The notes: generated by a model not told the origin, from the sequence alone. Counted from the stretch's first letter, positions 1 through 64,000 are shown. The stretch: 64,000 bases of DNA from Exiguobacterium antarcticum DSM 14480 (GCF_000685865.1 NZ_JMKS01000003.1:1240001-1304000); one strand, 5' to 3'. Translations and numbers: made by a program.

Positions 1-824
1 TCCGGTAAACGTTCTGGTTCTGCCAGTAATGTTTCACTCCAGCCCTTGATCGAAGTGAGCGGCGTTCGCAATTCATGCGAGATTCCCGAAATGAACTCGT
101 CCTTCAGCGTTTCCTGTTGTTTGATTTGTTGCCCCATGTAGTTGATGGTCCGGGCGAGTTCGCCTAATTCAAACGTGTACTCTTCATTGACTTTGACATC
201 ATAATGTTGCTTCGCGATTTGATCGGACGCACCGATGACTTCTTGAATCGGACGAACGATGGACGAAACGAGACGGGACGAATAGATATACGCCAGCCCC
301 CAGATGACGACACCCAACAATAGAATCGCTAAACAGATTTCAACGACGCGTTGATCAATTTTAGCAAGCGATGTCGTATAACGAAGTGCCCCGGTCGTCT
401 GTCCAAACGACACGACGGGTTCCGTCACTTCGAGCAAATGTTCCTCCGTTGCCGGATCATCATACCGTTTCGTAATCGTGTTTCCTGCCAATAAACGACT
501 GACTTCTTGTTTCGTCATATTCCGCTTCGAGACGAATCCGGTTGACGAGTAGCGTGGAATTCCTTTAGCATCTAAGACTTCGATTTCAGCATCTGTATAG
601 GCATATGAATCAAGCACATCATGAATCGTTGCTTCTGAATCTTGAAAGTCATACGCAAGACCACTGTTCGCAAATAAAACTGCACTCGCATTCGCATGTC
701 GTTTCAAGACGTCTGTCGCTGTCACATAATAGTAGTTATACGTCACGAACGATAAAATACCGATTACAAGCAAGACGGTCACGGTAATAATCGTCATGAA
801 CCGCATCAAAATCTGTCGTTTCAT
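1..824 (-). CDS. sensor histidine kinase (3' end outside window)
   Basis: Membrane sensor kinase, partner of the response regulator just upstream on the same strand; the two overlap by 4 bases (ATGA). The visible N-terminal part has a first membrane segment at about residues 9-28, an extracytoplasmic loop of about 130 residues, a second membrane segment, a HAMP-like linker (SSIVRPIQEV) and the start of the dimerisation domain with the phospho-acceptor motif SHELRTPLTS. The ATPase domain lies beyond position 1. The signal sensed cannot be told from sequence. Translational coupling to the regulator is inferred from the overlap. Confidence 0.93.
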   Translation of the reverse strand, partial: MKRQILMRFMTIITVTVLLVIGILSFVTYNYYYVTATDVLKRHANASAVLFANSGLAYDFQDSEATIHDVLDSYAYTDAEIEVLDAKGIPRYSSTGFVSKRNMTKQEVSRLLAGNTITKRYDDPATEEHLLEVTEPVVSFGQTTGALRYTTSLAKIDQRVVEICLAILLLGVVIWGLAYIYSSRLVSSIVRPIQEVIGASDQIAKQHYDVKVNEEYTFELGELARTINYMGQQIKQQETLKDEFISGISHELRTPLTSIKGWSETLLAEPERLP

Positions 825-1513
825 TTTTCATTACGCCATTTATAACCGTGTCCCCACAACGTTTCGATAAATTGAGGTTCAGCCGGGTTTTCTTCGATTT
901 TTTGACGAAGACGACGGATGTTGACATCAACCGTCTTGCGATCACCAAAATAATTTTCACCCCAGACGGCATCTAATAATTCGTCACGCGACATGACTTG
1001 ATCTTCATTTTTGATGAAGTGACACAATAAATCATATTCCGTCGGTGTAACTTCCACATCAACGCCAGCTTTTTGAACCCGTTTCGCTCCAAGATCGATG
1101 CGAAACGGACCAGAAAGCAACTCACGGGGTTGTTTGCGGCGACGCAACGTCTCGACTCGCCGCAATAACGATTGAATACGTGCCAGCAGTTCGGCTGGAC
1201 TAAACGGCTTTGCGATGTAATCATCAGCCCCAACACTGAGTCCCATGACTTTATCCTCTTCCCGCGTCCGTGCCGTCAGCATGATGATTCCGACGACTTC
1301 ATCTTGGGAGCGTGCTTGTTCACAAACCGCAAACCCGTCGACTTCCGGCATCATGATGTCGAGTAATAAGATATCGAATGTCTGTTGTGCGAACTGTTCT
1401 AATGCTTCACGTCCGTTTTCCGCTTCAATCACTTCATACCCGGCGCGTTTTAAATTAATGACGATGAAACTACGAATCGCATGTTCATCCTCAGCCACTA
1501 ATATTTTTGTCAT
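821..1513 (-). CDS. OmpR/PhoB-family response regulator
   Basis: Two-component response regulator of 230 residues. The receiver domain (about 1-115) shows the acidic pocket AEDE, phospho-acceptor Asp52 in LLLDIMMP and the conserved Lys in YIAKPFSP. The C-terminal winged helix (about 130-228) is of OmpR type, with the ending GHGYKW. A strong AGGAGG lies 8 bases before the ATG. It sits between a lipoprotein gene and the kinase gene, all on one strand, which suggests a lipoprotein-regulator-kinase operon. The regulon is unknown. Confidence 0.95.
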   Translation of the reverse strand: MTKILVAEDEHAIRSFIVINLKRAGYEVIEAENGREALEQFAQQTFDILLLDIMMPEVDGFAVCEQARSQDEVVGIIMLTARTREEDKVMGLSVGADDYIAKPFSPAELLARIQSLLRRVETLRRRKQPRELLSGPFRIDLGAKRVQKAGVDVEVTPTEYDLLCHFIKNEDQVMSRDELLDAVWGENYFGDRKTVDVNIRRLRQKIEENPAEPQFIETLWGHGYKWRNEK

Positions 1514-1536
1514 CTTGTTTTCCTCCTGCTTTTACT

Positions 1537-2799
1537 TTATTCCACAAGTGCTACATTCGTTGCGTACTTTTCATAGGATTGGTTGGCAGTGATGACATAG
1601 ACGTAATCAATGCCTTCTTTGATTTTTTTCTTTTGATGACTGGCGATGTATTGATTTTTTGGAATGATTTCGAGTTCAAAATCAATCGTTCCAGTCTCGC
1701 GATTAATGAAACGCACTCGATTGTCTTTTTTCTCAATCGTCTCACGTGTCGCCCAATTAGCGGGGAATCGCATGACGAAATTGTATTCGAGATCAATGTA
1801 CTGTTCTTCGCGAAGTTCAAAACCACTTTCGAGAAACGGTTGTACGCTTGCACCATTCCATGCGTAGTAGGCTGTGATTTGTGGTTTTTCTTCCATCGAC
1901 CGTCCGATACTGCCCTTTGGTGTGTATTGATGGGCAAATTCTACGATGCCATCTTGATCTACATCTTTCGGAAATGTATACATCGGTTCGATGATTTCTG
2001 ATGTTCCCGCAAAATCGACTGGGGTGAGTTTCGTTTGATCGAGCTGAAACACGAGCAAATGCATCGTCGCATCACGTGTAAACGACACCAGTAGACCCTT
2101 TTTCTTCGCAGCATTGATCGTATCGATTTCAAATAGATCATGATCCGCAAATAAATCGCCTTCCCGTATCGGAAGTAACGTTGTTTGTCGGACAGCAGGC
2201 GTCAAGGCCTCTTCATAATAAACCAGCTCCGTGGATTGGCCTTTTTTTAGCAAGACCATATCCTGACGTTGGTCTTGATTCAAGTCGGCAATCGTCAATC
2301 GATCGTATGTATCGATTTTAGTGACGTCAATCGACGACTTCATCAAATCCTTTAACAGATATACTGTATTTTTTTCCAGACTCGTCACGCCAATCATCAA
2401 TTGATTACGTGTTTTCGTTGGATCGGTGAGGACATGAAGTTGATCGATCGATCGACCGGTCGCGATCGGCTGACTGACTCGTAACACCCACTTCTTCTTC
2501 ATCCGTTCATGGACCAACAGCTTGATTTGAAACGTTCCCTGATCCTGCATCCGGTAAAAGGTGACCGCTTCTTCGCGTCCATCCCGATTTAAATCAATCA
2601 ATTCATATAATCTCGAAATCGATTGATTACGAGGGGCAACGATTTCCGCCTGTGCCGGAAGATCTTCATCGATTTTTGTTTTTAACGACTTTTCCCATTC
2701 GGGCAAAGCCGGGTGTTCGAGTAACGACGCAGGGTGAGGCAAGGTAAGACCACATCCCGCTAAATATAGGGTCGATAAGAAAATAACAAAATATTTCAT
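1537..2799 (-). CDS. lipoprotein with FG-GAP/VCBS-like repeats
   Basis: Secreted lipoprotein of 420 residues. I chose the ATG at 2799 because GGAAAGG lies just before it and the protein then begins with a lipoprotein signal peptide ending in LAGC (Cys16); a longer frame upstream lacks a ribosome binding site. Asp-rich loops of calcium-binding type recur near residues 69 (DLNRDG), 172 (DLNQDQ) and 279 (DVDQDG), as in FG-GAP/VCBS beta-propeller repeats. It lies 23 bases before the two-component system and is probably co-transcribed, so it may modulate the signal (inference). Confidence 0.75.
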   Translation of the reverse strand: MKYFVIFLSTLYLAGCGLTLPHPASLLEHPALPEWEKSLKTKIDEDLPAQAEIVAPRNQSISRLYELIDLNRDGREEAVTFYRMQDQGTFQIKLLVHERMKKKWVLRVSQPIATGRSIDQLHVLTDPTKTRNQLMIGVTSLEKNTVYLLKDLMKSSIDVTKIDTYDRLTIADLNQDQRQDMVLLKKGQSTELVYYEEALTPAVRQTTLLPIREGDLFADHDLFEIDTINAAKKKGLLVSFTRDATMHLLVFQLDQTKLTPVDFAGTSEIIEPMYTFPKDVDQDGIVEFAHQYTPKGSIGRSMEEKPQITAYYAWNGASVQPFLESGFELREEQYIDLEYNFVMRFPANWATRETIEKKDNRVRFINRETGTIDFELEIIPKNQYIASHQKKKIKEGIDYVYVITANQSYEKYATNVALVE

Positions 2800-2924
2800 C
2801 AGACTTAAATCCTTTCCATACGTGCTCTCCTCAAACTTTATCACACTCTTTCCAAGGAGAGTATATTGTGGAAGAGGAGCCAACTTGTTAAGATGTAACA
2901 GATATTCGAAAGGGGTTTATATTC

Positions 2925-3731
2925 ATGGCTTATGAAATGATCGTACTTGATCTTGACGATACGTTGTTGACGAGTGACCACACGATTTCTCCGAAAACGA
3001 AACAAGCACTGCTCGATGCCCAGCGTCGTGGAAAAAAAGTTGTTCTTGCCAGCGGTCGCCCGACTTACGCGATGGTCGATCTGGCAAAAGAACTCGAACT
3101 CGCTCGTTATGGCAGTTATATCTTAAGTTTTAACGGTGCTTCCATCATCGACTGCAAAACAAATGAAGCCCTCTTCTCCAGTACCCTTCTTCCGGAAACG
3201 GTACATCGTTTATACGATTTAAGTAAACGGGAAAACATTCATATCCATACGTACGTCGGGCATGAAATTTATACGGAAACGCCTAACCCGTATACGACGC
3301 TCGAAGGGGAAATCACAGGGATGGAAGTCATTCCGGTACCGGATTTCAAGGCCGCGGTCACAGAACCGGTCGTAAAATGTTTGATGCTAGCGGAAGAAAA
3401 CCGTTTAGCGGAAGTCGAACAAAAACTTCAGCTCGAACTCGCAGGGGAACTTGCTGTTGCCCGGTCAAAACCATTTTTCTTAGAATTCACAGAAGCCGGC
3501 GTCACAAAAGGGACAAGCCTTGAACTGCTCGCAAACCGCCTCGGAATCAAACGTGCTGATGTCATCGCGTGTGGTGACGGCAATAATGATTTATCGATGA
3601 TCGAGTGGGCCGGACTAGGTGTTGCGATGGCGAATGCCGCCGACACCGTCAAAGAAAAAGCGCAGTACATGACGGCTTCGAATGACGAAGATGGGATTGC
3701 CCTCGTCGTCGAAAAATTCATGATGGATTAA
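2925..3731 (+). CDS. Cof-type HAD phosphatase
   Basis: Cytoplasmic HAD-superfamily hydrolase (268 residues) of the Cof/YidA subfamily, members of which dephosphorylate sugar phosphates or flavin and pyridoxal phosphates. Motif I DLDDT (nucleophile Asp9, acid/base Asp11), motif II in LASGR (residues 41-45), motif III Lys195 and motif IV GDGNND (217-222) are all present, with a C2-type cap between about residues 85 and 185. The start follows GAAAGGGG. It is a single gene, divergent from the lipoprotein operon and closed by a terminator. The substrate cannot be stated. Confidence 0.92.
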   Translation: MAYEMIVLDLDDTLLTSDHTISPKTKQALLDAQRRGKKVVLASGRPTYAMVDLAKELELARYGSYILSFNGASIIDCKTNEALFSSTLLPETVHRLYDLSKRENIHIHTYVGHEIYTETPNPYTTLEGEITGMEVIPVPDFKAAVTEPVVKCLMLAEENRLAEVEQKLQLELAGELAVARSKPFFLEFTEAGVTKGTSLELLANRLGIKRADVIACGDGNNDLSMIEWAGLGVAMANAADTVKEKAQYMTASNDEDGIALVVEKFMMD

Positions 3732-3745
3732 GTTTCTGGAACGGC

Positions 3746-3779
3746 AAAAAGAGACCGACTTAAAAGTCAGTCTCTTTTT
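3746..3779. terminator. bidirectional terminator between HAD gene and ung
   Basis: Inverted repeat AGAGACcGACT / AGTCaGTCTCT flanked by A and T runs, located between the stop codons of two convergent genes. It should end transcription from both sides. Confidence 0.85.
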
Positions 3780-3784
3780 GTGTT

Positions 3785-4444
3785 TCAAGAAATACACCAG
3801 TCGATGGGAGATCTCCCTTGCTGTTTTAACCAGTCATTGGTTTGCGAATACGGTCGGCTTCCGAAAAATCCGCGACTCGCTGAAAGTGGGCTGGGGTGAA
3901 CGGATTCGAGTACAAGATGACGTGTCGTATCAATTAAACTTTTTTTACTTTTCGCATGATTTCCCCAGAGGATGAAGACGATCGGTTGGTCTTGTTTCCC
4001 TAATACTTCAATGACACGATCGGTAAAGAATTCCCATCCTTTTTTTGCATGTGACCCCGCTTTCCCCGTTTCCACGGTCAAAGAGGTATTCAGTAAAAAG
4101 ACACCTTGTTTTGACCACGCTTCAAGATTCCCTGTCGTCGGTGCCGGACACCCGAGGTCAGATACGAGTTCTTTATACATGTTACGTAAGGAAGGCGGAA
4201 TCGCGATTCCGTCATTCACAGAAAAACTTAGTCCGTTTGCCTGATTCGGTCCGTGATAAGGGTCTTGTCCTAAAATCACACAGCGGACATCTTCCGGTGC
4301 CACCGCGTCGAACGCATGAAAAATCCGTTCCTTCGGCGGGTAAACCGTCGTCTCGTGATACGCCGTTTTGACGAAGTCCCATAATCGCTGGAAATATTCT
4401 TTTTCTTTCTCTTCTTTTAAGATTTCTTGCCAGGCTGGGTGCAT
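3785..4444 (-). CDS. ung: uracil-DNA glycosylase
   Basis: Family 1 uracil-DNA glycosylase (219 residues), which removes uracil from DNA in base excision repair. The catalytic water-activating motif GQDPYHGP (Asp61), the uracil-binding stretch and the DNA-intercalation loop HPSPLSASRGF (His183) are intact, and the length matches the family. The start at 4444 follows AAGGAG; a longer frame upstream has no ribosome binding site. It is divergent from the tagA-like gene and convergent with the HAD gene. Confidence 0.97.
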   Translation of the reverse strand: MHPAWQEILKEEKEKEYFQRLWDFVKTAYHETTVYPPKERIFHAFDAVAPEDVRCVILGQDPYHGPNQANGLSFSVNDGIAIPPSLRNMYKELVSDLGCPAPTTGNLEAWSKQGVFLLNTSLTVETGKAGSHAKKGWEFFTDRVIEVLGKQDQPIVFILWGNHAKSKKSLIDTTRHLVLESVHPSPLSASRGFFGSRPYSQTNDWLKQQGRSPIDWCIS

Positions 4445-4524
4445 GTGACTCGCTCCTTTTTCAGTCTCAAGCCTCTGTTCCTTCCGCTTGATTCTGCTAT
4501 GATGGGTAATGAGGTGGAATAAAG

Positions 4525-5247
4525 ATGATTCAAACAATCCAGTTATTTGGTTTACCTTTTGTCAACGCAACACCGTCGACATGGTATACCCATATTAAAA
4601 CCCTTTTACACAATAATGAAAAAGCCTTTCTAGTGACGGCCAACCCGGAACTTGTCTTACGTTCGTTACGTGACCCCGCTTACAATCGCATATTGCGACA
4701 GGCGACGTTCATTACGCCTGACGGGATTGGCGTGACGGCGGCAAGCAAACGAATGGGCGAACCCTTGACGGCCACGTTACCCGGTATCGAAACCGCCCGA
4801 GAGCTGTTGCGCACGGCGGATACACTGCAAAAACGTGTATTTTTACTTGGGGGACGCCCGGAAGTCATGAAATCATTGATCAAACAACTAGCCATCCGCT
4901 TCCCGGACATTCAGTTCGTCGGGACATTTCATGGATTCGGAAAAGAAGCAGAAGCGGCAACAGCCCTTAAAGCTGCTCAAGCGGATCTAATCCTGGTTGC
5001 ACTTGGGGCACCCAAACAGGAACAATGGATTGCATCCGTGTATGATCAAGTCGATCACGGTCTCTTCATCGGTGTTGGTGGTGCCTTTGATGTCTGGTCC
5101 GGTCATAGTAAACGAGCACCAAAGCTGTTTCGGACACTCAAACTGGAATGGCTCTACCGAATCTCCAGTCATCCACGTGGATTCGAAAAGTTAAAAGACT
5201 TGTTGCTGTTCGTGTTGCTTGTCTTCCGAAAAAAATCGCATCTTTGA
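4525..5247 (+). CDS. tagA: WecG/TagA/CpsF family glycosyltransferase
   Basis: Glycosyltransferase family 26 protein (240 residues). Members transfer N-acetylmannosamine to a lipid-linked GlcNAc in teichoic acid or capsule linkage-unit synthesis at the membrane. Characteristic stretches are VTANPELVL, TPDGIGV, ARELL, LLGGRPEV, GAPKQEQWI and GVGGAFDVWSG. The C-terminus is basic and hydrophobic (LLLFVLLVFRKK), fitting membrane association. It stands alone, away from other tag genes, so the exact glycan is uncertain. Confidence 0.9.
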   Translation: MIQTIQLFGLPFVNATPSTWYTHIKTLLHNNEKAFLVTANPELVLRSLRDPAYNRILRQATFITPDGIGVTAASKRMGEPLTATLPGIETARELLRTADTLQKRVFLLGGRPEVMKSLIKQLAIRFPDIQFVGTFHGFGKEAEAATALKAAQADLILVALGAPKQEQWIASVYDQVDHGLFIGVGGAFDVWSGHSKRAPKLFRTLKLEWLYRISSHPRGFEKLKDLLLFVLLVFRKKSHL

Positions 5248-5250
5248 CGA

Positions 5251-5288
5251 AAAAAATCCTGCTCTCCATAATGGAAAGCAGGATTTTT
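5251..5288. terminator. bidirectional terminator tagA / azoR
   Basis: Stem AAATCCTGCT...AGCAGGATTT with flanking A and T runs between two convergent genes. Confidence 0.85.
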
Positions 5289-5295
5289 CATTTTC

Positions 5296-5928
5296 TTATG
5301 CGTTGACCGTTGAGAACGAATGACCAAGTTCTTTTGCTTTCGCGATTGCTTCTTCTTTGATTTCTTCTGCTTTTTCAGGGTTCATTGCCATACCTTCGAT
5401 GAACAATGAGTTGTAATCCGTTACACCTGTGAAAGCAAGTGCTTGACGGAGGTAGTCATCACCGAAGTTAAGACCTGACCCTGTGTAGACACCGCCTGTT
5501 GCTTGGATGTGGAGTGCTTTTTTGCCTTCCATCAATCCTTTAGGACCTTCTGCTGTGTAAGCAAATGTCTTACCCGCAAGAAGAACGCTGTCGATGTACA
5601 TTTTGAGACGTGCCGGGAATGAGAAGTTCCACATTGGCGTAACGAATACATATTCGTCTGCTTCCATGTACTGCTCAAGGTGTTTCGTCATCGTCCCGAC
5701 TTTCGCGATTTCAACTTCCGAAAGCGCTTCGCCTGTTGCGAATTTGCCCCATGCGCTTAATACGTCTGTATCGATTTCTTGGACGTCTTCATTATAAAGA
5801 TCAAGAACTTGTACTTCAGCATTCGGGTTAGCAGCTTTGTAGCTCTCAAGGAAAGCTTCACCAGCCTGAAGGCTAAACGAGTGTTCTGTCGATTTCGGGT
5901 TTACAGTTACATAAAGTAATTTAGTCAT
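5296..5928 (-). CDS. azoR: FMN-dependent NADH:quinone/azo reductase
   Basis: Flavodoxin-fold reductase (210 residues) of the AzoR/AcpD family, reducing quinones and azo compounds by two electrons to protect thiols from electrophile stress. Seen: N-terminal VTVNPKSTEHS flavin-phosphate loop, TPMWNFSFPARLK flavin-binding segment and the ATGG loop. It lies downstream of a MarR-family gene on the same strand but has its own promoter (TTGACA-17-TATATT), just upstream of which sits an inverted repeat also found at the marR promoter. Control by that MarR protein is therefore likely, as for Bacillus azoR genes under YodB or MhqR. Confidence 0.93.
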   Translation of the reverse strand: MTKLLYVTVNPKSTEHSFSLQAGEAFLESYKAANPNAEVQVLDLYNEDVQEIDTDVLSAWGKFATGEALSEVEIAKVGTMTKHLEQYMEADEYVFVTPMWNFSFPARLKMYIDSVLLAGKTFAYTAEGPKGLMEGKKALHIQATGGVYTGSGLNFGDDYLRQALAFTGVTDYNSLFIEGMAMNPEKAEEIKEEAIAKAKELGHSFSTVNA

Positions 5929-5968
5929 TTTTATTTCCCCTTTTTATCTAAAGTAATTTCTGTAAGTA

Positions 5969-5997
5969 AATATACCAACAGGGTTTTCGTTTGTCAA
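5969..5997 (-). promoter_or_regulatory. sigma-A promoter of azoR
   Basis: On the minus strand TTGACA (5992-5997), a 17-base spacer and TATATT (5969-5974), about 40 bases before the start codon. Confidence 0.8.
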
Positions 5998-6001
5998 TTA
6001 G

Positions 6002-6021
6002 TTTGATTTCAAAGAATCAAA
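6002..6021. promoter_or_regulatory. candidate MarR operator upstream of azoR
   Basis: Perfect inverted repeat TTTGATT-N6-AATCAAA immediately upstream of the azoR -35 box. The core TTGATT-N6-AATCA recurs at the marR promoter (6568-6584). Confidence 0.55.
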
Positions 6022-6062
6022 AAGAAACTGCCCCCGAACCGAATCACCTTGACTATAAGCTC

Positions 6063-6097
6063 AAAAAAAAACCTAATCATTGACGATTAGGTTTTTT
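6063..6097 (-). terminator. terminator of marR gene
   Basis: Stem CCTAATC / GATTAGG flanked by A and T runs. It overlaps the last codons of the MarR gene and separates it from azoR. Confidence 0.75.
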
Positions 6098-6545
6098 CCA
6101 CATGTGTATAGTGATCGGCTCTATGACCCACCCGTTTCAGTAGCTCAATCAACTGTTCTTTTTCTGGAATCGAAAGATCACTGAATAAATCTGTCAAAAA
6201 CGCTTCATGTTTCGGGAACGTTTCTTCCATTAACGTTTGTCCTGCTTCCGTCAATGTCCCAAAGGTCACTCGGCGATCCGTCGGACAGGAGCGCCGCGCG
6301 AGAAGCCCACGATTTTCTAATTTATCGACGACATATGTCACACTGCCGCTTGTTAATAAGATTTTATCACCGATTTGTTGAAGCGGTGTATCTCCCTTGT
6401 GGTACAACAATTCAAGAACACCAAATTCGGATGAGTTCAACTGATGTGTCTTGATGTCGACCTTCACTTGTTCCGTTACTGCGTGCATCGTACGAGATAG
6501 AACAACGAGCATTTTTAATGCCAGCTTCGAGTCTGTCGATTCCAT
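6087..6545 (-). CDS. MarR-family transcriptional regulator
   Basis: Winged-helix repressor of 152 residues. The MarR pattern is clear: helical dimerisation ends, recognition region LLTSGSVTYVVDKLENRGL and the wing CPTDRRVTFGTLTEAG. The single Cys in RRSCPTDRR sits at the wing, a position where redox sensing is possible (inference). The start at 6545 follows GAGGGG. Its own promoter carries the same TTGATT-N6-AATCA element as azoR, so I infer autorepression and control of the azoreductase by quinones or other electrophiles. Confidence 0.93.
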   Translation of the reverse strand: MESTDSKLALKMLVVLSRTMHAVTEQVKVDIKTHQLNSSEFGVLELLYHKGDTPLQQIGDKILLTSGSVTYVVDKLENRGLLARRSCPTDRRVTFGTLTEAGQTLMEETFPKHEAFLTDLFSDLSIPEKEQLIELLKRVGHRADHYTHVEKT

Positions 6546-6567
6546 TTTACGTTCGCCCCTCTTTATC

Positions 6568-6584
6568 TTGATTCGAAACAATCA
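6568..6584. promoter_or_regulatory. candidate MarR auto-operator
   Basis: TTGATT-N6-AATCA, matching the azoR-side repeat, and overlapping the -10 box of the marR promoter. Confidence 0.55.
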
Positions 6585-6609
6585 TAGACCTCTTTTTTCC
6601 ATTGGTCAA
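6581..6609 (-). promoter_or_regulatory. sigma-A promoter of marR
   Basis: On the minus strand TTGACC (6604-6609), 17-base spacer, TATGAT (6581-6586), 36 bases before the start codon. Confidence 0.75.
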
Positions 6610-6662
6610 TTCCAGTCCGAATTTTACTTACTTTCGACGTGGCGTTCACTTTTTCCTTGCCG

Positions 6663-6676
6663 TGAAACGCGTTCCA
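6663..6676. promoter_or_regulatory. possible LacI-type operator
   Basis: TGAAACGCGTTCCA matches its own reverse complement at 12 of 14 bases and lies about 40 bases before the small gene that precedes the LacI regulator. Possible auto-operator; no proof. Confidence 0.3.
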
Positions 6677-6717
6677 TAGATTAAGGTCTTGATATACACT
6701 ACAAGGGAGGTCTAATC

Positions 6718-6978
6718 ATGTCATTTCAAAAATCCTTACAGCGTCTTGTGAAAAACAATGTGGCCTTTGAGTTAGCAATTGAACAACTTTATACACCGAC
6801 CGGTTATTATCTCTGCAAACATACGTTAATTGATCAATATCCAGATTTGTTGCCAACAGAACAAGTCATGCTTCTTCAAAAAATTGCAGAACAAATCGAA
6901 CGGTCCACGCGACTTGAAGAAACCATCACAAAACAAAATTGGATTCAAATCCACCAACAATTATCCAACGATCTTTAG
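6718..6978 (+). CDS. hypothetical small protein
   Basis: Protein of 86 residues with no family I recognise. It is soluble, mainly helical in appearance and rich in Gln, Glu and Leu, with no signal peptide or membrane segment. It starts after GGGAGG and ends 12 bases before the LacI-family gene, so the two are almost surely co-transcribed. Function unknown. Confidence 0.8.
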   Translation: MSFQKSLQRLVKNNVAFELAIEQLYTPTGYYLCKHTLIDQYPDLLPTEQVMLLQKIAEQIERSTRLEETITKQNWIQIHQQLSNDL

Positions 6979-6990
6979 GGGGAACTTTTC

Positions 6991-7962
6991 ATGACGAACA
7001 TTCGTGACTTGGCACGTGAAGCACATGTTTCAGTGACGACGGTCTCGCGTGTCTTAAATGATCATCCGTATGTCGCGGATGACAAACGCCAGGCCGTGCA
7101 GGCTGCCATTCAGAAACTCGGTTATATCCGAAATCAAACGGCCGTCCATCTGTCGACCGGTCAAACCCATACGATCGGGGTCATGTTGCCTTTCGTCGAT
7201 CATCCTTATCATGCCGCCATCTTGCAAGGGATTGCGCGATGTGCCTTTGAAGAAGGATATCGGTTTTTGACCTGGCAGACGAACTATGTCGAGTCACATG
7301 AACATACCGTTCTAAAGGCGCTGGCCCAACGTGAGGTTGACGGATTGATTATCGTCTCACACAGTCTGTCCGTGGACGAGATTCTCCAGTACGAACAATA
7401 TGGTCCGATTGTTTTTTGTGAATACCATCCCCACGCTTCTTCCGTCTACATCAACCACTATACGGCATTCCAAAAAGGATTGAAGGCATTACAGTCTCTT
7501 CACCATACAGAAATCGGTATCTGTCTCGGACGACCGGACAGTACGAATAGTTTGGCCCGAAAACAAGCCTATCAAGATACCGTGAGCGACGACGCACGAC
7601 CGGAGTGGATTTATGAACAGGCATTGACGATCGAGGACGGTGCACACGTAGCAAGAGCCTGGCTGAATCAGTCTCAGCGTCCAACAGCCATTTTGACGGC
7701 AAGTGATCATGTCGCTGCCGGCATCATTTTAGAACTTCGTGAACAAGGATACCGGATACCGGAGGATTTAGCCGTAATCGGATTTGATGGCAGTGACCTG
7801 GCTGTCGTCCTGAATCTGACGACGGTCGCTGTTCCTTACGAGACAATCGGGCGGCATGCCTTTTCGATCGCCATCAGTGATAGTTGGCAGCAACATCCTC
7901 AAACGGAAATCCCGACTACACTCAAAAATGGGACGACCGCCTCTATACTTTGTGTGAAATAA
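6991..7962 (+). CDS. LacI-family transcriptional regulator
   Basis: Repressor of 323 residues. The N-terminal LacI helix-turn-helix and hinge (about 3-55) reads IRDLAREAHVSVTTVSRVLN with HPYVADDKR following, then a periplasmic-binding-protein-like sensor domain (GVMLPFVDHPY, LTASDHVAAG, DLAVIGFDGSDLA). The effector is probably a sugar. No sugar genes adjoin it; the nearest are the PTS genes 13 kb away, so its target is unknown. An autoregulatory site upstream is possible. Confidence 0.92.
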   Translation: MTNIRDLAREAHVSVTTVSRVLNDHPYVADDKRQAVQAAIQKLGYIRNQTAVHLSTGQTHTIGVMLPFVDHPYHAAILQGIARCAFEEGYRFLTWQTNYVESHEHTVLKALAQREVDGLIIVSHSLSVDEILQYEQYGPIVFCEYHPHASSVYINHYTAFQKGLKALQSLHHTEIGICLGRPDSTNSLARKQAYQDTVSDDARPEWIYEQALTIEDGAHVARAWLNQSQRPTAILTASDHVAAGIILELREQGYRIPEDLAVIGFDGSDLAVVLNLTTVAVPYETIGRHAFSIAISDSWQQHPQTEIPTTLKNGTTASILCVK

Positions 7963-7968
7963 CAAACG

Positions 7969-8011
7969 AAACCCGCTTCTTGTCTCGCAAATGCGTCAAG
8001 AGCGGGTTTTT
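7969..8011 (+). terminator. terminator of LacI-regulator operon
   Basis: Stem AAACCCGCT...AGCGGGTTT with extended pairing TTG/CAA and a T run. Confidence 0.8.
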
Positions 8012-8024
8012 GAGCGTACAGTTT

Positions 8025-8289
8025 TTACAACGATCCGGCAGCGACGTAACATGAACCCCCATACCCGCTCCGGAAAGATTCCTTGACGACTTGTCCATAA
8101 TACGAGTTGGCATTGATCATCGTTGATCCGTCAACAGCGATTCCGACATGCTGAATCCCACTGCCGTGTGTGAAAAATACAAGATCCCCAGCGGTCGGTG
8201 CTGTCCGTTTCGTTACCCCGTATTGTGCAGAAGCTGTTCGTGGTAAGGACTTTCCTAATGCATTGTAGACATACCAAGTAATATTTTTC
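8025..8289 (-). pseudogene. NlpC/P60 peptidase remnant, N-terminus and catalytic Cys lost
   Basis: The last 80 or so residues of an NlpC/P60 cell-wall peptidase are readable: TWYVYNALGKSLPRTASAQ, GDLVFFTHGSGIQHVGIA (catalytic His in QHVGI) and the SYVA-like ending. The normal segment before TWYVY, which carries the catalytic Cys (DCSG), is absent; instead the reading frame runs into the terminator hairpin of the RND gene. Without Cys, signal peptide and binding repeats this cannot be an active hydrolase. An ATG-initiated frame up to 8333 exists but would start inside the terminator stem. Confidence 0.8.
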
Positions 8290-8294
8290 TGAAA

Positions 8295-8349
8295 AATAAA
8301 AAAACAGGTCATAAAACGGCAATCTGAAGCCATTTTATGATTCCTGTTT
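8295..8349 (-). terminator. terminator of RND efflux gene
   Basis: Minus-strand hairpin with arms AACAGG, TCATAAAA and GCC pairing across an 8-base loop, followed by a T run. It lies 24 bases after the RND stop codon. Confidence 0.8.
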
Positions 8350-8372
8350 CGTTGTCCTTCTTTTCATTCTAC

Positions 8373-11300
8373 TTAATCAATTGACTTCTTTTTCCGAAAA
8401 CGTGCGAAGAATTCGTAAACGATCGGTACGATCAACAGTGTCAATAACGTTGAACTCGTTAATCCACCAATGACGGTCACACCTAGTCCTTTCGAAATCA
8501 ACGCTCCTCCTTCAAGTCCGAGTGCCAGAGGTGATAAGGCGCCAATCGTCGCAAGAGCTGTCATTAAGATCGGACGAAGTCGTGTCCCTGCCGCGTCAAG
8601 TAATGCTTCACGTGTAGCAAGACCTTCCTTTTCTTTATGAATGACGCGGTCAATCAGCACGATCGCATTCGTTACGACGATACCGATCAGCATCAATGCA
8701 CCGATCAAGGAAGAAACGGAAATCGTTTCGCCTGTGATCAAGAGGGCAAGTAATCCACCGATGATCGCAAACGGAAGCGAGAACAAGATGACGAGCGGTG
8801 TCAATGCTCCACCAAATGTCACGACTAAGACCAGATAGACGATTGCAACTGCTGCTGCCATCGCAAGTCCGAGTTGTGTGAAGGATTTCTGGATCTGCTC
8901 CGTCACCCCACCTGCTTCATACGACACGCCTGTTGGAAGATCGATTTTTTTGACCGTTTGATCGATGGCTTCTGACGCTTCTGTTGCTTTATCGGTTTTT
9001 AGTTCGGCTGTGACGGTCGCGACGAGTTTGCCGTCCCGCTCACTGAGCGAGTCAGGTGTCGTTCCTTTTTTGACCGAGACGAAATCCGACAGTTTTCGGA
9101 CACCAAGTGGCGTCGTGACATCGGTTTTTTGTAAATCATTGATTGAATCATACGTCGTTTGTTCGTTTGGAACGATGACGTCTAACTCTTTCCCGTCTAC
9201 TTTTATAGTAGAAAGTGGTTTTTCTTCTCCTTGCACGTTAGCGATTCCTTGAGCCAACTGAGCAGTCGAGACCCCGAATTCCGCCGCTTTTTGTTGATCG
9301 ACTTCAAACGTGTACTGGGTATATGACTCTTTTAAATCGGTCGTGACTTTCCGAACATATTTGGATTCGCCTTCAATTGCTTTGACGAACTTCGGTGTCA
9401 TCGTTTGTAAATCTTCAATCGAGTTGGCATAGATCGAATACGAGACACCGGACGAAGCGGCGCCGCCACTAAAGTCTTGCTCTTTCCATTCTCCAGTCGG
9501 AATCTCTTTGTTCAATTGTTTAATCGCTTGTTGTTTCACATCCGCAAAATCTGCTGTATCCGGATCATACTGGGCGATGAAAACGGCTTGTTTTGTATTT
9601 CCCGGATTTAACGGGTTTTCCCCACCAACCGTGAACTGAAGATTATCGACATTGCTTTGTTGATCGAAGTAAGCTTCCGCTTGATCAGCTGCTTGTAATG
9701 AATCTTCTAACGTTTGGCCTGGCTTCGGATTATAGGTGACATAAAACGTTTTTTCACTCTCTTGATTCAAGAAGTTGACTCCGATTGCAGGAACGAGCGC
9801 AAAACTACCCATCAGCAATAAGACTGCGAGACCAAACACGACAATCTTATGGTTTAACGACCAGTTGAGAACACCTCGATACCAATTCGCTAATTTGCCT
9901 CCATCCTCTTTTTCTGGTTTCGGTGCTTTACCGCGTTTGAATAATGAATCGGCAAACATCGGAACTACCGTCACAGCAACGATTAAGGACGCAAACAGCG
10001 CGAAGACGACCGTTAAGGCAAACGGAAGGAACAGTTCACCGACAAATCCTGTGACGAAGCCCAGTGGTAAGAACACGGCAATCGTGACGATTGTCGACGA
10101 GGCAACAGGAATGAACACTTCACGTGTCGCGTCGATGATCAGTGCCTTGCCTTTTAACGGCTCAGACGGATCGGTCAATCGGCGATAGATGTTTTCAATG
10201 ACGACGATCGAGTCATCGACGACACGACCAATCGCAACAGTCATCGCACCTAACGTCATGATGTTGAGTGAGATGTCCAACTGTTTCAGGACAAGAATGG
10301 CCATCAAGAGTGACAACGGAATGGAGATGACAGCAATCACCGTTGATTTGATGTTACGCAAGAACAATAAGATGATGATGACCGCAAATAAGGCACCAAT
10401 CAACGCTTTGCTAATCATCGTCGAAACTGATTCTTCAATCGGTTTTCCTTGGTCCAAGGTCACGGATGCTTGGACCGAATCATTTTCTTTTTCAAATGTT
10501 TGGATCGTTTCTTTTACCGCGCTCACGACTTCGACCGTATTTGCGTCCTGCGCTTTCGTCACCTGGACACCAATCGAACGTTCTCCATTCGAACGGGAAA
10601 TCGATTCTTCGATTCCTTTATCCTCGATTGTCGCGAGCTGTGACAATTTGACAGTCGGCACTTGTGTCGGCGTACTTGGTGTTGAAGCGGCAGGATTCGT
10701 CGTTGCCGCGTTTGGTGCTTGTGTTGGTGTTTCTGTCGCTCCAGGAGGTACCTGACCTGATGTAGGCGATTGTTGCGGTGTATACGGCAGACGAAGGTTT
10801 TTCAATTCGTTGACCGTCGTCGCTTTTCCGTCTAGGACAACCGCTTGTTCTGTATCCCCTAACTCATATAGTCCTAATGCCAATCGTGAATCGTTGGCTT
10901 GAATCAGTTGCTTGACGTTATCTTCCGTCAATCCATACTGCTGTAATTTTTCGTCATCGAACTGAATCTCGATGCGACGGATCTCTTGCCCGGCGATTTG
11001 CACCGTCTGTGCGCCGTCAATTCCTTCGAGCTTCGGTTGCAGTTCATTTTCAACCAATTTCGTTAACTCAGACAGGGAACGTTTTTCGTCTGACACAGCA
11101 AATCCGATGACAGGAAACGCATCAAAGGAGATGCGAGACACTTGTGGTTCTTGCGCCCCTTCCGGTAACTCGACGTTCGCTAAAGCTTCTTTGACTTTTT
11201 GTTCCGCCTCATCCATATCGGTACTGAAACTGTAGTCGATTTGAAGATTCGATGCATTTTGGAAAGATGACGAACGAACTGTGTCGACACCACTTAGATT

Positions 11301-11519
11301 CTCGACTTTACTTTCGAGTTCACGACTGACTTCATCCAAGACTTGTTCTGGTGTCGCACCTGGATAAATCGTCGTCACCGAGACAGTTGGTGTCGTGATG
11401 TCTGGTAACGTCTCGAGTTTCATCGTCGTTCCGGCATAAATTCCGGCAACTGTGATGATAATCGTCAGCAACCAAAGTGCAAACTTGTTATTGACTGAAA
11501 ATTGAATGATACGCTTCAT
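8373..11519 (-). CDS. RND-family multidrug/lipid efflux transporter (SwrC/AcrB type)
   Basis: Proton-driven inner-membrane pump of 1048 residues. Seen: TM1 near residue 12-30, porter repeat (ETLPDITTPTVSVTTIYPGA), TM2-6 with the proton-relay segment containing the Asp pair GRVVDDSIVVIEN, second porter domain and TM7-12 (GGLLALLITGETISV, IVLIDRVIHKEKEG). Gram-positive relatives such as SwrC export surfactin or act in lipid handling. An unusual Pro/Thr/Ala-rich insert occupies about residues 246-289 in the first porter region. The TetR gene just upstream, same strand, is the probable regulator. Confidence 0.94.
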   Translation of the reverse strand: MKRIIQFSVNNKFALWLLTIIITVAGIYAGTTMKLETLPDITTPTVSVTTIYPGATPEQVLDEVSRELESKVENLSGVDTVRSSSFQNASNLQIDYSFSTDMDEAEQKVKEALANVELPEGAQEPQVSRISFDAFPVIGFAVSDEKRSLSELTKLVENELQPKLEGIDGAQTVQIAGQEIRRIEIQFDDEKLQQYGLTEDNVKQLIQANDSRLALGLYELGDTEQAVVLDGKATTVNELKNLRLPYTPQQSPTSGQVPPGATETPTQAPNAATTNPAASTPSTPTQVPTVKLSQLATIEDKGIEESISRSNGERSIGVQVTKAQDANTVEVVSAVKETIQTFEKENDSVQASVTLDQGKPIEESVSTMISKALIGALFAVIIILLFLRNIKSTVIAVISIPLSLLMAILVLKQLDISLNIMTLGAMTVAIGRVVDDSIVVIENIYRRLTDPSEPLKGKALIIDATREVFIPVASSTIVTIAVFLPLGFVTGFVGELFLPFALTVVFALFASLIVAVTVVPMFADSLFKRGKAPKPEKEDGGKLANWYRGVLNWSLNHKIVVFGLAVLLLMGSFALVPAIGVNFLNQESEKTFYVTYNPKPGQTLEDSLQAADQAEAYFDQQSNVDNLQFTVGGENPLNPGNTKQAVFIAQYDPDTADFADVKQQAIKQLNKEIPTGEWKEQDFSGGAASSGVSYSIYANSIEDLQTMTPKFVKAIEGESKYVRKVTTDLKESYTQYTFEVDQQKAAEFGVSTAQLAQGIANVQGEEKPLSTIKVDGKELDVIVPNEQTTYDSINDLQKTDVTTPLGVRKLSDFVSVKKGTTPDSLSERDGKLVATVTAELKTDKATEASEAIDQTVKKIDLPTGVSYEAGGVTEQIQKSFTQLGLAMAAAVAIVYLVLVVTFGGALTPLVILFSLPFAIIGGLLALLITGETISVSSLIGALMLIGIVVTNAIVLIDRVIHKEKEGLATREALLDAAGTRLRPILMTALATIGALSPLALGLEGGALISKGLGVTVIGGLTSSTLLTLLIVPIVYEFFARFRKKKSID
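10653..10784 (-). repeat. Pro/Thr/Ala-rich low-complexity insert within RND pump
   Basis: Codes for about 44 residues built almost only of P, T, A, S, Q and N, between the strands ending NLRLPYT and beginning VPTVKLSQ. Ordinary RND pumps have a short loop here. Confidence 0.75.
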
Positions 11520-11554
11520 GGTAAGGATTCGCCTTCTCTCTCTTCTTTTTCAAT

Positions 11555-12121
11555 TTAATTCTGTTTTTTTGCTGCCTGATCAATCGTACGCGCTTGTCGA
11601 AGTAAACGTTCAATCAAGGCGTGTCGAAGGTCTGGTGCTGGTTGTCCGAACTGAAAGTGTTCCGACATCTTTAAGCCATCTAACGTAAAACGAATCATCA
11701 TCGCTTCGACCGGATCCATGTTTTCAATCAACTGATTGAAAAATTGATGGACTTGTTTTTTTCGTTCTTCTACGAATGCTGCGTTTTCCTTTAGAAGAGA
11801 CAATAAAAACAAGACGGTATCAATGTCTAAACAAAATTCTTCCTCGTGTTGCGCTTGTAACATGACGAATGCTTCCATTTGACCGAGACCTTGTTCGCGG
11901 TACGTTTGGTACTGCTGAAACTGGCGTGCTTCTTGTTCTTCAATCACACCCATCAACAGTTCCTCTTTCGAAGCGAAATGATACAACAGTCCACCTTTTG
12001 ATACATTCGCCTGTTTCGCCACTTCTTCGAGCGTCAGTTGTGGAAAACCCCGGGTCAACATGATTTGAACCGTCGCATCCGTGATCCGACGTCTTGTTTC
12101 TAACGCTTTTGCACTGACCAT
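11555..12121 (-). CDS. TetR/AcrR-family transcriptional repressor
   Basis: Repressor of 188 residues (start at the second of two adjacent ATGs, 7 bases after AAGGAG; the first at 12124 is possible). N-terminal TetR helix-turn-helix: RRITDATVQIMLTRG, LTLEEVAKQANVSKGGLLYHFASKEEL. The C-terminal ligand domain is of the TetR_C_31 kind seen near efflux pumps. It lies 35 bases upstream of the RND gene on the same strand, and its leader holds a 14-base palindrome, so it probably represses itself and the pump. Confidence 0.92.
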   Translation of the reverse strand: MVSAKALETRRRITDATVQIMLTRGFPQLTLEEVAKQANVSKGGLLYHFASKEELLMGVIEEQEARQFQQYQTYREQGLGQMEAFVMLQAQHEEEFCLDIDTVLFLLSLLKENAAFVEERKKQVHQFFNQLIENMDPVEAMMIRFTLDGLKMSEHFQFGQPAPDLRHALIERLLRQARTIDQAAKKQN

Positions 12122-12147
12122 CATCTTTCTCCTTTCTATTTTACTGT

Positions 12148-12161
12148 ACCGTCTGGACGGT
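12148..12161. promoter_or_regulatory. candidate TetR operator
   Basis: ACCGTC-TG-GACGGT, a palindrome perfect outside its two central bases, placed just downstream of the -10 box of the tetR-RND promoter. Confidence 0.65.
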
Positions 12162-12171
12162 TTCTTTTTTA

Positions 12172-12200
12172 AATATACGAATTCTTCACTGATAATGCAA
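12172..12200 (-). promoter_or_regulatory. promoter of tetR-RND operon
   Basis: On the minus strand TTGCAT (12195-12200), 17-base spacer, TATATT (12172-12177); the palindromic operator follows within the initially transcribed region. Confidence 0.65.
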
Positions 12201-12211
12201 GGTTAAATCGA

Positions 12212-12227
12212 TGTTTCACGTGAAACA
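12212..12227. other. parS: parS centromere-like site (ParB/Spo0J binding)
   Basis: Exact 16-base palindrome TGTTTCACGTGAAACA, identical to the bacterial chromosomal parS consensus (TGTTNCACGTGAAACA). It lies between the tetR promoter and the proC terminator, outside genes. ParB nucleates here and loads SMC; such sites cluster around the replication origin. Confidence 0.93.
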
Positions 12228-12274
12228 GCACTTCTTGAACCCCATTGGTTTGACCGTAACCGAGGTCTAGACAA

Positions 12275-12308
12275 CAAAAAGCCCACATGATTCTTTGTTC
12301 ATGTGGAC
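12275..12308 (-). terminator. terminator of proC-like gene
   Basis: Stem CCACATGA / TCATGTGG with a T run on the minus strand. Confidence 0.85.
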
Positions 12309-12325
12309 GTTTGAAATATGTTTGC

Positions 12326-13093
12326 TCAGCTTTCCTCACGTGCACTTTCCATCAATGCCGCATACATCGCCTGCGATATGTGATGCTCACGTAAAACGTG
12401 CACCCCGCGATCGGTCGGACCTCCCGGAGCCGCTACATCTTCAATTAATGCCGCCGTTGGTCGGTCTTCGTGCAGAAGCAGTTCTGCCGATCCTTTCATC
12501 GCTTGGGCAATGATCCGACGTGCCGCCTGTTCATCAAAACCGGCTCCCGTCAGGACTGGTGTCATCGCTCCAACGATTTCATAGAAAAAAGCCGGGCTGC
12601 ATCCTGCTGCTGCCATCAAATATGGCATGGTCGTGTGATTGGTTTCGACGGTTTCGCCGACCCGCTCAAACAACTCGATCGTCTGTTGTCGGTGGGATTC
12701 GGATAACTGTTCACCAAACCAAAGTCCAGTCATACCTGTTCGAAACGCAACGGGCGTATTGGGCATGGCAGAAACGGCTCCACAGTTTGTAACCGTCTCG
12801 ATTTCTAGCGGTGTAATGTGGGCTGCAACCGATATCACCAATTGATTTGTCCATGTTTTCTGACTGACGTAACCAAGGACACCCTCTGGTTGCATCGCTA
12901 ACACGACGACATCATACTGTTCAATCTGTTCATCCGTCGTCGTCTGAACTCCATATTGATCAGCTAACGTGACAAGACGCGACCGATCTGCCCGATTGGT
13001 CATCGTGATGGATTGTGGAGAAATTCCGGAATCAATCCATCCCTTGACTAACGATTCACTCATCGAACCTGCACCGACCATTAAAATTTTCAT
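12326..13093 (-). CDS. proC: pyrroline-5-carboxylate reductase family protein
   Basis: NAD(P)-dependent reductase of 255 residues; ProC makes L-proline from pyrroline-5-carboxylate. N-terminal Rossmann motif VGAGSMSESLVKG, the ProC segments MPNTPVAFRTGMTG and CSPAFFYEIVGAM, and the C-terminal signature VAAPGGPTDRGVHVL are present. The signature differs slightly from the usual SPGGTT, so a ProC paralogue such as ComER or ProI is possible. Start at 13093 after GGGAGG. Confidence 0.88.
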   Translation of the reverse strand: MKILMVGAGSMSESLVKGWIDSGISPQSITMTNRADRSRLVTLADQYGVQTTTDEQIEQYDVVVLAMQPEGVLGYVSQKTWTNQLVISVAAHITPLEIETVTNCGAVSAMPNTPVAFRTGMTGLWFGEQLSESHRQQTIELFERVGETVETNHTTMPYLMAAAGCSPAFFYEIVGAMTPVLTGAGFDEQAARRIIAQAMKGSAELLLHEDRPTAALIEDVAAPGGPTDRGVHVLREHHISQAMYAALMESAREES

Positions 13094-13109
13094 TTCTCTT
13101 CCTCCCAAC

Positions 13110-13140
13110 AAAAAAAGGACCAGTCGACACTGGCCCTTTT
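13110..13140 (-). terminator. terminator of CBS/ACT gene
   Basis: Stem GGaCCAGT / ACTGGcCC with a T run on the minus strand, 15 bases after the stop codon. Confidence 0.85.
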
Positions 13141-13154
13141 GAATGTATTACTGA

Positions 13155-13793
13155 TTATACACGAACTGCCAAGTCTTCAACAGCTACGACACGGAGTCCT
13201 TTTTCATTTAACTTCTTGACGATCTTCTTTTTCGTTTTCTCATCACAGTCTGTTGGTAACGTGATCAAAACACGGCGCATGACACTACTTTTCGCATCGA
13301 GTGTCATTAAACTCGCGACTGTCGAATACTTATTAACGATTTTCGCGATTTTCTCGAGTGCACCTTTTTGTTCACTCAGCGCGACCGTTAACACGTAGCT
13401 ACCTGAATCACGGTTCCATGCTTCTTCGAGCATCCCAAGCATTTTCCCGTGCGGTAAGATCCCGAAAAATTGTCCGTCATCATTTAAGACCGCGATGTAC
13501 GGAAGTTCTTTGATCGAGAAGAATACCTCAAAGAAGTTGCTGCCCGTATAGATGAACTTAGAGGTGTTTTTGATTAATGTCATGACATTGTCGTCCAGAC
13601 TTCCACCATTCATCCCGTGACGATAAATGTGCATTTTATAGATGTTCCCTTTAAACTGTTGACCCGTTTGGTCAAGGACAGGGACACACCGGTATCCGGT
13701 CTCTTCTAAAGTCTGTAAAGCTTCTCGAAGCGTTGCCGTCTCCGAAACTTTGACACATTGGTGCTTAGGAATACATAAACTTTGAACGAGCAT
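13155..13793 (-). CDS. CBS-pair plus ACT-like domain protein
   Basis: Cytoplasmic protein of 212 residues. Two CBS motifs (about 8-60 and 65-125; ATLREALQTLEETGYRCVPV, LPYIAVLNDDGQFFGIL) form a Bateman module, followed by an ACT-like domain (about 130-205; YVLTVALSEQKGALEKIAKIV). CBS pairs bind adenine nucleotides, and a CBS-ACT arrangement is known in the Listeria c-di-AMP-binding protein CbpA and in AcuB. Ligand here is unproven. Single gene, divergent from the phosphate transport genes. Confidence 0.82.
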   Translation of the reverse strand: MLVQSLCIPKHQCVKVSETATLREALQTLEETGYRCVPVLDQTGQQFKGNIYKMHIYRHGMNGGSLDDNVMTLIKNTSKFIYTGSNFFEVFFSIKELPYIAVLNDDGQFFGILPHGKMLGMLEEAWNRDSGSYVLTVALSEQKGALEKIAKIVNKYSTVASLMTLDAKSSVMRRVLITLPTDCDEKTKKKIVKKLNEKGLRVVAVEDLAVRV

Positions 13794-14128
13794 ACAAAAC
13801 GTCCTCCTCTTTCCACTACATCATTCTAACTGACTTGCCTGTTCTTTACTTTACTAATTATTCGCTTTTTCTGTTCTTTTTTCCTGCTTTTCTTCTATTC
13901 CCTTCTCAAACCCAAGTGAAAACACGTTTTCCCTCTGTAAAAATAAGAAAAACCACATTATTTTCACGAATTTGAATCTTTTGTTAAATCATCAATCTGA
14001 TTAATATTAAGATTTATTAAGATTTCGTAAAGACCGGGTATAGTTGTATTCTTTTACAATAGCGTCTGATACAATCGAACTCGTGAAGTCACTTCACTAT
14101 TCTCGTTCTTAATATGGAGGCAGAAGAA
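13794..14128. other. long intergenic region before DUF47-pit
   Basis: About 335 bases without a gene. It holds an inverted repeat GAAAAC-AC-GTTTTC (13918-13931), a perfect 10-base tandem repeat ATTAAGATTT (14006-14025) preceded by TTAATA, and a perfect 15-base palindrome GTGAAGTCACTTCAC (14083-14097). No strong -35 box is visible before the -10-like TACAAT hexamers, which would fit an activator-dependent promoter. Confidence 0.6.
14006..14025 (+). promoter_or_regulatory. candidate PhoP-type direct repeats
   Basis: TTAATA and two TTAAGA hexamers spaced by 10 bases upstream of a phosphate transporter operon resemble Bacillus Pho boxes (TTAACA repeats about 11 bases apart). Weak match only. Confidence 0.35.
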
Positions 14129-14746
14129 ATGTTCAATAAAAAACAAGATCCATTCGCAATGAAATTATCCGAGATTGCAGGACACCTGCAACAAACGTCA
14201 CAATTTTTTGTCGACTTTAAAATTAATGGAATTGCAGATGTCAAAGAATTCGCCCATAAAGTAAAAGACTTTGAAACTGCTGGTGATGACTTGATGCACC
14301 AACTGATCATCGACTTGAACAATGCATTCATCACACCGATTGACCGTGAGGATCTATTAGCGCTTGCTAACTCTCTCGACGACGTTCTGGATGGCTTCGA
14401 AGAATGCTCAGCGATTTTCGAAATTTATAATATCGTTCGTGCAGATGAACATATGATTCGATTTGTTGACGAAATTCATCTCGCTGTCAACGAACTTGCG
14501 TTAGCGATGGATCTTTTGGTCGCACGTAAACTTCAACCGATGCGCGAACATGTCATTAAAGTAAAAGAACAAGAAACGATTTGTGATAACTTACGTCGTA
14601 AATCAATCAAAGCCTTGTTTGCTACTGAAACCGACCCCATTAAAATCATTCAATATAAAGAAATTTATGAGTCGCTCGAGTCAATTGCCGATTACTGCCA
14701 AGACGCAGCAAACGTCATTGAAACGATCATCATGAAAAACGCATAA
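14129..14746 (+). CDS. DUF47 family phosphate transport accessory protein
   Basis: PhoU-like helical protein of 205 residues, usually encoded with Pit transporters and thought to regulate them. Seen: FAHKVKDFETAGDDLMHQL and the second half-repeat KVKEQETICDNLRRK with acidic metal-binding clusters. The ATG at 14129 is chosen because GGAGG lies 8 bases upstream; an earlier in-frame ATG overlaps that ribosome binding site. It ends 16 bases before the Pit gene. Confidence 0.92.
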   Translation: MFNKKQDPFAMKLSEIAGHLQQTSQFFVDFKINGIADVKEFAHKVKDFETAGDDLMHQLIIDLNNAFITPIDREDLLALANSLDDVLDGFEECSAIFEIYNIVRADEHMIRFVDEIHLAVNELALAMDLLVARKLQPMREHVIKVKEQETICDNLRRKSIKALFATETDPIKIIQYKEIYESLESIADYCQDAANVIETIIMKNA

Positions 14747-14762
14747 GTGAGGAGCTAACGAG

Positions 14763-15767
14763 ATGGATAGTCTGTTTATCATCACCGCCATAATCGTGAT
14801 TCTCGCACTTAGCTTCGATTTCATTAATGGTTTCCACGATACAGCGAACTCGATTGCGACTTCGGTGTCGACTCGTGCTTTGAAACCACGTCACGCCATC
14901 ATCCTTGCGGCGACGATGAACTTTTTAGGTGCAATTACGTTTACTGGTGTCGCCAAAACAATTTCTAGTGATATTGTTGATCCGTCAACACTTCAGCACG
15001 GTAGTTATGTCGTCATCGCTGCTTTACTCTCAGCCATCGCCTGGAATCTCTTGACTTGGTACTTCGGTATCCCGTCCAGTTCTTCGCATACGTTGATTGG
15101 TTCAATCGCCGGTGCTGCAATCGCTTCTGTTGGTTTTGGTGGTATCGAAGCAAAAGGAATTTTAAAAATTATTCAAGCTTTAATCCTTTCACCAATTCTT
15201 GCCTTTACGCTTGGTTTTATCGTTTACGGTATTTTTAAAGTGGTCTTTAAGAAGGGAAATCTGGCGAAGACGAATCGTCGTTTCCGTCATATGCAGATTG
15301 CGACAGCAGCCCTTCAATCTTATACACACGGAACGAACGATGCCCAAAAAGCAATGGGAATCATCACGCTCGCTCTGATTTCATCCGGTTACCAAACAGA
15401 TCACGACGTAGCACTTTGGGTTAAATTATCATGTGCGATCGCGATGGGTCTTGGGACATCAGTTGGTGGATGGCGTATCATTAAAACCGTCGGTGGACAG
15501 ATCATGAAAATCCGTCCTGTCAACGGGGTTGCGGCCGACTTAACGTCTGCTGCCATCATCTTTGGTGCAACAGCAATTCACTTGCCCGTCTCAACGACAC
15601 ACGTCATTTCTTCCGCCATTCTTGGTGTTGGTACATCACACCGGAAAAAAGGTGTCAAATGGGGTACCGCACAACGGATGCTGATTACATGGGTCATCAC
15701 TCTTCCAATTTCAATGGCAGTAGCGGCGCTCATTTACTACATCCTCGATTTCCTTTTCATTAAATAA
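14763..15767 (+). CDS. pitA: PiT-family inorganic phosphate transporter
   Basis: Low-affinity phosphate (metal-phosphate) permease of 334 residues with about ten membrane segments. The two inverted repeats carry the signature GFHDTANSIATSVSTRAL near the N-terminus and THGTNDAQKAMGI in the second half. It is preceded by the DUF47 gene in one operon and followed by a strong terminator. Confidence 0.95.
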   Translation: MDSLFIITAIIVILALSFDFINGFHDTANSIATSVSTRALKPRHAIILAATMNFLGAITFTGVAKTISSDIVDPSTLQHGSYVVIAALLSAIAWNLLTWYFGIPSSSSHTLIGSIAGAAIASVGFGGIEAKGILKIIQALILSPILAFTLGFIVYGIFKVVFKKGNLAKTNRRFRHMQIATAALQSYTHGTNDAQKAMGIITLALISSGYQTDHDVALWVKLSCAIAMGLGTSVGGWRIIKTVGGQIMKIRPVNGVAADLTSAAIIFGATAIHLPVSTTHVISSAILGVGTSHRKKGVKWGTAQRMLITWVITLPISMAVAALIYYILDFLFIK

Positions 15768-15775
15768 TACCCACT

Positions 15776-15806
15776 CCCCATCTAGCACGACTAGATGGGG
15801 ATTTTT
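15776..15806 (+). terminator. terminator of DUF47-pit operon
   Basis: Perfect stem CCCCATCTAG / CTAGATGGGG, 5-base loop, then a T run. Confidence 0.92.
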
Positions 15807-15902
15807 CCATAGCGATTAAGCTCCTGGAGTTGTCGCTTTGTCCATAATTCGCTATGATTGATGGCAAGAAGACATGCTGATTTTATTTAGGAGGAATTCC
15901 AC

Positions 15903-16718
15903 ATGACAAAACGTAAAGCCTTAACGATTGCCGGTTCTGACACGAGTGGCGGCGCGGGTATTCAAGCTGATTTAAAGACGTTCCAAGAACTTGAAGTCTA
16001 CGGAATGAATGCGTTGACCGTCATCGTTGCTCAAGATCCTGACAACGCTTGGCACCATGCGGTTTACCCAATCGATGCCGAACTCGTCCGGACACAAATC
16101 CATACGGTCCTTGGAGGAATTGGTGTAGATGCGATGAAGACGGGTATGCTCCCGACTGTCGAAATCATTGAAGTCGTTGCCGAGAAAATCAAATCATCTG
16201 GTGTTCAAAACATCGTCATCGATCCGGTCATGGTCTGTAAAGGGGAAGATGAAGTCTTGAACCCGGATACGGCTAACGCGCTACGCGACATCCTGACACC
16301 ACTCGCAACAGTCGTGACACCGAATGTCTTCGAAGCGGGTCAATTATCCGGTCTCGGGAAAACTCCTTCGACGATTGATGAGATGAAACTAGCAGCTGCT
16401 CGGATTCATGAAAAAGGGGCACAATATGTACTTGTCAAAGGCGGCAGCAAGATTGATCATCCGCGAGCAGTTGACGTGCTTTATGATGGAAAAGAGTTTA
16501 TCCTAATTGAGGACGAGCGCATTGAGACACCGTACACGCACGGAGCAGGATGCACCTACTCTGCTGCGATTACGGCTGAACTCGCAAAAGGAGCTTCTGT
16601 GGAACAAGCGGTCCGCACAGCGAAATCGTTTATCACATCTGCGATTCGTCATTCATTCCGTTTGAATGAATATGTCGGTCCGACTGACCACGCTGCTCAT
16701 CGTACAGTAACGTCTTAA
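15903..16718 (+). CDS. pdxK: pyridoxal/pyridoxine kinase (ThiD-like ribokinase family)
   Basis: Kinase of 271 residues phosphorylating B6 vitamers, and possibly hydroxymethylpyrimidine. Seen: AGSDTSGGAGIQADLKTF at the N-terminus, AMKTGML, the anion-hole motif THGAGCTYSAA with GAGC replacing the usual GTGC, and KGG. Bacillus PdxK belongs to this ThiD-like group and has the same Cys. Start follows AGGAGG. Monocistronic between two terminators. Confidence 0.88.
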   Translation: MTKRKALTIAGSDTSGGAGIQADLKTFQELEVYGMNALTVIVAQDPDNAWHHAVYPIDAELVRTQIHTVLGGIGVDAMKTGMLPTVEIIEVVAEKIKSSGVQNIVIDPVMVCKGEDEVLNPDTANALRDILTPLATVVTPNVFEAGQLSGLGKTPSTIDEMKLAAARIHEKGAQYVLVKGGSKIDHPRAVDVLYDGKEFILIEDERIETPYTHGAGCTYSAAITAELAKGASVEQAVRTAKSFITSAIRHSFRLNEYVGPTDHAAHRTVTS

Positions 16719-16724
16719 TCGCTC

Positions 16725-16759
16725 AAGAAGTCCGCGCAACCATTCGCGGACTTCTTTCT
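16725..16759 (+). terminator. terminator of pdxK
   Basis: Perfect stem AAGAAGTCCGCG / CGCGGACTTCTT, 8-base loop, short T-rich tail. Confidence 0.9.
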
Positions 16760-16780
16760 GTATACGAAAGGGGAAACACT

Positions 16781-17146
16781 ATGCAAGCACTTGATTTAAC
16801 AGCTGTTCAAGACTACATCGACAAGTACGCCAACACACCACTTTACGTACACGTCGAAACGACGAACGGGGCTTACGCGACGCACCAGGATCCGACGTTC
16901 CACAGCGCCGGCATGTTTTTCCGTAATGCTGAAATCATCTATGAACGTGGATTGATCACCGGAAACGGTCCGTACCGAATCGGGTTGAAACTCGCGCACG
17001 GTTGGCTGTACGGAGAAGGATTGACCGATTATGAGTTCGCAGGTGATCAGCTCTTGATTGCGGGACATGATATCGAAGGACGTCTCGCAATCGCCTTTGA
17101 ACTCAGCCCGACACCATTCGCGCAAGGCGCAGAGGAGGTAGAATGA
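16781..17146 (+). CDS. yojF: YojF family protein (DUF1806)
   Basis: Small soluble protein of 121 residues matching the Bacillus YojF family, which is regularly encoded just before bshB2. Recognisable: TTNGAYATH, NAEIIYERGLITGNGPYRIGLK and GWLYGEGLTDYE. Its role in bacillithiol metabolism is inferred only from gene order. Its stop codon overlaps the start of the next gene and the AGGAGG for that gene lies inside its last codons, so the two are translationally coupled. Confidence 0.88.
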   Translation: MQALDLTAVQDYIDKYANTPLYVHVETTNGAYATHQDPTFHSAGMFFRNAEIIYERGLITGNGPYRIGLKLAHGWLYGEGLTDYEFAGDQLLIAGHDIEGRLAIAFELSPTPFAQGAEEVE

Positions 17147-17802
17147 TGGCTTATAATGAACAGGATCATCTCCTCGTCATCTTCCCTCATCCGGATGATG
17201 AAGCGTTCAGCTCAGCTGGAACGATTATCGAGCATGCTGAAAACCGCGGCCCCGTCACATATGCCTGTTTGACACTTGGTGAAATGGGACGCAACATGGG
17301 ACGGCCCGTCTTTACCAATCGGGAACAACTGGCAACGATCCGAAAACGTGAATTGATCGCTGCATCCGAAAAGATGAAGATTTCTGATTTGCAGATGTGG
17401 GGATTACGCGACAAGACGGTCGAATTCGAAGATGAAGCGATGCTTGCGGAACGCATCGGTCGTTTGATTGAGCAAACTCGTCCCACTCGCTTGATTTCCT
17501 TTTATCCGGGATATGCTGTCCATCCGGATCATGAAGCGACAGCACGTGCTGTCGTTCGGGCACTACGGGCAATCGATGAGGCAGACCGTCCGGAATTTTT
17601 AGCGGTTGCGTTCGCCAACAATACAAAAGATGAGCTCGGCGAAGGTTCTTTCATCCATGATGTCAGTGCTTACACCGATCAAAAAATCGAAGCTCTCCAC
17701 GCGCACGCTTCACAAACAGGTGGTTTGATGAAAGTCATCTCGGAAGACTCCAACATCCGTGACTTGCTTGTCAAAGAACGGTATTACCATTATCCTTTAT
17801 GA
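17143..17802 (+). CDS. bshB2: bacillithiol biosynthesis deacetylase BshB2
   Basis: Zinc-dependent N-deacetylase (PIG-L/LmbE family, 219 residues) that removes acetate from GlcNAc-malate in bacillithiol synthesis. The metal and catalytic motif HPDDEAF is near residue 17 and the third ligand motif HPDHEATARA near residue 128. Two adjacent ATGs (17143, 17146) are possible starts; the second is better spaced from AGGAGG. Bacillithiol production also fits the electrophile-defence genes in this window. Confidence 0.93.
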   Translation: MMAYNEQDHLLVIFPHPDDEAFSSAGTIIEHAENRGPVTYACLTLGEMGRNMGRPVFTNREQLATIRKRELIAASEKMKISDLQMWGLRDKTVEFEDEAMLAERIGRLIEQTRPTRLISFYPGYAVHPDHEATARAVVRALRAIDEADRPEFLAVAFANNTKDELGEGSFIHDVSAYTDQKIEALHAHASQTGGLMKVISEDSNIRDLLVKERYYHYPL

Positions 17803-17808
17803 TTTCTC

Positions 17809-17843
17809 CACCCTTGGACGGTTTTCGTTCAAGGGTGTTTTTT
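17809..17843 (+). terminator. terminator of yojF-bshB2
   Basis: Stem CACCCTTG / CAAGGGTG with a T run. Confidence 0.85.
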
Positions 17844-17916
17844 GTCTTAGAAAACCCTTGATTGTCAGTCGACTTTTCAGACAGCTTCTGCTAGTGTGAA
17901 TAGTTGAGACTATGTC

Positions 17917-17957
17917 TCCGGAGTTCGTAACCTCCTCCGTCACAAAAACTAGGAATG
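17917..17957 (+). promoter_or_regulatory. preQ1-I riboswitch before queC
   Basis: Stem GGAG / CTCC with loop TTCGTAAC, then the A-rich segment CACAAAAACTAGGA. AACT of the tail can pair with AGTT at the stem-loop, as in the class I H-type pseudoknot, and the tail runs into the queC ribosome binding site. That suggests translational control by preQ1. The preQ1 biosynthetic operon follows directly. Confidence 0.8.
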
Positions 17958-17970
17958 GGAAGTGTAAACT

Positions 17971-18627
17971 ATGAAAAATGAACGTGCTCTTGTCGTCTTT
18001 AGTGGTGGTCAAGACTCGACGACTTGTCTGTTTCAGGCAATCAAGGATTATTCCGAAGTCGAAGTCGTTACCTTCAACTATGGACAACGTCATGCGGCAG
18101 AACTTGATGTCGCCCGCACCATCGCAGCTGAACTCGGTGTCAAACACCATGAGCTCGACCTCTCGCTCCTCAGTCAATTAACGAGTAATTCTTTGACTGA
18201 CCACTCACAATCGATCACGACAAACGAAGATGGACTGCCCTCTACGTTTGTAGATGGACGGAACCATCTATTCCTGTCTTTCGCTGCTGTCCTCGCAAAA
18301 GGACGTGGGATTCGCCATATCATTACGGGTGTGTGTGAAACCGACTTCTCCGGTTATCCGGACTGCCGTGATGCCTTCATCAAGTCACTAAACGTGACAC
18401 TTAACCTCGCGATGGATTATCCATTCGTGATTCATACTCCGCTCATGTGGCTCGATAAAAAAGAAACATGGGCATTAGCTGATTCACTCGGCGCGTTTGA
18501 TTTTGTCCGCGAGCGGACATTGACGTGTTACAACGGAATCATCGGGGATGGTTGCGGCGATTGCCCAGCCTGTGAATTACGGAAAAAAGGCTTAGATGCC
18601 TACATCGAGGAGGTTCAACATACATGA
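17971..18627 (+). CDS. queC: 7-cyano-7-deazaguanine synthase
   Basis: QueC (218 residues) converts 7-carboxy-7-deazaguanine to preQ0 using ATP and ammonia. Seen: PP-loop SGGQDSTTC at residues 11-19, and the C-terminal zinc cluster [16 protein letters not shown]. First gene of queCDEF; its leader carries a preQ1 riboswitch. It overlaps queD by 4 bases. Confidence 0.97.
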
Positions 18628-19079
18628 AATTCAACTATGAAGCACCGGAAACGGTCGAGCGTCCGACGGGCGACTCGCTTATCTATACAACATCACGTGT
18701 CATGATCGTCAAAAAATTGACGTTTGATGCAGCACACCATCTGTATGACTATGATGGAAAATGCCGTGCCCTCCATGGTCACACGTACCATGTCGATCTT
18801 GGAATCAGCGGATTTTTGGATCACCGTGGGATGACACTCGACTTTGGGGACTTGAAAAAGATTTTTAAGGAACACCTTGAACCGTTACTCGATCACCGGT
18901 ACTTGAACGAGTCTCTCCCTTACATGAATACGACGGCTGAGAATATGTCGGCTTGGATCTTCGAGACACTCGGAAAACATCTCCCGGACGAACGTGGTCT
19001 GCGTGTCGAGTTCGTCAAGTTGTATGAAACACCCACTGCTTTTGCCGAAGTCCGCCGGGAATGGATGCTTGAGTCATGA
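18624..19079 (+). CDS. queD: 6-carboxy-5,6,7,8-tetrahydropterin synthase
   Basis: QueD (151 residues) acts on 7,8-dihydroneopterin triphosphate in queuosine synthesis. Zinc-binding His residues appear in [14 protein letters not shown] and LHGHTYH, with the catalytic Cys in GKCRALHG; the C-terminal half carries the second catalytic region (LDHRYLNE). About 25 residues precede the usual start of the fold. Overlaps both neighbours by 4 bases. Confidence 0.96.
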
Positions 19080-19792
19080 CTCAACTAAAAAAAACACCAA
19101 AGATGCCAGTCCTTGAAATCTTTGGTCCGACGTTTCAGGGGGAAGGACGATCGATTGGTCAAAAAACGATGTTCGTCCGAACGGGTGGTTGCGATTATTC
19201 CTGTGCTTGGTGTGACTCTGCCTTTACATGGGACGGATCAGAAAAACCTGATCTCCTGACGGCAGAAGAGATCCTCACACGACTCGACGCTCTCGGTTCT
19301 TACGGTCATGTGACGATTTCGGGCGGTAACCCCTTACTGCACGCGTCAATCGGAACACTCGTTGATGCCCTGAAGACACGTGGCATCACGATGTCCGTCG
19401 AAACACAAGGCTCGTATTGGCAAAACTGGGTCCTCGATATCGAAGACGTCACGATCAGTCCAAAACCCCCTTCGAGTGGGATGACGGTTGATTATGATCG
19501 TCTTGATGTATTCTTTAAACGTTTACCGGAGCAACAGCGTGCGGTCAAAATCGTGATCTTCGATGAGTCCGATCTCGATTTTGCTGCTGCCATTTCCGAA
19601 CGTTATGCTTTGAAGACCCTTTATTTATCACTCGGTAATCCGGATCCGGCGGAACAAGGTACGATTGCACCACGGATGTTATCCGGCTTAAAAACTTTAT
19701 GGGAACGTGTTGCAGACGATGAACGATTTAATCATGCCCGCGTCTTACCCCAACTACATGCCCTCGTTTTCGCGAACGACCGTGGCGTCTAA
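19076..19792 (+). CDS. queE: 7-carboxy-7-deazaguanine synthase (radical SAM)
   Basis: QueE (238 residues), a radical SAM enzyme making 7-carboxy-7-deazaguanine. The iron-sulfur motif CDYSCAWC (CX3CX2C) follows [20 protein letters not shown], and GGNPLL is the SAM-binding GGE-like motif. Third gene of the operon. Confidence 0.96.
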
Positions 19793-19803
19793 GGAGATTA
19801 ATT

Positions 19804-20292
19804 ATGCGTCCAGAAGATTTAAACGATTTGTCCTTACTTGGTCAAAAGTCCGTCCCGTACATTTTTGAATACCAACCGGAAGTGCTTGAAGCGTTCCCGA
19901 ACCGTCACCCGGAAAACGATTATTTCGTCAAATTCAATGCACCTGAATTTACTAGCCTTTGCCCGATTACAAACCAACCGGATTTTGCGACGATCTACAT
20001 CTCGTATATCCCGGACGAAAAATTGGTCGAATCGAAATCACTGAAACTATATCTATTTAGTTTCCGTAATCATGGCGACTTCCATGAAAACTGTATCAAT
20101 GTCATCGGAAAAGATCTCGTCAAACTGATGGAACCCCGTTATCTTGAAGTATGGGGTAAGTTCACACCACGTGGCGGCATCTCAATTGATCCGTATTACA
20201 ATTATGGAAAACCTGATACGAAATATGAGCAGATGGCAGAACATCGCCTCTTCAATCACGACTTATATCCAGAAACGATCGACAACCGTTAA
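19804..20292 (+). CDS. queF: NADPH-dependent 7-cyano-7-deazaguanine reductase
   Basis: QueF (162 residues, short type) reduces preQ0 to preQ1. Catalytic Cys lies in [12 protein letters not shown], with the QueF motif [20 protein letters not shown] containing the substrate-binding Glu and His. Last gene of the riboswitch-controlled operon and followed by a terminator. Confidence 0.97.
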
Positions 20293-20300
20293 GTCCTCAA

Positions 20301-20338
20301 AAATCCTCCTCTGCCGGTATGGCAAAGGAGGATTTTTT
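20301..20338. terminator. terminator of queCDEF / XRE gene
   Basis: Stem AAATCCTCCTcTGCC / GGCAaAGGAGGATTT with T run, between convergent genes. Confidence 0.9.
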
Positions 20339-20344
20339 GATTCG

Positions 20345-20629
20345 TTAACTAGACGGTAAATCAATGATTTTTGTCCGTTCTTCCTGCTGACGGATCATCT
20401 TTGCGGGCCAAATATGTCGCAGTAAATGATCGTAAGGGACATTAAGTGTTTTTGCTAGCCGTTCGATCATCGCGAATGAAGGATGGGCGATGCTCCGCTC
20501 AATCCGTTCCATCATTTCCGGTGTCGTCTCTGTCAATTCAGCCAACTGCTCGAGATCGATGTCCTGTCGCTCACGTAATGTGCGAATCCGTTCTCCATAA
20601 TTCGCAAGCGGACTTATCGTTTCACTCAT
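20345..20629 (-). CDS. XRE-family helix-turn-helix protein
   Basis: DNA-binding protein of 94 residues. Cro/CI-type helix-turn-helix at about residues 10-65 (ERIRTLRERQDIDLEQLAEL, PSFAMIERLAKTLNVPYDHLL), followed by a short polar tail. The start at 20629 is preceded by AAGGAG. Target unknown. It is divergent from the PTS gene, so a role there is possible but not supported by a motif. Confidence 0.88.
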   Translation of the reverse strand: MSETISPLANYGERIRTLRERQDIDLEQLAELTETTPEMMERIERSIAHPSFAMIERLAKTLNVPYDHLLRHIWPAKMIRQQEERTKIIDLPSS

Positions 20630-20782
20630 GATTCCGTCTCCTTTTCTAAGCACACCCTTCTCCGCTTTTGTTCCTGTTAACTTATTCCCGATTTTTATTT
20701 TTCAACACCTCTCTCTTTCGTACTATTCATGATATGAAATATTATTTCAGATAAATCATAAAAAAGGACTAGCTTTTTAAAA

Positions 20783-20831
20783 AGTTATCGCTTACAATTC
20801 TAAGTGCAAGCGGTTGCATTAATCGCTTACA
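20783..20831. promoter_or_regulatory. three LacI/CcpA-type operator-like sites
   Basis: TGCAAGCGGTTGCA (20805-20818) fits the catabolite-responsive element pattern. Reverse-strand sites TGTAAGCGATAACT (20783-20796) and TGTAAGCGATTAAT (20818-20831) match it partly. The first two centres are 22 bases apart. They lie just upstream of the probable PTS promoter. Confidence 0.6.
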
Positions 20832-20880
20832 TTGTTTGCACTAATTAGATAAATAATAGCTACATAGAGGAGTGAGACAC

Positions 20881-22536
20881 ATGAAAAATAAGATTTCATT
20901 TGATTTCTGGCAAAAGCTAGGAAAAGCACTAATGGTAGTCATAGCAGTCATGCCGGCTGCTGGAATCATGATTTCAATCGGGAAGCTGATCGGGATGTAC
21001 GGCGGTGATCTTGCATTGATGCAAACGATTGCAAGAATCGTTGAGGATTTAGGTTGGGCCATCATCACTAACCTCCATGTGCTCTTTGCGGTCGCCATTG
21101 GTGGATCGTGGGCAAAAGAACGGGCTGGTGGAGCCTTTGCTGCTTTGCTCGCCTTCATCTTAGTCAACCGTGTCACAGGTGCGATCTTTGGTGTCAATTC
21201 AACGATGCTTGCTGATCCAAAGGCAACCGTCACTTCATTGCTTGGTTCTGACTTAATCGTGAAAGATTATTTCACTTCTGTTCTTGGTGCACCCGCTCTG
21301 AATATGGGAGTATTCGTCGGGATCATTTCCGGTTTCCTCGGAGCCGTACTGTTTAACAAGTTCTATAACTTCAGTAAATTACCGGATGCCCTCGCCTTCT
21401 TTAACGGAAAACGGTTTGTCCCGTTTGTCGTCATCGGTGGATCAGTCGTTGCAGCATTCGCCTTATCACTCGTCTGGCCGTTCGTTCAAGGGTTACTGAA
21501 TGACTTCGGACGCTGGATCGCCACTTCACGTGATACAGCTCCCATCCTTGCACCATTCGTCTACGGAACGCTTGAGCGTCTCCTCTTACCGTTTGGTCTC
21601 CACCATATGTTGACAGTTCCAATGAACTACACGGAACTTGGTGGTACGTATAAAATTTTAACTGGTGCTGCACAAGGTTCGACGGTCGCTGGTCAAGACC
21701 CGCTCTGGCTTGCCTGGATCACCGATCTCGTCAACTTAAAACAAGCGGGCAACACACAAGGTTACAATGACTTAATCAACAGTGTCGTTCCAGCTCGTTT
21801 CAAAGAAGGCCAAGTCGTCACATCACTTGCTTCTTTAATCGGTGTCGCGGTTGCCATGTACATGTCTGTTGACGAAGATAAAAAGAAAGCATACAAACCG
21901 GTTTTCTTATCTGCTGGTCTTGCTGTCTTCTTGACGGGTGTCACAGAGCCGATCGAATTCATGTTCATGTTCATCGCACCGGTCCTTTACGTCGTCTATG
22001 CTGTCTTGACGGGAGTCGCCTTTGCGCTGGCTGACGTCATGCATCTTCGGATCCATGCATTCGGGGCAATCGAATTGTTGACACGGATTCCGCTGATTGC
22101 GAAAGCCGGTCTGATGGGTGACCTGATCCGCTTCATCGGTGTCTGTATCTTCTTCTTCTTCTTGAACTTCTTTACGTTCCGTTTCGTCATCAAAAAGTTC
22201 AACTATGCGACACCGGGGCGTAACGGAAACTACCTCGATGACGTAGTTGTGGCTGACGGTGCTCAAGCTTCGAACGAAGCTGCTGCAACGACGGATCAAT
22301 CACAAGCAGCACGCATCATCGGGTTACTGGGTGGTCAAGCAAACATCGAGGAAGTGGATGCCTGCATGACACGCTTGCGTGTCACGGTGAAAGATCCAAA
22401 CCTCGTTGCACCTGAGTCCGATTGGAAATCAAATGGTGCACTGGGTCTTATCCTGAAAAATAATGGCGTGCAAGCCATTTACGGTCCAAAAGCGGATGTC
22501 TTGAAATCTGATATCCAAGATCGAATCGGCGCATAA
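20881..22536 (+). CDS. PTS EIICB permease, maltose/alpha-glucoside type
   Basis: Sugar phosphotransferase permease (551 residues) that imports and phosphorylates its sugar. EIIC membrane domain (about 5-430) with GLHHMLTVPMNYTELGG and GVTEPIEFMFMFIAP; C-terminal EIIB domain with the phosphorylated Cys in EEVDACMTRLRV. No EIIA domain is fused, so it must borrow one. The next gene is a MapP-like phosphatase, which points to maltose as substrate (inference). The ATG at 20881 follows GAGGAG. Confidence 0.87.
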   Translation: MKNKISFDFWQKLGKALMVVIAVMPAAGIMISIGKLIGMYGGDLALMQTIARIVEDLGWAIITNLHVLFAVAIGGSWAKERAGGAFAALLAFILVNRVTGAIFGVNSTMLADPKATVTSLLGSDLIVKDYFTSVLGAPALNMGVFVGIISGFLGAVLFNKFYNFSKLPDALAFFNGKRFVPFVVIGGSVVAAFALSLVWPFVQGLLNDFGRWIATSRDTAPILAPFVYGTLERLLLPFGLHHMLTVPMNYTELGGTYKILTGAAQGSTVAGQDPLWLAWITDLVNLKQAGNTQGYNDLINSVVPARFKEGQVVTSLASLIGVAVAMYMSVDEDKKKAYKPVFLSAGLAVFLTGVTEPIEFMFMFIAPVLYVVYAVLTGVAFALADVMHLRIHAFGAIELLTRIPLIAKAGLMGDLIRFIGVCIFFFFLNFFTFRFVIKKFNYATPGRNGNYLDDVVVADGAQASNEAAATTDQSQAARIIGLLGGQANIEEVDACMTRLRVTVKDPNLVAPESDWKSNGALGLILKNNGVQAIYGPKADVLKSDIQDRIGA

Positions 22537-22560
22537 ACCAAAACAATTAGGGTAAATAAG

Positions 22561-22596
22561 AAAAGGTGAAGCTCATCATGAGTTTCACCTTTCTTT
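22561..22596 (+). terminator. terminator between PTS and mapP-like gene
   Basis: Stem AAAGGTGAA-CTCAT / ATGAG-TTCACCTTT with a short T-rich tail. Partial read-through into the next gene is likely, since I see no clear separate promoter. Confidence 0.7.
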
Positions 22597-22620
22597 ATTG
22601 AAAATCAGGAGGAACAACAG

Positions 22621-23424
22621 ATGCGATTACTCACGTTAAATTGCCATTCTTGGCAAGAAGAACAGCAACTCGATAAATTGAATCAAATCGTCACGCAAAT
22701 CATTCAACAGGATTACGATGTGATTGCCTTACAGGAAGTCAGTCAGCTGATGGATACCCCGATTCTCTACGATAACGTTCGAGAAGATAATTTCGTCTAC
22801 TTGATTCAGCAGGCACTGCTCGAGCAAGGGATGAACTATTCCTTCGTCTGGGACTTTTCGCATATCGGATATGATGCCTACGAGGAAGGTCTCGCCATCC
22901 TGACGAAACATCCGATTTTAAAATCCGATACGTATTATATCAGCCGGAGTCAAGATACGATGGATTGGAAATCCCGAAAAATCGTCCGGGCGACGATCGA
23001 TGTCGCAGGCACCCAGATTACATTCAACTCGTGTCACCTCGGTTGGTGGGAAGATGCGGATGAACCGTTCAGCGAACAATTCAATCATCTGATTGCGCGG
23101 ATGGATCCCCTCGAATGGACCTTGTTTTTAGGGGACTTCAATAATGATGCGCTCGAGCGTGGGACAGGGTACGATTATATGATGCAGCGTGGACTTCATG
23201 ATGTCTTTTTATTGGCACAAGAAACGGTCGGCGTCGAGACCGTCGAAGGAAAAATCGATGGTTGGGAAGAAAATCAAAAAGGGTTACGGATTGATTTAGT
23301 TCTGTCGAACCGAAAAATTGACGTAGACCGGGTCGGTGTCGTCTTTGACGGTGTCTTCGCCCCTGTCGTTTCCGATCACTTTGGGGTCGAAGTCGATATT
23401 TCCATTCAAAAAGAACCGATTTAA
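22621..23424 (+). CDS. mapP: endonuclease/exonuclease/phosphatase-family enzyme, likely maltose 6'-phosphate phosphatase
   Basis: Metal-dependent phosphoesterase of 267 residues with the EEP fold: LTLNCHSW, LQEVSQ (metal Glu), FNSCHLGWW, FLGDFNND and SDHFGV (catalytic Asp-His). In Enterococcus, MapP of this family dephosphorylates maltose 6'-phosphate made by an adjacent PTS permease, and the same pairing is seen here. A nuclease or sphingomyelinase-like role cannot be excluded from sequence alone. RBS AGGAGG. Confidence 0.75.
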   Translation: MRLLTLNCHSWQEEQQLDKLNQIVTQIIQQDYDVIALQEVSQLMDTPILYDNVREDNFVYLIQQALLEQGMNYSFVWDFSHIGYDAYEEGLAILTKHPILKSDTYYISRSQDTMDWKSRKIVRATIDVAGTQITFNSCHLGWWEDADEPFSEQFNHLIARMDPLEWTLFLGDFNNDALERGTGYDYMMQRGLHDVFLLAQETVGVETVEGKIDGWEENQKGLRIDLVLSNRKIDVDRVGVVFDGVFAPVVSDHFGVEVDISIQKEPI

Positions 23425-23427
23425 CGG

Positions 23428-23456
23428 TTGACAACGCTTTCTTTTCTCCTTATGAT
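23428..23456 (+). promoter_or_regulatory. promoter of sucrose PTS operon
   Basis: TTGACA (23428-23433), 17-base spacer, TATGAT (23451-23456). Confidence 0.88.
23429..23442. promoter_or_regulatory. candidate cre site over the -35 box
   Basis: Reverse strand AGAAAGCGTTGTCA differs from the cre pattern TGAAARCGNTNNCA only at the first base. Its position would let CcpA block the promoter. Confidence 0.5.
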
Positions 23457-23478
23457 GAGGGCAACAAGTAAATAGTGC

Positions 23479-23506
23479 GGATTGTGACAGTACGGCTGGC
23501 AAGACC
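23479..23506 (+). promoter_or_regulatory. RAT ribonucleic antiterminator
   Basis: GGATTGTGACAGTACGGCTG plus GCAAGACC matches RAT elements bound by SacT/SacY/LicT proteins. Its 3' part overlaps the left arm of the leader terminator, so protein binding would prevent termination. Confidence 0.87.
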
Positions 23507-23554
23507 GATTCAGCATCTCGTTTCTAGAGGTGTTGTTCGGTCTTGCCTTTTTTT
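23498..23554 (+). terminator. conditional leader terminator of sucrose PTS operon
   Basis: Stem GGCAAGACCGA / TCGGTCTTGCC followed by a run of seven T, overlapping the RAT. Confidence 0.9.
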
Positions 23555-23598
23555 GTGACCTGTCCTCTCTGCACACCTTTCCTGAAGGAGGAATCAGC

Positions 23599-25011
23599 AT
23601 GGATTATAAACAAACAGCGGCACGTGTGTTGGAGTTAGTCGGTGGTCGAGAAAACATCATTACAGCAGCCCATTGTGCGACGCGTCTTCGTCTTGTCTTA
23701 CATGATGAATCAAAAGTCGATCAAGCAGCCCTCGAGGATTTAGACGGCGTCAGTGGTGCCTTTTCCAGTTCCGGTCAATACCAGATCATCTTCGGGACAG
23801 GGACCGTCAATAAGGTTTTTGCTGAATTTGCTCCGCTTGCGGGCGTCCAGGTAGACGGTGAAGAACCGCTCGACGTCAAAAAAGCGGCTGCTCAAAAATT
23901 AAATCCATTCGCCCGGCTTGCCCGTGCGTTATCCAATGTCTTCGTGCCGCTCATTCCGGCAATCGTCGCTGCCGGTCTGTTAATGGGGCTACTCGGAATG
24001 ATCAAAGCATTTGGTTGGGTCAGCGGTGACTCCGCCATCGTTCAATTGCTCGATATGTTCTCGTCTTCCGCGTTTATCATCTTACCTATTTTGATTGGTT
24101 TCTCGGCAGCACGCGAGTTCGGAGCGAATCCGTACCTCGGTGCCGTCATCGGTGGCATCATGACGCACCCGTCGTTGCTGAACCCGTGGACACTCGGAAA
24201 CAGTGAACCGGAAGTGATGAAGTTCCTTGGAATGAACATCGAATTGATCGGGTATCAAGGAACGGTCTTCCCTGTTCTCCTGACGGTTTGGGTCATGGCA
24301 AAAATCGAACAACAGGTCCGCAAACGGACACCTGAAACGCTTGACTTACTCGTGACGCCGTTCGTCACGATTCTTGTGACTGGTTTCCTCGCGTTGATCG
24401 TCATCGGTCCGGTCGGTACGTTGCTCGGAAAAGGGATCTCATTCATTCTTGTCTTCTTCTACGAACAATTCTCCGTTTTCGCTGGATTGTTGTTTGGTGG
24501 TCTCTACTCGACGATCGTCATCACAGGAATGCACCACAGTTTCCACGCGATTGAAGCCGGACTACTCGCGGATAAGAGTATCGGTAAAAACTTCTTGCTC
24601 CCGATCTGGTCGATGGCAAACGTCGCTCAAGGTGGCGCCGGACTTGCTGTCTATTTCATGACTAAAAACGTGAAGTTAAAAGCACTCGCCCTGCCATCTG
24701 CTTTTTCCGCTTTCCTCGGGATTACGGAACCGGTCATCTATGGGGTCAATCTTCGACTTGGTAAACCATTTATCGGCGGCGCGATCGGTGGTGCCATCGG
24801 CGGTGGTTACGTCGTCTTGACGCAAGTCGCAGCAAATGCCTACGGTCTGACGGGTATTCCGATGATCGCCATCGTCGCTCCACTTGGTGCTTCGAATTTA
24901 ATCAACTATCTGGTTGGTTTTGCAATCGCTGTAGCAACCGCGTTTGTCGCGACAGTCATCTTGATGCGTCTTGATGCTCGGAAACAAAAACAAACCGATT
25001 TAGCTGCCTAA
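23599..25011 (+). CDS. sacP: PTS EIIBC permease, sucrose type
   Basis: Sucrose-type permease of 470 residues. N-terminal EIIB domain with phosphorylated Cys26 in TAAHCATRLRL, then the EIIC membrane domain from about residue 105 (LSNVFVPLIPAIVAAGLLMG, GMHHSFHAIEAGL, FLGITEPVIYGVNL). The start at 23599 follows AAGGAGG. The RAT leader, the PRD antiterminator and the fructokinase downstream agree with a beta-fructoside such as sucrose; trehalose or beta-glucoside permeases are related alternatives. Confidence 0.87.
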   Translation: MDYKQTAARVLELVGGRENIITAAHCATRLRLVLHDESKVDQAALEDLDGVSGAFSSSGQYQIIFGTGTVNKVFAEFAPLAGVQVDGEEPLDVKKAAAQKLNPFARLARALSNVFVPLIPAIVAAGLLMGLLGMIKAFGWVSGDSAIVQLLDMFSSSAFIILPILIGFSAAREFGANPYLGAVIGGIMTHPSLLNPWTLGNSEPEVMKFLGMNIELIGYQGTVFPVLLTVWVMAKIEQQVRKRTPETLDLLVTPFVTILVTGFLALIVIGPVGTLLGKGISFILVFFYEQFSVFAGLLFGGLYSTIVITGMHHSFHAIEAGLLADKSIGKNFLLPIWSMANVAQGGAGLAVYFMTKNVKLKALALPSAFSAFLGITEPVIYGVNLRLGKPFIGGAIGGAIGGGYVVLTQVAANAYGLTGIPMIAIVAPLGASNLINYLVGFAIAVATAFVATVILMRLDARKQKQTDLAA

Positions 25012-25022
25012 TCGAATATGGT

Positions 25023-25052
25023 GCGACCCGTCGAGCGTCCTCTTCGGGTCGC
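25023..25052 (+). terminator. weak hairpin between sacP and antiterminator gene
   Basis: Stem GCGACCCG / CGGGTCGC with only a broken T tail. It may attenuate rather than stop transcription. Confidence 0.5.
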
Positions 25053-25115
25053 ATTTGTTGGTTTTCTTAATTCATGGATTACCATTATAATGAAAAGAGA
25101 AAGGAGGTGGGCAGA

Positions 25116-25964
25116 CTGATCATCTATAAAGTCCTCAACAATAACGCCATCGTTACGAAAGAACACGGTCAGGAACGAATCATCATGGGAGCAGGCATTG
25201 CTTTCGGTAAAAAGAAAAAGGATCCCGTTGATCCGATGAAAATCGAAAAAATGTTTATTCCTTCTTTTGAAAATGCAGAGCAGTTCAAAGAAATCTTGAC
25301 GACGACCCCACTCGACATCATCGATTTGTCGGAGCAGATCATTTCCTATGCAGAAGGGGAACTCAAAACACCGTTTCATGACTACATTCATGTCAGTCTG
25401 ACCGACCACCTCGCCCATGCTGTCCGTCTGGCTCGAGAAGAGTTAGTCGTCCACAACCGGTTAGCGGAAGAAATCCGTTTGCTTTATACCGCTGAGTACC
25501 AGATTGGGGAGTGGGCGGTCTCCCACATCGAAGATCAACTTGCTGTTTCTTTGCCAAAAGAAGAAGCCGCAAACATTGCCCTGCACCTGTACAATGCCCG
25601 TCAGCGTCATCCGAATATGGCAACGGCTCTTCAGACGGCTACCTTATTAAATGAACTCCGTGAACAGATTGAAGCTTTTTTTGGTCAGACCATCGAGACG
25701 ACCTCGATGACCTACTATCGTTTTTTTACCCACATGAAACTTGTCTTGGCACGGATTGAACAAGGACAAACGTTACACGACATGGACGACGTCATTTTAG
25801 AAGCGGTCAAAACACGATACACCGACGCGTTTCAGTGTGCTGAAAAAATGGCAAGCTGGCTCGAGCAAGAATTACAGACGACGGTTCCGATTTCTGAAGT
25901 CGGCTATATGGCCCTTCATGTCGAACGGATCCGACCTGATTTCGAAAAGGAGCGATTCTTATGA
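25116..25964 (+). CDS. BglG/SacT-type transcriptional antiterminator, probable CTG start
   Basis: RNA-binding antiterminator of 282 residues. CAT domain (1-55) IIYKVLNNNAIVTKEH, then PRD1 and PRD2 with conserved His residues (FHDYIHVSLTDHLAHAV; EAANIALHLYNAR). Family members begin directly with M-KIYKVLNNN, and here that point is a CTG codon 8 bases after AAAGGAGG; the nearest upstream in-frame ATG lies before the ribosome binding site. PRDs are phosphorylated by the PTS. It should bind the RAT at 23479-23506 and permit its own operon to be read. A TATAAT at 25086-25091 may give it a second promoter. Confidence 0.85.
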   Translation: MIIYKVLNNNAIVTKEHGQERIIMGAGIAFGKKKKDPVDPMKIEKMFIPSFENAEQFKEILTTTPLDIIDLSEQIISYAEGELKTPFHDYIHVSLTDHLAHAVRLAREELVVHNRLAEEIRLLYTAEYQIGEWAVSHIEDQLAVSLPKEEAANIALHLYNARQRHPNMATALQTATLLNELREQIEAFFGQTIETTSMTYYRFFTHMKLVLARIEQGQTLHDMDDVILEAVKTRYTDAFQCAEKMASWLEQELQTTVPISEVGYMALHVERIRPDFEKERFL

Positions 25965-26896
25965 AAATCTTTAGTTTAGGCGAAGCCTTGATTGATTTAA
26001 TCCCCTTAGATGCGGACAATCTGACCTTTCAAAAAAATCCAGGTGGCGCTCCGGCAAATGTCGCCGTTGGTTTAGCGCGGCTCGGTGCAGACAGTTACTT
26101 CCTTGGATCTGTCGGTGACGATTCGATGGGACATTTCTTAAAAGATACCCTGCATCATTACGGGGTCAAAACGGACCATCTTGTCTTTGATTCGGCGAAC
26201 AAAACAGGACTTGTGCTCGTCACGAATGCAACGGATGGTGAACGATCATTTGAATTCATCAATTCGTATCGCGCCGATATGAGTTTTCACGAAAAAGATT
26301 TACCTGCTTCCTTTGACGAGGCCGACTTGTTACACATCGGGTCGATTTCCTTGATCTCCGGTGATTCGGTTAAAGCCACGCGTCGCGCGATCGAGATGGC
26401 TAAAGAACAGAATGTCCCCATCTCGTACGATCCCAATTTACGGGAATCGTTATGGGCTGATTTAGATGCCGCCCGTTCGACGATTCGTTCTGTCTTACCA
26501 GATGCGCAAATCGTCAAACTGGCAGAAGAAGAGCTGACTTTTTTGACGGGGCAAACCAATCTCGACGAAGGGGCCGCTGAATTATTAGCGGAATATCCAA
26601 TTCGGTTACTCGCCGTGACACGTGGTGCGGAAGGTTCCCTTCTCTATACGGACCGGTCGATGGCGGAAATCAAAGCTATTTCCGTCGATGCCATCGATAC
26701 GACAGGCGCAGGGGATGCGTTTATGTCTGGTCTATTGCATCAGTGTGCCATCCGGTCGTTTTCGTTTGATTGGGGTGAAGATGAATTGCAGGACATCGGT
26801 CGTTTTGCTGCGATTTCTGGTGGTCTTGCTGCATCCGTCAAAGGAGCGATGGTCGCCTTGCCGACGCTTGACGAAGTATCACGGCGACTGACTTAA
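25961..26896 (+). CDS. PfkB-family sugar kinase, probable fructokinase
   Basis: Ribokinase-fold kinase of 311 residues. Sugar-binding segment NPGGAPANVAVGLARLGADS near residue 25 and ATP/anion-hole motif DTTGAGDAFMSGLL near residue 244. It overlaps the antiterminator gene by 4 bases. With a sucrose PTS, fructose released from sucrose 6-phosphate would be its substrate. No sucrose-6-phosphate hydrolase gene is in this cluster. Confidence 0.9.
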   Translation: MKIFSLGEALIDLIPLDADNLTFQKNPGGAPANVAVGLARLGADSYFLGSVGDDSMGHFLKDTLHHYGVKTDHLVFDSANKTGLVLVTNATDGERSFEFINSYRADMSFHEKDLPASFDEADLLHIGSISLISGDSVKATRRAIEMAKEQNVPISYDPNLRESLWADLDAARSTIRSVLPDAQIVKLAEEELTFLTGQTNLDEGAAELLAEYPIRLLAVTRGAEGSLLYTDRSMAEIKAISVDAIDTTGAGDAFMSGLLHQCAIRSFSFDWGEDELQDIGRFAAISGGLAASVKGAMVALPTLDEVSRRLT

Positions 26897-26949
26897 ACTC
26901 CACTTGAACCGAGCAGCAGTTGTATCATCAAAGTAACTAACACATTCAT
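26893..26949 (-). CDS. possible 18-residue hydrophobic peptide (holin-like toxin pattern)
   Basis: Minus-strand frame starting ATG 7 bases after GAGG, coding for MNVLVTLMIQLLLGSSGV. The TLMI segment and hydrophobic run recall small type I toxins (BsrG/TxpA and holin-like toxins), but it is shorter than the roughly 30 residues usual for them. It overlaps the end of the kinase gene. May be chance. Confidence 0.2.
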   Translation of the reverse strand: MNVLVTLMIQLLLGSSGV

Positions 26950-26964
26950 GTACGTTCCTCATTT

Positions 26965-27023
26965 GAGACAGTAGACCCTCTGCTTTATCCGGAAATGGAT
27001 AAAGACAGAGGGTCTACTTTGTC
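26965..27023 (+). terminator. long hairpin after sucrose operon
   Basis: Nested stems GTAGACCCTCTG / CAGAGGGTCTAC (26971-26982 with 27006-27017) and TTATCC / GGATAA, extended by GAGAC / GTCTC. The T tail is poor, so it might also be a processed or structured leader on the minus strand. Confidence 0.6.
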
Positions 27024-27099
27024 TCTCGCAATGCTGGAACTAACGTTTTCCCTGTAAGAGTCAAGTGACTCAACCATTTTTTAACGATCGGCCCCCCTT

Positions 27100-27795
27100 T
27101 TACTGGGCAGACAAAAATTCTTCGATGACCGCTATCGTCTCATCCTGCTGTTCTTTTGCCGTCAACGGGCTCGTGATATCCCCTTTTTGTTTGCCGTACA
27201 TGCCGAAGTTTGCATGGTTTCCGTCCTTGATCAAATGAAACGTTGCGTCAGACCGGACGTCTTCTTTACTCGCTTCGATATCCTTTACGGGCAAAACTCC
27301 ATCGCGCCCACCATACACCGTCAGCGAAGGTGTATCAATCGCGTCAATCGGATAGGAAGCCAAAAAAATCATCCCGTTGATTTTCGGACTATCCTCCAAA
27401 ATCGTTGAAGCAGCACTTCCGCCTAACGAATGCCCCATCAGATACCAACGTTTGATTTTGGGATGATCTTCGATAATGGATAAGCCGGCTTTTGAATCAA
27501 GCAAGGCGATATTAAACGGTAATTTGGGAATTGCCACAAAGTATCCTGTTTCTGCTAACTGATGACCGATGTAACTGTACGCTGCAGGATCGACTTTCGC
27601 CCCTTGATAAAATATAAAACCGGTTTCACTTCCTGGATCCCCAAACTGATATCCTTGTCCCACCGACTCACCGGTATACTGTTTTGCTTCATTTGTCGGA
27701 CCATAATCGAATTGTGCCCAAATCATAAAGACGGCAATTAGCATACCCAAACCAATGATGAGTCCGATGCTAATCCGTTTTAACCACTTTTTCAT
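27100..27795 (-). CDS. membrane-anchored alpha/beta hydrolase
   Basis: Hydrolase of 231 residues. An N-terminal membrane segment (about 10-27) anchors it outside the cytoplasm. The catalytic nucleophile lies in MGHSLGG, an Asp candidate in YGGRDGV and the His in DGNHANFG, as in the Abhydrolase_5 group. Start at 27795 chosen for its distance to GAGGAGG; an ATG two codons earlier overlaps that site. Substrate unknown. Divergent from the permease gene. Confidence 0.88.
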   Translation of the reverse strand: MKKWLKRISIGLIIGLGMLIAVFMIWAQFDYGPTNEAKQYTGESVGQGYQFGDPGSETGFIFYQGAKVDPAAYSYIGHQLAETGYFVAIPKLPFNIALLDSKAGLSIIEDHPKIKRWYLMGHSLGGSAASTILEDSPKINGMIFLASYPIDAIDTPSLTVYGGRDGVLPVKDIEASKEDVRSDATFHLIKDGNHANFGMYGKQKGDITSPLTAKEQQDETIAVIEEFLSAQ

Positions 27796-27955
27796 AGCCA
27801 TCCCTCCTCTCTTTACAGTACCCCATCAAATGTGCTAAATCACATATGAAAAACAATTTTTGAATTTTCAGTTAATGTAAGCGTCTCTATCTCTTTTTCA
27901 ATATTTGGTTTAAGATAAAAAAAGTATCGGTTATTCGAAAGGGGAATCATCTGTT

Positions 27956-29227
27956 TTGCCACGTACTGTTGTCTCCACGATTCAGTGGTTTTTGTTTATT
28001 ATCTGTACTAACATTGCCCCGCCGCTTGCGATTGCTGCCGCATTTGAACTGTCAAGTGCAGATACACTCGCTTTCCTCTCACGCTGTTTATTCGTTTTTG
28101 CGATTTTAAGTCTCATTCAAGTGTTGTTTGGTCACCGTCTGCCGATCATGGAAGGACCTGCCGGCATTTGGTGGGGAGTCTTTGCCCTCTACTCCTCCAT
28201 TGGAATCACGTTATACGGCAGCTATTCCAACACTTTACAATCCCTTGGTTTTCTACTGATTTTGAGCGGAATCATCTGTATCATCCTAACCCTGACCGGT
28301 GTGCTGCGTCGACTTGTTCCGTTGTTCACGCCCCAAGTCATCGGTGTTTACATGTTACTGTTATCTGCTCAGTTATCCGGTTCCGTCATGAAGGGATTAC
28401 TCAACATCGAAGACGGAAAAATTCAGGTACTTCCTGCTATCATTTCTGTTTTGACTGTCGTCATCTCCCTGTATCTTGAACGCAGTGACCGGTTACGCCA
28501 GTATGCGTTATTGATTACCTTGCTCGTCGGTTGGAGTATGTTCGCCTTGATCGGTCGGGCCGAAATGCCAACATTCGACGGTCCATTCTTTACGTTCCCA
28601 GACCTGATGCCGTTTGGTGGCATTCATCTCGACTGGAGCCTGCTTCCAACAGCATTGATCATCTCATTGTTACTGATGACAAACGTTCTGGCAAATATCA
28701 AAGTCATTGAACGTATCATCAGTGCAAAACGTGGCGAACAGGTCAAAGGGCAAGTCGCGACAGCGGGTGTCACAGCCGGCATCGGACAAATTTTCGCCGG
28801 AATGTTCGGAACAGTTGGTCCGGTCGCGATTTCCGGAACAGCTGGCTTTATCGCTTCAACGGATAACACGGACCGTAGAGCCTTTGCGGTCGCCAATGTC
28901 ATCTGTCTTTTTCTCAGTATCGTCACACCATTCGTCGGACTGATTGCGAAGATTCCGGTCGCGGTCGGATATGCGATGGTCGCTCCGATCGTTGCAGGAA
29001 TGGCGATCATTGGTGTCACGGAAGCCTCGCGAGAACTGAATCGACAGACAGCGATGATTACAGTCGGACTTCCATTACTCGTCGGAATCGGTTCGTTACT
29101 CCTCCCAAAAGGCGCGACGGCTGACTTACCTCCACTCGTCACGACATTGATGTCGAATGGTCTCGTACTTGGGACGCTTGTCGCTTTGCTCGCTGAATCA
29201 CTGCGTCACATCCGAACGAATGATTAA
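27956..29227 (+). CDS. nucleobase:cation symporter (NCS2/NAT family), TTG start
   Basis: Purine or pyrimidine permease of 423 residues with about 12 to 14 membrane segments. NCS2 features: MEGPAGIWWGVFALYSS, GTVGPVAISGTAGFIASTD and QVIGVYMLLLSAQLSG, resembling Bacillus YwdJ-type proteins. Translation starts at TTG after GAAAGGGG; no ATG is suitably placed. No purine riboswitch is visible in its leader. Substrate (uracil, xanthine or another base) not determinable. Confidence 0.87.
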   Translation: MPRTVVSTIQWFLFIICTNIAPPLAIAAAFELSSADTLAFLSRCLFVFAILSLIQVLFGHRLPIMEGPAGIWWGVFALYSSIGITLYGSYSNTLQSLGFLLILSGIICIILTLTGVLRRLVPLFTPQVIGVYMLLLSAQLSGSVMKGLLNIEDGKIQVLPAIISVLTVVISLYLERSDRLRQYALLITLLVGWSMFALIGRAEMPTFDGPFFTFPDLMPFGGIHLDWSLLPTALIISLLLMTNVLANIKVIERIISAKRGEQVKGQVATAGVTAGIGQIFAGMFGTVGPVAISGTAGFIASTDNTDRRAFAVANVICLFLSIVTPFVGLIAKIPVAVGYAMVAPIVAGMAIIGVTEASRELNRQTAMITVGLPLLVGIGSLLLPKGATADLPPLVTTLMSNGLVLGTLVALLAESLRHIRTND

Positions 29228-29279
29228 AAAAAGACAGCTGCTCTTGGAATGAACTCATCCAAGCCAGCTGTCTTTTTTC
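29228..29279. terminator. bidirectional terminator permease / peptide transporter
   Basis: Stem AAAAAGACAGCTG...CAGCTGTCTTTTT with inner CTTGGA / TCCAAG pairing, between convergent genes. Confidence 0.9.
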
Positions 29280-29290
29280 GTGTCATATTC

Positions 29291-30784
29291 TTAACGAATA
29301 CCACGCATATACTTCTGAAGTTTTGGTGCGAAAGCAAACAGAATGATTCCGAGAATGATGGCAACCGTGCCGGTGATTCCGAAATAAGCGATTTCCGTAT
29401 CTGCTCCGTAATATTTTACGATTTGGGCGTTAACCGCCTGTCCTGTCGCATTCGTCAAGAACCACAGACTCATTGTCTGTGCGGAGAATGCAGCTGGGGC
29501 AAGTTTTGTCGTCGCGGATAATCCGACAGGTGATAAGAACAATTCACCAATAACAACGAGGAAGAAACTAAGGGCGAGCCAAAGTGGGCTGACCGTCGTA
29601 TCTGTTCCGAACAATATTCCTGGTAGCATCATGACGATGAATGAAAGTCCAGCGAAAATCAAACCAAACGAAAACTTCTGCATCGTCGTTGGCTGACGGT
29701 CACCGAGTTTGACCCAAAAACTTGCAAAGACAGGTGCCAGCACGATGATGAAGAGCGGGTTAAGTGACTGGAAGAATGCCGGTTCAAGACTAAAACCAAG
29801 GAATGATAAATTTGTTCGTTCATCGGCAAAAATCGAGAGGACATACGAACCTTGTTCCTGAATTGCCCAGAATACCGCTGCCGCAATGAAGAGCGGGATG
29901 TATGCGAGTAGACGTGAACGTTCGTCATCCGTAATTTTCGGACTCCGTAACATGAATGTGAAGTAGGCAATCGGAATCAGGATTCCAAAGAACGTCACCA
30001 TCAACGTAAAACGATCGATCGTCAACAATCCTGTGAATGCTGCAATCGTCCCAAGAATGGCTACGACAACAACGACAGCGGATGCAATCGTGAAGAAACG
30101 TTTCCGTTCATTTCCTTCGAGCGGATTCAAGACATATGTTCCTGCTTGACCCAGATTCTTTTTCTTCGTCAAGACAAACACGATAAGACCGACGAACATT
30201 CCGATAGCGGCCAGCGCAAAACCAGCGTGGTAACCAGCGCGATCCGAAACACCACCCACGATGAGTGGGGCTAAAAATGCTCCGGCATTGATCCCCATGT
30301 AGAAGATACTGAAGCCCGCGTCACGACGATTATCGGTTTTGCTGTAAAGATCCCCGACGATGTTCGAAACGTTGGGTTTCAAGAACCCTGTTCCGATGAC
30401 GATTAGTCCCATCGAGATAAACAAGGCTGTAATCCCTGCCGGCAATGCCAACACGATATGACCAAGCATGATGAGAATCCCACCATAAAAGACGGTTCGT
30501 GAGGTGCCTAACAGACGGTCAGCGACCCATCCTCCGATGATCCCTGACATATAAACAAGTGATCCGTAAACTGCCATGATCGACGCTGCCGTCGTTTTAT
30601 CGATGCCAAGACCACCATTTGCGACAGAATCGTACATATAGAAGATGAGGATGGCACGCATTCCATAGTAGGAAAAACGTTCCCAAAACTCGGTGAAGAA
30701 CAGGGTGAACAACCCTTTCGGATTCCCGAAGAATCCTTTTTGCGGAACAGTCTTATAGACCTGATCGCGATCAAACTCTGCCAT
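29291..30784 (-). CDS. dtpT: POT/PTR2-family di- and tripeptide:H+ symporter
   Basis: Peptide transporter of 497 residues with about 14 membrane segments. POT signatures: EFWERFSYYGMRAILIFYM (ExxERxxYY motif) near residue 32, GGWVADRLLGTSRTVFYGG, and FSIFYMGINAGAFLAPLI. Start follows AAAGGAG. Its leader holds the inverted repeat GTCTCAC-N14-GTGAGAC, a candidate regulatory site. Confidence 0.95.
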   Translation of the reverse strand: MAEFDRDQVYKTVPQKGFFGNPKGLFTLFFTEFWERFSYYGMRAILIFYMYDSVANGGLGIDKTTAASIMAVYGSLVYMSGIIGGWVADRLLGTSRTVFYGGILIMLGHIVLALPAGITALFISMGLIVIGTGFLKPNVSNIVGDLYSKTDNRRDAGFSIFYMGINAGAFLAPLIVGGVSDRAGYHAGFALAAIGMFVGLIVFVLTKKKNLGQAGTYVLNPLEGNERKRFFTIASAVVVVVAILGTIAAFTGLLTIDRFTLMVTFFGILIPIAYFTFMLRSPKITDDERSRLLAYIPLFIAAAVFWAIQEQGSYVLSIFADERTNLSFLGFSLEPAFFQSLNPLFIIVLAPVFASFWVKLGDRQPTTMQKFSFGLIFAGLSFIVMMLPGILFGTDTTVSPLWLALSFFLVVIGELFLSPVGLSATTKLAPAAFSAQTMSLWFLTNATGQAVNAQIVKYYGADTEIAYFGITGTVAIILGIILFAFAPKLQKYMRGIR

Positions 30785-30903
30785 ATGATCGGCTCCTTTC
30801 GTCTACCTTCAATATGTGCACATTGTTCAATCTTTTTCCCGCTTTCCCCAAACGATAAGCGTGAACCAACCGATTGAACGTAAATACACTGTTTTGCCTG
30901 AAT

Positions 30904-30933
30904 TGTCTCACTTCTTTTTTTGTTTGTGAGACA
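30904..30933. promoter_or_regulatory. inverted repeat in peptide-transporter leader
   Basis: TGTCTCAC (30904-30911) and GTGAGACA (30926-30933) with 14 A/T-rich bases between them, 120-150 bases before the dtpT start. Could be an operator spanning two helical turns or an RNA hairpin. Confidence 0.45.
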
Positions 30934-30987
30934 GCACTATATCATTCAACCGTAAATCATTTGATGAGTCAAATATTAATTTTGTTA

Positions 30988-31016
30988 CAAAAAAAGAGCG
31001 ATACGAAAAGTCGCTC
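30988..31016 (-). terminator. terminator of oxidoreductase operon
   Basis: Stem GAGCGA / TCGCTC followed on the minus strand by a long T run, just after the stop codon at 31019. Confidence 0.8.
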
Positions 31017-31018
31017 GC

Positions 31019-31654
31019 TCAAGTCTGCATTTCTTTTGATTCAATGATCGTCACCCCGGGTGGTGCGTGTAATGTATGATGAATCATGGCCTGTGCGACC
31101 TTCTCCGCTTCAATCGGAGCAAACGTACTGCGTTTTAGTAATGGACGGAGTACGGTCGAGACACGCGCTGCCGCCTGTTCTCCGAACCGGAACTCATCCC
31201 GTTCCCCGAGCAATAGCGATGGTCGGAAAATAAGTAAGGCATCGTATCCGAGTACACGCAAACCGTTTTCCGTATCGCCTTTGACACGGTTATAAAACGT
31301 CTTGGCATTCGGATGGGCACCGAGGGCAGAGATCAATGCAAATCGTGTAGCACCTAAATCCATGAGTTCACGACCGACTTCGATCGGATACGTATAGTCC
31401 ACCTGCCGGAAGGCTTCTTGTGATCCGGCTTGTTTGATCGTCGTTCCGAGTGCACAGTAGACATGATCCACTTCCGGCAGTTCAATTTCCGTCACCCGGT
31501 CAAAATCAATCACCCATTCTTCCAGTTTCGGATGAAACCGGTTCATCGGACGACGGACAAGCACGTGTACTTCCTGATAGTCTTCATGCGCCAGTAGTTG
31601 ATCGACGAGCTCTTGACCCACTAATCCAGTCGCCCCTAAAATAGCTGCCTTCAT
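31019..31654 (-). CDS. NAD(P)-binding oxidoreductase (atypical SDR)
   Basis: Rossmann protein of 211 residues. Dinucleotide motif ILGATGLVGQELVDQLL at the N-terminus, CALGTT and a SALGAHPNAKTFYNRVKG segment with an SDR-like Tyr and Lys (YNRVK), as in HTATIP2/YwnB-type oxidoreductases. The ATG at 31654 overlaps the stop of the upstream ATP-grasp gene; ATG 31657 is an alternative. Last gene of an operon with the lipoprotein and ATP-grasp genes. Substrate unknown. Confidence 0.88.
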   Translation of the reverse strand: MKAAILGATGLVGQELVDQLLAHEDYQEVHVLVRRPMNRFHPKLEEWVIDFDRVTEIELPEVDHVYCALGTTIKQAGSQEAFRQVDYTYPIEVGRELMDLGATRFALISALGAHPNAKTFYNRVKGDTENGLRVLGYDALLIFRPSLLLGERDEFRFGEQAAARVSTVLRPLLKRSTFAPIEAEKVAQAMIHHTLHAPPGVTIIESKEMQT

Positions 31655-32877
31655 CATTTATCCTCCTCTTGATGTTCCTGTTGTCCAATGGGTAAGAAAT
31701 AAGAGCGGTTCCCTGTGATTCGCTCACCCGCCCGCACGCCGATAGCACTCGGCCGTCCCCCGAGGACAAATACACCGAACATATATGCGACTTCGGTTCC
31801 GTTTTCCAACTGCCAGGTCGGTAATTCTTGATAACGTTGATAAACGGCCGATTGATCAACAAATGAACGTTGTTCGTTGCTATACATGACGTCTCCATTC
31901 CCTTGATGGATCGTCACGGTATCTCCTTCTCTTCCGAAAATCGGTTTTTCGACGAACGCTTGACGTCGCTCTAAAAAGGATGCCGGACTTAAGTAGGTCG
32001 GTAGAAAATAGCGTTCAATGATCTCGTGTTCTTGGTCCGTCAGGTAGGCGTGGTTTGATTCATGTAACAGCCAAATCAACGCCAAGACCGATTTCGCCTG
32101 CATCAAGAACGCAGACGGTGGATTGATGATCTCAAGCAAACCCATTTCGACGAGTTGAAGCAATAATGCACCTAATTCTTTCCCGTCTTCATCGCGATCG
32201 AGAAGCGCCATTTCGATTGGAAAAGTCTGTCGGTATAAGATATCGATCCGTTTCCCGTCTTGATCGTACAGTCCATCCTCCGGACGAATCTCTAACTCAT
32301 CCAGCGGGCAATATCCGGCACCGGCAACAAACTGTTGCAAATACTCTGTCGTCAAGCGATCTTCGATGTTGTCACCGTGTGACGTGAAGACGACATGCGG
32401 CCGCTGACTGATCCGGTGTGCCGCCGCCTCGACGGCACGACAAACACTTTCAGCGAGTTGCGTCGCTTGCCCTGGATTGATCGGCTGAAGTCCTACTTTT
32501 TTAGCAATCCGGTCATTGACCTCAAAGGATTCCTTGATGAACGTCGGTGTATCCGCATTCCACTCCATGACGGAGATGTTTTCACCGGTGACGATAAAAT
32601 CAAACCGACTGATGACGGATAAGGGGCGCATCGTCTGTAACCGTAAAAACGGTACAGCTGCTTCCGGAAAACCAAGTTCAAGTAATCCCTGATCATCCAT
32701 CGTCCACAAAATCGGAATCACCTTTTCAAAAATCGAATAGGCATCCCGTGCCGCCACCCGTAAGTTTTCGATTGTTTCCTTGGAAACCGGCATCACTTCT
32801 GTCAATGCATAGATGTCGCCATCCAGCAAATCCCAAAACGATTCGATATCACCATACAGTTTCTGACGTTCGTTCAT
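31654..32877 (-). CDS. glutathionylspermidine synthase-like ATP-grasp ligase (YgiC/YjfC type)
   Basis: ATP-grasp enzyme of 407 residues. Segments SRFDFIVTGENISVMEWNADTPTFIKESF, PHVVFTSHGDNIEDR, EKPIFGREGDTV (ATP-binding Lys) and the C-terminal GVRAGERITGNRSYFLPI fit the GSP_synth family. Family members form amide bonds between carboxylates and amines or peptides; the Gram-positive versions have no proven substrate, and this organism is expected to use bacillithiol rather than glutathione. It overlaps the upstream lipoprotein gene by 4 bases, as YgiC sits beside YgiB in enterobacteria. Confidence 0.85.
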   Translation of the reverse strand: MNERQKLYGDIESFWDLLDGDIYALTEVMPVSKETIENLRVAARDAYSIFEKVIPILWTMDDQGLLELGFPEAAVPFLRLQTMRPLSVISRFDFIVTGENISVMEWNADTPTFIKESFEVNDRIAKKVGLQPINPGQATQLAESVCRAVEAAAHRISQRPHVVFTSHGDNIEDRLTTEYLQQFVAGAGYCPLDELEIRPEDGLYDQDGKRIDILYRQTFPIEMALLDRDEDGKELGALLLQLVEMGLLEIINPPSAFLMQAKSVLALIWLLHESNHAYLTDQEHEIIERYFLPTYLSPASFLERRQAFVEKPIFGREGDTVTIHQGNGDVMYSNEQRSFVDQSAVYQRYQELPTWQLENGTEVAYMFGVFVLGGRPSAIGVRAGERITGNRSYFLPIGQQEHQEEDK

Positions 32878-33212
32878 CCGCCGAAGAAACCGGACGACGA
32901 CCCCGTCCCAAACCCTTTTGTCTTCGCGTTGTAACTTTTGACCTCTTTTGATTTAGGAGTGTAACCTTTTGTTCGCATCGCACTATGCATCAGGGCACGC
33001 GACGCAAAATAACTGCCTCCCCAATAGAAGAAACCGGAATGTGTCGAGTTTGCATCGTCGCAATACCAAACACCTTCATCATTATCGTATTCATAATCGT
33101 CACAATCCGGATCGTCCGGACGTTCCGCCTTGGCATTATCTGATCCGCATCCACTGAGCGTCGTCCCAATCAATAACGTTGCCGCAAGTGATGCCTGTTT
33201 CATCCAACTCAC
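32874..33212 (-). CDS. small lipoprotein (YgiB/DUF1190-like context)
   Basis: Lipoprotein of 112 residues. Signal peptide with lipobox TTLSGC (Cys22), then an acidic Asp/Tyr-rich stretch containing two Cys (DPDCDDYEYDNDEG, WYCDD) and a Gly/Ser-rich tail ending GSSSGFFGG. Translationally coupled to the ATP-grasp ligase. By analogy with YgiB-YgiC and YjfM-YjfC it may be the ligase's partner or substrate (inference). Confidence 0.8.
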   Translation of the reverse strand: MSWMKQASLAATLLIGTTLSGCGSDNAKAERPDDPDCDDYEYDNDEGVWYCDDANSTHSGFFYWGGSYFASRALMHSAMRTKGYTPKSKEVKSYNAKTKGFGTGSSSGFFGG

Positions 33213-33345
33213 ATCTCATACCCCTTTCGTGACAATTTGTTATTCTAAGTATACGCTTTTTCCACCAAAAAAGTTTCTAAGTCTTATCGGAACTTTTTTT
33301 GCTTAATCCAGTAGAACAACTAAGAAGACTTAAGGAGGAAATCAG

Positions 33346-33792
33346 ATGTCACTTGCCTATTATGTCGAAGACCAAAATGAATTCAAATCGATTTATCAAT
33401 ACAGCCGTTTTGCGATTGAACCGGACGAAATCATCGCCCACCAATTATGTGAATTTCATATCATCGAAGGTCACCTCTATGAATTACGTTCCAATGAAAT
33501 GGAGGGCGAATACGATCAGTTGATCGTCGACCATGTCGAAGCTTCACCGCGTGATCCAAGTGACCGCGTCTATCCCCCCCATCAGATTCATTTGGAATTT
33601 CGACGGTATCAAGACAGTGGTCCACACCCTGTCATCAAAACAGTGACCGTCCCGAATCATATCCAGGCGATGCGCTTTTTGATTAAAGATAAATTAAACG
33701 TTCCCGACACCGGCGTCTTCGAACGAGACAGCTGTGAGATTGATTTAGACCGGAATTGTTACGTCATTTATTTGGGCGAAGAAGTCGTCTAA
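33346..33792 (+). CDS. hypothetical protein
   Basis: Soluble protein of 148 residues, no recognised family. Predicted mixed alpha/beta, acidic, no signal peptide or membrane segment; contains VEASPRDPSDRVYPPHQIHL and FERDSCEIDLDRNCYVIYLG. A good AAGGAGG precedes its ATG. Its leader holds a terminator-like hairpin (33269-33300) whose loop AAGTCTT is complementary to AAGACTT just before the ribosome binding site. Confidence 0.8.
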   Translation: MSLAYYVEDQNEFKSIYQYSRFAIEPDEIIAHQLCEFHIIEGHLYELRSNEMEGEYDQLIVDHVEASPRDPSDRVYPPHQIHLEFRRYQDSGPHPVIKTVTVPNHIQAMRFLIKDKLNVPDTGVFERDSCEIDLDRNCYVIYLGEEVV

Positions 33793-33878
33793 CGAAAGAA
33801 ATAAGCATAGTTCGTTTTCAAGACACGTTTTTTTTGGCATACTAGATGGTAAGAACGAATTAATCGAGGTGAACACAC

Positions 33879-34052
33879 ATGAGCGAACAACCAAAAAAAT
33901 TGTCTCTTCAAGAAGCAATGATGGAGCAATTAAAAGCAAAAAAACAATCACAAACAAAACGTCCGACTGGTTTGCGCGGAACAGAAACAAAACAAATGAC
34001 AAGCCAAAAAACGAAAAAAACGAACAACCAGAAAAAACGGACAGGTGTCTAA
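33879..34052 (+). CDS. small, highly basic hypothetical protein
   Basis: Protein of 57 residues beginning MSEQPKKLSLQEAMMEQLKA and then made largely of Lys, Gln, Thr, Arg and Asn. It starts 7 bases after GAGGTG and its stop lies 27 bases before the ABC-F gene, so it is probably co-transcribed with it. Composition suggests nucleic-acid or ribosome contact and intrinsic disorder (inference). Family not recognised. Confidence 0.65.
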   Translation: MSEQPKKLSLQEAMMEQLKAKKQSQTKRPTGLRGTETKQMTSQKTKKTNNQKKRTGV

Positions 34053-34079
34053 TTGAATTCGTGAAATAAGGGAGTAGTT

Positions 34080-35636
34080 ATGAGTATTTTAACGGTATCA
34101 AACTTAAGCCATGGTTTTGGCGATCGAGCGATTTTCGAAGATGTGTCCTTCCGTTTATTAAAAGGAGAACACATCGGTCTCGTCGGCGCAAACGGTGAAG
34201 GAAAATCAACGTTCATGAACATCATCACTTCACAGCTCGAGCCGGACGAAGGAAAAGTCGAGTGGGCGAAACACGTCCGTGTCGGTTACCTGGATCAGCA
34301 TGCAGTTCTCGCTAAGGGAGTGACGATCCGCGACGCCTTAAAAGGGGCATTCCAATACCTGTTCGACATCGAACAGGAAATCAATGACCTCTATACGAAA
34401 ATGGGTGAAGTCGAACCGGATGAACTCGAAAAAATGCTAGAAGAAGTCGGGGTCTTACAGGACATCCTGACGAACAATGATTTTTATACGATTGATGCGA
34501 AAGTCGAAGAAATCGCACGGGGATTAGGTCTCGACGAAATTGGGCTCGATCGTGATGTGCAAGAACTCAGTGGTGGGCAACGTACAAAAATTCTGTTAGC
34601 AAAACTATTGCTTGAAAAACCAGATATCCTGCTACTCGATGAGCCGACCAACTATTTGGATGTCCAGCACATCGAATGGTTGAAACGATACCTCAATGAC
34701 TATGAGAATGCCTTCATTCTGATTTCGCACGACATTCCATTCTTAAATAGCGTCATCAACTTGATTTACCATATGGAAAATCAGGGGCTTAACCGTTATG
34801 TCGGTGATTATGACAATTTCTTGACTGTCCATGAAGCGAAAAAGAAACAACATGAGTCGGCGTTCAAACGTCAACAACAGGAAATTTCTGAACTCAAAGA
34901 TTTTGTCGCCCGGAACAAGGCACGGGTCTCGACACGTAACATGGCGATGTCCCGTCAGAAAAAACTCGACAAGATGGATGTCATCGAACTGGCACAAGAA
35001 CGCCCAAAACCAGAGTTCCATTTCCAGACAGCACGGACACCAAGTAAACTGATGTTCGAAGCCAAAGGACTGGTCATCGGGTATGACGAACCGTTATCTC
35101 GTCCACTTGATTTGATGATCGAACGTGGGCAAAAAATCGCGTTACACGGGGCAAACGGGATCGGGAAATCGACGCTTCTAAAAAGCCTGCTCGGTGAGAT
35201 TCCTTCGGTTTCAGGAACGGTCGAACGTGGAGAGAACCTTCATATCGGCTACTTCGAGCAGGAGATCAAGGAAAAGAATTCGAATACGTGTATCGAAGAG
35301 ATTTGGGGCACGTTCCCGTCCCTGACACAGCAACAAGTCCGAGCGATGCTCGCGAAATGTGGACTGATGACGAAACACATCGAATCGAAAATCGAAGTCC
35401 TCAGTGGTGGCGAAAAGGCGAAGGTCCGCCTTTGTAAGTTGATGAATACGGAATCGAATATTCTGGTTCTCGATGAGCCGACGAATCACTTGGATGTCGA
35501 AGCCAAAGAAGAACTCAAACGGGCACTCCAAGCCTATAAAGGAACTGTCCTTTTGATTTCGCACGAACCTGAATTTTATGAAGCCGTTGCGACGGATTTA
35601 TGGAATTGTGAGTCATGGACGACGAAAGTCTTCTAA
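34080..35636 (+). CDS. ykpA: ABC-F family ribosome-associated ATPase
   Basis: Soluble ABC-F protein of 518 residues with two ATPase domains and no membrane part. Walker A GANGEGKST and GANGIGKST, signatures LSGGQRTK and LSGGEKAK, Walker B DILLLDEPTN and ILVLDEPTN, and a P-site tRNA interaction linker around residues 245-310 rich in Lys, Gln and Glu. It resembles Bacillus YkpA and EttA-type factors acting in translation. It seems too lacking in extensions to be a dedicated antibiotic-resistance factor, but that is not certain. Confidence 0.93.
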   Translation: MSILTVSNLSHGFGDRAIFEDVSFRLLKGEHIGLVGANGEGKSTFMNIITSQLEPDEGKVEWAKHVRVGYLDQHAVLAKGVTIRDALKGAFQYLFDIEQEINDLYTKMGEVEPDELEKMLEEVGVLQDILTNNDFYTIDAKVEEIARGLGLDEIGLDRDVQELSGGQRTKILLAKLLLEKPDILLLDEPTNYLDVQHIEWLKRYLNDYENAFILISHDIPFLNSVINLIYHMENQGLNRYVGDYDNFLTVHEAKKKQHESAFKRQQQEISELKDFVARNKARVSTRNMAMSRQKKLDKMDVIELAQERPKPEFHFQTARTPSKLMFEAKGLVIGYDEPLSRPLDLMIERGQKIALHGANGIGKSTLLKSLLGEIPSVSGTVERGENLHIGYFEQEIKEKNSNTCIEEIWGTFPSLTQQQVRAMLAKCGLMTKHIESKIEVLSGGEKAKVRLCKLMNTESNILVLDEPTNHLDVEAKEELKRALQAYKGTVLLISHEPEFYEAVATDLWNCESWTTKVF

Positions 35637-35652
35637 ATGCGGACGAGCATAA

Positions 35653-35707
35653 GACGGATTGTTTGATTTCGATGTCTCATCGAAATCAAACAATCCGTCA
35701 TTTTTTT
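35653..35707 (+). terminator. terminator of ABC-F gene with 22-bp perfect stem
   Basis: Arms 35653-35674 and 35678-35699 are perfect reverse complements around a 3-base TCT loop, followed by a T run. Much longer than a typical intrinsic terminator. Confidence 0.85.
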
Positions 35708-35801
35708 AATCTTTTTTAATTCATAGACTTAACAATTGCCTTGTTCATGAATTTGTATCAGACTATATCATAAGAAACTTTATCAAAATTAGGCGATTCA
35801 T

Positions 35802-35936
35802 CTCAGCTTGCGTGAATGGACATGCCCGAGTTGCGGGATCCATCACGACCGGGATGTGAACGCAGGACTGAATCTCAAACAAGAAGCCCAACGTATCTTA
35901 GCTTCTTCAACCGTCGGGACGACGGGGCTAGCCTGA
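35802..35936 (+). pseudogene. tnpB: tnpB 3' fragment (C-terminal zinc ribbon half)
   Basis: In frame from about 35802 one reads [20 protein letters not shown] followed by AGLNLKQEA and a short tail to TGA at 35936. This is the CPxCG...HDRDxNA end of TnpB, carrying the second zinc-ribbon Cys pair and the last RuvC Asp. An in-frame stop at 35790 closes the frame upstream, and RuvC I and II are missing, so no nuclease can be made. Confidence 0.85.
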
Positions 35937-36011
35937 TCAGGTTTCGACCGTTAGGTCGGATCACTCAGGAATCCTCCACCTCTAAACGAAGCGTAGGTAG
36001 AGGTAGTTCAA
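35880..36011 (+). ncRNA. omega-RNA-like scaffold at IS605 right end
   Basis: The last tnpB codons and right end can fold into a stem CCTGA (35932-35936) / TCAGG (35965-35969) enclosing CGACC-GTTA-GGTCG, and a hairpin ACCTCTA / TAGAGGT (35978-36004), ending TTCAA at 36011. In intact elements this region is the TnpB guide RNA scaffold and the next 16-20 bases are the guide. Transcription here is not shown. Confidence 0.5.
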
Positions 36012-36028
36012 TAAAAGGAGTGGATGTC

Positions 36029-36814
36029 ATGGAAACCATCACAAAAAAAGCGAGCCTCTCACTGATTGAGCTCCCAAGCGGCGGGGAAGAATCCTTATTT
36101 TGTCGTCTCTACTCGCCAACTTTAGCAAGTCCGGCTCCACTGGTCGTCCTGTTTCATGGGTTCCCGGGGAAACAATTGAACATGGACTGGGCCGTCCGCC
36201 TGCAAGAACTTGGCTTTCATGTTCTTGTCACCTCCTATCGTGGAACGATGGGTAGCCCGGGTGCGTTTCGTTTTCGGCATACTCTCGAAGATGCGACAGC
36301 CATCATGAAACATGTCGTTTCCTCTACTTTTACGCAAGCACATGATATCTTAGCCGACCAGATTACAATCGTCGGACATAGCATGGGCGGGTTCGCCGGA
36401 CTACATGCCTTTGCGGATGTACCGGACATCGCCCATTACATCGGAATCTCTCCCTTTAACTTCGGCTTAGTCGGACAACTGGTCCTCGATTATCCGGAAC
36501 ATGAGGACGCTTTACGTGGAGTTCTCAGTCGGGGTGCCACGTTCTTATCGGATACCGATGGCGACACGTTGCTCGAAGAGTTGAAACGACACCACGCCGA
36601 GTGGAATTTACTCGCTCTAAAAGAGCAGCTCCGTACACGCTCTACCTTACTCGTGACGTCTGAGCGCGACGAGACGTCGATCAAGTCACTCCATCATGAT
36701 TTACTGCAGGACGCGAGTACGTTTGAAGAAATCATCGTTGACAGTGACCATAACTATATCGACAACCGAGAAACGGCATTTCAGGCTTGGACGACTTGGT
36801 TACAGCAACGTTAA
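36029..36814 (+). CDS. alpha/beta hydrolase
   Basis: Serine hydrolase of 261 residues, cytoplasmic. Oxyanion-hole segment LFHGFPGKQLNMDW, nucleophile elbow VGHSMGGFAG, Asp candidate in TSERDETS and His in DSDHNYID. It resembles dienelactone-hydrolase and acylaminoacyl-peptidase-like esterases. The ATG at 36029 follows AAAAGGAG; the open frame extends upstream through the IS605 right end but that part is not protein-like. The ribosome binding site lies within the 20 bases next to the IS605 end. Confidence 0.88.
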   Translation: METITKKASLSLIELPSGGEESLFCRLYSPTLASPAPLVVLFHGFPGKQLNMDWAVRLQELGFHVLVTSYRGTMGSPGAFRFRHTLEDATAIMKHVVSSTFTQAHDILADQITIVGHSMGGFAGLHAFADVPDIAHYIGISPFNFGLVGQLVLDYPEHEDALRGVLSRGATFLSDTDGDTLLEELKRHHAEWNLLALKEQLRTRSTLLVTSERDETSIKSLHHDLLQDASTFEEIIVDSDHNYIDNRETAFQAWTTWLQQR

Positions 36815-36854
36815 AACAAGCATCCTCATTCTGCCCGTGAGGATGCTTGTTTTT
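36813..36854. terminator. bidirectional terminator hydrolase / ferric reductase-like gene
   Basis: Stem AAAACAAGCATCCTCA / TGAGGATGCTTGTTTT between convergent genes; it overlaps the last codons of the minus-strand gene. Confidence 0.9.
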
Positions 36855-37401
36855 GGGGTGTCTTTACTTTTGGGCGCAGCTGCATCCGGTACAAAATGAA
36901 GGTGAACAAGGTGAGTGTCGAACACGCATACCAAACGGTCGTGAAGAGCGTCCCCGTATCCGTTCCGATGAAGATGCCGTGGAGTGTCATCAAGCCCCAT
37001 GCCGGTAAAACTAACCAGTGTGTTAATTTCCATAACGTTTTTCCTAATGTTTCTTTCAGGAAATCAGAAGTGACCAAGACAAAACCAAACAGGTAGAGAC
37101 TGATGGTTCCGAAGGCGTTCCAAAGTGGTTCATATGAGGCCTTGCCTGGGATCAAGATCTCAAGAAGCGTCAACGGTGCGTACGTATCGACGACGATTAA
37201 CGTCGCGTGTAGCACAATCGCCAGCAATCCAGCCCAGCCGCTGTAGAGGTGAACGTTGTGGAGGCGTGCCTTCTGTTTTTTGAGCTGTGGGAAAGAGCCC
37301 AACAATCCGGCCAAAACGGATAATGTCAGAAAAAAATGACCGGTCAGTCCACTTAAGCGGATCATCGTCCATGTCGAAAATAACCACTTCATCCAGTCCA
37401 T
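36826..37401 (-). CDS. ferric reductase-like transmembrane haem protein
   Basis: Membrane protein of 191 residues with five or six hydrophobic segments and paired His suitable for b-type haem (HNVHLYSGWAGLLAIVLHATL; THWLVLPAWGLMTLHGIF), as in the ferric-reductase-like/MsrQ (YedZ) family. It should move electrons across or within the membrane. It overlaps the ApbE gene by 13 bases on the same strand. Confidence 0.82.
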   Translation of the reverse strand: MDWMKWLFSTWTMIRLSGLTGHFFLTLSVLAGLLGSFPQLKKQKARLHNVHLYSGWAGLLAIVLHATLIVVDTYAPLTLLEILIPGKASYEPLWNAFGTISLYLFGFVLVTSDFLKETLGKTLWKLTHWLVLPAWGLMTLHGIFIGTDTGTLFTTVWYACSTLTLFTFILYRMQLRPKVKTPQKQASSRAE

Positions 37402-38279
37402 ATTGATTGTCCTCCCTTCTCTTCTGCTACCATTTTTCCTGAGTCATCCATCAACAAGAGTCGTCCGTTTGGAAACCATTTAAATAATTTGTCTTGCCGC
37501 TCTGTCTCGGTCATTTGAAAAGCGAGCTTCGTCATGACTTCTGCCTCATAGAGTTGTGGTGCTGACGCCGTGATCTGAACGTACCGTGTTTCAATCGGTC
37601 GTCCCGTCTTTCCACTCAGCAGATGATGGTTCGTCCGCTCGCCTACTTTCCACGAACGGTAAATCCGGTTCGATGTCGCGACTGCTCCTTGCCGTAGCCG
37701 AACTTCTGCGATGGCCTGTTCTGTCTGCGGGTCCGTGATGGCGATTTTCCAAGGATGCGCATCAGACCAGACGATGACGTCTCCTCCTGCTTCAATCAAA
37801 CCACGTGTATGACTTTTTCGAAGACGTTGTGCAACAATCATCGCTGCTGCGCCCTTTCCGATTCCGCCTAAATCAATCGAACCACCACCGACTCGTGTCA
37901 CTTCGCATCCTTCTACCAGAAACGGGCTGATGTCAGGCGGGACCGTTCCTTCGATTTCGGTCGCAGCGTGGAAGGGAAACGATCGATCATACCCATTGGC
38001 ATATTGTTGTTCCAGTAGGAAGGGCGAAAAGTAATGTTCCGTCTGCTCAAAATAACGAATCGCACGTTGTAATAAGCGCGCCAGTGGTAAGGACACCGTC
38101 AACGATTGACCAATCAACAGTCGGTTCAACCGGCTGATCTCACTTGCCGGATCAAAGCGGGACCACTGACGATCGACATATTGAAAAAAGTGATGGATGG
38201 CTTGCCACTCCTTATCTAAAATCGGTTGATCGGTGACGAAACGAATGATATTGTGCATCGAGTACAATTGACGATCCAT
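37389..38279 (-). CDS. apbE: FAD:protein FMN transferase (ApbE family), no signal peptide
   Basis: Protein of 296 residues. ApbE motifs: DLGGIGKGAAA, LIEAGGDVIVW, AVATSNRIYRSW, HHLLSGKTGRP and a C-terminal EAEVMTKLAF where the Mg-binding region lies. ApbE links FMN to Ser/Thr of target proteins. Most ApbE proteins are secreted lipoproteins; this one starts directly at the fold (MDRQLYSMHNIIRFV) after AGGAGG and has no export signal. It is followed by the haem membrane protein and preceded by the acidic membrane protein, all co-directional. Confidence 0.87.
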   Translation of the reverse strand: MDRQLYSMHNIIRFVTDQPILDKEWQAIHHFFQYVDRQWSRFDPASEISRLNRLLIGQSLTVSLPLARLLQRAIRYFEQTEHYFSPFLLEQQYANGYDRSFPFHAATEIEGTVPPDISPFLVEGCEVTRVGGGSIDLGGIGKGAAAMIVAQRLRKSHTRGLIEAGGDVIVWSDAHPWKIAITDPQTEQAIAEVRLRQGAVATSNRIYRSWKVGERTNHHLLSGKTGRPIETRYVQITASAPQLYEAEVMTKLAFQMTETERQDKLFKWFPNGRLLLMDDSGKMVAEEKGGQSIWTG

Positions 38280-38291
38280 ATAGTTCACCTC

Positions 38292-38606
38292 CTATTTCGA
38301 ATGACTGGATTGTCCATCACTTCCACCACTCGGCTGGTCAAATCCGGATGTGTCATTGCTTTGCCATGCTTCATCCTCATCTTCCGCTTCGTAATATCCA
38401 TCCTCATCCTCCGATTCTCCCCACTCATCGTCATCGCCTTGAGAGGGTTGAGTCGGAATCGTCGTCTCATCGGAATACGAATCGCCGGTCTTCACCGGAT
38501 TCGTTGGTTGGTCACCCGAAGCGACACTCAACTGTCCGATTGCAAGACCTAAAAAGATACTACTGCTTAACCCAACAATCCATTTTGCAACTGGTTTTGG
38601 TTTCAC
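38292..38606 (-). CDS. single-pass membrane protein with acidic extracytoplasmic tail, GTG start
   Basis: Protein of 104 residues when begun at the GTG 9 bases after GAGGAG: positive N-terminus MKPKPVAKW, one membrane segment to about residue 28, then a tail with about 20 Asp/Glu residues (GDDDEWGESEDEDGYYEAED) and a Gly/Ser/Gln end. A longer frame upstream has no ribosome binding site. It ends 12 bases before apbE. No canonical flavinylation motif (S/T-G-A/S-S/T) is visible, only NDTSGFD. Function unknown; possible metal or cation binding. Confidence 0.7.
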   Translation of the reverse strand: MKPKPVAKWIVGLSSSIFLGLAIGQLSVASGDQPTNPVKTGDSYSDETTIPTQPSQGDDDEWGESEDEDGYYEAEDEDEAWQSNDTSGFDQPSGGSDGQSSHSK

Positions 38607-38655
38607 CTTTTTCCTCTCCTCTCGTTTCCTGTTATCTTTACTGTAACGATAAAAA

Positions 38656-38671
38656 CTGACAACTAGCTGAT
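38656..38671 (-). promoter_or_regulatory. candidate response-regulator box, ApbE operon side
   Basis: Minus strand ATCAGCTAGTTGTCAG, a direct repeat of WTCAG-type pentamers 11 bases apart, followed after exactly 10 bases by the -10-like TACAGT. The same box precedes the DUF2231 gene (40568-40583). It also lies between the divergent start of the two-component genes. Confidence 0.65.
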
Positions 38672-38718
38672 ACCAACTATGGGATAATAAGAAAAAATAC
38701 AGAACGGGAGGAATCAAG

Positions 38719-39396
38719 ATGCGGATTTTGATTGCAGAAGACGATGAGCGTCTCGCTAAAATGTTACGCCTCCATCTCGAACGTGCCGGTTATCAAGTCG
38801 ATGTCGCACACGACGGAATCCAGGCGCTCGAACAATGCCAGACGTTTCGATATGACTTACTTGTCCTCGATTGGATGATGCCGTACAAAAGTGGCATCGA
38901 AGTCGCAACCGAGTTACGTGGAGAACGCTTTGAAGGCGGGATCCTCATGCTGACGGCACGCGATACGGAAATTGATTTGGTCCATGGTCTTGACAGCGGT
39001 GCCGATGACTACCTCGTTAAACCGTTTCAGGCAAACGAACTTTTGGCCAGACTCCGGGCACTGAGCCGCCGTCAAAAAAAAGCATTTGTCTCGCTTGTTT
39101 CCTATCAGGGACTTGAACTCGATATTACGACACAAACGATTGCGTATGCCGAGCACCCCCTTGACTTGACGCGACGTGAGTTCGAATTTTTATCGTTGCT
39201 CCTCCGTCGTCCGGAACAAGTCATGGGACGTGAATTGATCATCGAGGTCGTCTGGGGAATCGGGGCTGACATTACCGATAATGCCCTCGATGCACTCGTC
39301 CGACTTGTGCGAAAAAAATTAGAGGCTGTTGGTGCCCCCTCGCTGATCAAAACGGTCCGTGGTTTTGGTTACCGCCTTGGTGGTCCCCATGCTTGA
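38719..39396 (+). CDS. OmpR-family response regulator
   Basis: Regulator of 225 residues. Receiver domain with AEDDER, phospho-acceptor Asp in LLVLDWMMPYKSG and Lys in DYLVKPFQ; OmpR-type winged helix with LTRREFEFLSLLLRRPEQVM and ending VRGFGYRLG. Divergent from the acidic protein-apbE operon and coupled to the kinase gene, which begins inside its last codons. I infer that it binds the TCAGCTA-type box found in this intergenic region and before the DUF2231 gene. Confidence 0.95.
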   Translation: MRILIAEDDERLAKMLRLHLERAGYQVDVAHDGIQALEQCQTFRYDLLVLDWMMPYKSGIEVATELRGERFEGGILMLTARDTEIDLVHGLDSGADDYLVKPFQANELLARLRALSRRQKKAFVSLVSYQGLELDITTQTIAYAEHPLDLTRREFEFLSLLLRRPEQVMGRELIIEVVWGIGADITDNALDALVRLVRKKLEAVGAPSLIKTVRGFGYRLGGPHA

Positions 39397-40561
39397 GACG
39401 ATTCGAAAACGTCTGACGTTATTGTTCAGTGGCACGTTTTTGCTGTTGCTGATCTTGATCTTATTAGGTGTTTATTTCACGACGGCTCGCCTGCTGGATC
39501 AGACCGAGTTGAATCAATTAAAATCGGTTTCCGACCGGGAACTGTTTGAACGAATCGAACATGGCGAAGATCGGTTGATTCGTGATCCCATCTTTTTTCA
39601 AATTCTTGATTCCGACGGCACAGAACGATATGCACGCCTCCCGGATGATCTCTCTAAAAAAACAATTGACCGCTTCGTTTCTTCTGACACGGAAACACAA
39701 AAGCTCGAACTAGAAGATCGACATTTTTTGCTGTATCAACGCAACACGGATGAAAACGGTTTGATTGTCTTGATGAAGGATATCTCCGCGACAGAAGATA
39801 CGCTGCAACGTTTAATCGCGATGCTTTTTGGTATTACGGTTCTTTCTACACTCGTTCTGATGGGCATCAGTTATGTCTTGGCCGGCCGTTCGGTTCTACC
39901 GGTCCAGCAGGCGTTTGATCGACAACGACGGTTTACGTCGGATGCCTCGCATGAATTACGCACACCGTTGACGATTTTATACAGCGGAATTGAGTTGCTT
40001 GAAACAGAACCACTGAGCACGGAAGGGAAAACGATTTTATCGGATTTAAAAGCAGAAACGGCATCGATGCAATACTTAGTTTCCGACTTGCTGCTTCTTG
40101 CCCGGGAAGGTCACCCGGGTCCGATGTCATCACTTGATTTGAGTACACTCGTTACACAAACCACTGACCGGTTCCGTCATACAGTAGTCGGTCGTACACT
40201 CCACCTTGACGTCGCTCCAGGCCTATTAGTAAAGGGGGATTCGAACCAGTTGATCCGTCTGTTGACCATCTTTTTGGAAAATGCGGTCGCTTATAGTGAT
40301 GCCGATATTGAGGTGACGCTACAACAAACGCCATCCGATGTCCGGTTGATGATTGCCGATCAAGGAATCGGGATTCCCCCAGAAAATCAGGATAAGGTGT
40401 TTGAACGGTTTTTCCGTGGAGACCATGCGCGACACGGATCAGGTACGGGTCTCGGTCTTGCGATTGCCCGTTCCATTGCTGAAGCGCACGGAGCCACGAT
40501 TCTCTTGGAGTCGACCCTGCACCAAGGAACTCGTTTTACGATTCTTTTTCCAACTCCTTGA
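39389..40561 (+). CDS. sensor histidine kinase
   Basis: Membrane kinase of 390 residues. Membrane segments at about 9-30 and 145-168 flank an extracytoplasmic sensor of about 115 residues; then H-box SDASHELRTPLTILY, N-box ENAVAYSD, G1 DQGIGIPPENQ and G2 GTGLGLAIARS. It starts at the ATG overlapping the regulator's stop codon, so translation is coupled. Signal unknown; the neighbours suggest a redox or metal cue. Confidence 0.95.
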   Translation: MLETIRKRLTLLFSGTFLLLLILILLGVYFTTARLLDQTELNQLKSVSDRELFERIEHGEDRLIRDPIFFQILDSDGTERYARLPDDLSKKTIDRFVSSDTETQKLELEDRHFLLYQRNTDENGLIVLMKDISATEDTLQRLIAMLFGITVLSTLVLMGISYVLAGRSVLPVQQAFDRQRRFTSDASHELRTPLTILYSGIELLETEPLSTEGKTILSDLKAETASMQYLVSDLLLLAREGHPGPMSSLDLSTLVTQTTDRFRHTVVGRTLHLDVAPGLLVKGDSNQLIRLLTIFLENAVAYSDADIEVTLQQTPSDVRLMIADQGIGIPPENQDKVFERFFRGDHARHGSGTGLGLAIARSIAEAHGATILLESTLHQGTRFTILFPTP

Positions 40562-40567
40562 TTGTCC

Positions 40568-40583
40568 GTCAGCTAACTGTCAG
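40568..40583 (+). promoter_or_regulatory. candidate response-regulator box before DUF2231 gene
   Basis: GTCAGCTAACTGTCAG, 13 of 16 bases identical to the box at 38656-38671, and again followed after 10 bases by a -10-like hexamer, TAAAGT. Confidence 0.65.
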
Positions 40584-40637
40584 ATAGCTCAGGTAAAGTA
40601 ACAGTATGTTCTTAATACTTACCGAGGAGGTCTTTTT

Positions 40638-41051
40638 ATGTTAGCCGGTGTACCGCTTCATCCATTACTTGTACATGCGCCAATCGCTCTTTTATTATTT
40701 GCAACGATTCTGTTGGTATTCAGTCTGAAATGGGTACAAGCTAAACTGTTTGCCTTGATTACTTTATTTGCCGGTCTCCTGTCCGGCGTCGCTGCTTATT
40801 TATCTGGCGACGGAGCAGAAGAATATGCAGAAGCCAACCTCAGCAGTGCGACGCATACGGCCATCGCGAATCATGAAAATTTCGCATTGTTCAGCCTCAT
40901 TGCCTTTGGAGCCGCTTTTGTTCTCCTGTTGCTCGGCTACCGCTCCAACAAAAAAACAATGCTCATGCTGAGTTTGCTCATAGCGGTCGTCGGAAGCGGC
41001 TTGCTTGCCTATACGGGTCATCTCGGTGGACAGATGGTCTATGCCAAATAA
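40638..41051 (+). CDS. DUF2231 family membrane protein
   Basis: Integral membrane protein of 137 residues with four membrane segments. Conserved His residues occur in VPLHPLLVHAPIAL, ATHTAIANHENFA and YTGHLGGQMVY, compatible with haem or metal binding (inference). It lies after the kinase gene and has its own promoter region with the box shared with the ApbE operon. RBS GAGGAGG. Confidence 0.87.
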   Translation: MLAGVPLHPLLVHAPIALLLFATILLVFSLKWVQAKLFALITLFAGLLSGVAAYLSGDGAEEYAEANLSSATHTAIANHENFALFSLIAFGAAFVLLLLGYRSNKKTMLMLSLLIAVVGSGLLAYTGHLGGQMVYAK

Positions 41052-41096
41052 AAAAATGCCCTCTCATCCATGAAGCTTGTGGATAAGAGGGCATTT
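41049..41096. terminator. bidirectional terminator DUF2231 / helicase
   Basis: Stem AAATGCCCTCT / AGAGGGCATTT with inner TATCCA-type pairing. It contains one perfect TGTGGATAA (41078-41086). Confidence 0.85.
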
Positions 41097-41102
41097 CTCG
41101 TC

Positions 41103-42335
41103 TTATTTACGGTGCGTACGTCCCGGGCGACGATTAGTCGAACGGCGTGTATTACCACGACCTTCAGCCGGTTCTTTCGTCCCTTTGCTTTGGTCATGCT
41201 GCGCACGAATCATCTCGTCTGATAATTCGACGACGATTGGTGTCACGTCGACACCAAGTTCCCGTTCCATATCACGGAAGGTCCGTCCGTCTTTTGGTGT
41301 GACGATCGAAATGGCGACACCATCGTTGCCGGCGCGTCCTGTCCGACCAATCCGGTGGACATAACTTTCCGCGTCGTCCGGTAGATCATAGTTGAAGACA
41401 TGCGTGACTCCCGTTACATCCAGACCACGTGAGGCGACATCGGTCGCAATCAAGAACGGTGTTTTGCCTTGATAGAACTTTGCCATCGCTTTTTCACGTT
41501 TACCTTGTGTCAATCCACCATGTAATTCATCCGTCGGATATCCTTGCATCTGTAATTCTTCGTTCAACTTGCTGACCCGGCGTTGTGTCCGGCAGAAGAT
41601 GATCGCCGCATAGGGACGCATCTCGTCAAGCATCGTCCGAAGCGTCGCCTGTTTCCGGCGATCCGTCGTCTCGACGACAAATTGTTCGATTGCATCGACG
41701 GTTACTTTTTCTGATTCGACTTGGACTTCAATCGGATCACGGAGATACGTTTTCGCCAGCTGTTCGACTTTTGGTGGCATCGTCGCCGATAACATGACGA
41801 ACTGACGATCAACCGGTGCTGATGCGATGATATCTTCGATTTCCGGTAAAAATCCGATTTGGAGCATCTGATCGGCTTCATCCAAGACAAGCGTCTTCAA
41901 GTCACTCAAATCAAGTGTCCCCCGGCCGACGTGATCCAAGATTCGTCCAGGTGTCCCGATGATGATTTGTGGCATCCGGCCGAGACGTTGGATTTGTTTA
42001 AAGACATCTTGCCCACCATATACGGCAAGGGCACGTACGTCTTCCATGTTCCGGATCAACTTGTGTGTCTCATCCGCAATCTGGCGTGCGAGTTCTCGTG
42101 TCGGTGCGACGATCAAGGCTTGGACGGTTTTGTTGTCTAAATCGATTTGTTCGAGAATCGGTAACAAGAAGGCAAGTGTCTTTCCTGTACCGGTCTGTGC
42201 TTTTCCTATTAAATCACGTCCCGCCAGTAAATGCGGAATAGCTTGTTCCTGAATCGGTGTTGGTTGCTTGATACCTTGTTTTTGTAATTTTTTAACCCAT
42301 AGTTCTTGAATGTGTAACGCTTCAAATGTTGACAT
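41103..42335 (-). CDS. DEAD-box RNA helicase
   Basis: ATP-dependent RNA helicase of 410 residues with all core motifs: Q-motif PTPIQEQAI, AQTGTGKT, PTRELA, TPGR, DEAD, SAT, and HRIGRTGRAG. It ends in a short basic tail (GNTRRSTNRRPGRTHRK). Such Csh-type helicases help ribosome assembly and RNA decay at low temperature. Its leader carries three copies of TTATCCACA that can form exclusive hairpins or bind DnaA. Confidence 0.94.
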   Translation of the reverse strand: MSTFEALHIQELWVKKLQKQGIKQPTPIQEQAIPHLLAGRDLIGKAQTGTGKTLAFLLPILEQIDLDNKTVQALIVAPTRELARQIADETHKLIRNMEDVRALAVYGGQDVFKQIQRLGRMPQIIIGTPGRILDHVGRGTLDLSDLKTLVLDEADQMLQIGFLPEIEDIIASAPVDRQFVMLSATMPPKVEQLAKTYLRDPIEVQVESEKVTVDAIEQFVVETTDRRKQATLRTMLDEMRPYAAIIFCRTQRRVSKLNEELQMQGYPTDELHGGLTQGKREKAMAKFYQGKTPFLIATDVASRGLDVTGVTHVFNYDLPDDAESYVHRIGRTGRAGNDGVAISIVTPKDGRTFRDMERELGVDVTPIVVELSDEMIRAQHDQSKGTKEPAEGRGNTRRSTNRRPGRTHRK

Positions 42336-42351
42336 AGTATCCTCCTAAAAA

Positions 42352-42411
42352 TTATCCACAGAAAAAAGCTGTGGATAACCTGCTTCGAATAGACAAAAAC
42401 AGTTATCCACA
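42352..42411. promoter_or_regulatory. three perfect DnaA-box sequences in helicase leader
   Basis: TTATCCACA at 42352-42360 and 42403-42411, and its complement TGTGGATAA at 42370-42378. On the helicase transcript the middle copy can pair with either outer copy. The 42352-42378 hairpin is followed on the minus strand by TTTTT and then by the ribosome binding site. Confidence 0.8.
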
Positions 42412-42437
42412 GCCGTGCTTTTACTAGTATACACAAT

Positions 42438-42737
42438 TTACGCGTTCGTTGCTTCCTGTTTTAACTTTCGATCGAGTACAAACGTACCAAACGGAATGAA
42501 CGATGCGATAAAAGCAATTCCAGCCTTTAGGAATGACCAACGGTACTTAAACTTAACGACGGCGAGCCATAACGCATACATGACGAACAATACACCATGC
42601 ATCGCACCGACGACTGAAACAGCTTCAGGAATGCCTGCCATATACTTCAACGGCATCGCAATCAACAACAGGATTAAAAATGAAATCCCCTCTAATACAG
42701 CAATCAATCGAAATTGACCTAACGTAGTTCCTAACAT
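42438..42737 (-). CDS. DUF3817 family membrane protein
   Basis: Small integral membrane protein of 99 residues with three membrane segments; matches the DUF3817/YdzA-like family (FRLIAVLEGISFLILL, PLKYMAGIPEAVSVVGAMHG). Role unknown. It precedes the helicase gene on the same strand with about 100 bases between them. Confidence 0.85.
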   Translation of the reverse strand: MLGTTLGQFRLIAVLEGISFLILLLIAMPLKYMAGIPEAVSVVGAMHGVLFVMYALWLAVVKFKYRWSFLKAGIAFIASFIPFGTFVLDRKLKQEATNA

Positions 42738-42814
42738 CCCGTCACTCCTTTTTCCTCTTTACTGTCTTTAGTATACGGGACGTTACTCGGTCTGTGAGCG
42801 GTGTCACAGGATTG

Positions 42815-43780
42815 TCAGATTTCGAGTGGGCGGAGTCGCGCTTCGATTTCTTGACGCTTTGGTTCGAGGAACGGTGGAAGAGCCAGTGTCTCACCCAGCA
42901 TCTCGACCGATTCGTCCGTTGCGAATCCTGGTGTATCCGTCGATAACTCAAATAAGATATGGTTCGGTTCCCGGAAATAGAGCGCTTGGAAATAATGACG
43001 ATCGACTTTTCCAGAGTTCGGCAGACGATACTGATTCAGTCGTTCCACCCACAAATCATATTCTTCACTGTTCGGAACACGGAACGCGACATGATGGACT
43101 CCGCCCCGTCCGAGTCGTTCCCGGTCAAGGTCCGGTCGCGCTTCGAGATGGACTTCCGCTCCGATTCCGCCTTGACCCGTCGAATAGACTTCGATTTCTG
43201 CAAAATCACCGGTAAGTGAAGGATAACTTCCGATTTTTTTAAAGCCAAGCACTTCTGTCAAGACGAGTGCTGTTGGTGCTGGATCATTGACTGTCAACGT
43301 CACGGCACCTAATCCGACGATGGCATGTTCTACTGGAATCTCATCGTGTTTCCAAGGCACACCGCCCGCTACGCCTTCTTCACCGTCTTCTGCGACGAGA
43401 ATCAACCGGGTTCCTTCCTGATCGCGGAACGCCAGCGTCTGTCGACCTGCCCGTTCGATGATGCCATCATGATCGATACCTTGTTGTTCAAAACGTTCTG
43501 CCCAAAATGTGAGCGATGCCGTCGTTTTGACACGGAGGGAGGTTGAAGAGATACTCGATGCACCCGGAACACCCGTCCCTAGATGTGGGATATCAAAAAA
43601 CGTCAGGTCCGTTCCCGGATTCCCTTCTGCATCGCCGTAAAAGAGATGATATGACGTCGTATCATCCTGATTGACCGTTTTTTTAATAAGACGCATCCCT
43701 AATACTTGTGTATAAAATTGATAATTCCGCTCTGCCATTCCTGTTAAAATCGACACATGATGAATACCAAGTAATTCCAT
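42815..43780 (-). CDS. mhqO: ring-cleaving dioxygenase of the glyoxalase (VOC) family, MhqO type
   Basis: Two-domain VOC protein of 321 residues. N-terminal domain begins LLGIHHVSILTG with metal His; second domain has GLGAVTLTVNDP and GGVHHVAFRVP, and a C-terminal HILFELSTDTPGF with the Glu ligand. Bacillus homologues (MhqA/E/O) cleave hydroquinone or catechol adducts under MhqR control. The start at 43780 follows AAGGACG. Its promoter carries an MhqR-like palindrome. Confidence 0.9.
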   Translation of the reverse strand: MELLGIHHVSILTGMAERNYQFYTQVLGMRLIKKTVNQDDTTSYHLFYGDAEGNPGTDLTFFDIPHLGTGVPGASSISSTSLRVKTTASLTFWAERFEQQGIDHDGIIERAGRQTLAFRDQEGTRLILVAEDGEEGVAGGVPWKHDEIPVEHAIVGLGAVTLTVNDPAPTALVLTEVLGFKKIGSYPSLTGDFAEIEVYSTGQGGIGAEVHLEARPDLDRERLGRGGVHHVAFRVPNSEEYDLWVERLNQYRLPNSGKVDRHYFQALYFREPNHILFELSTDTPGFATDESVEMLGETLALPPFLEPKRQEIEARLRPLEI

Positions 43781-43817
43781 AGTTGCCACGTCCTTTTCTT
43801 GATTTGTAGTTTGTATC

Positions 43818-43855
43818 GTCAGTATAACGCACAAATATCTTGAATTCAAGATATT
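43818..43855 (-). promoter_or_regulatory. mhqO promoter with MhqR-type operator
   Basis: Minus strand TTGAAT, 17-base spacer, TATACT. A perfect palindrome with core ATATCTTGAATTCAAGATAT spans 43834-43855 and covers the -35 box. It resembles the MhqR box of Bacillus (ATCTCGAATTCGAGAT). Confidence 0.78.
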
Positions 43856-43863
43856 AAATCATT

Positions 43864-43896
43864 AAAAAAAATCGCCCTTCCGAAAAAGGACGATTG
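43864..43896 (-). terminator. terminator of cold-shock gene
   Basis: Stem AATCG-CCTT / AAGG-CGATT with a T run on the minus strand. Confidence 0.8.
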
Positions 43897-43907
43897 AATA
43901 GTTAAGA

Positions 43908-44108
43908 TTAAAGTTTTACGACGTTAGCAGCTTGTGCTCCACGTGCGCCTTCAGTGATTTCGAATTCAACTTCTTGACCTTCGTCAAGTGATTTGAACCC
44001 TTCACCAGTGATTGCTGAGAAATGTACGAATACGTCTTCTCCGCCTTCAACTTCGATGAAACCGAAACCTTTTTCTGCGTTAAACCATTTTACTTTACCT
44101 GTGTTCAT
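43908..44108 (-). CDS. cspA: cold-shock protein
   Basis: RNA chaperone of 66 residues (single CSD). RNP1 KGFGFIEV and RNP2 VFVHFSAI are intact. The ATG at 44108 is placed 7 bases after GGAGGT; an upstream in-frame codon is not preceded by a ribosome binding site. The transcript has a leader of about 140 bases, typical of csp genes with a cold-responsive 5' UTR. Confidence 0.95.
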
Positions 44109-44257
44109 GGGAACAACCTCCAAAAATAAATTACTTAATACATATGCAAGGCATATGAAAGAAATTCATTATTGTCCCGAAATACATGGAGCGACGAAAA
44201 GATTGTTCGTGACGCGATGTGAATCAGTAGTGACAATAACAATATTAAGCTACCGTT

Positions 44258-44287
44258 AGTATAAAATGATTGCGCTTTAAAAGTCAA
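44258..44287 (-). promoter_or_regulatory. promoter of csp gene
   Basis: Minus strand TTGACT (44282-44287), 18-base spacer, TATACT (44258-44263), giving a leader of about 140 bases. Confidence 0.7.
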
Positions 44288-44336
44288 GTTGTCTGACCAG
44301 TTTTTTCCCAATTCATACCACTTCACACACAAAAAA

Positions 44337-44376
44337 AATAAGCAGATTCGGAGCACTCCGAATCTGCTTATTTTAC
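44337..44376. terminator. terminator of M6 protease gene
   Basis: Perfect stem AATAAGCAGATTCGGAG / CTCCGAATCTGCTTATT (partly overlapping loop CACT) flanked by A and T runs. Confidence 0.9.
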
Positions 44377-46761
44377 TTAACGATGGATCCAGACCGCTCC
44401 AGCAGAGTTATCTTTCGCTTCACCGATGACTTGAATTTGAAGACCGTTTTTCGGGAGCAGTTTTCCTGCATCCGGGATCAACTGATTGATGTACGATTTT
44501 GAATCATTAAACGTCGTGACACCAGCAAGTCCTTTGTAGTCATACAGACCACGTGTCGGAGAATCGATGACCCAAGCCGGTGCTTTATCATAGCTGAAAG
44601 CAGCATCCGCGATTTGGTAACGTGTGCTTCCTGCAACGACCGGTTGTCCTTTGAGCGTTCCAACGATTGCTTCAGGGTGCGAATCGACGACACCGAGGAA
44701 TCCTTCACCCGGGTGAACACCAACCCAGTTATCCGTAAAGCTGTTATCAGCATACCAGACGACAAGACCTGTGTTGTATTTGACACCACGTGCATGCTCA
44801 AGTGCTTTATCTGAGCCTGCATAGTTCCGCCATTCGAGGTAGTAGGCGTTATCTGCATAGCTGAAACCATCCGAAGCGACAAAACCGTCTAATTTAAACT
44901 TCGGTGTGCCTTCTGCATCGTCTTCAAAGACGACTTTTCCGTCGACTGTCAATTTTGCGTTATCAAGCGCAAAACCGTCAAGGGCAAGACCGGCATCCCC
45001 TGTGTAGTCAAACGTCAATGTGACTTTTTTGCCGGCAAATTCACTGAGGTCGTATGATTTGTCGACCCATGCACCTTTTGAAGATTCGGCACGTTGATCG
45101 CCATCCGTATCTTCGTCACCAATCACATCGATAACTTTTGATACGCCGTCAGCTGTTGCCGTGACTTTCAAGAAGTCATAGTCAAATTCGACATCGAAGT
45201 AGGCTTTGTAATCAAATTTCGCAGCTTTTGCTGCCGTCAAATCGAATTCAGGTGATGTCATGGACGTATGGAGATCGTTCCCTTTTGTGCTGTAATAATA
45301 TTTTTTACCGAATGCCGGTGCAATCCCTTTGACCGGTTTTTTCGGCAAGTTCACTTTGATGATGCCTGGATTTTTAGATTTCGTGACACTTTGATCCAGG
45401 TATGAAGCCGTTCCTGCTTTTGAGAGCGAATCAAAATCGACGTTTTGAATGTTCGCCCAGTTTCCGCCCATCACATTTTGGAAGAACTCCTTGTTTTGTG
45501 GTGAGAAACTGGTTGGTTCTGTTCCGGCAATGTTTCCGTTCCAGCTACCACCACTCATGATCGACCATGAGGCAACCGGCTCGCCTTGACCTGTGTACTG
45601 TGTATCGTACTCATCTGGAAGCCCAAGATCATGACCGAATTCGTGTGCGAAGACTCCGACTGCTCCATCTTCTGGTTGAACTGTGTAGTCATAGGCTGCC
45701 ATCTTGCCGCCCCAGTTCGTCGAGTTTGAAGTCGTGTTCGCAACCGGATAAACACCATCGAGTGTCCAGCGGTGTGACCAAATTGCGTCGTCACCGAGCG
45801 TACCACCACCGGCTTCCTGTCCCGTACCCGCATGGATGATCATCAAGTGATCGACAAGGCCATCCGGTTCGTTCAATTCACCGTCTCCATCGAGATCGTA
45901 TAGATCAAATTTGTCGTAGTCTGCTAAATTGATTCCTGATTTGACCGCTGCATTCAATGAATCCTTGACGAGACCCCGTGGTCCTTTTGCTCCCGGAAGG
46001 TTATCGTTACCACCTTTAGGATTATCTGAACCATAGTCTTTTGCCGTCCCTGGAACCGTCAACCAGTTCGAGACGGTACCATCAACAGAGTAGCTACCAC
46101 CAGACTGTTCTTCATAGTATTGTTTGAACGTCTTGACCTTGTCGCCATTAAATAGTTCAAATTCTTTATCACCAAACATTAAGTCTTGATAATGTTTTTG
46201 GTTGAAATCCTTTGAATACATGTAGCCTTCTTCTTGGACGACGTTGTTATGCTTGAAGTCATTGTACTCAACGAGTAGAACGAGTACTTCATCTGTCCGA
46301 GTAGAGCCATTATAAGTCGCTTGTTTGGCTTTATCGACTTTGACAAACCCATCTTTTTTCCCTTTTTTGTAATTGTTATGATTTTTAGCGAGCTGTTTTG
46401 CGAGCTGCTCTTTTTGTTTCGTCAAGAAGTCTTTTGTTTTTTGATCAAATTTCGCTTCTTTTTCCGACTCATGATCATGATCTGCTTCCGGTTTCCCGTT
46501 TGCCTTTTTATCAAGATATTTTTGAACCGCCTTTTGTTTTTCAGCTGCAGATGCTGCTTTTGAGACGACCCCACGTTTTTCCAATACTTTCAATAAACGT
46601 TCCTGATCAACCGTATTTAAATCCATCGGTGCGCCGGCTACTGATTTTTCAGCAGCTTCAACAGATTTTACCTTCCCACCAGGTAAAACTGGACCAACGG
46701 CAAAAGCGGCTGCCGTAATTCCGGACAAGACGGCTAAGCTAAGCTGTTTCTTTTTTCCCAC
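44377..46761 (-). CDS. secreted M6-family metalloprotease (immune inhibitor A type), GTG start
   Basis: Exported protease of 794 residues. N-terminal signal peptide ([20 protein letters not shown]), a propeptide rich in Lys and Glu, and an M6 catalytic domain with [14 protein letters not shown] (zinc His residues and catalytic Glu). Calcium-binding Asp-rich segments ([14 protein letters not shown]) precede it, and a MAM-like/VCBS-type C-terminal half follows. Initiates at GTG after AGGGGG. It probably degrades external proteins. Single gene. Confidence 0.93.
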
Positions 46762-47039
46762 GTGAACTGACCCCCTATGTAGTAGTGAAAAGCATGACTG
46801 AGATAACTTTTCTGAATATTCAAATCATATGTTGTTTTAGTTGGTTAATCAATTACTTTTTGAACAATTAGTACTTTGTAACTATACCTATTTTTGGAAT
46901 TTAGTTCATTTATACGGAAATTTGCCGATAATGTTAATAAACGTTCATTCATCCTTGCCCTTATTTCTAAAATAAAGAAGATTGCATCCTGCTACCGCGA
47001 TACGCTAAAAACATCACTTATCCCTAAAGGAGGAACCTT

Positions 47040-48533
47040 ATGACACCGCTACAAAAATTCGAACGACAACTGCTAAAGAACTATCTGATCGGCTCATTCG
47101 TCGCCGTGTTTGGTGTCGGTTGTCTGTTCATTTTTGAAACACTGACATTTGATATACGGGAGCGCGTAATTTTGCTGGCCATCATGACCCTCTCCGTCAT
47201 TTTGATGTTCAGCTTCGAATATACGGTCTATCGAAAACATATGCGTCCGCTGTATCACGTCTTTCAGACATCCGTCCCCAGTCAGGAACAACTGTCTGCT
47301 GCGTTTCGGACGACGCATCGTTTTCCATTATTGACGATCAAGCGGATTCTCGGTCCTCACTTTTTGGGCTTATCGATTCCTTCATCGGTATTAACGGCTC
47401 TTTCGATTTACTTCGGTTGGCTCGATATGCCGTATTACTTAATCGGGCTTGCTTGTTTCGGCGCGATACTCGTTGCGATTTTGCATGCCTTGATTGAATT
47501 TTTCCTGACGTATCGTGTGACGGAAGCAATGTTAGCCGAGTTAACGACTCAAACCAAGGCACGTGGTTATGGTGAGCTTATCTTGACCAAAAAAGACTTC
47601 GTCAGTCTCCGTCAAAAAATGTTGATCAGCACACTCATCATTGGTGTTTTTCCAATTTTATTGTTCGTTCTCGCCTCTGCTGTCCAGTTGACGGAAAATG
47701 AGAGTTTACGGTCCTATTGGAGTTGGTCGACCCTGATCTTGATCGTCATTCTATGTCTTGCGACATTTTGCAGCCTGCTTCTATATGAAAATATCCAAAA
47801 ACCGATATTGGCTTTACAGGAAGGTGTTTCACAAATCGAGTCCGGACGATTGAATACGATCGCCAATCCTTTTTCTGACGAGTTCTCTCAACTGATCGGC
47901 GGATTTAACTTGATGGTTGAAGGGATTCAAGGACGCGATCAAGAAAACGAGCAGCTGCTCGATAGTCTGTTCACCTTGTTTGCCGCCACACTCGATGCAC
48001 GTGATCCTTATACGGCCGGGCATTCTCTTCGTGTATCCGAATATTCGGTTGAAATCGCCCGTGCTGCTGGTTTACCCGACGAGCAGATCGAGCTGTTACG
48101 TAAATCAGCACTCTTGCACGATATCGGGAAAATTGGGATTCGGGATGATGTGTTGTTGAAGGAAGGACGATTGACCGAGGAAGAATTCGACAAAATCAAA
48201 CAACATCCCGTCATCGGTGTCCACATTTTATCGCAAGTTCATCTCCCGATGAAGTTACAACCGATTCTTCCTGGGGTAAAGTATCACCATGAACGCTACG
48301 ATGGAAAAGGATACCCAGAAGGATTAGCCGGTGAAGCGATTCCCGTCTTCGGACGCATCATGGCAATTGCCGATGCGTATGATGCCATGACATCCGATCG
48401 TCCCTACCGTACAGGAATGCCTGTCGAACGCGCACTGGCCATCTTAGAAGAAGGTAGTGGGACGCAGTGGGACGCTTCCTTTACCCAACTGTTTCTGGAC
48501 TTGAAAAGACGTTCCATCACCACAGCCTCTTGA
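47040..48533 (+). CDS. HD-GYP domain cyclic-di-GMP phosphodiesterase
   Basis: Membrane protein of 497 residues with about six N-terminal membrane segments, a HAMP domain (about 265-310, NIQKPILALQEGVSQIESGR) and a C-terminal HD-GYP domain with HDIGKIGI, HHERYDGKGYP and DAYDAMTSDRPYR. The HD-GYP residues are intact, so hydrolysis of cyclic di-GMP is likely. The next gene follows after 21 bases and may be co-transcribed. Confidence 0.93.
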   Translation: MTPLQKFERQLLKNYLIGSFVAVFGVGCLFIFETLTFDIRERVILLAIMTLSVILMFSFEYTVYRKHMRPLYHVFQTSVPSQEQLSAAFRTTHRFPLLTIKRILGPHFLGLSIPSSVLTALSIYFGWLDMPYYLIGLACFGAILVAILHALIEFFLTYRVTEAMLAELTTQTKARGYGELILTKKDFVSLRQKMLISTLIIGVFPILLFVLASAVQLTENESLRSYWSWSTLILIVILCLATFCSLLLYENIQKPILALQEGVSQIESGRLNTIANPFSDEFSQLIGGFNLMVEGIQGRDQENEQLLDSLFTLFAATLDARDPYTAGHSLRVSEYSVEIARAAGLPDEQIELLRKSALLHDIGKIGIRDDVLLKEGRLTEEEFDKIKQHPVIGVHILSQVHLPMKLQPILPGVKYHHERYDGKGYPEGLAGEAIPVFGRIMAIADAYDAMTSDRPYRTGMPVERALAILEEGSGTQWDASFTQLFLDLKRRSITTAS

Positions 48534-48554
48534 TTTTCACGAAAGGAGTTTCTC

Positions 48555-48986
48555 ATGCATCCAAAAATTGTGGATCGTCACGAACTATATGTCATCGGTC
48601 TTGGTCTGACTTGCGAAGAAAATGAATTGCATACATTGATGCCGGAACTATGGCGTGAGTTCTCCCGTCGCTCACATGAAATTCCTGCTGAGCCGGGTAG
48701 TTATCCGCTCGATGTATCACTTGGTCAACGTGGAACGACACACACACAATGTATTGGACTCCCTGTCGCTTCACTCGACCGTGTGCCAAAAGGGATGAAA
48801 GGACACCATGTTCCGTCGGCCCGTTATGTGTTTTGGAAACATGAAGGTCCTGATATTGAGATTTGGAAGTCGTTTGAAAAGATTCAACGGTTTGCTCAAA
48901 AACAAGGAATCACACTCGATCCTCTTGATTTCAAGATCGACGAGACACGTGACAAGACACATCATCTCTATCAAAGAATTCTCTAA
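48555..48986 (+). CDS. GyrI-like/effector-binding domain protein
   Basis: Soluble protein of 143 residues resembling the stand-alone effector-binding (AraC_E_bind/GyrI-like) fold: FSRRSHEIP, GLPVASLDRVPKGMKGHHVPSARYVFWKHEGP, IWKSFEKIQRF. Such proteins bind small hydrophobic ligands. No DNA-binding domain is attached. Probably in an operon with the HD-GYP gene. Confidence 0.75.
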   Translation: MHPKIVDRHELYVIGLGLTCEENELHTLMPELWREFSRRSHEIPAEPGSYPLDVSLGQRGTTHTQCIGLPVASLDRVPKGMKGHHVPSARYVFWKHEGPDIEIWKSFEKIQRFAQKQGITLDPLDFKIDETRDKTHHLYQRIL

Positions 48987-49012
48987 AACCGCTGTCTGAA
49001 GCGGTTTTTTTG
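48986..49012 (+). terminator. terminator after HD-GYP operon
   Basis: Stem AAACCGC / GCGGTTT followed by a T run. Confidence 0.85.
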
Positions 49013-49131
49013 ATGTCATCTTCCATGTTTTTCTGTCACTTAACTATTCAGTGCAGGTATTAAGTACTATATTCAGAAAATTCTAATTAATACGAACGGC
49101 TTATTCTCGCTTTTCCTTTTCTTTGGCATAG

Positions 49132-50700
<1,569 letters not shown>

Positions 50701-50725
50701 GAAAACTTCCTCCCAAGGATTTTTG

Positions 50726-50758
50726 ACCTCTCGAGTCGATAGCTCGGGAGGTTTTTTT
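50726..50758 (+). terminator. terminator of M4 protease gene
   Basis: Stem ACCTCTCGAG / CTCGGGAGGT followed by a run of seven T. Confidence 0.85.
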
Positions 50759-50771
50759 GTAAGACGGTTTG

Positions 50772-51710
50772 TCAAATTAAGTGCAACACTTCTTCCGAGA
50801 AGACCTCGTATGCAGTTTTCCAGTTGAGACATTTCCGTGGTCTCCCATTGATCCAGGCGAGCGCTTGAGCGAGTTCAGAACGACTGACCTTTCCGAAATC
50901 CGTCCCCTTCGGGAAAAATTCACGGAGAAGACCATTGGCGTTCTCGTTACTTCCACGTTGCCAAGAAGAATACGGATCCGCAAAATACATCGGTACGCCT
51001 AACGTTTCACGAATTCGTTCATGACAGCTAAACTCTTTTCCACGATCTGTCGTCGCGGTTTGAAACGTTCCCGACGGGAAGTAGAGATGCAATGCTTTAA
51101 TCGCTGACTCCATCGAGGCAGCGGACCGATCCTCCATCGGCACAGCGAGATAGAAACGGCTCTTTCGCTCGACGAACGTTGCGACACATGCCTTGGATTT
51201 CCCTCTGGCTGAGACGACAGTATCCAGCTCCCAATGTCCAAACGTTTGGCGCCCTTTGACGTCGGCTGGACGTTTACTGATTGGTAATCCGACATTGAAG
51301 CGTCCACGCGTCTCACGTGGTTTCTGACGCTTTCCCTTTTGGCGAAGAAAACTAGAATTGGTCTCGACGAGGCCCGTATAGATCCAGCGATAAATTGTCT
51401 TGAAGGATAGTCCTTCTTCTTGGAATAAACGTCCGGCAATCTGTTCAGGCGACCATGTCTCGCGTAACTTTTCGAGGATACGAACTCCTTTTTCTAGCGT
51501 GAACTTCGTCCGTGCACCGCACTTCTTTTTGCGCTCAACATAACGCTGGTCAGCACAAGAAGCATCATAGTAAGGGTTTCGTTTTAATTCTCGTGAAATC
51601 GTAGAAGGTTGACGCCCCAGGCGTCCCGCAATCTTTCGGACGGATAAACCTAAATCGAGATACGTTTCTATTTTGACTCTTTCTGATGTGGTAAGATGAA
51701 TATAGCTCAT
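50772..51710 (-). CDS. IS30-family transposase
   Basis: DDE transposase of 312 residues. N-terminal helix-turn-helix region (LTTSERVKIETYLDLGLSVR, GRQPSTISRELKRN), then the rve catalytic core with Asp in FGHWELDTVV, Asp in TATTDRGKEF and Glu in SNENANGLLREFFPKG. All three catalytic residues are intact and the frame is unbroken, so it may be active. Its stop codon (TGA at 50774-50772) lies just outside the inverted repeat, in flanking DNA. Confidence 0.94.
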   Translation of the reverse strand: MSYIHLTTSERVKIETYLDLGLSVRKIAGRLGRQPSTISRELKRNPYYDASCADQRYVERKKKCGARTKFTLEKGVRILEKLRETWSPEQIAGRLFQEEGLSFKTIYRWIYTGLVETNSSFLRQKGKRQKPRETRGRFNVGLPISKRPADVKGRQTFGHWELDTVVSARGKSKACVATFVERKSRFYLAVPMEDRSAASMESAIKALHLYFPSGTFQTATTDRGKEFSCHERIRETLGVPMYFADPYSSWQRGSNENANGLLREFFPKGTDFGKVSRSELAQALAWINGRPRKCLNWKTAYEVFSEEVLHLI

Positions 51711-51801
51711 AACAAATCCTCCGTTGAATGTGGTGTGGTAACTCCATTCTACACGAGGCCGTTATGGGCTTTTTGTGTTTTCCGTCAGGTGTTGCACTTA
51801 A
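50776..51801 (-). mobile_element. IS30-family insertion sequence
   Basis: Complete element of about 1026 bases. The ends carry the inverted repeat ATTAAGTGCAACAC (50776-50789 and complement 51788-51801). It holds one transposase gene on the minus strand. Target duplication is not clear from the flanks. It is inserted between the terminators of two convergent genes, so it disrupts neither. Confidence 0.88.
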
Positions 51802-51816
51802 TATTACAATTCGTCG

Positions 51817-51853
51817 TAAAAAAAAAAGCGACCTGTCAAAGACAGACCGCTTT
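51817..51853 (-). terminator. terminator of SH3-like protein gene
   Basis: Stem AAAAGCG-CTGTC / GACAG-CGCTTTT with a long T run on the minus strand. Confidence 0.85.
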
Positions 51854-51856
51854 TAC

Positions 51857-52720
51857 TTATTTTCCGGGATCACGCGCGAGACGCAATCGCGTTGATCCAT
51901 TGTCCGGGAAAGCTTTCAGTTGTAATTTTTCACCTTGGTACCACGTACCGTAACTCGTTTCGACGACCGGTTCTCCCAGGGCGGACAAGCCGGAAGCCGA
52001 CGCATTCGTCCAGTCGATCGCCTCGACGATTCCGTCTGATACGACTAAAAGGTACCCGGCATTCGAGAAGTGATAGGTGTTGACGGCATCCTTTTGCGTG
52101 TTTCCAAGTGCACCGTACTTCGCTTCAAATTTCTCAAGCGGTTGACCAAGATATTGCTCCGGCTTCTCGATTGGTTGATTCGCGACAACCTGTTGCAACG
52201 TCGCAAGAAGTGTCTTATCTTTAACCGCTGACGGGACATCCATCCGGACGTCCGTTTCCGGGATATATCCTTCGACGGCGTCACTTAGTTTTAAGTGAAG
52301 CATGCCATTTTCTGTATCCAGAATTTCGTAGACGTCTCCTAAATCGGCTTTATAGATGACGCTACTCCGATTGGCATCCTGATACACATCAACAAAGGGA
52401 CGTGTCACCCATGCGGCTTGGCTGATTTCCGGTTTATCCGCCTTCTTCTTCGCTTTTGGTTCTTTTTTCTTTTGATCAGTCGAGGCTGACTTTTCTGTTT
52501 TTGGCTCTTTTTCTTTTTCGCCGTCGACGGACTTAGGTGATTCCACTGTTGATGTCGCATGACTCGCATCGTTCGTCGACACCATATAACCCCAACTACC
52601 AACGATCAGGACCGTCGCTAAGACACCACCAAGGGCGACACTACGCCGATTGCGTTTCTGCTTGCGGCGCTCTTTCCGGGACAATCGTTCTTGTTCTTTC
52701 TGTTGTTCATGTTGATCCAT
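51857..52720 (-). CDS. membrane-anchored SH3-like domain protein
   Basis: Protein of 287 residues. Very basic cytoplasmic N-terminus (ERLSRKERRKQKRNRR), one membrane segment (about 28-46), a Lys/Glu/Ser-rich linker (about 55-95), a bacterial SH3-like domain (about 100-160; FVDVYQDANRSSVIYKADLG) and a C-terminal domain of unknown type containing EQYLGQPLEKFEAKYG. Probably faces the cell wall. Role unknown. Confidence 0.8.
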   Translation of the reverse strand: MDQHEQQKEQERLSRKERRKQKRNRRSVALGGVLATVLIVGSWGYMVSTNDASHATSTVESPKSVDGEKEKEPKTEKSASTDQKKKEPKAKKKADKPEISQAAWVTRPFVDVYQDANRSSVIYKADLGDVYEILDTENGMLHLKLSDAVEGYIPETDVRMDVPSAVKDKTLLATLQQVVANQPIEKPEQYLGQPLEKFEAKYGALGNTQKDAVNTYHFSNAGYLLVVSDGIVEAIDWTNASASGLSALGEPVVETSYGTWYQGEKLQLKAFPDNGSTRLRLARDPGK

Positions 52721-52790
52721 CTATTGTTCCTCCTGAATTGACCTAGACACTTTTTAACCACTATACCATCGATTAGCGTCTCGACAGTGG

Positions 52791-53774
52791 TTAAATTTCG
52801 ATGACAGTTCTGCCTTGATGGGTGCCGTCGAGCAGGGAAGCCACGACGTCCGGAAGATCATGTAAACTTTTCGTTTCGACCAATTTCAGGACCGGTAACC
52901 GCCAGTCGGTTGCAAGCAGTTGCCAGAGGCGGATACGCTCCGTGATCGGCAATTGGACGGCATCGATTCCAATCAGGCGTATACCACGCAAGATGAACGG
53001 ATAGACGGTCAGTGTCATTTCAGCCCCTCCCACATTGCCGCATGTCGTGACCGATCCACCATATTGTACGTACCGAATGACGGACGCGAGTAATGGTCCA
53101 CCGACCGTATCGATGATGCCGGCATAACTTCCTTTTTTCAATGGACGTGTCGTTTCGTCCAAAAACGATTGCCGGGACAGGACTTCCGTCACGCCTACTT
53201 GTTTCAAACGATCCGCTTCCGCTTCTTTTCCCGTGACGGCATGAACGGTGAATCCCAGTTTAAGAAGCAGTGCGACAGCAATACTTCCGACTCCACCCGT
53301 CGCACCTGTGACGAGAACCGGACCGTCTTCCGGCTTCACCCGTCGCAACAGTTCATCCACTGATTGCGCGGCAGTCAAACCGGCCGTGCCGTACGCCATC
53401 GCTTCAAACGTCGTGAGTCCGTCCGGTAATGGTGTGATCCAGTCGCCCGGAACCTGTATGTATTCTTGAAAGCCGCCAGATGTATTCATGCCAAAATCAA
53501 ATCCATTGACAACGACTGCCTCTCCTTCATGAAACCGTACATCGGTCGAGCTGACGATATGACCTGCTGCATCGACACCCGGCGTATGCGGATATTGTTT
53601 CGTCACCCCCCGGTTTCCCGCGACGGACAACGCATCCTTATAGTTGACGCACGAGTAGTCGACGCGAATCAACACGTCTCCTGCCGGCAACTCCACGACC
53701 TGTTTCTGTTCGAGTGTTCCAGTAAAGTCACCATTCTGTTCCCGGACAACAAATGCTTTGAATGTATTTTTCAT
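52791..53774 (-). CDS. YhdH/YhfP-family quinone oxidoreductase (acryloyl-CoA reductase-like)
   Basis: Medium-chain dehydrogenase/reductase of 327 residues without the structural zinc site. N-terminal VDYSCVNYKDALSVAGN, PHTPGVDAAG, NADP motif VTGATGGVGSIAVALL and FILRGIRLIGIDA fit the YhdH/YhfP group, which reduces acryloyl-CoA or quinone-like electrophiles. Start at 53774 after AAGGAGG. Monocistronic. Confidence 0.9.
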   Translation of the reverse strand: MKNTFKAFVVREQNGDFTGTLEQKQVVELPAGDVLIRVDYSCVNYKDALSVAGNRGVTKQYPHTPGVDAAGHIVSSTDVRFHEGEAVVVNGFDFGMNTSGGFQEYIQVPGDWITPLPDGLTTFEAMAYGTAGLTAAQSVDELLRRVKPEDGPVLVTGATGGVGSIAVALLLKLGFTVHAVTGKEAEADRLKQVGVTEVLSRQSFLDETTRPLKKGSYAGIIDTVGGPLLASVIRYVQYGGSVTTCGNVGGAEMTLTVYPFILRGIRLIGIDAVQLPITERIRLWQLLATDWRLPVLKLVETKSLHDLPDVVASLLDGTHQGRTVIEI

Positions 53775-53862
53775 ATCCAAGTCCTCCTTCATGAATAACT
53801 TCCAGTAAACTATACCCGAACACAGTCGTCGGCATACCCTTTATTCGAGTTTTGTTCCCACA

Positions 53863-53895
53863 AAAAAACCGTGAATGCCGAAGCACTCACGGTTT
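53863..53895. terminator. terminator with strong stem
   Basis: Stem AAACCGTGA / TCACGGTTT with A and T runs on either side. It closes the DUF4129-DIP1984 operon region on the minus strand. Confidence 0.85.
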
Positions 53896-53897
53896 TT

Positions 53898-54061
53898 GGC
53901 GTCTGACGAAAAGAAACGTTTTTCCGCAGGTAGTCACTGGTGACAGGTCAGAACGTCATCGGTCAGTGGTCATGGGTGTGCCGTGGCCGTTGAAATTCCC
54001 TATTGGAAGAGGTTTTGTGTCAGAAGCGCCGTCCCTGATCAGGAGTCTCACCTGACCAGGG
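53898..54061. other. structured intergenic segment of unknown function
   Basis: No gene seen. Arms GGCGTCTGAC (53898-53907) and GTCAG-AAGCGCC (54019-54030) could close a fold that contains further hairpins, and CCCTGATCAGG / CCTGACCAGGG (54033-54061) forms another. It lies between the stop of the DIP1984-like gene and its terminator, so it could be a long 3' UTR or a small RNA. Confidence 0.35.
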
Positions 54062-54063
54062 TC

Positions 54064-54570
54064 TTACATGTAACGTGTCCCGTCAAAATCAATTTCCGTC
54101 CGATAGTTGGCGGCATTGATCGCATTCGAAATCCGGTGCGCCGCCCGCTCTATCTCCTGCGCTTTGATCCGGTACGCATCCGGGTCGTACAAGGCATGAC
54201 GGATAACCGTCGTTCCTTCAAATCCATATTGGAATTCGCGTTTCGGACGGGCAGCGAGTTCCTGGAACTGTGTGGCTTTTGCCCGGAGCTGGGTCGCCAG
54301 TTCAATCGCTTCGACGAGCGGTACTTCACCTTCTGTCGTCTCGATGATTGTCGACAAGTTCGCAGCGTAGACTAGCCGGTCCAGTATCCGCATATCCCGG
54401 CGAACTTCGTCCATTGCCGATTCGACATCCAGTAACGTCCGCTCTTGACCGGTCGGTAAGGCTTCTCCCTTTTCAAGATCAATGAACGCAATCCGGTCCA
54501 CTTCTTCGACTAATTGTTCGAGTTGTTTCCGTAAGATACTTTTAAGTTTCACGGCATCTGCTAAGTACAT
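54064..54570 (-). CDS. DIP1984/septicolysin family protein
   Basis: Helical protein of 168 residues resembling the DIP1984 (septicolysin) family: MYLADAVKLKSILRKQLEQL, VYAANLSTIIETTEG and LAARPKREFQYGFEGTTV. It has extensive coiled-coil-like stretches and no signal peptide. Function unproven. Upstream on the same strand is the DUF4129 protein, 65 bases away, so an operon is possible. Confidence 0.72.
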   Translation of the reverse strand: MYLADAVKLKSILRKQLEQLVEEVDRIAFIDLEKGEALPTGQERTLLDVESAMDEVRRDMRILDRLVYAANLSTIIETTEGEVPLVEAIELATQLRAKATQFQELAARPKREFQYGFEGTTVIRHALYDPDAYRIKAQEIERAAHRISNAINAANYRTEIDFDGTRYM

Positions 54571-54635
54571 TGTTCAGTCCCCCCGTTTCCTAATCCTGCT
54601 CTAGTGTCTATTACGTCCTGAGATTATGAAAGGTT

Positions 54636-55397
54636 TCATTTGAGTTGCCCGAGATACTTGGAAAAATCATTTTCGATGTCCACCAATACCGTTGCCGTCA
54701 CATCGGTTGATTGGTTCGGATCATAGCGGACCGTTTCATACAACCGTTGCAATTCAGGTGACGGCTGAAAACCAATTCGGGCAAACCATTCCCGGAACGA
54801 CTCGGTCTCCCGTCGTTTCAGTTTCTGCGGGAGATGACGGTTAAACAAGACAACCTGTTGCCGGACCTGCTCGACCGGTAATGGCGGCAGTTCCTCTTCC
54901 ATACTTGTTTCGCGCATCCGCTTCTTGATTCCAACCGGGCGTTGCTGCGACTCCCTGAACGTTCCGTTCCGCTTCTGTCGCTTACGAAGACGACGGACAA
55001 TCAGAATCAGTCCGATTAAACCGGCGAGACCGGTTGCGACCAGCAGATACGGAAAGCCGCTGTCGCCCTCTTCGCCTTTCTCTTTCGAAAATGGATGGAA
55101 TCCGAGTGAAATAAACTTTGTTTTCCGTGGTGTTCCTCCGCTTTCTCCCTTTTCGCCCGTCTCATATCCATAGATGATTTTTTCCTTTGGCGGCTCTTTT
55201 TTCTTAAACAAGTTCGACCACCAAAACGTCAATGGTTCGGATTCACACTCTCTTACACACTTTTGTTGTGCACCGCCCCCCGGAAATACTTCAACGGTTT
55301 GTAACGTCTTGTATCCTGCCTGAACTAACGGTTTCATGATGCCCAGCCCTAGAATGACCACACCAATCAAAATGAACAACCGACTTCGAAAGCGCAT
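54636..55397 (-). CDS. membrane protein with DUF4129-like C-terminal domain
   Basis: Protein of 253 residues with two membrane segments (about 6-26 and 118-136), an exported region between them containing two Cys in KCVRECES, and a cytoplasmic tail whose end (RRETESFREWFARIGF, LQRLYETVRYDPNQS) matches the DUF4129 pattern. DUF4129 usually accompanies transglutaminase-like membrane proteins; none is seen here. Confidence 0.7.
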   Translation of the reverse strand: MRFRSRLFILIGVVILGLGIMKPLVQAGYKTLQTVEVFPGGGAQQKCVRECESEPLTFWWSNLFKKKEPPKEKIIYGYETGEKGESGGTPRKTKFISLGFHPFSKEKGEEGDSGFPYLLVATGLAGLIGLILIVRRLRKRQKRNGTFRESQQRPVGIKKRMRETSMEEELPPLPVEQVRQQVVLFNRHLPQKLKRRETESFREWFARIGFQPSPELQRLYETVRYDPNQSTDVTATVLVDIENDFSKYLGQLK

Positions 55398-55542
55398 GTC
55401 CCCACCTCTATAATGTCATTTTTATCCATTATATCCGAAACACGACCTAATTATCGGAATTTTTTGTTTTTGACAGAAAGGGGCTTGAATACGGAAGGGG
55501 ACGGGAAAAGGAAAAGAGTGATTTTTAGAGAGGGGTTTCTAG

Positions 55543-57174
55543 ATGTTGAGATTAGATGAAACACATGATCCGTATCAGAATGGGCAACTGATCGCAGAAT
55601 ATACCGAAACGAAGTCGAACGGAGAGGCTGTCCTTCGGGCGGAGCAACTGATGAAAGACAGTCCGTTCGTTGCACCGCGCCGAACACCGCATCCAAGCCG
55701 TTATCTCCGGTCCTTGATTTCACCGCTCTTTTTGACGGATCGGGATAAACATATTCTGCCGTTGACGAAAGCCTTTGTCAGTGAACAGGATGAAGTCCGT
55801 CCGAGCTGGTTCGGACGGCTGACGTATGAATTCGAACAGTTGATCAGCCAGGTCGAAAAAGTCGATGTCCGGACGTATGGAGCAGTCGGGGACGGTGTGA
55901 CGGACGATACACTCGCTTTCAAGGAAGCACTCGCTGACGGACACCGCCAAGTCCATGTCCCGGCCGGTACGTATCTCGTCCGAGGGATTCGTCTGCCGAG
56001 TTATACGATTTTGACCGGTGACGGCAAAGGACAAACGATTTTAAAACTTCATGATGCGGCACCAAAAGGACGCCGGTTGATCACGAATCAAAATTACTTA
56101 CTCGGTAATCATCATCTGCTCGTCGAACGGATGACACTTGATTGGAACATCGAGCGGATCGGGGACGCTAAAAAAAGCAGCACGTGGGGCAATCATTCGA
56201 GTTGTTTGACCTATGCCCATGTCACGTACGGCTGGGTCTTTGACGTCGATGCCGTCAACCCGGGTCTGCACTGCTTTGATATCTCGACGCCTTACTACAA
56301 CTATAATGGGGACGGTGCACGTGCCAACCTCAGCAGTTCGTTCATCTGGTTTGATGGTCTGACCGGATCCGGTTTCGGTGACGACGGCATCACGACCCAC
56401 CACAGTGATCACTTGTTCATCTCGAACTGTTTTATGCGGGATCCAAGTGGGCGTGCCCATGCCGCTGGTTTCTCGAACTCAAACGGGATTGAGATTGATG
56501 ACGGTTCACGTGATGTCTGGTTGTTCAACAATGCGACGACCCGTTGTTTCGGGGGGCTTGAAATCAAAGCCCATGCAACATCGTCTGCTGCATCGACCGT
56601 TAAAATCGTCGGTCACTTGTCCGTCGATGATCACCGGTCGTTCAACTTCCGTCACATCGGCCATCATCAAGCAACGGACCCGACATCGCAAACCGCATAC
56701 AACATCGTCGCGACCCGTTTGATCGCCCAGACACCGCAATATACGGCGCTGTATCAAAATTCAAAGCCGCGGGCACTCATCGTCTCCGCGTACCGGAACG
56801 TCGTCATTCACGACTTCACGGTGCTCGGTGACCCCTATTATGACTATCAAGAACAACCCATGATTGGGATTCAGTACAAAGCACGTAACGTGACATTAAG
56901 CCAAGTCAAGATGAGTGGTTTCCGGCAGGCCAAAACGGACATTCAAGTCTTTGGCGGAAACAATCGCGCTGAGGATGTGCGCTTGCTTGATGTCCGGATC
57001 GAGGACTCTGCCAAACACGGCATCACGATTGGACCAAGCATCGAACGTGTCCGTTTAGCGAACGTCGCCATCAAAGGGGATGGGACGGTTGGTCTGAATG
57101 CCAAGTCCGAACCTGAACTCGAACGGTTTATCGCGACCGGCTATAAAGTACCGGTCCGCACGCATTCGACATAA
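55543..57174 (+). CDS. pectate-lyase-3 superfamily beta-helix protein, no signal peptide
   Basis: Protein of 543 residues. After about 105 residues of unknown type comes VDVRTYGAVGDGVTDDTLAF, the entry motif of Pectate_lyase_3/GH28-like right-handed beta-helix proteins, including phage tail spikes and endopolygalacturonases. Asp-rich rungs (GFGDDGITTHHSDHLFISNC; NGIEIDDGSRDVWLFNN) could be catalytic. No signal peptide or membrane segment is visible. It has GAGGGG before the ATG and no carbohydrate or phage neighbours. Confidence 0.8.
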   Translation: MLRLDETHDPYQNGQLIAEYTETKSNGEAVLRAEQLMKDSPFVAPRRTPHPSRYLRSLISPLFLTDRDKHILPLTKAFVSEQDEVRPSWFGRLTYEFEQLISQVEKVDVRTYGAVGDGVTDDTLAFKEALADGHRQVHVPAGTYLVRGIRLPSYTILTGDGKGQTILKLHDAAPKGRRLITNQNYLLGNHHLLVERMTLDWNIERIGDAKKSSTWGNHSSCLTYAHVTYGWVFDVDAVNPGLHCFDISTPYYNYNGDGARANLSSSFIWFDGLTGSGFGDDGITTHHSDHLFISNCFMRDPSGRAHAAGFSNSNGIEIDDGSRDVWLFNNATTRCFGGLEIKAHATSSAASTVKIVGHLSVDDHRSFNFRHIGHHQATDPTSQTAYNIVATRLIAQTPQYTALYQNSKPRALIVSAYRNVVIHDFTVLGDPYYDYQEQPMIGIQYKARNVTLSQVKMSGFRQAKTDIQVFGGNNRAEDVRLLDVRIEDSAKHGITIGPSIERVRLANVAIKGDGTVGLNAKSEPELERFIATGYKVPVRTHST

Positions 57175-57199
57175 CTGGTTTCCGGATGATTCAGAACAC

Positions 57200-57240
57200 A
57201 AAATAAGGCTGATTCGACGCATGTCGAGTCAGCCTTATTT
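57200..57240. terminator. bidirectional terminator beta-helix gene / DUF1028 gene
   Basis: Stem AAATAAGGCTGA...TCAGCCTTATTT with inner TCGAC / GTCGA pairing, between convergent genes. Confidence 0.9.
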
Positions 57241-57243
57241 ATC

Positions 57244-58065
57244 TTATTGTGCGCGAAGATACGCCAATACCCGGGTATCAATCGAACGATCTGGTTGTTC
57301 CCGCATCTCGAAGTTTTCGGTATGCAGATACGTCCGGAATGCTTCGTCGAACGAGCCGCGGTAGCCGAGTTCGAGTAACTTATCCATCACTTCTGACTCC
57401 AGCGCATCATCGATCGGCTTGATTTCTTCCGGTTTACTTGGCTGTAGATAGAGAGTATGCAATTGATAAATCCGTTCCAGTTCCTGAATCGGACTCGTAT
57501 GATCGTCGACCCGCAGATCGATGTACCGGTCATTGAATCCGCCGTATCCGCCACCTTCTTTGACGACTAACAAGGCGGCTGACTGCATCCCCCGCGAATC
57601 CCCTCCCGCTGCTTGACCGGCTGCGAGCGCCCGCAACAATCGTTCCGCGAGCGGTCCTTCCGTCGTCTCGAACACACGAGCCATTTCTTTGACTGTGTTC
57701 CCGTCGACCAAAATATTTCCCTGTGCTGCGAAGTGTTTCCCGGCAATCCCGCCCGCCCAGTCGTTGCAACCTTCACCTGTGAACGTCGCACTTTTACCGG
57801 AGGCATCCACGATTCCGACCTGGCGATCCGCTCGCCCTTCGTCCGCTTCCGTCAGACGTTTCAAGACTTCATCCGCCGACTTGCCTTCTGTAATCATTCG
57901 TAGTCCGTCCGGTCCATAAGCTGTATTCGCAAAGGATTGGGTCGCAATGGCACCTACACCGGCTTTCGCAAATGGAACCGCACTGCCGACTGCTAAAAAT
58001 TTAGATTGAACCGCTACACCCCAAGCTTGTTCTTTTTCACAATAACCAACGATTGAATATGTCAT
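57244..58065 (-). CDS. DUF1028 family (Ntn-hydrolase-like) protein
   Basis: Protein of 273 residues. The DUF1028 core (about 1-200) has YSIVGYCEKEQAWGVAVQSK, GAIATQSFANTAYGPDG, VGIVDASG and GGDSRGMQSAALLV, resembling proteasome-like Ntn hydrolases. A short C-terminal extension (about 205-273) resembles a peptidoglycan-binding-like segment seen in some homologues. Enzymatic role unproven. It follows the YfcC carrier on the same strand, which has its own terminator. Confidence 0.87.
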   Translation of the reverse strand: MTYSIVGYCEKEQAWGVAVQSKFLAVGSAVPFAKAGVGAIATQSFANTAYGPDGLRMITEGKSADEVLKRLTEADEGRADRQVGIVDASGKSATFTGEGCNDWAGGIAGKHFAAQGNILVDGNTVKEMARVFETTEGPLAERLLRALAAGQAAGGDSRGMQSAALLVVKEGGGYGGFNDRYIDLRVDDHTSPIQELERIYQLHTLYLQPSKPEEIKPIDDALESEVMDKLLELGYRGSFDEAFRTYLHTENFEMREQPDRSIDTRVLAYLRAQ

Positions 58066-58131
58066 GTTCTAAAAATCCCCCTTATTGTCATAACTAACCG
58101 TTCGTCGTACAAGTTCCCGTTTCCTGCATGT

Positions 58132-58163
58132 AAAAAACCTTCCGTTCACTTGGAACGGAAGGT
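58132..58163 (-). terminator. terminator of YfcC gene
   Basis: Stem ACCTTCCGTTC / GAACGGAAGGT, 5-base loop, T run on the minus strand. Confidence 0.9.
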
Positions 58164-58169
58164 CGATCT

Positions 58170-59573
58170 TCATTGAACACCTAAGAAAACAGCAAGTAAC
58201 AATGCCCCACAAGCGAGGACAATCCAAATCGCAAATAATTTCCAAACGAACCGTAACCATTTGTCATAAGGAATACCGGCAATCGCTAAGAATGCCATCA
58301 AATGGGCACTCGTCGGGAAGATCATATTCGTCAGTCCATCACCGTACTGAAAGGCAAGAACGGCGACCTGGCGCTCGATTCCAAGCAAGTCAGCGAGTGG
58401 CGCCATGATTGGCATCGTCGTCGCCGCTTGTCCACTACCAGACGGAATAAAGAAGTTCGTAATCAGTTGGACGATGTACATCCCGATGACCGCAAGTGAT
58501 GTCGGTAACTGTCCGACGGCATTCGACAAGCCGTAGATGACCGTATCGATGACACGACCATCTTCTAAGATGACGACGATTGCTCGGGCGAATCCTACAA
58601 TTAAAGCACCAAATGTGACGGCTTTCGCCCCATCAATCAAACTCTCGAACGTCCGGTTGACGCCCATCGTCACAATCCCGGCAAGGAGACCAATGATGAG
58701 GAATGACGCCGTCAGTTCCGTCAAATACCAACCCCATTCGAAGATACCGATGACGTTCAGCGTGATTCCACCCACCAATACAACAAGGACAAAGAGGTGT
58801 TTTTTCGAAAAACGTGAGAACGTTGTCGTCTCTTCTTTCCGGTGTTGTTCCAGATCATGAACCAGACTCTTTGTCGGATCTTTTTTTACTTTTTGCGCGT
58901 AATTCATCACGTATACAATCGTGACGACTAAAAAGACGAGATAGACTGCTGTCCGATAACCGAGTCCACTAAATAGCGGTACTTCGGCAATCGATTGAGC
59001 GACACCGACCGTAAACGGGTTCAGCATCCCTCCGGCAAATCCGACGGCTGCCCCGAGACTGACGATGGCCGCACCCGTCATCGCATCGTACCCAAGCGCA
59101 CGTGCCAGCATGATGCCGATCGGAACGAAGATGATGGTTTCTTCCGCCATCCCAATCGTTGCGCCCGCCACCGAAAAGACAAACATCGTCATCGGAATCA
59201 TGATATGTCCCTTTTGACCAAAACGATTGATTAGTTGATTGATGCCCGACTCGATCGCACCCGTTTGCCGGATGATTCCGAAGACACCTCCGACCAGGAA
59301 GATGTAGAAGATGATGGCTGCGCCTGCTTCCATTCCTTTCGGGATTGCTTCAAATAAACCGAATAAGTTAACGGGTGCTGACTCAACCGCACGATACGTA
59401 CCATCAATGACGACCGTTTGTCCGTCTTGTTTCTCCCGATCAAACTGTCCTGCCGGTAACGTATACGTCAAGATGACTGCAATCAGTAAAATTCCCATGA
59501 TGATAGCATATGTGTGAGGCATCTTGAAGAAAGACCGGGCAGAAGCATCTGTCTGTGGTTTCCGTTCATTCAT
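58170..59573 (-). CDS. YfcC/DcuC-family membrane carrier
   Basis: Transporter of 467 residues with about 12 membrane segments. YfcC signatures: MPHTYAIIMGILLIAVILTY, TLPAGQFDRE, GGVFGIIRQTGAIESGI, GAAVGFAGGMLNPFTVGVAQ and FIPSGSGQAATTMPIMAPL. Related proteins carry C4-dicarboxylates, short-chain fatty acids or arginine/ornithine. Neighbouring DUF1028 gene hints at amino-acid or peptide catabolism (weak inference). Confidence 0.88.
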   Translation of the reverse strand: MNERKPQTDASARSFFKMPHTYAIIMGILLIAVILTYTLPAGQFDREKQDGQTVVIDGTYRAVESAPVNLFGLFEAIPKGMEAGAAIIFYIFLVGGVFGIIRQTGAIESGINQLINRFGQKGHIMIPMTMFVFSVAGATIGMAEETIIFVPIGIMLARALGYDAMTGAAIVSLGAAVGFAGGMLNPFTVGVAQSIAEVPLFSGLGYRTAVYLVFLVVTIVYVMNYAQKVKKDPTKSLVHDLEQHRKEETTTFSRFSKKHLFVLVVLVGGITLNVIGIFEWGWYLTELTASFLIIGLLAGIVTMGVNRTFESLIDGAKAVTFGALIVGFARAIVVILEDGRVIDTVIYGLSNAVGQLPTSLAVIGMYIVQLITNFFIPSGSGQAATTMPIMAPLADLLGIERQVAVLAFQYGDGLTNMIFPTSAHLMAFLAIAGIPYDKWLRFVWKLFAIWIVLACGALLLAVFLGVQ

Positions 59574-59707
59574 TCGCTTGCCTCCTGACTGACTTTTAAA
59601 ATTTTACTCTCATAAGAGATAATGCCCTATTTATGGAAAAAATAACAGCGTATTTCGTCATTTAATTTTTTTGTAATATATCAATGACTGCTTCCTCTAC
59701 AGAAAAA

Positions 59708-59736
59708 CAAAAAAACCCGACCGCTTGTCAGGTTTT
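59708..59736 (-). terminator. terminator of monooxygenase gene
   Basis: Stem AAACC-GAC / GTC-GGTTT with T run on the minus strand. Confidence 0.7.
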
Positions 59737-59759
59737 CTTCGTTATTTATACATTAAAAC

Positions 59760-60041
59760 TTATGCATTAAATGATTGAACATCTAACGGTTTCGCAAGCG
59801 CTGTTTGAGCAAATGCTACGAACTGACCGAAATGCGCACTTGTGTTGTGTGATTCGATCGCTGCTTGATCTTCCCATTTCTCAATCATCATGAAGACATT
59901 TTCGTCTTCGATGCTTTGAAAGAGATCATAACTGATATTGCCCGCTTCCATGCGTGATCCTTCAATCAACGTTTTTGTTGCTTCTAAAAATTCTTGACGT
60001 TTGGCAGGTTGTACTTCTAATTTTGCTTCAATGGCGATCAT
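59760..60041 (-). CDS. antibiotic biosynthesis monooxygenase (ABM) domain protein
   Basis: Dimeric ferredoxin-like protein of 93 residues of the ABM/YgiN type: MIAIEAKLEVQPAKRQEFLE, ISYDLFQSIEDENVFMMIEKWED, HFGQFV. E. coli YgiN acts as a quinol monooxygenase; that activity is assumed rather than shown. Fits the quinone and electrophile theme of the window. Confidence 0.87.
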   Translation of the reverse strand: MIAIEAKLEVQPAKRQEFLEATKTLIEGSRMEAGNISYDLFQSIEDENVFMMIEKWEDQAAIESHNTSAHFGQFVAFAQTALAKPLDVQSFNA

Positions 60042-60186
60042 TGGAAAGCCTCCTCTAAAATTTCATTAACGCAAGTATCGTAGCACCTTCCCTTCCCATT
60101 CTCCATTAAGATGCTTGTACGATTAAGGAAGTTATATTTCGGGTAAAAAAATATATCATTTTGGCAACAGAGAGGAGTCGATTCAC

Positions 60187-60672
60187 ATGACGGTCGAAAT
60201 TTTTTATTTCGAGGATGATGGCGAGATTCCGAATCATCCAGAATTCCCTGTACTTGTTTATCGTCATGTCTTTGACGACCCTTCATCGATCGAGGATACG
60301 TTTCATGCCCACAATTGGCAAAATAGTTGGATCGACGGCATATTTGATTTCCATCATTATCATAGCGTCGCCCATGAGGTCATCGGTATTCTTGAAGGAC
60401 ATGCCAGTATCCAACTCGGTGGACCACTCGGGAAGACCTTCACGTTGACGGCTGGTGATGTCGTCATCCTTCCTGCCGGCACGGGACATAAGGCGTTACA
60501 CACGAGCCGGCAGTTCAAAGTCGTTGGTGCATACCCAAATGGTCAAGACTACGATACGTTGACGGGTGATCCGTGTGAACGCCCGGATAATCTGGAACGG
60601 ATTGTAAAAGTGGAACGGCCGCAAACGGATCCCGTTTACGGAAAAGAAGGCCCCTTATTTGAACACTGGTAG
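60187..60672 (+). CDS. cupin-domain protein (YjlB-like)
   Basis: Beta-barrel protein of 161 residues. Cupin motif 1 HYHSVAHEVIGILEGHASIQLGG supplies metal ligands (H, H, E), motif 2 GDVVILPAGTGHKAL the final His. Similar to Bacillus YjlB. Reaction unknown. It precedes two aldo/keto reductase genes but is separated from them by a terminator. Confidence 0.88.
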   Translation: MTVEIFYFEDDGEIPNHPEFPVLVYRHVFDDPSSIEDTFHAHNWQNSWIDGIFDFHHYHSVAHEVIGILEGHASIQLGGPLGKTFTLTAGDVVILPAGTGHKALHTSRQFKVVGAYPNGQDYDTLTGDPCERPDNLERIVKVERPQTDPVYGKEGPLFEHW

Positions 60673-60674
60673 AC

Positions 60675-60713
60675 ACGTTTGCTTTCCGTCCATTGGAAAG
60701 CGAACGTTTTTTT
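60675..60713 (+). terminator. terminator of cupin gene
   Basis: Stem ACGTTTGCTTTCC / GGAAAGCGAACGT followed by a run of T. Confidence 0.9.
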
Positions 60714-60766
60714 CTGCTCCATCAGTGGTAAACCCTACTATTGTGTTTTTAAAAGGAGGAAGAAAA

Positions 60767-61657
60767 ATGAATGAGACAGAACGGACCGTCATACTGGCGG
60801 CACTGAAACAAAAAACCGTCACGCTTCCGGATCAGACACATGTTCGTGCACTGGGTCAAGGAACATGGCGCATGGGAGAAGATCAAACGAAACGTCAGGC
60901 TGAGATCGACGCCTTACATGTCGGACTGGACAGCGGGATGGAGCTGATCGATACCGCGGAAATGTACGGGGAAGGTGCATCCGAACAGCTGATTCGTGAA
61001 GTGCTCAAAGAGCGACGCGACGAAGTGTTTCTCGTCTCGAAAGTCTATCCCCATAATGCAGGCGGCGAAAAACTGCGCGCCGCATGTGAGCGGACACTCG
61101 AAAACCTCGGCACGGATTATCTCGATCTCTACTTGTTGCACTGGCGTGGCAGCATTCCGTTACAGGAAACAGTTGATGGACTGGAACAATTGAAAGCCGA
61201 AGGAAAAATTCGCCGTTGGGGCGTCTCAAACTTTGACGTCAAGGACATGAAGGAACTTCTCGCGCTCGACAAAGGCGATCAGTGTGCCGTCAATCAAGTG
61301 CTTTATCACCTCGGTTCACGCGGGATTGAGTATGAGCTGATGCCGCTTCTCAAACAACACAGTATACCGGTTATGGCGTACTGTCCGCTTGCCGAAGGCG
61401 GCAGTTTACGGGATCAGTTGCTGGACCATCCGACTGTCGAACGACTCGCCGAAGAACACGGCGTCCAACCGGCACAAATCCTGCTTGCCTGGGCCATCCG
61501 AAGCGGCGATGTCATCGCGATTCCAAAAGCCGGACAAGCGCCACATGTGGAAGAAAACGGGAAGGCGGCTTTGATTGATCTAACGGAAGAAGAATTGGCC
61601 GCACTCGACGAAGCGTTCCCGGCACCAACGAAAAAAGAACCACTCGATATCGTCTAA
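60767..61657 (+). CDS. aldo/keto reductase
   Basis: NAD(P)H-dependent (beta/alpha)8-barrel reductase of 296 residues. Catalytic tetrad visible: Asp in [11 protein letters not shown] with Tyr, Lys in [11 protein letters not shown], His in LYLLHWRG. C-terminal cofactor-binding [14 protein letters not shown]. Start at 60767 after AGGAGG. Followed after 14 bases by a second aldo/keto reductase in the same operon. Probably detoxifies carbonyl compounds. Confidence 0.93.
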
Positions 61658-61671
61658 GGAGGAGTACAGTC

Positions 61672-62604
61672 ATGAACAAATCAGTCAAACTCGGAAAATC
61701 CAATTTAATGGTCAACCCAATCGGTCTTGGAACGAATGCTGTCGGTGGACATAACCTTTATCCGAATCTCGATGAGCAGGCCGGGCGTGATCTTGTCCGC
61801 GTTGCTTTAATGAACGGCATCAATTTTTTGGATACCGCCTACATTTATGGTCCGGAACGTTCAGAAGAACTGGTCGGAGAAGTGTGGAGTGAAACGGTGG
61901 AGCGTGAAGAAGTCATTCTTGCGACAAAAGGGGCACACCAACTCATCGACGGCAATGTCGTCATGAACAACTCACCTGAATTTTTAAAACAAGCGGTCGA
62001 AGACAGTCTGAAACGTCTTCGAACAGACTATATCGACCTCTACTACATTCACTTCCCGGACGAGCAGACGCCAAAAGACGAAGCGGTCGCCGCGCTTGCC
62101 GAGTTGAAAGCCGAAGGAAAAATTCGGGCGATCGGGGTCTCGAACTTTTCGCTCGAACAATTAAAAGAAGCGAACAAAGACGGTCATATCGACGTCTATC
62201 AAGGAGAGTACAATCTCTTTAAACGTGACGCTGAAAAAGAGATTCTCCCGTACATCCGGGAACACGGCATTTCGTTCGTGCCTTACTTCCCGCTCGCAGC
62301 CGGTCTGCTTGCCGGAAAATACGATGCCGAAACGAAATTTGATGACCTTCGGAAAAATGATCCGTTGTTCCAAGAGGATGTATTTAAAGACAATCTGGCA
62401 AAAGTCGACTTGTTGCGTCCGATTGCGGAAGCAAAAGATGCCGAAGTCGCCCACATCGTCCTCGCCTGGTATTTAGCACAGGACGGCATCGACGCCATCA
62501 TTCCAGGTGCGAAACGAGCTGATCAAGTCACGGATACAATCCGAACACTTGATGTAGAATTGATGGAAGAGGAAATCCGCCAAATTGATCAAATCTTCAG
62601 CTGA
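61672..62604 (+). CDS. aldo/keto reductase (IolS/YhdN-like)
   Basis: Reductase of 310 residues. Tetrad residues in [14 protein letters not shown] (Asp, Tyr), ILATKGAH (Lys) and LYYIHFPDE (His); cofactor loop [11 protein letters not shown]. It resembles the AKR11 group (IolS, YhdN). Second gene of a two-gene operon with RBS AAGGAGG. The two paralogues differ, so it is not a recent duplication. Confidence 0.93.
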
Positions 62605-62608
62605 CACA

Positions 62609-62647
62609 AAAACACCACGCCATTTTGACTTGGCGTGGTGTTGCTTT
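62609..62647 (+). terminator. terminator of aldo/keto reductase operon
   Basis: Stem AACACCACGCC / GGCGTGGTGTT with a short T-rich tail. Confidence 0.88.
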
Positions 62648-62710
62648 GAGCAAATTAAGCGAAAATCTTTGGGAACGCTCGTATGATAAAGAAACAGGAG
62701 GCGATTATTT

Positions 62711-63157
62711 ATGAAACACCATTTTCATCTCACAGCCGACTGGCCCGGCAATCGGAATGATGTCGGACAGATCGAGACAGGTGAACTGAAAACGAAAATT
62801 TCGATTCCGGACGCGATGGACGGTCCCGGTGTCGGAACCAATCCGGACGAAATGTTACTGGGTGCGGCAGCAACGTGTTACATCATCACGCTGGCCGCGA
62901 TGCTTGAACGCAACAACATTCCGAAAGTGTCACTGACAATGGAATCGGAAGGAATCGTCGACGTCACGAATGGTGTCTTTACTTATGACGCCATCATTCA
63001 TCGACCGACCTTGATTCTTCCAGCGGACACAACGGAAGCGAACCTGACAAAAGCACGCCGTCTTGCCGAAAAAGCGGAAGGATCGTGTATGATTACCCGG
63101 GCACTTGCGGGTAATGTGAACGTTTCGTTAGAAGCAGTCGTGGAGTTGGCAGGTTAA
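62711..63157 (+). CDS. OsmC/Ohr-family peroxiredoxin-like protein
   Basis: Protein of 148 residues of the OsmC superfamily: GVGTNPDEMLLGAAATCYIITLAAMLE carries the first reactive Cys, and AEGSCMITRAL the second. Members reduce organic hydroperoxides using thiols. Single gene between terminators. RBS AGGAGG. Confidence 0.92.
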   Translation: MKHHFHLTADWPGNRNDVGQIETGELKTKISIPDAMDGPGVGTNPDEMLLGAAATCYIITLAAMLERNNIPKVSLTMESEGIVDVTNGVFTYDAIIHRPTLILPADTTEANLTKARRLAEKAEGSCMITRALAGNVNVSLEAVVELAG

Positions 63158-63188
63158 TCTTCCATGTTTACGCAGTATGACACCTTTG

Positions 63189-63220
63189 ACTTCATTTCCT
63201 AATTGGAAATGAAGTTTTTT
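63189..63220 (+). terminator. terminator of osmC-like gene
   Basis: Stem ACTTCATTTCC / GGAAATGAAGT with a T run. Confidence 0.9.
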
Positions 63221-63302
63221 GTAGTTTAATTCGATTCTTGCTGCACGATTTTCCGTTCCTTCGTATACTGAACTTAGTTTGGAATTTATTGGAGGTCATC
63301 AG

Positions 63303-64000
63303 ATGTCATCGTTTCAAGAAAAGTTACGCAGTCAAAATACCGCAGCTTCATTATCTGGAAAAAGTTCACCGGTTCAGCCAGCCGATTACACAGCCGAATT
63401 ACTCACACATTTAAATGAACTCTTCTATAAATCGATTGTGGAGCTTCAACAAAATCAACTGACAGGAGAAATGATTGAAACAACAAATCATTGGCTCTCT
63501 GCATTAAACGAACCGCTTTTAGCCGCTCCCCTGCACCGGGAATTAACTTCGTCTGCAGCTCTGCCTGTACAATATGAACGATCACTGAGAGCTTGGGACT
63601 TAATTGCACCGGGTCAAGAAAATCAAGAAAAACTGTTGCATCACTTGATTGATGAACTATCGACAGCTCAATCCGCGGACTGGATGGTCAGTTTTACCCG
63701 CCATTCCGGAATTCAAGCTCTGGTCCCTTCTCTTCAAGAAGCAGAACGTATACATAAGCCGATTCGTATTTTGACTTCATTTTATATGAACATTACAGAA
63801 GCCAAGGCATTACGCACCCTGATGCAGTTTAAAAATATCGAGATTAAAATTTATGAACCAATCAAAAAAAATCAAGCATTCCATCCAAAAGCGTATTTAT
63901 TTACACGGGAAGCCAATTTACATAGTGCGATTATCGGTTCATCCAATTTATCAAAGTCTGCTTTAACAAATGGATTAGAATGGAATGTGCGAATTCCCCA
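63303..64000 (+). CDS. PLD-like domain protein, probably N-terminus of a helicase (3' end outside window)
   Basis: Open frame of at least 232 residues starting after TTGGAGG. The last visible part, FHPKAYLFTREANLHSAIIG and SSNLSKSALTNGLEWN, is an HKD phospholipase-D-like nuclease motif (His, Lys, then GSSNLS). Proteins with this layout often continue into a DEAD/DEAH helicase and a DUF3427 domain and are suspected in DNA repair or phage defence. The continuation cannot be seen. Codon use is more A/T-rich than in neighbouring genes, hinting at transfer. Confidence 0.75.
   Translation, partial: MSSFQEKLRSQNTAASLSGKSSPVQPADYTAELLTHLNELFYKSIVELQQNQLTGEMIETTNHWLSALNEPLLAAPLHRELTSSAALPVQYERSLRAWDLIAPGQENQEKLLHHLIDELSTAQSADWMVSFTRHSGIQALVPSLQEAERIHKPIRILTSFYMNITEAKALRTLMQFKNIEIKIYEPIKKNQAFHPKAYLFTREANLHSAIIGSSNLSKSALTNGLEWNVRIP

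Follow-up and report, generated by a model that had tools for sequence, protein, structure and literature searches.

The locus studied here raises the question of what an ApbE flavin transferase without an export signal acts upon, when it is encoded next to a ferric-reductase-like membrane protein and an acidic anchored protein. The genes lie in a stretch of 64,000 nucleotides (referred to below as the window) from an Exiguobacterium genome of 3.2 Mb. In our reading, which we consider probable, they encode a module that moves electrons across the membrane by means of flavin and employs a new type of carrier.

On the minus strand the order of translation is the acidic tail protein (38292-38606), the ApbE (37389-38279), and the ferric-reductase-like protein, FRD (36826-37401). 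Divergent from these, the plus strand carries the genes of an OmpR-family response regulator (38719-39396; PF00072, PF00486), which faces away from the tail protein gene, a sensor histidine kinase (39359-40561; PF00512, PF02518), and a DUF2231 membrane protein (40638-41051; PF09990, E 7e-12). All genes of the cluster described in the initial annotation were found, and the cluster is genuine: of 19 Exiguobacterium genomes, 15 carry the whole set with its order kept. Two genomes, G021 and G033, have lost the block between FRD and DUF2231 that comprises ApbE, the tail protein, and the two-component genes; G029 retains an FRD remnant only, and no cluster gene is left in G030. Tail protein, ApbE, and FRD also occur together beyond the strain, and this set holds across phyla. 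The module had been proposed to be undescribed, in agreement with the open-access journal papers searched, where neither such an ApbE/ferric-reductase-like module nor a tail-type or orphan-ApbE substrate is described.

The acidic protein and its C-terminal tail

The acidic protein comprises 104 amino acids and starts with GTG at position 38606, as indicated by the ribosome site and by alignment across the genus; the longer TTG start in the ORF list is spurious. It is built of a transmembrane (TM) anchor with a predicted N-in orientation, an acidic Ser/Thr linker, and a C-terminal D-G-Q-S-S-H-S-K. Of the 76 residues that follow the TM segment, 22 are Asp/Glu. The classical ApbE site is D-x-x-[ST]-G-A-[ST] (PMC12052999). 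The tail of the window protein fits the relaxed form D-x-x-[ST]-x-x-[ST], in which the Asp and both Ser match. The D-G-Q-S-S-H-S codons occupy 38298-38318 (minus strand), and the penultimate residue of the protein, Ser (codon 38298-38300, minus strand), is the proposed FMN acceptor. Within the genus (alignment A6), the Asp/Glu and both Ser are constant, the Asp being Glu in E. flavidum, and the mean conservation of the last 8 columns is 0.89 versus 0.66 for the acidic linker, which drifts. The initial annotation had reported an Asp/Glu-rich anchored protein in the expected place, together with the lack of a clear FMN-attachment motif. The former is borne out; the latter is correct for the strict motif, but not for its relaxed form, which stands at the C-terminus of this protein.

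In the window protein, SH stands where the canonical site has Gly-Ala, which speaks against a tail carrier; for classical ApbE, single changes of G or A in the site roughly halve flavinylation (PMC12052999). An internal D-x-S-G-F stretch was also considered as the FMN site and rejected, as its Ser/Thr position varies within the genus.

The same arrangement is found with the subfamily of ApbE to which the window enzyme belongs, named the Lys type (K-type) after a residue discussed below. Nearly every Lys-type ApbE directly follows a small protein (median 133 aa) that consists of a single TM segment at the N-terminus and a linker of low complexity, and the upstream position and the tail motif are common to most of these loci. 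The C-termini read TGAS, SGAS, TSAS, TRAS, THAS, TKAS, TRRS, SRRS, TRGS, SSHS, and similar. Of 101 non-redundant Lys-type loci, 86 have a neighbouring upstream TM ORF that was identified by rule. Since Ser/Thr motifs arise easily in Ser/Thr-rich tails, the counts were compared with shuffles of the last 30 residues of each tail. In 50 of the 86 ORFs, a tetrapeptide of the [ST]xx[ST] type forms the very C-terminus (shuffles: mean 2.4, maximum 9), and in 73 it lies at most 8 residues from the end (shuffles: mean 17, maximum 29). Among the 359 further TM ORFs at these loci, 8 show the tail tetrapeptide. The exact [ST]GA[ST] is present in 18 tail proteins, and the full canonical site in L162 (DFRSGAS) and L169 (DGRTGAS). 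Three residues before the tetrapeptide (position -6), Asp/Glu is found in 28 of 81 tails (p 2e-13) and His in 15 of 81, both far above the tail frequency. Some Lys-type loci speak against the carrier: at L048, L052, L069, L089, L097, L105, L109, and L155 the adjacent ORF is without a matching tail.

The N-terminal flank of the TM segment is the more positive one in 76 of 81 tail proteins, a charge distribution favouring the N-in orientation. Some relatives bear an extra domain: a peptidoglycan-binding PG_binding_1 domain is inserted between the TM segment and the tail in L166 and L170, DUF2271, which is known to serve as an ApbE substrate (PMC8238504), is carried by L149, and a FAD/NAD-binding reductase domain is fused before the TM segment and tail in L100 and L111, members of candidate phyla. 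These domains place the tail outside the membrane and tie it to electron transfer.

The Lys-type ApbE and its target

The only ApbE of the host genome matches the PF02424 profile with 130.9 bits (cut-off 25.6; E 8e-38). The absence of an export signal, already claimed in the initial annotation, is upheld by the start of the gene: the ATG (38279) follows the stop codon of the acidic gene by 12 nt, and the fold begins immediately. The structural model (pLDDT 93) resembles 1VRM (TM 0.81) and FmnB 7F2U (TM 0.84). According to the alignments, the catalytic Ser-His-Asp set of ApbE (PMC12052999), formed by S241, H257, and D285 in the Vc enzyme, corresponds to S203, H219, and E247 in the window protein, Ser and His being kept and Asp changed to Glu. 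The fold and most catalytic residues are thus preserved, and the protein is proposed to act in FMN transfer.

Four residues past the acidic residue, K251 replaces the Thr of the Mg site, and this Lys is invariant in the Bacilli alignment A4. From the T. pallidum structure, we take the Thr four residues after the Asp to be a Mg ligand. The Lys is combined with Glu or Asp in 112 of 135 ApbE loci drawn from 80 named records and a Bacilli sample, the scan of the named records having been seeded with the peptide IDLGGIGK and hence enriched for the Lys type, and the Bacilli sample being unseeded. In a quick tree, the Asp-Thr enzymes and three Glu-Thr enzymes of Bacilli form one well supported group, and the Lys type stands outside it (98 SH-aLRT), with a few Glu-Thr rows falling among the Lys type. 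The signal-less Lys-type subfamily is present in Bacilli, Actinomycetota, Chloroflexota, and Patescibacteria.

The change of Thr to Lys at the Mg site could mean that catalysis has been lost in this subfamily. The enzyme would then be a pseudo-transferase that binds FAD and the tail non-covalently and works in the cytosol, either as the flavin subunit of the haem protein or as its docking partner, a role that would suit the invariant Lys, the lack of a signal, and the fact that in Bacilli the Lys-type ApbE and FRD nearly always adjoin. We regard this as unlikely, because the catalytic Ser, His, and acidic residue are kept, and because the tails, which are predicted to lie outside, retain the acceptor Ser and converge on a motif of covalent attachment, including the exact DxxSGAS. 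In this subfamily the metal-site Lys co-occurs with the relaxed motif, and both may point to a changed binding of pyrophosphate and tail.

The most likely target of the ApbE, judging from the sequences compared, is the acidic protein itself, which would be modified on its C-terminal tail. FMN_bind, NQR2_RnfD, and DUF2271 were searched for in the host genome and none was found; FMN_bind is absent from all 19 Exiguobacterium genomes, and a scan for the DxxSGAT motif revealed no domain-type substrate beside a Lys-type ApbE. In 399 Bacilli genomes, with enzymes of 170 bits or more counted as Lys type (a threshold checked on fetched loci), FMN_bind is found in 0 of the 63 genomes that have a Lys-type enzyme as the sole ApbE and in 38 of the 67 whose single ApbE was classed as non-Lys. 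All Lys-type genomes with FMN_bind (22/22) have a second ApbE, and in several of them (e.g. G038, G182, G254, G126, G127, G137) the FMN_bind gene lies at most 1 kb from this second, low-scoring match. The idea that the acidic protein is an FMN_bind protein deprived of its domain is unnecessary, because nearly all Lys-type relatives are without this domain. Cytoplasmic flavinylation of an unseen target had been suggested earlier; the cytoplasmic modification fits, but the target is most likely the tail described above.

The acidic protein had also been viewed as a mere cation-binding anchor, and this view is incomplete because the protein ends in the relaxed FMN-attachment motif. In its full form, with flavin-free metal reduction and the ApbE acting on an unrelated protein, we find this explanation quite improbable. 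It would account for the acidic residues of the linker, and acidic or His-rich secreted proteins do recur at related loci (Cu_amine_oxidN1 in L037 and L042, acidic proteins in L052, L069, and L109). However, outside Exiguobacterium the linkers are rich in Ala/Ser/Thr/Gly/Pro, the acidity of the small protein is not conserved whereas the tail is, and the host genome search yielded no known ApbE substrate domain. That the conserved tail is a signal for sorting, proteolysis, or assembly, linked to ApbE only indirectly, is very improbable, since despite its very C-terminal position and varying letters the pattern agrees with the site of ApbE in three positions and follows the Lys-type subfamily over several phyla.

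The haem protein, regulation and the proposed electron route

FRD scores 27.5 bits against PF01794 (E 3.6e-6), which is 0.5 under the cut-off of 28. The residues H51, H65, H128, and H141 are invariant over all relatives (alignment A5), with a spacing of 14 and 13, and FRD is predicted to be a bis-haem b protein of the MsrQ/STEAP/NOX type. The best fold matches of its model (pLDDT 91) are STEAP1, STEAP2, and NOX, all of them weak, and neither a NAD nor a FAD domain is present. H22 and H48 were rejected as haem ligands, their conservation being limited to the genus.

The DUF2231 protein, with the conserved H8, H13, H79, and H128 (alignment A3), is part of the module solely within Exiguobacterium; Neobacillus, Anoxybacillus, Geobacillus, Paenibacillus, and others are without it. 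With at most one mismatch allowed, GTCAGYTANNTGTCAG occurs just twice in the 3.2-Mb genome, once at each promoter of this cluster. The proposed response-regulator sites are ATCAGCTAGTTGTCAG in the divergent promoter (38656-38671, minus strand) and GTCAGCTAACTGTCAG upstream of DUF2231 (40568-40583, plus strand). The direct repeat GTCAG[CT]TANNTGTCAG is common to both promoters in nearly all Exiguobacterium and is weak or absent in E. flavidum. Because the two promoters share the proposed site, DUF2231 probably belongs to the two-component regulon, as the initial annotation had suggested.

The route that we propose would begin in the cytoplasm, where the Lys-type ApbE would take FMN from FAD and attach it to DGQSSHS-K at the penultimate Ser. 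The attachment of FMN would precede export, and no FAD would be needed outside. This order would, however, require the export machinery to let an FMN-bearing tail pass, which counts against the proposal. With the N-in/C-out orientation suggested by the charge distribution and the domains of the relatives, the FMN would then be held outside the membrane on a flexible acidic tether. FRD, in view of its haem ligands and gene linkage, could pass electrons across the membrane to this FMN, using quinol or a cytosolic flavin/NAD(P)H donor as the source, and the tethered FMN could swing to an acceptor on the outside, possibly a metal ion held close to the acidic stretch. The shared promoter sites suggest that the two-component system regulates its own promoter region as well as DUF2231, which in Exiguobacterium is probably an accessory His-bearing membrane protein. 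In a wider sense, we lean towards a widespread, undescribed branch in which cytoplasmic Lys-type ApbE flavinylates bare C-terminal tails before export, at a site relaxed to [ST]xx[ST], and in this way supplies ferric-reductase-like proteins with domain-free outside carriers.

Comparison with known systems

In the extracellular electron transfer (EET) of Listeria and Enterococcus (FmnA/FmnB, PplA), a Gram-positive FMN transferase with the ApbE fold works with an outer FMN carrier. The FmnB structures match the window ApbE model, but FmnB is exported and PplA has FMN_bind domains, and neither feature is found here. MsrQ, STEAP, and NOX share with FRD the bis-haem His pattern and a weak fold match; FRD differs by the lack of a NAD/FAD domain, and no MsrP is present.

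A close arrangement among flavinylated systems is that of the MsrQ-like clusters (PF01794, ApbE, and FMN_bind; PMC8238504), where, as here, a bis-haem ferric-reductase-like protein adjoins ApbE and a flavin on the outside acts as the carrier. These clusters typically include an FMN_bind protein, whereas here the ApbE is signal-less and the proposed substrate is a tail without a flavin domain; the PF01794 protein is present, and an exported FMN_bind, NqrB/RnfD, or DUF2271 substrate is absent from the host genome. In the survey of Meheust et al. 2021, a cluster was kept only if one of four target genes encoded a signal peptide or lipidation site (PMC8238504), a filter through which signal-less tail-type clusters would drop out. 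The same survey reports orphan apbE in 4% of genomes, with substrates remaining to be found (PMC8238504).

The described ApbE substrates are FMN_bind, NqrB/RnfD, DUF2271, DUF3570, flavodoxin-like, and FMN-reductase proteins, and cytoplasmic ApbEs for fumarate reductases are described as well (PMC8238504, PMC11334425, PMC12052999). The cytoplasmic ApbE of Klebsiella and kinetoplastids is a signal-less transferase, as here, but it acts on soluble fumarate reductases that possess an FMN-attachment domain (PMC12052999), unlike the present tails. Known substrates bear the flavin on a folded domain, and a tail-only carrier would be domain-free. If the proposal is true, such carriers account for many signal-less ApbEs, including orphan copies without a known target, the predicted order of flavinylation and then export makes a FAD exporter unnecessary, and a bare peptide can act as a natural electron carrier. 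For the Flavin-tag, a terminal peptide of seven residues is enough for flavinylation (Tong et al., cited in PMC12052999); this tag is artificial, and the tails described here would be its natural counterpart.

Deletions and an unrelated gene in Exiguobacterium

In two Exiguobacterium genomes (G021, locus L032, and G033), ApbE, the tail protein (the small N-anchored protein proposed to carry FMN) and the two-component genes are gone from the interval between the ferric-reductase-like membrane protein and DUF2231. These deletions are ready-made natural mutants. The large secreted protein encoded at 44377-46761 (-) of the window, which contains a motif of 12 residues, is probably an immune-inhibitor-A-like metalloprotease and has no relation to the module.

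Additional and variant proteins beside the tail gene

Ahead of the tail gene, both Neobacillus and Anoxybacillus encode a secreted protein that is acidic/His-rich and carries a copper amine oxidase N-terminal domain (L037:4996-5643 and L042:4985-5623). The Anoxybacillus locus encodes an extra acidic membrane protein, b-type cytochrome-like, after the kinase gene (L042:9393-9944).

At four loci (L050, L075, L078, L096), an additional small anchored protein is encoded upstream of the tail gene. In these second proteins, a sequence such as TTGAS or TVTGAS stands ahead of a C-terminus that is either acidic or rich in His, so there may be two carriers per locus in some cases.

In L089 and L105, the tail of the adjoining upstream ORF is a Cys-containing variant that lacks the usual tetrapeptide ([ST]xx[ST]-type) and has CKGSKCP/CTGSKCP at its end. 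In L052, L069 and L109, the place before ApbE that is expected for the tail protein is occupied by strongly acidic, calcium-binding-repeat-like proteins, lacking the tail motif.

Domain fusions

In candidate-phyla bacteria, one protein (L100:4667-5911 and L111:4761-5840) combines a FAD/NAD-binding reductase domain, a transmembrane segment and a flavinylation-like tail, and its gene adjoins an ApbE of the Lys-type group. The tail protein of L149 (1234-1971), also next to a Lys-type ApbE gene, contains a DUF2271 domain and is a bridge between the tail class and this known substrate domain.
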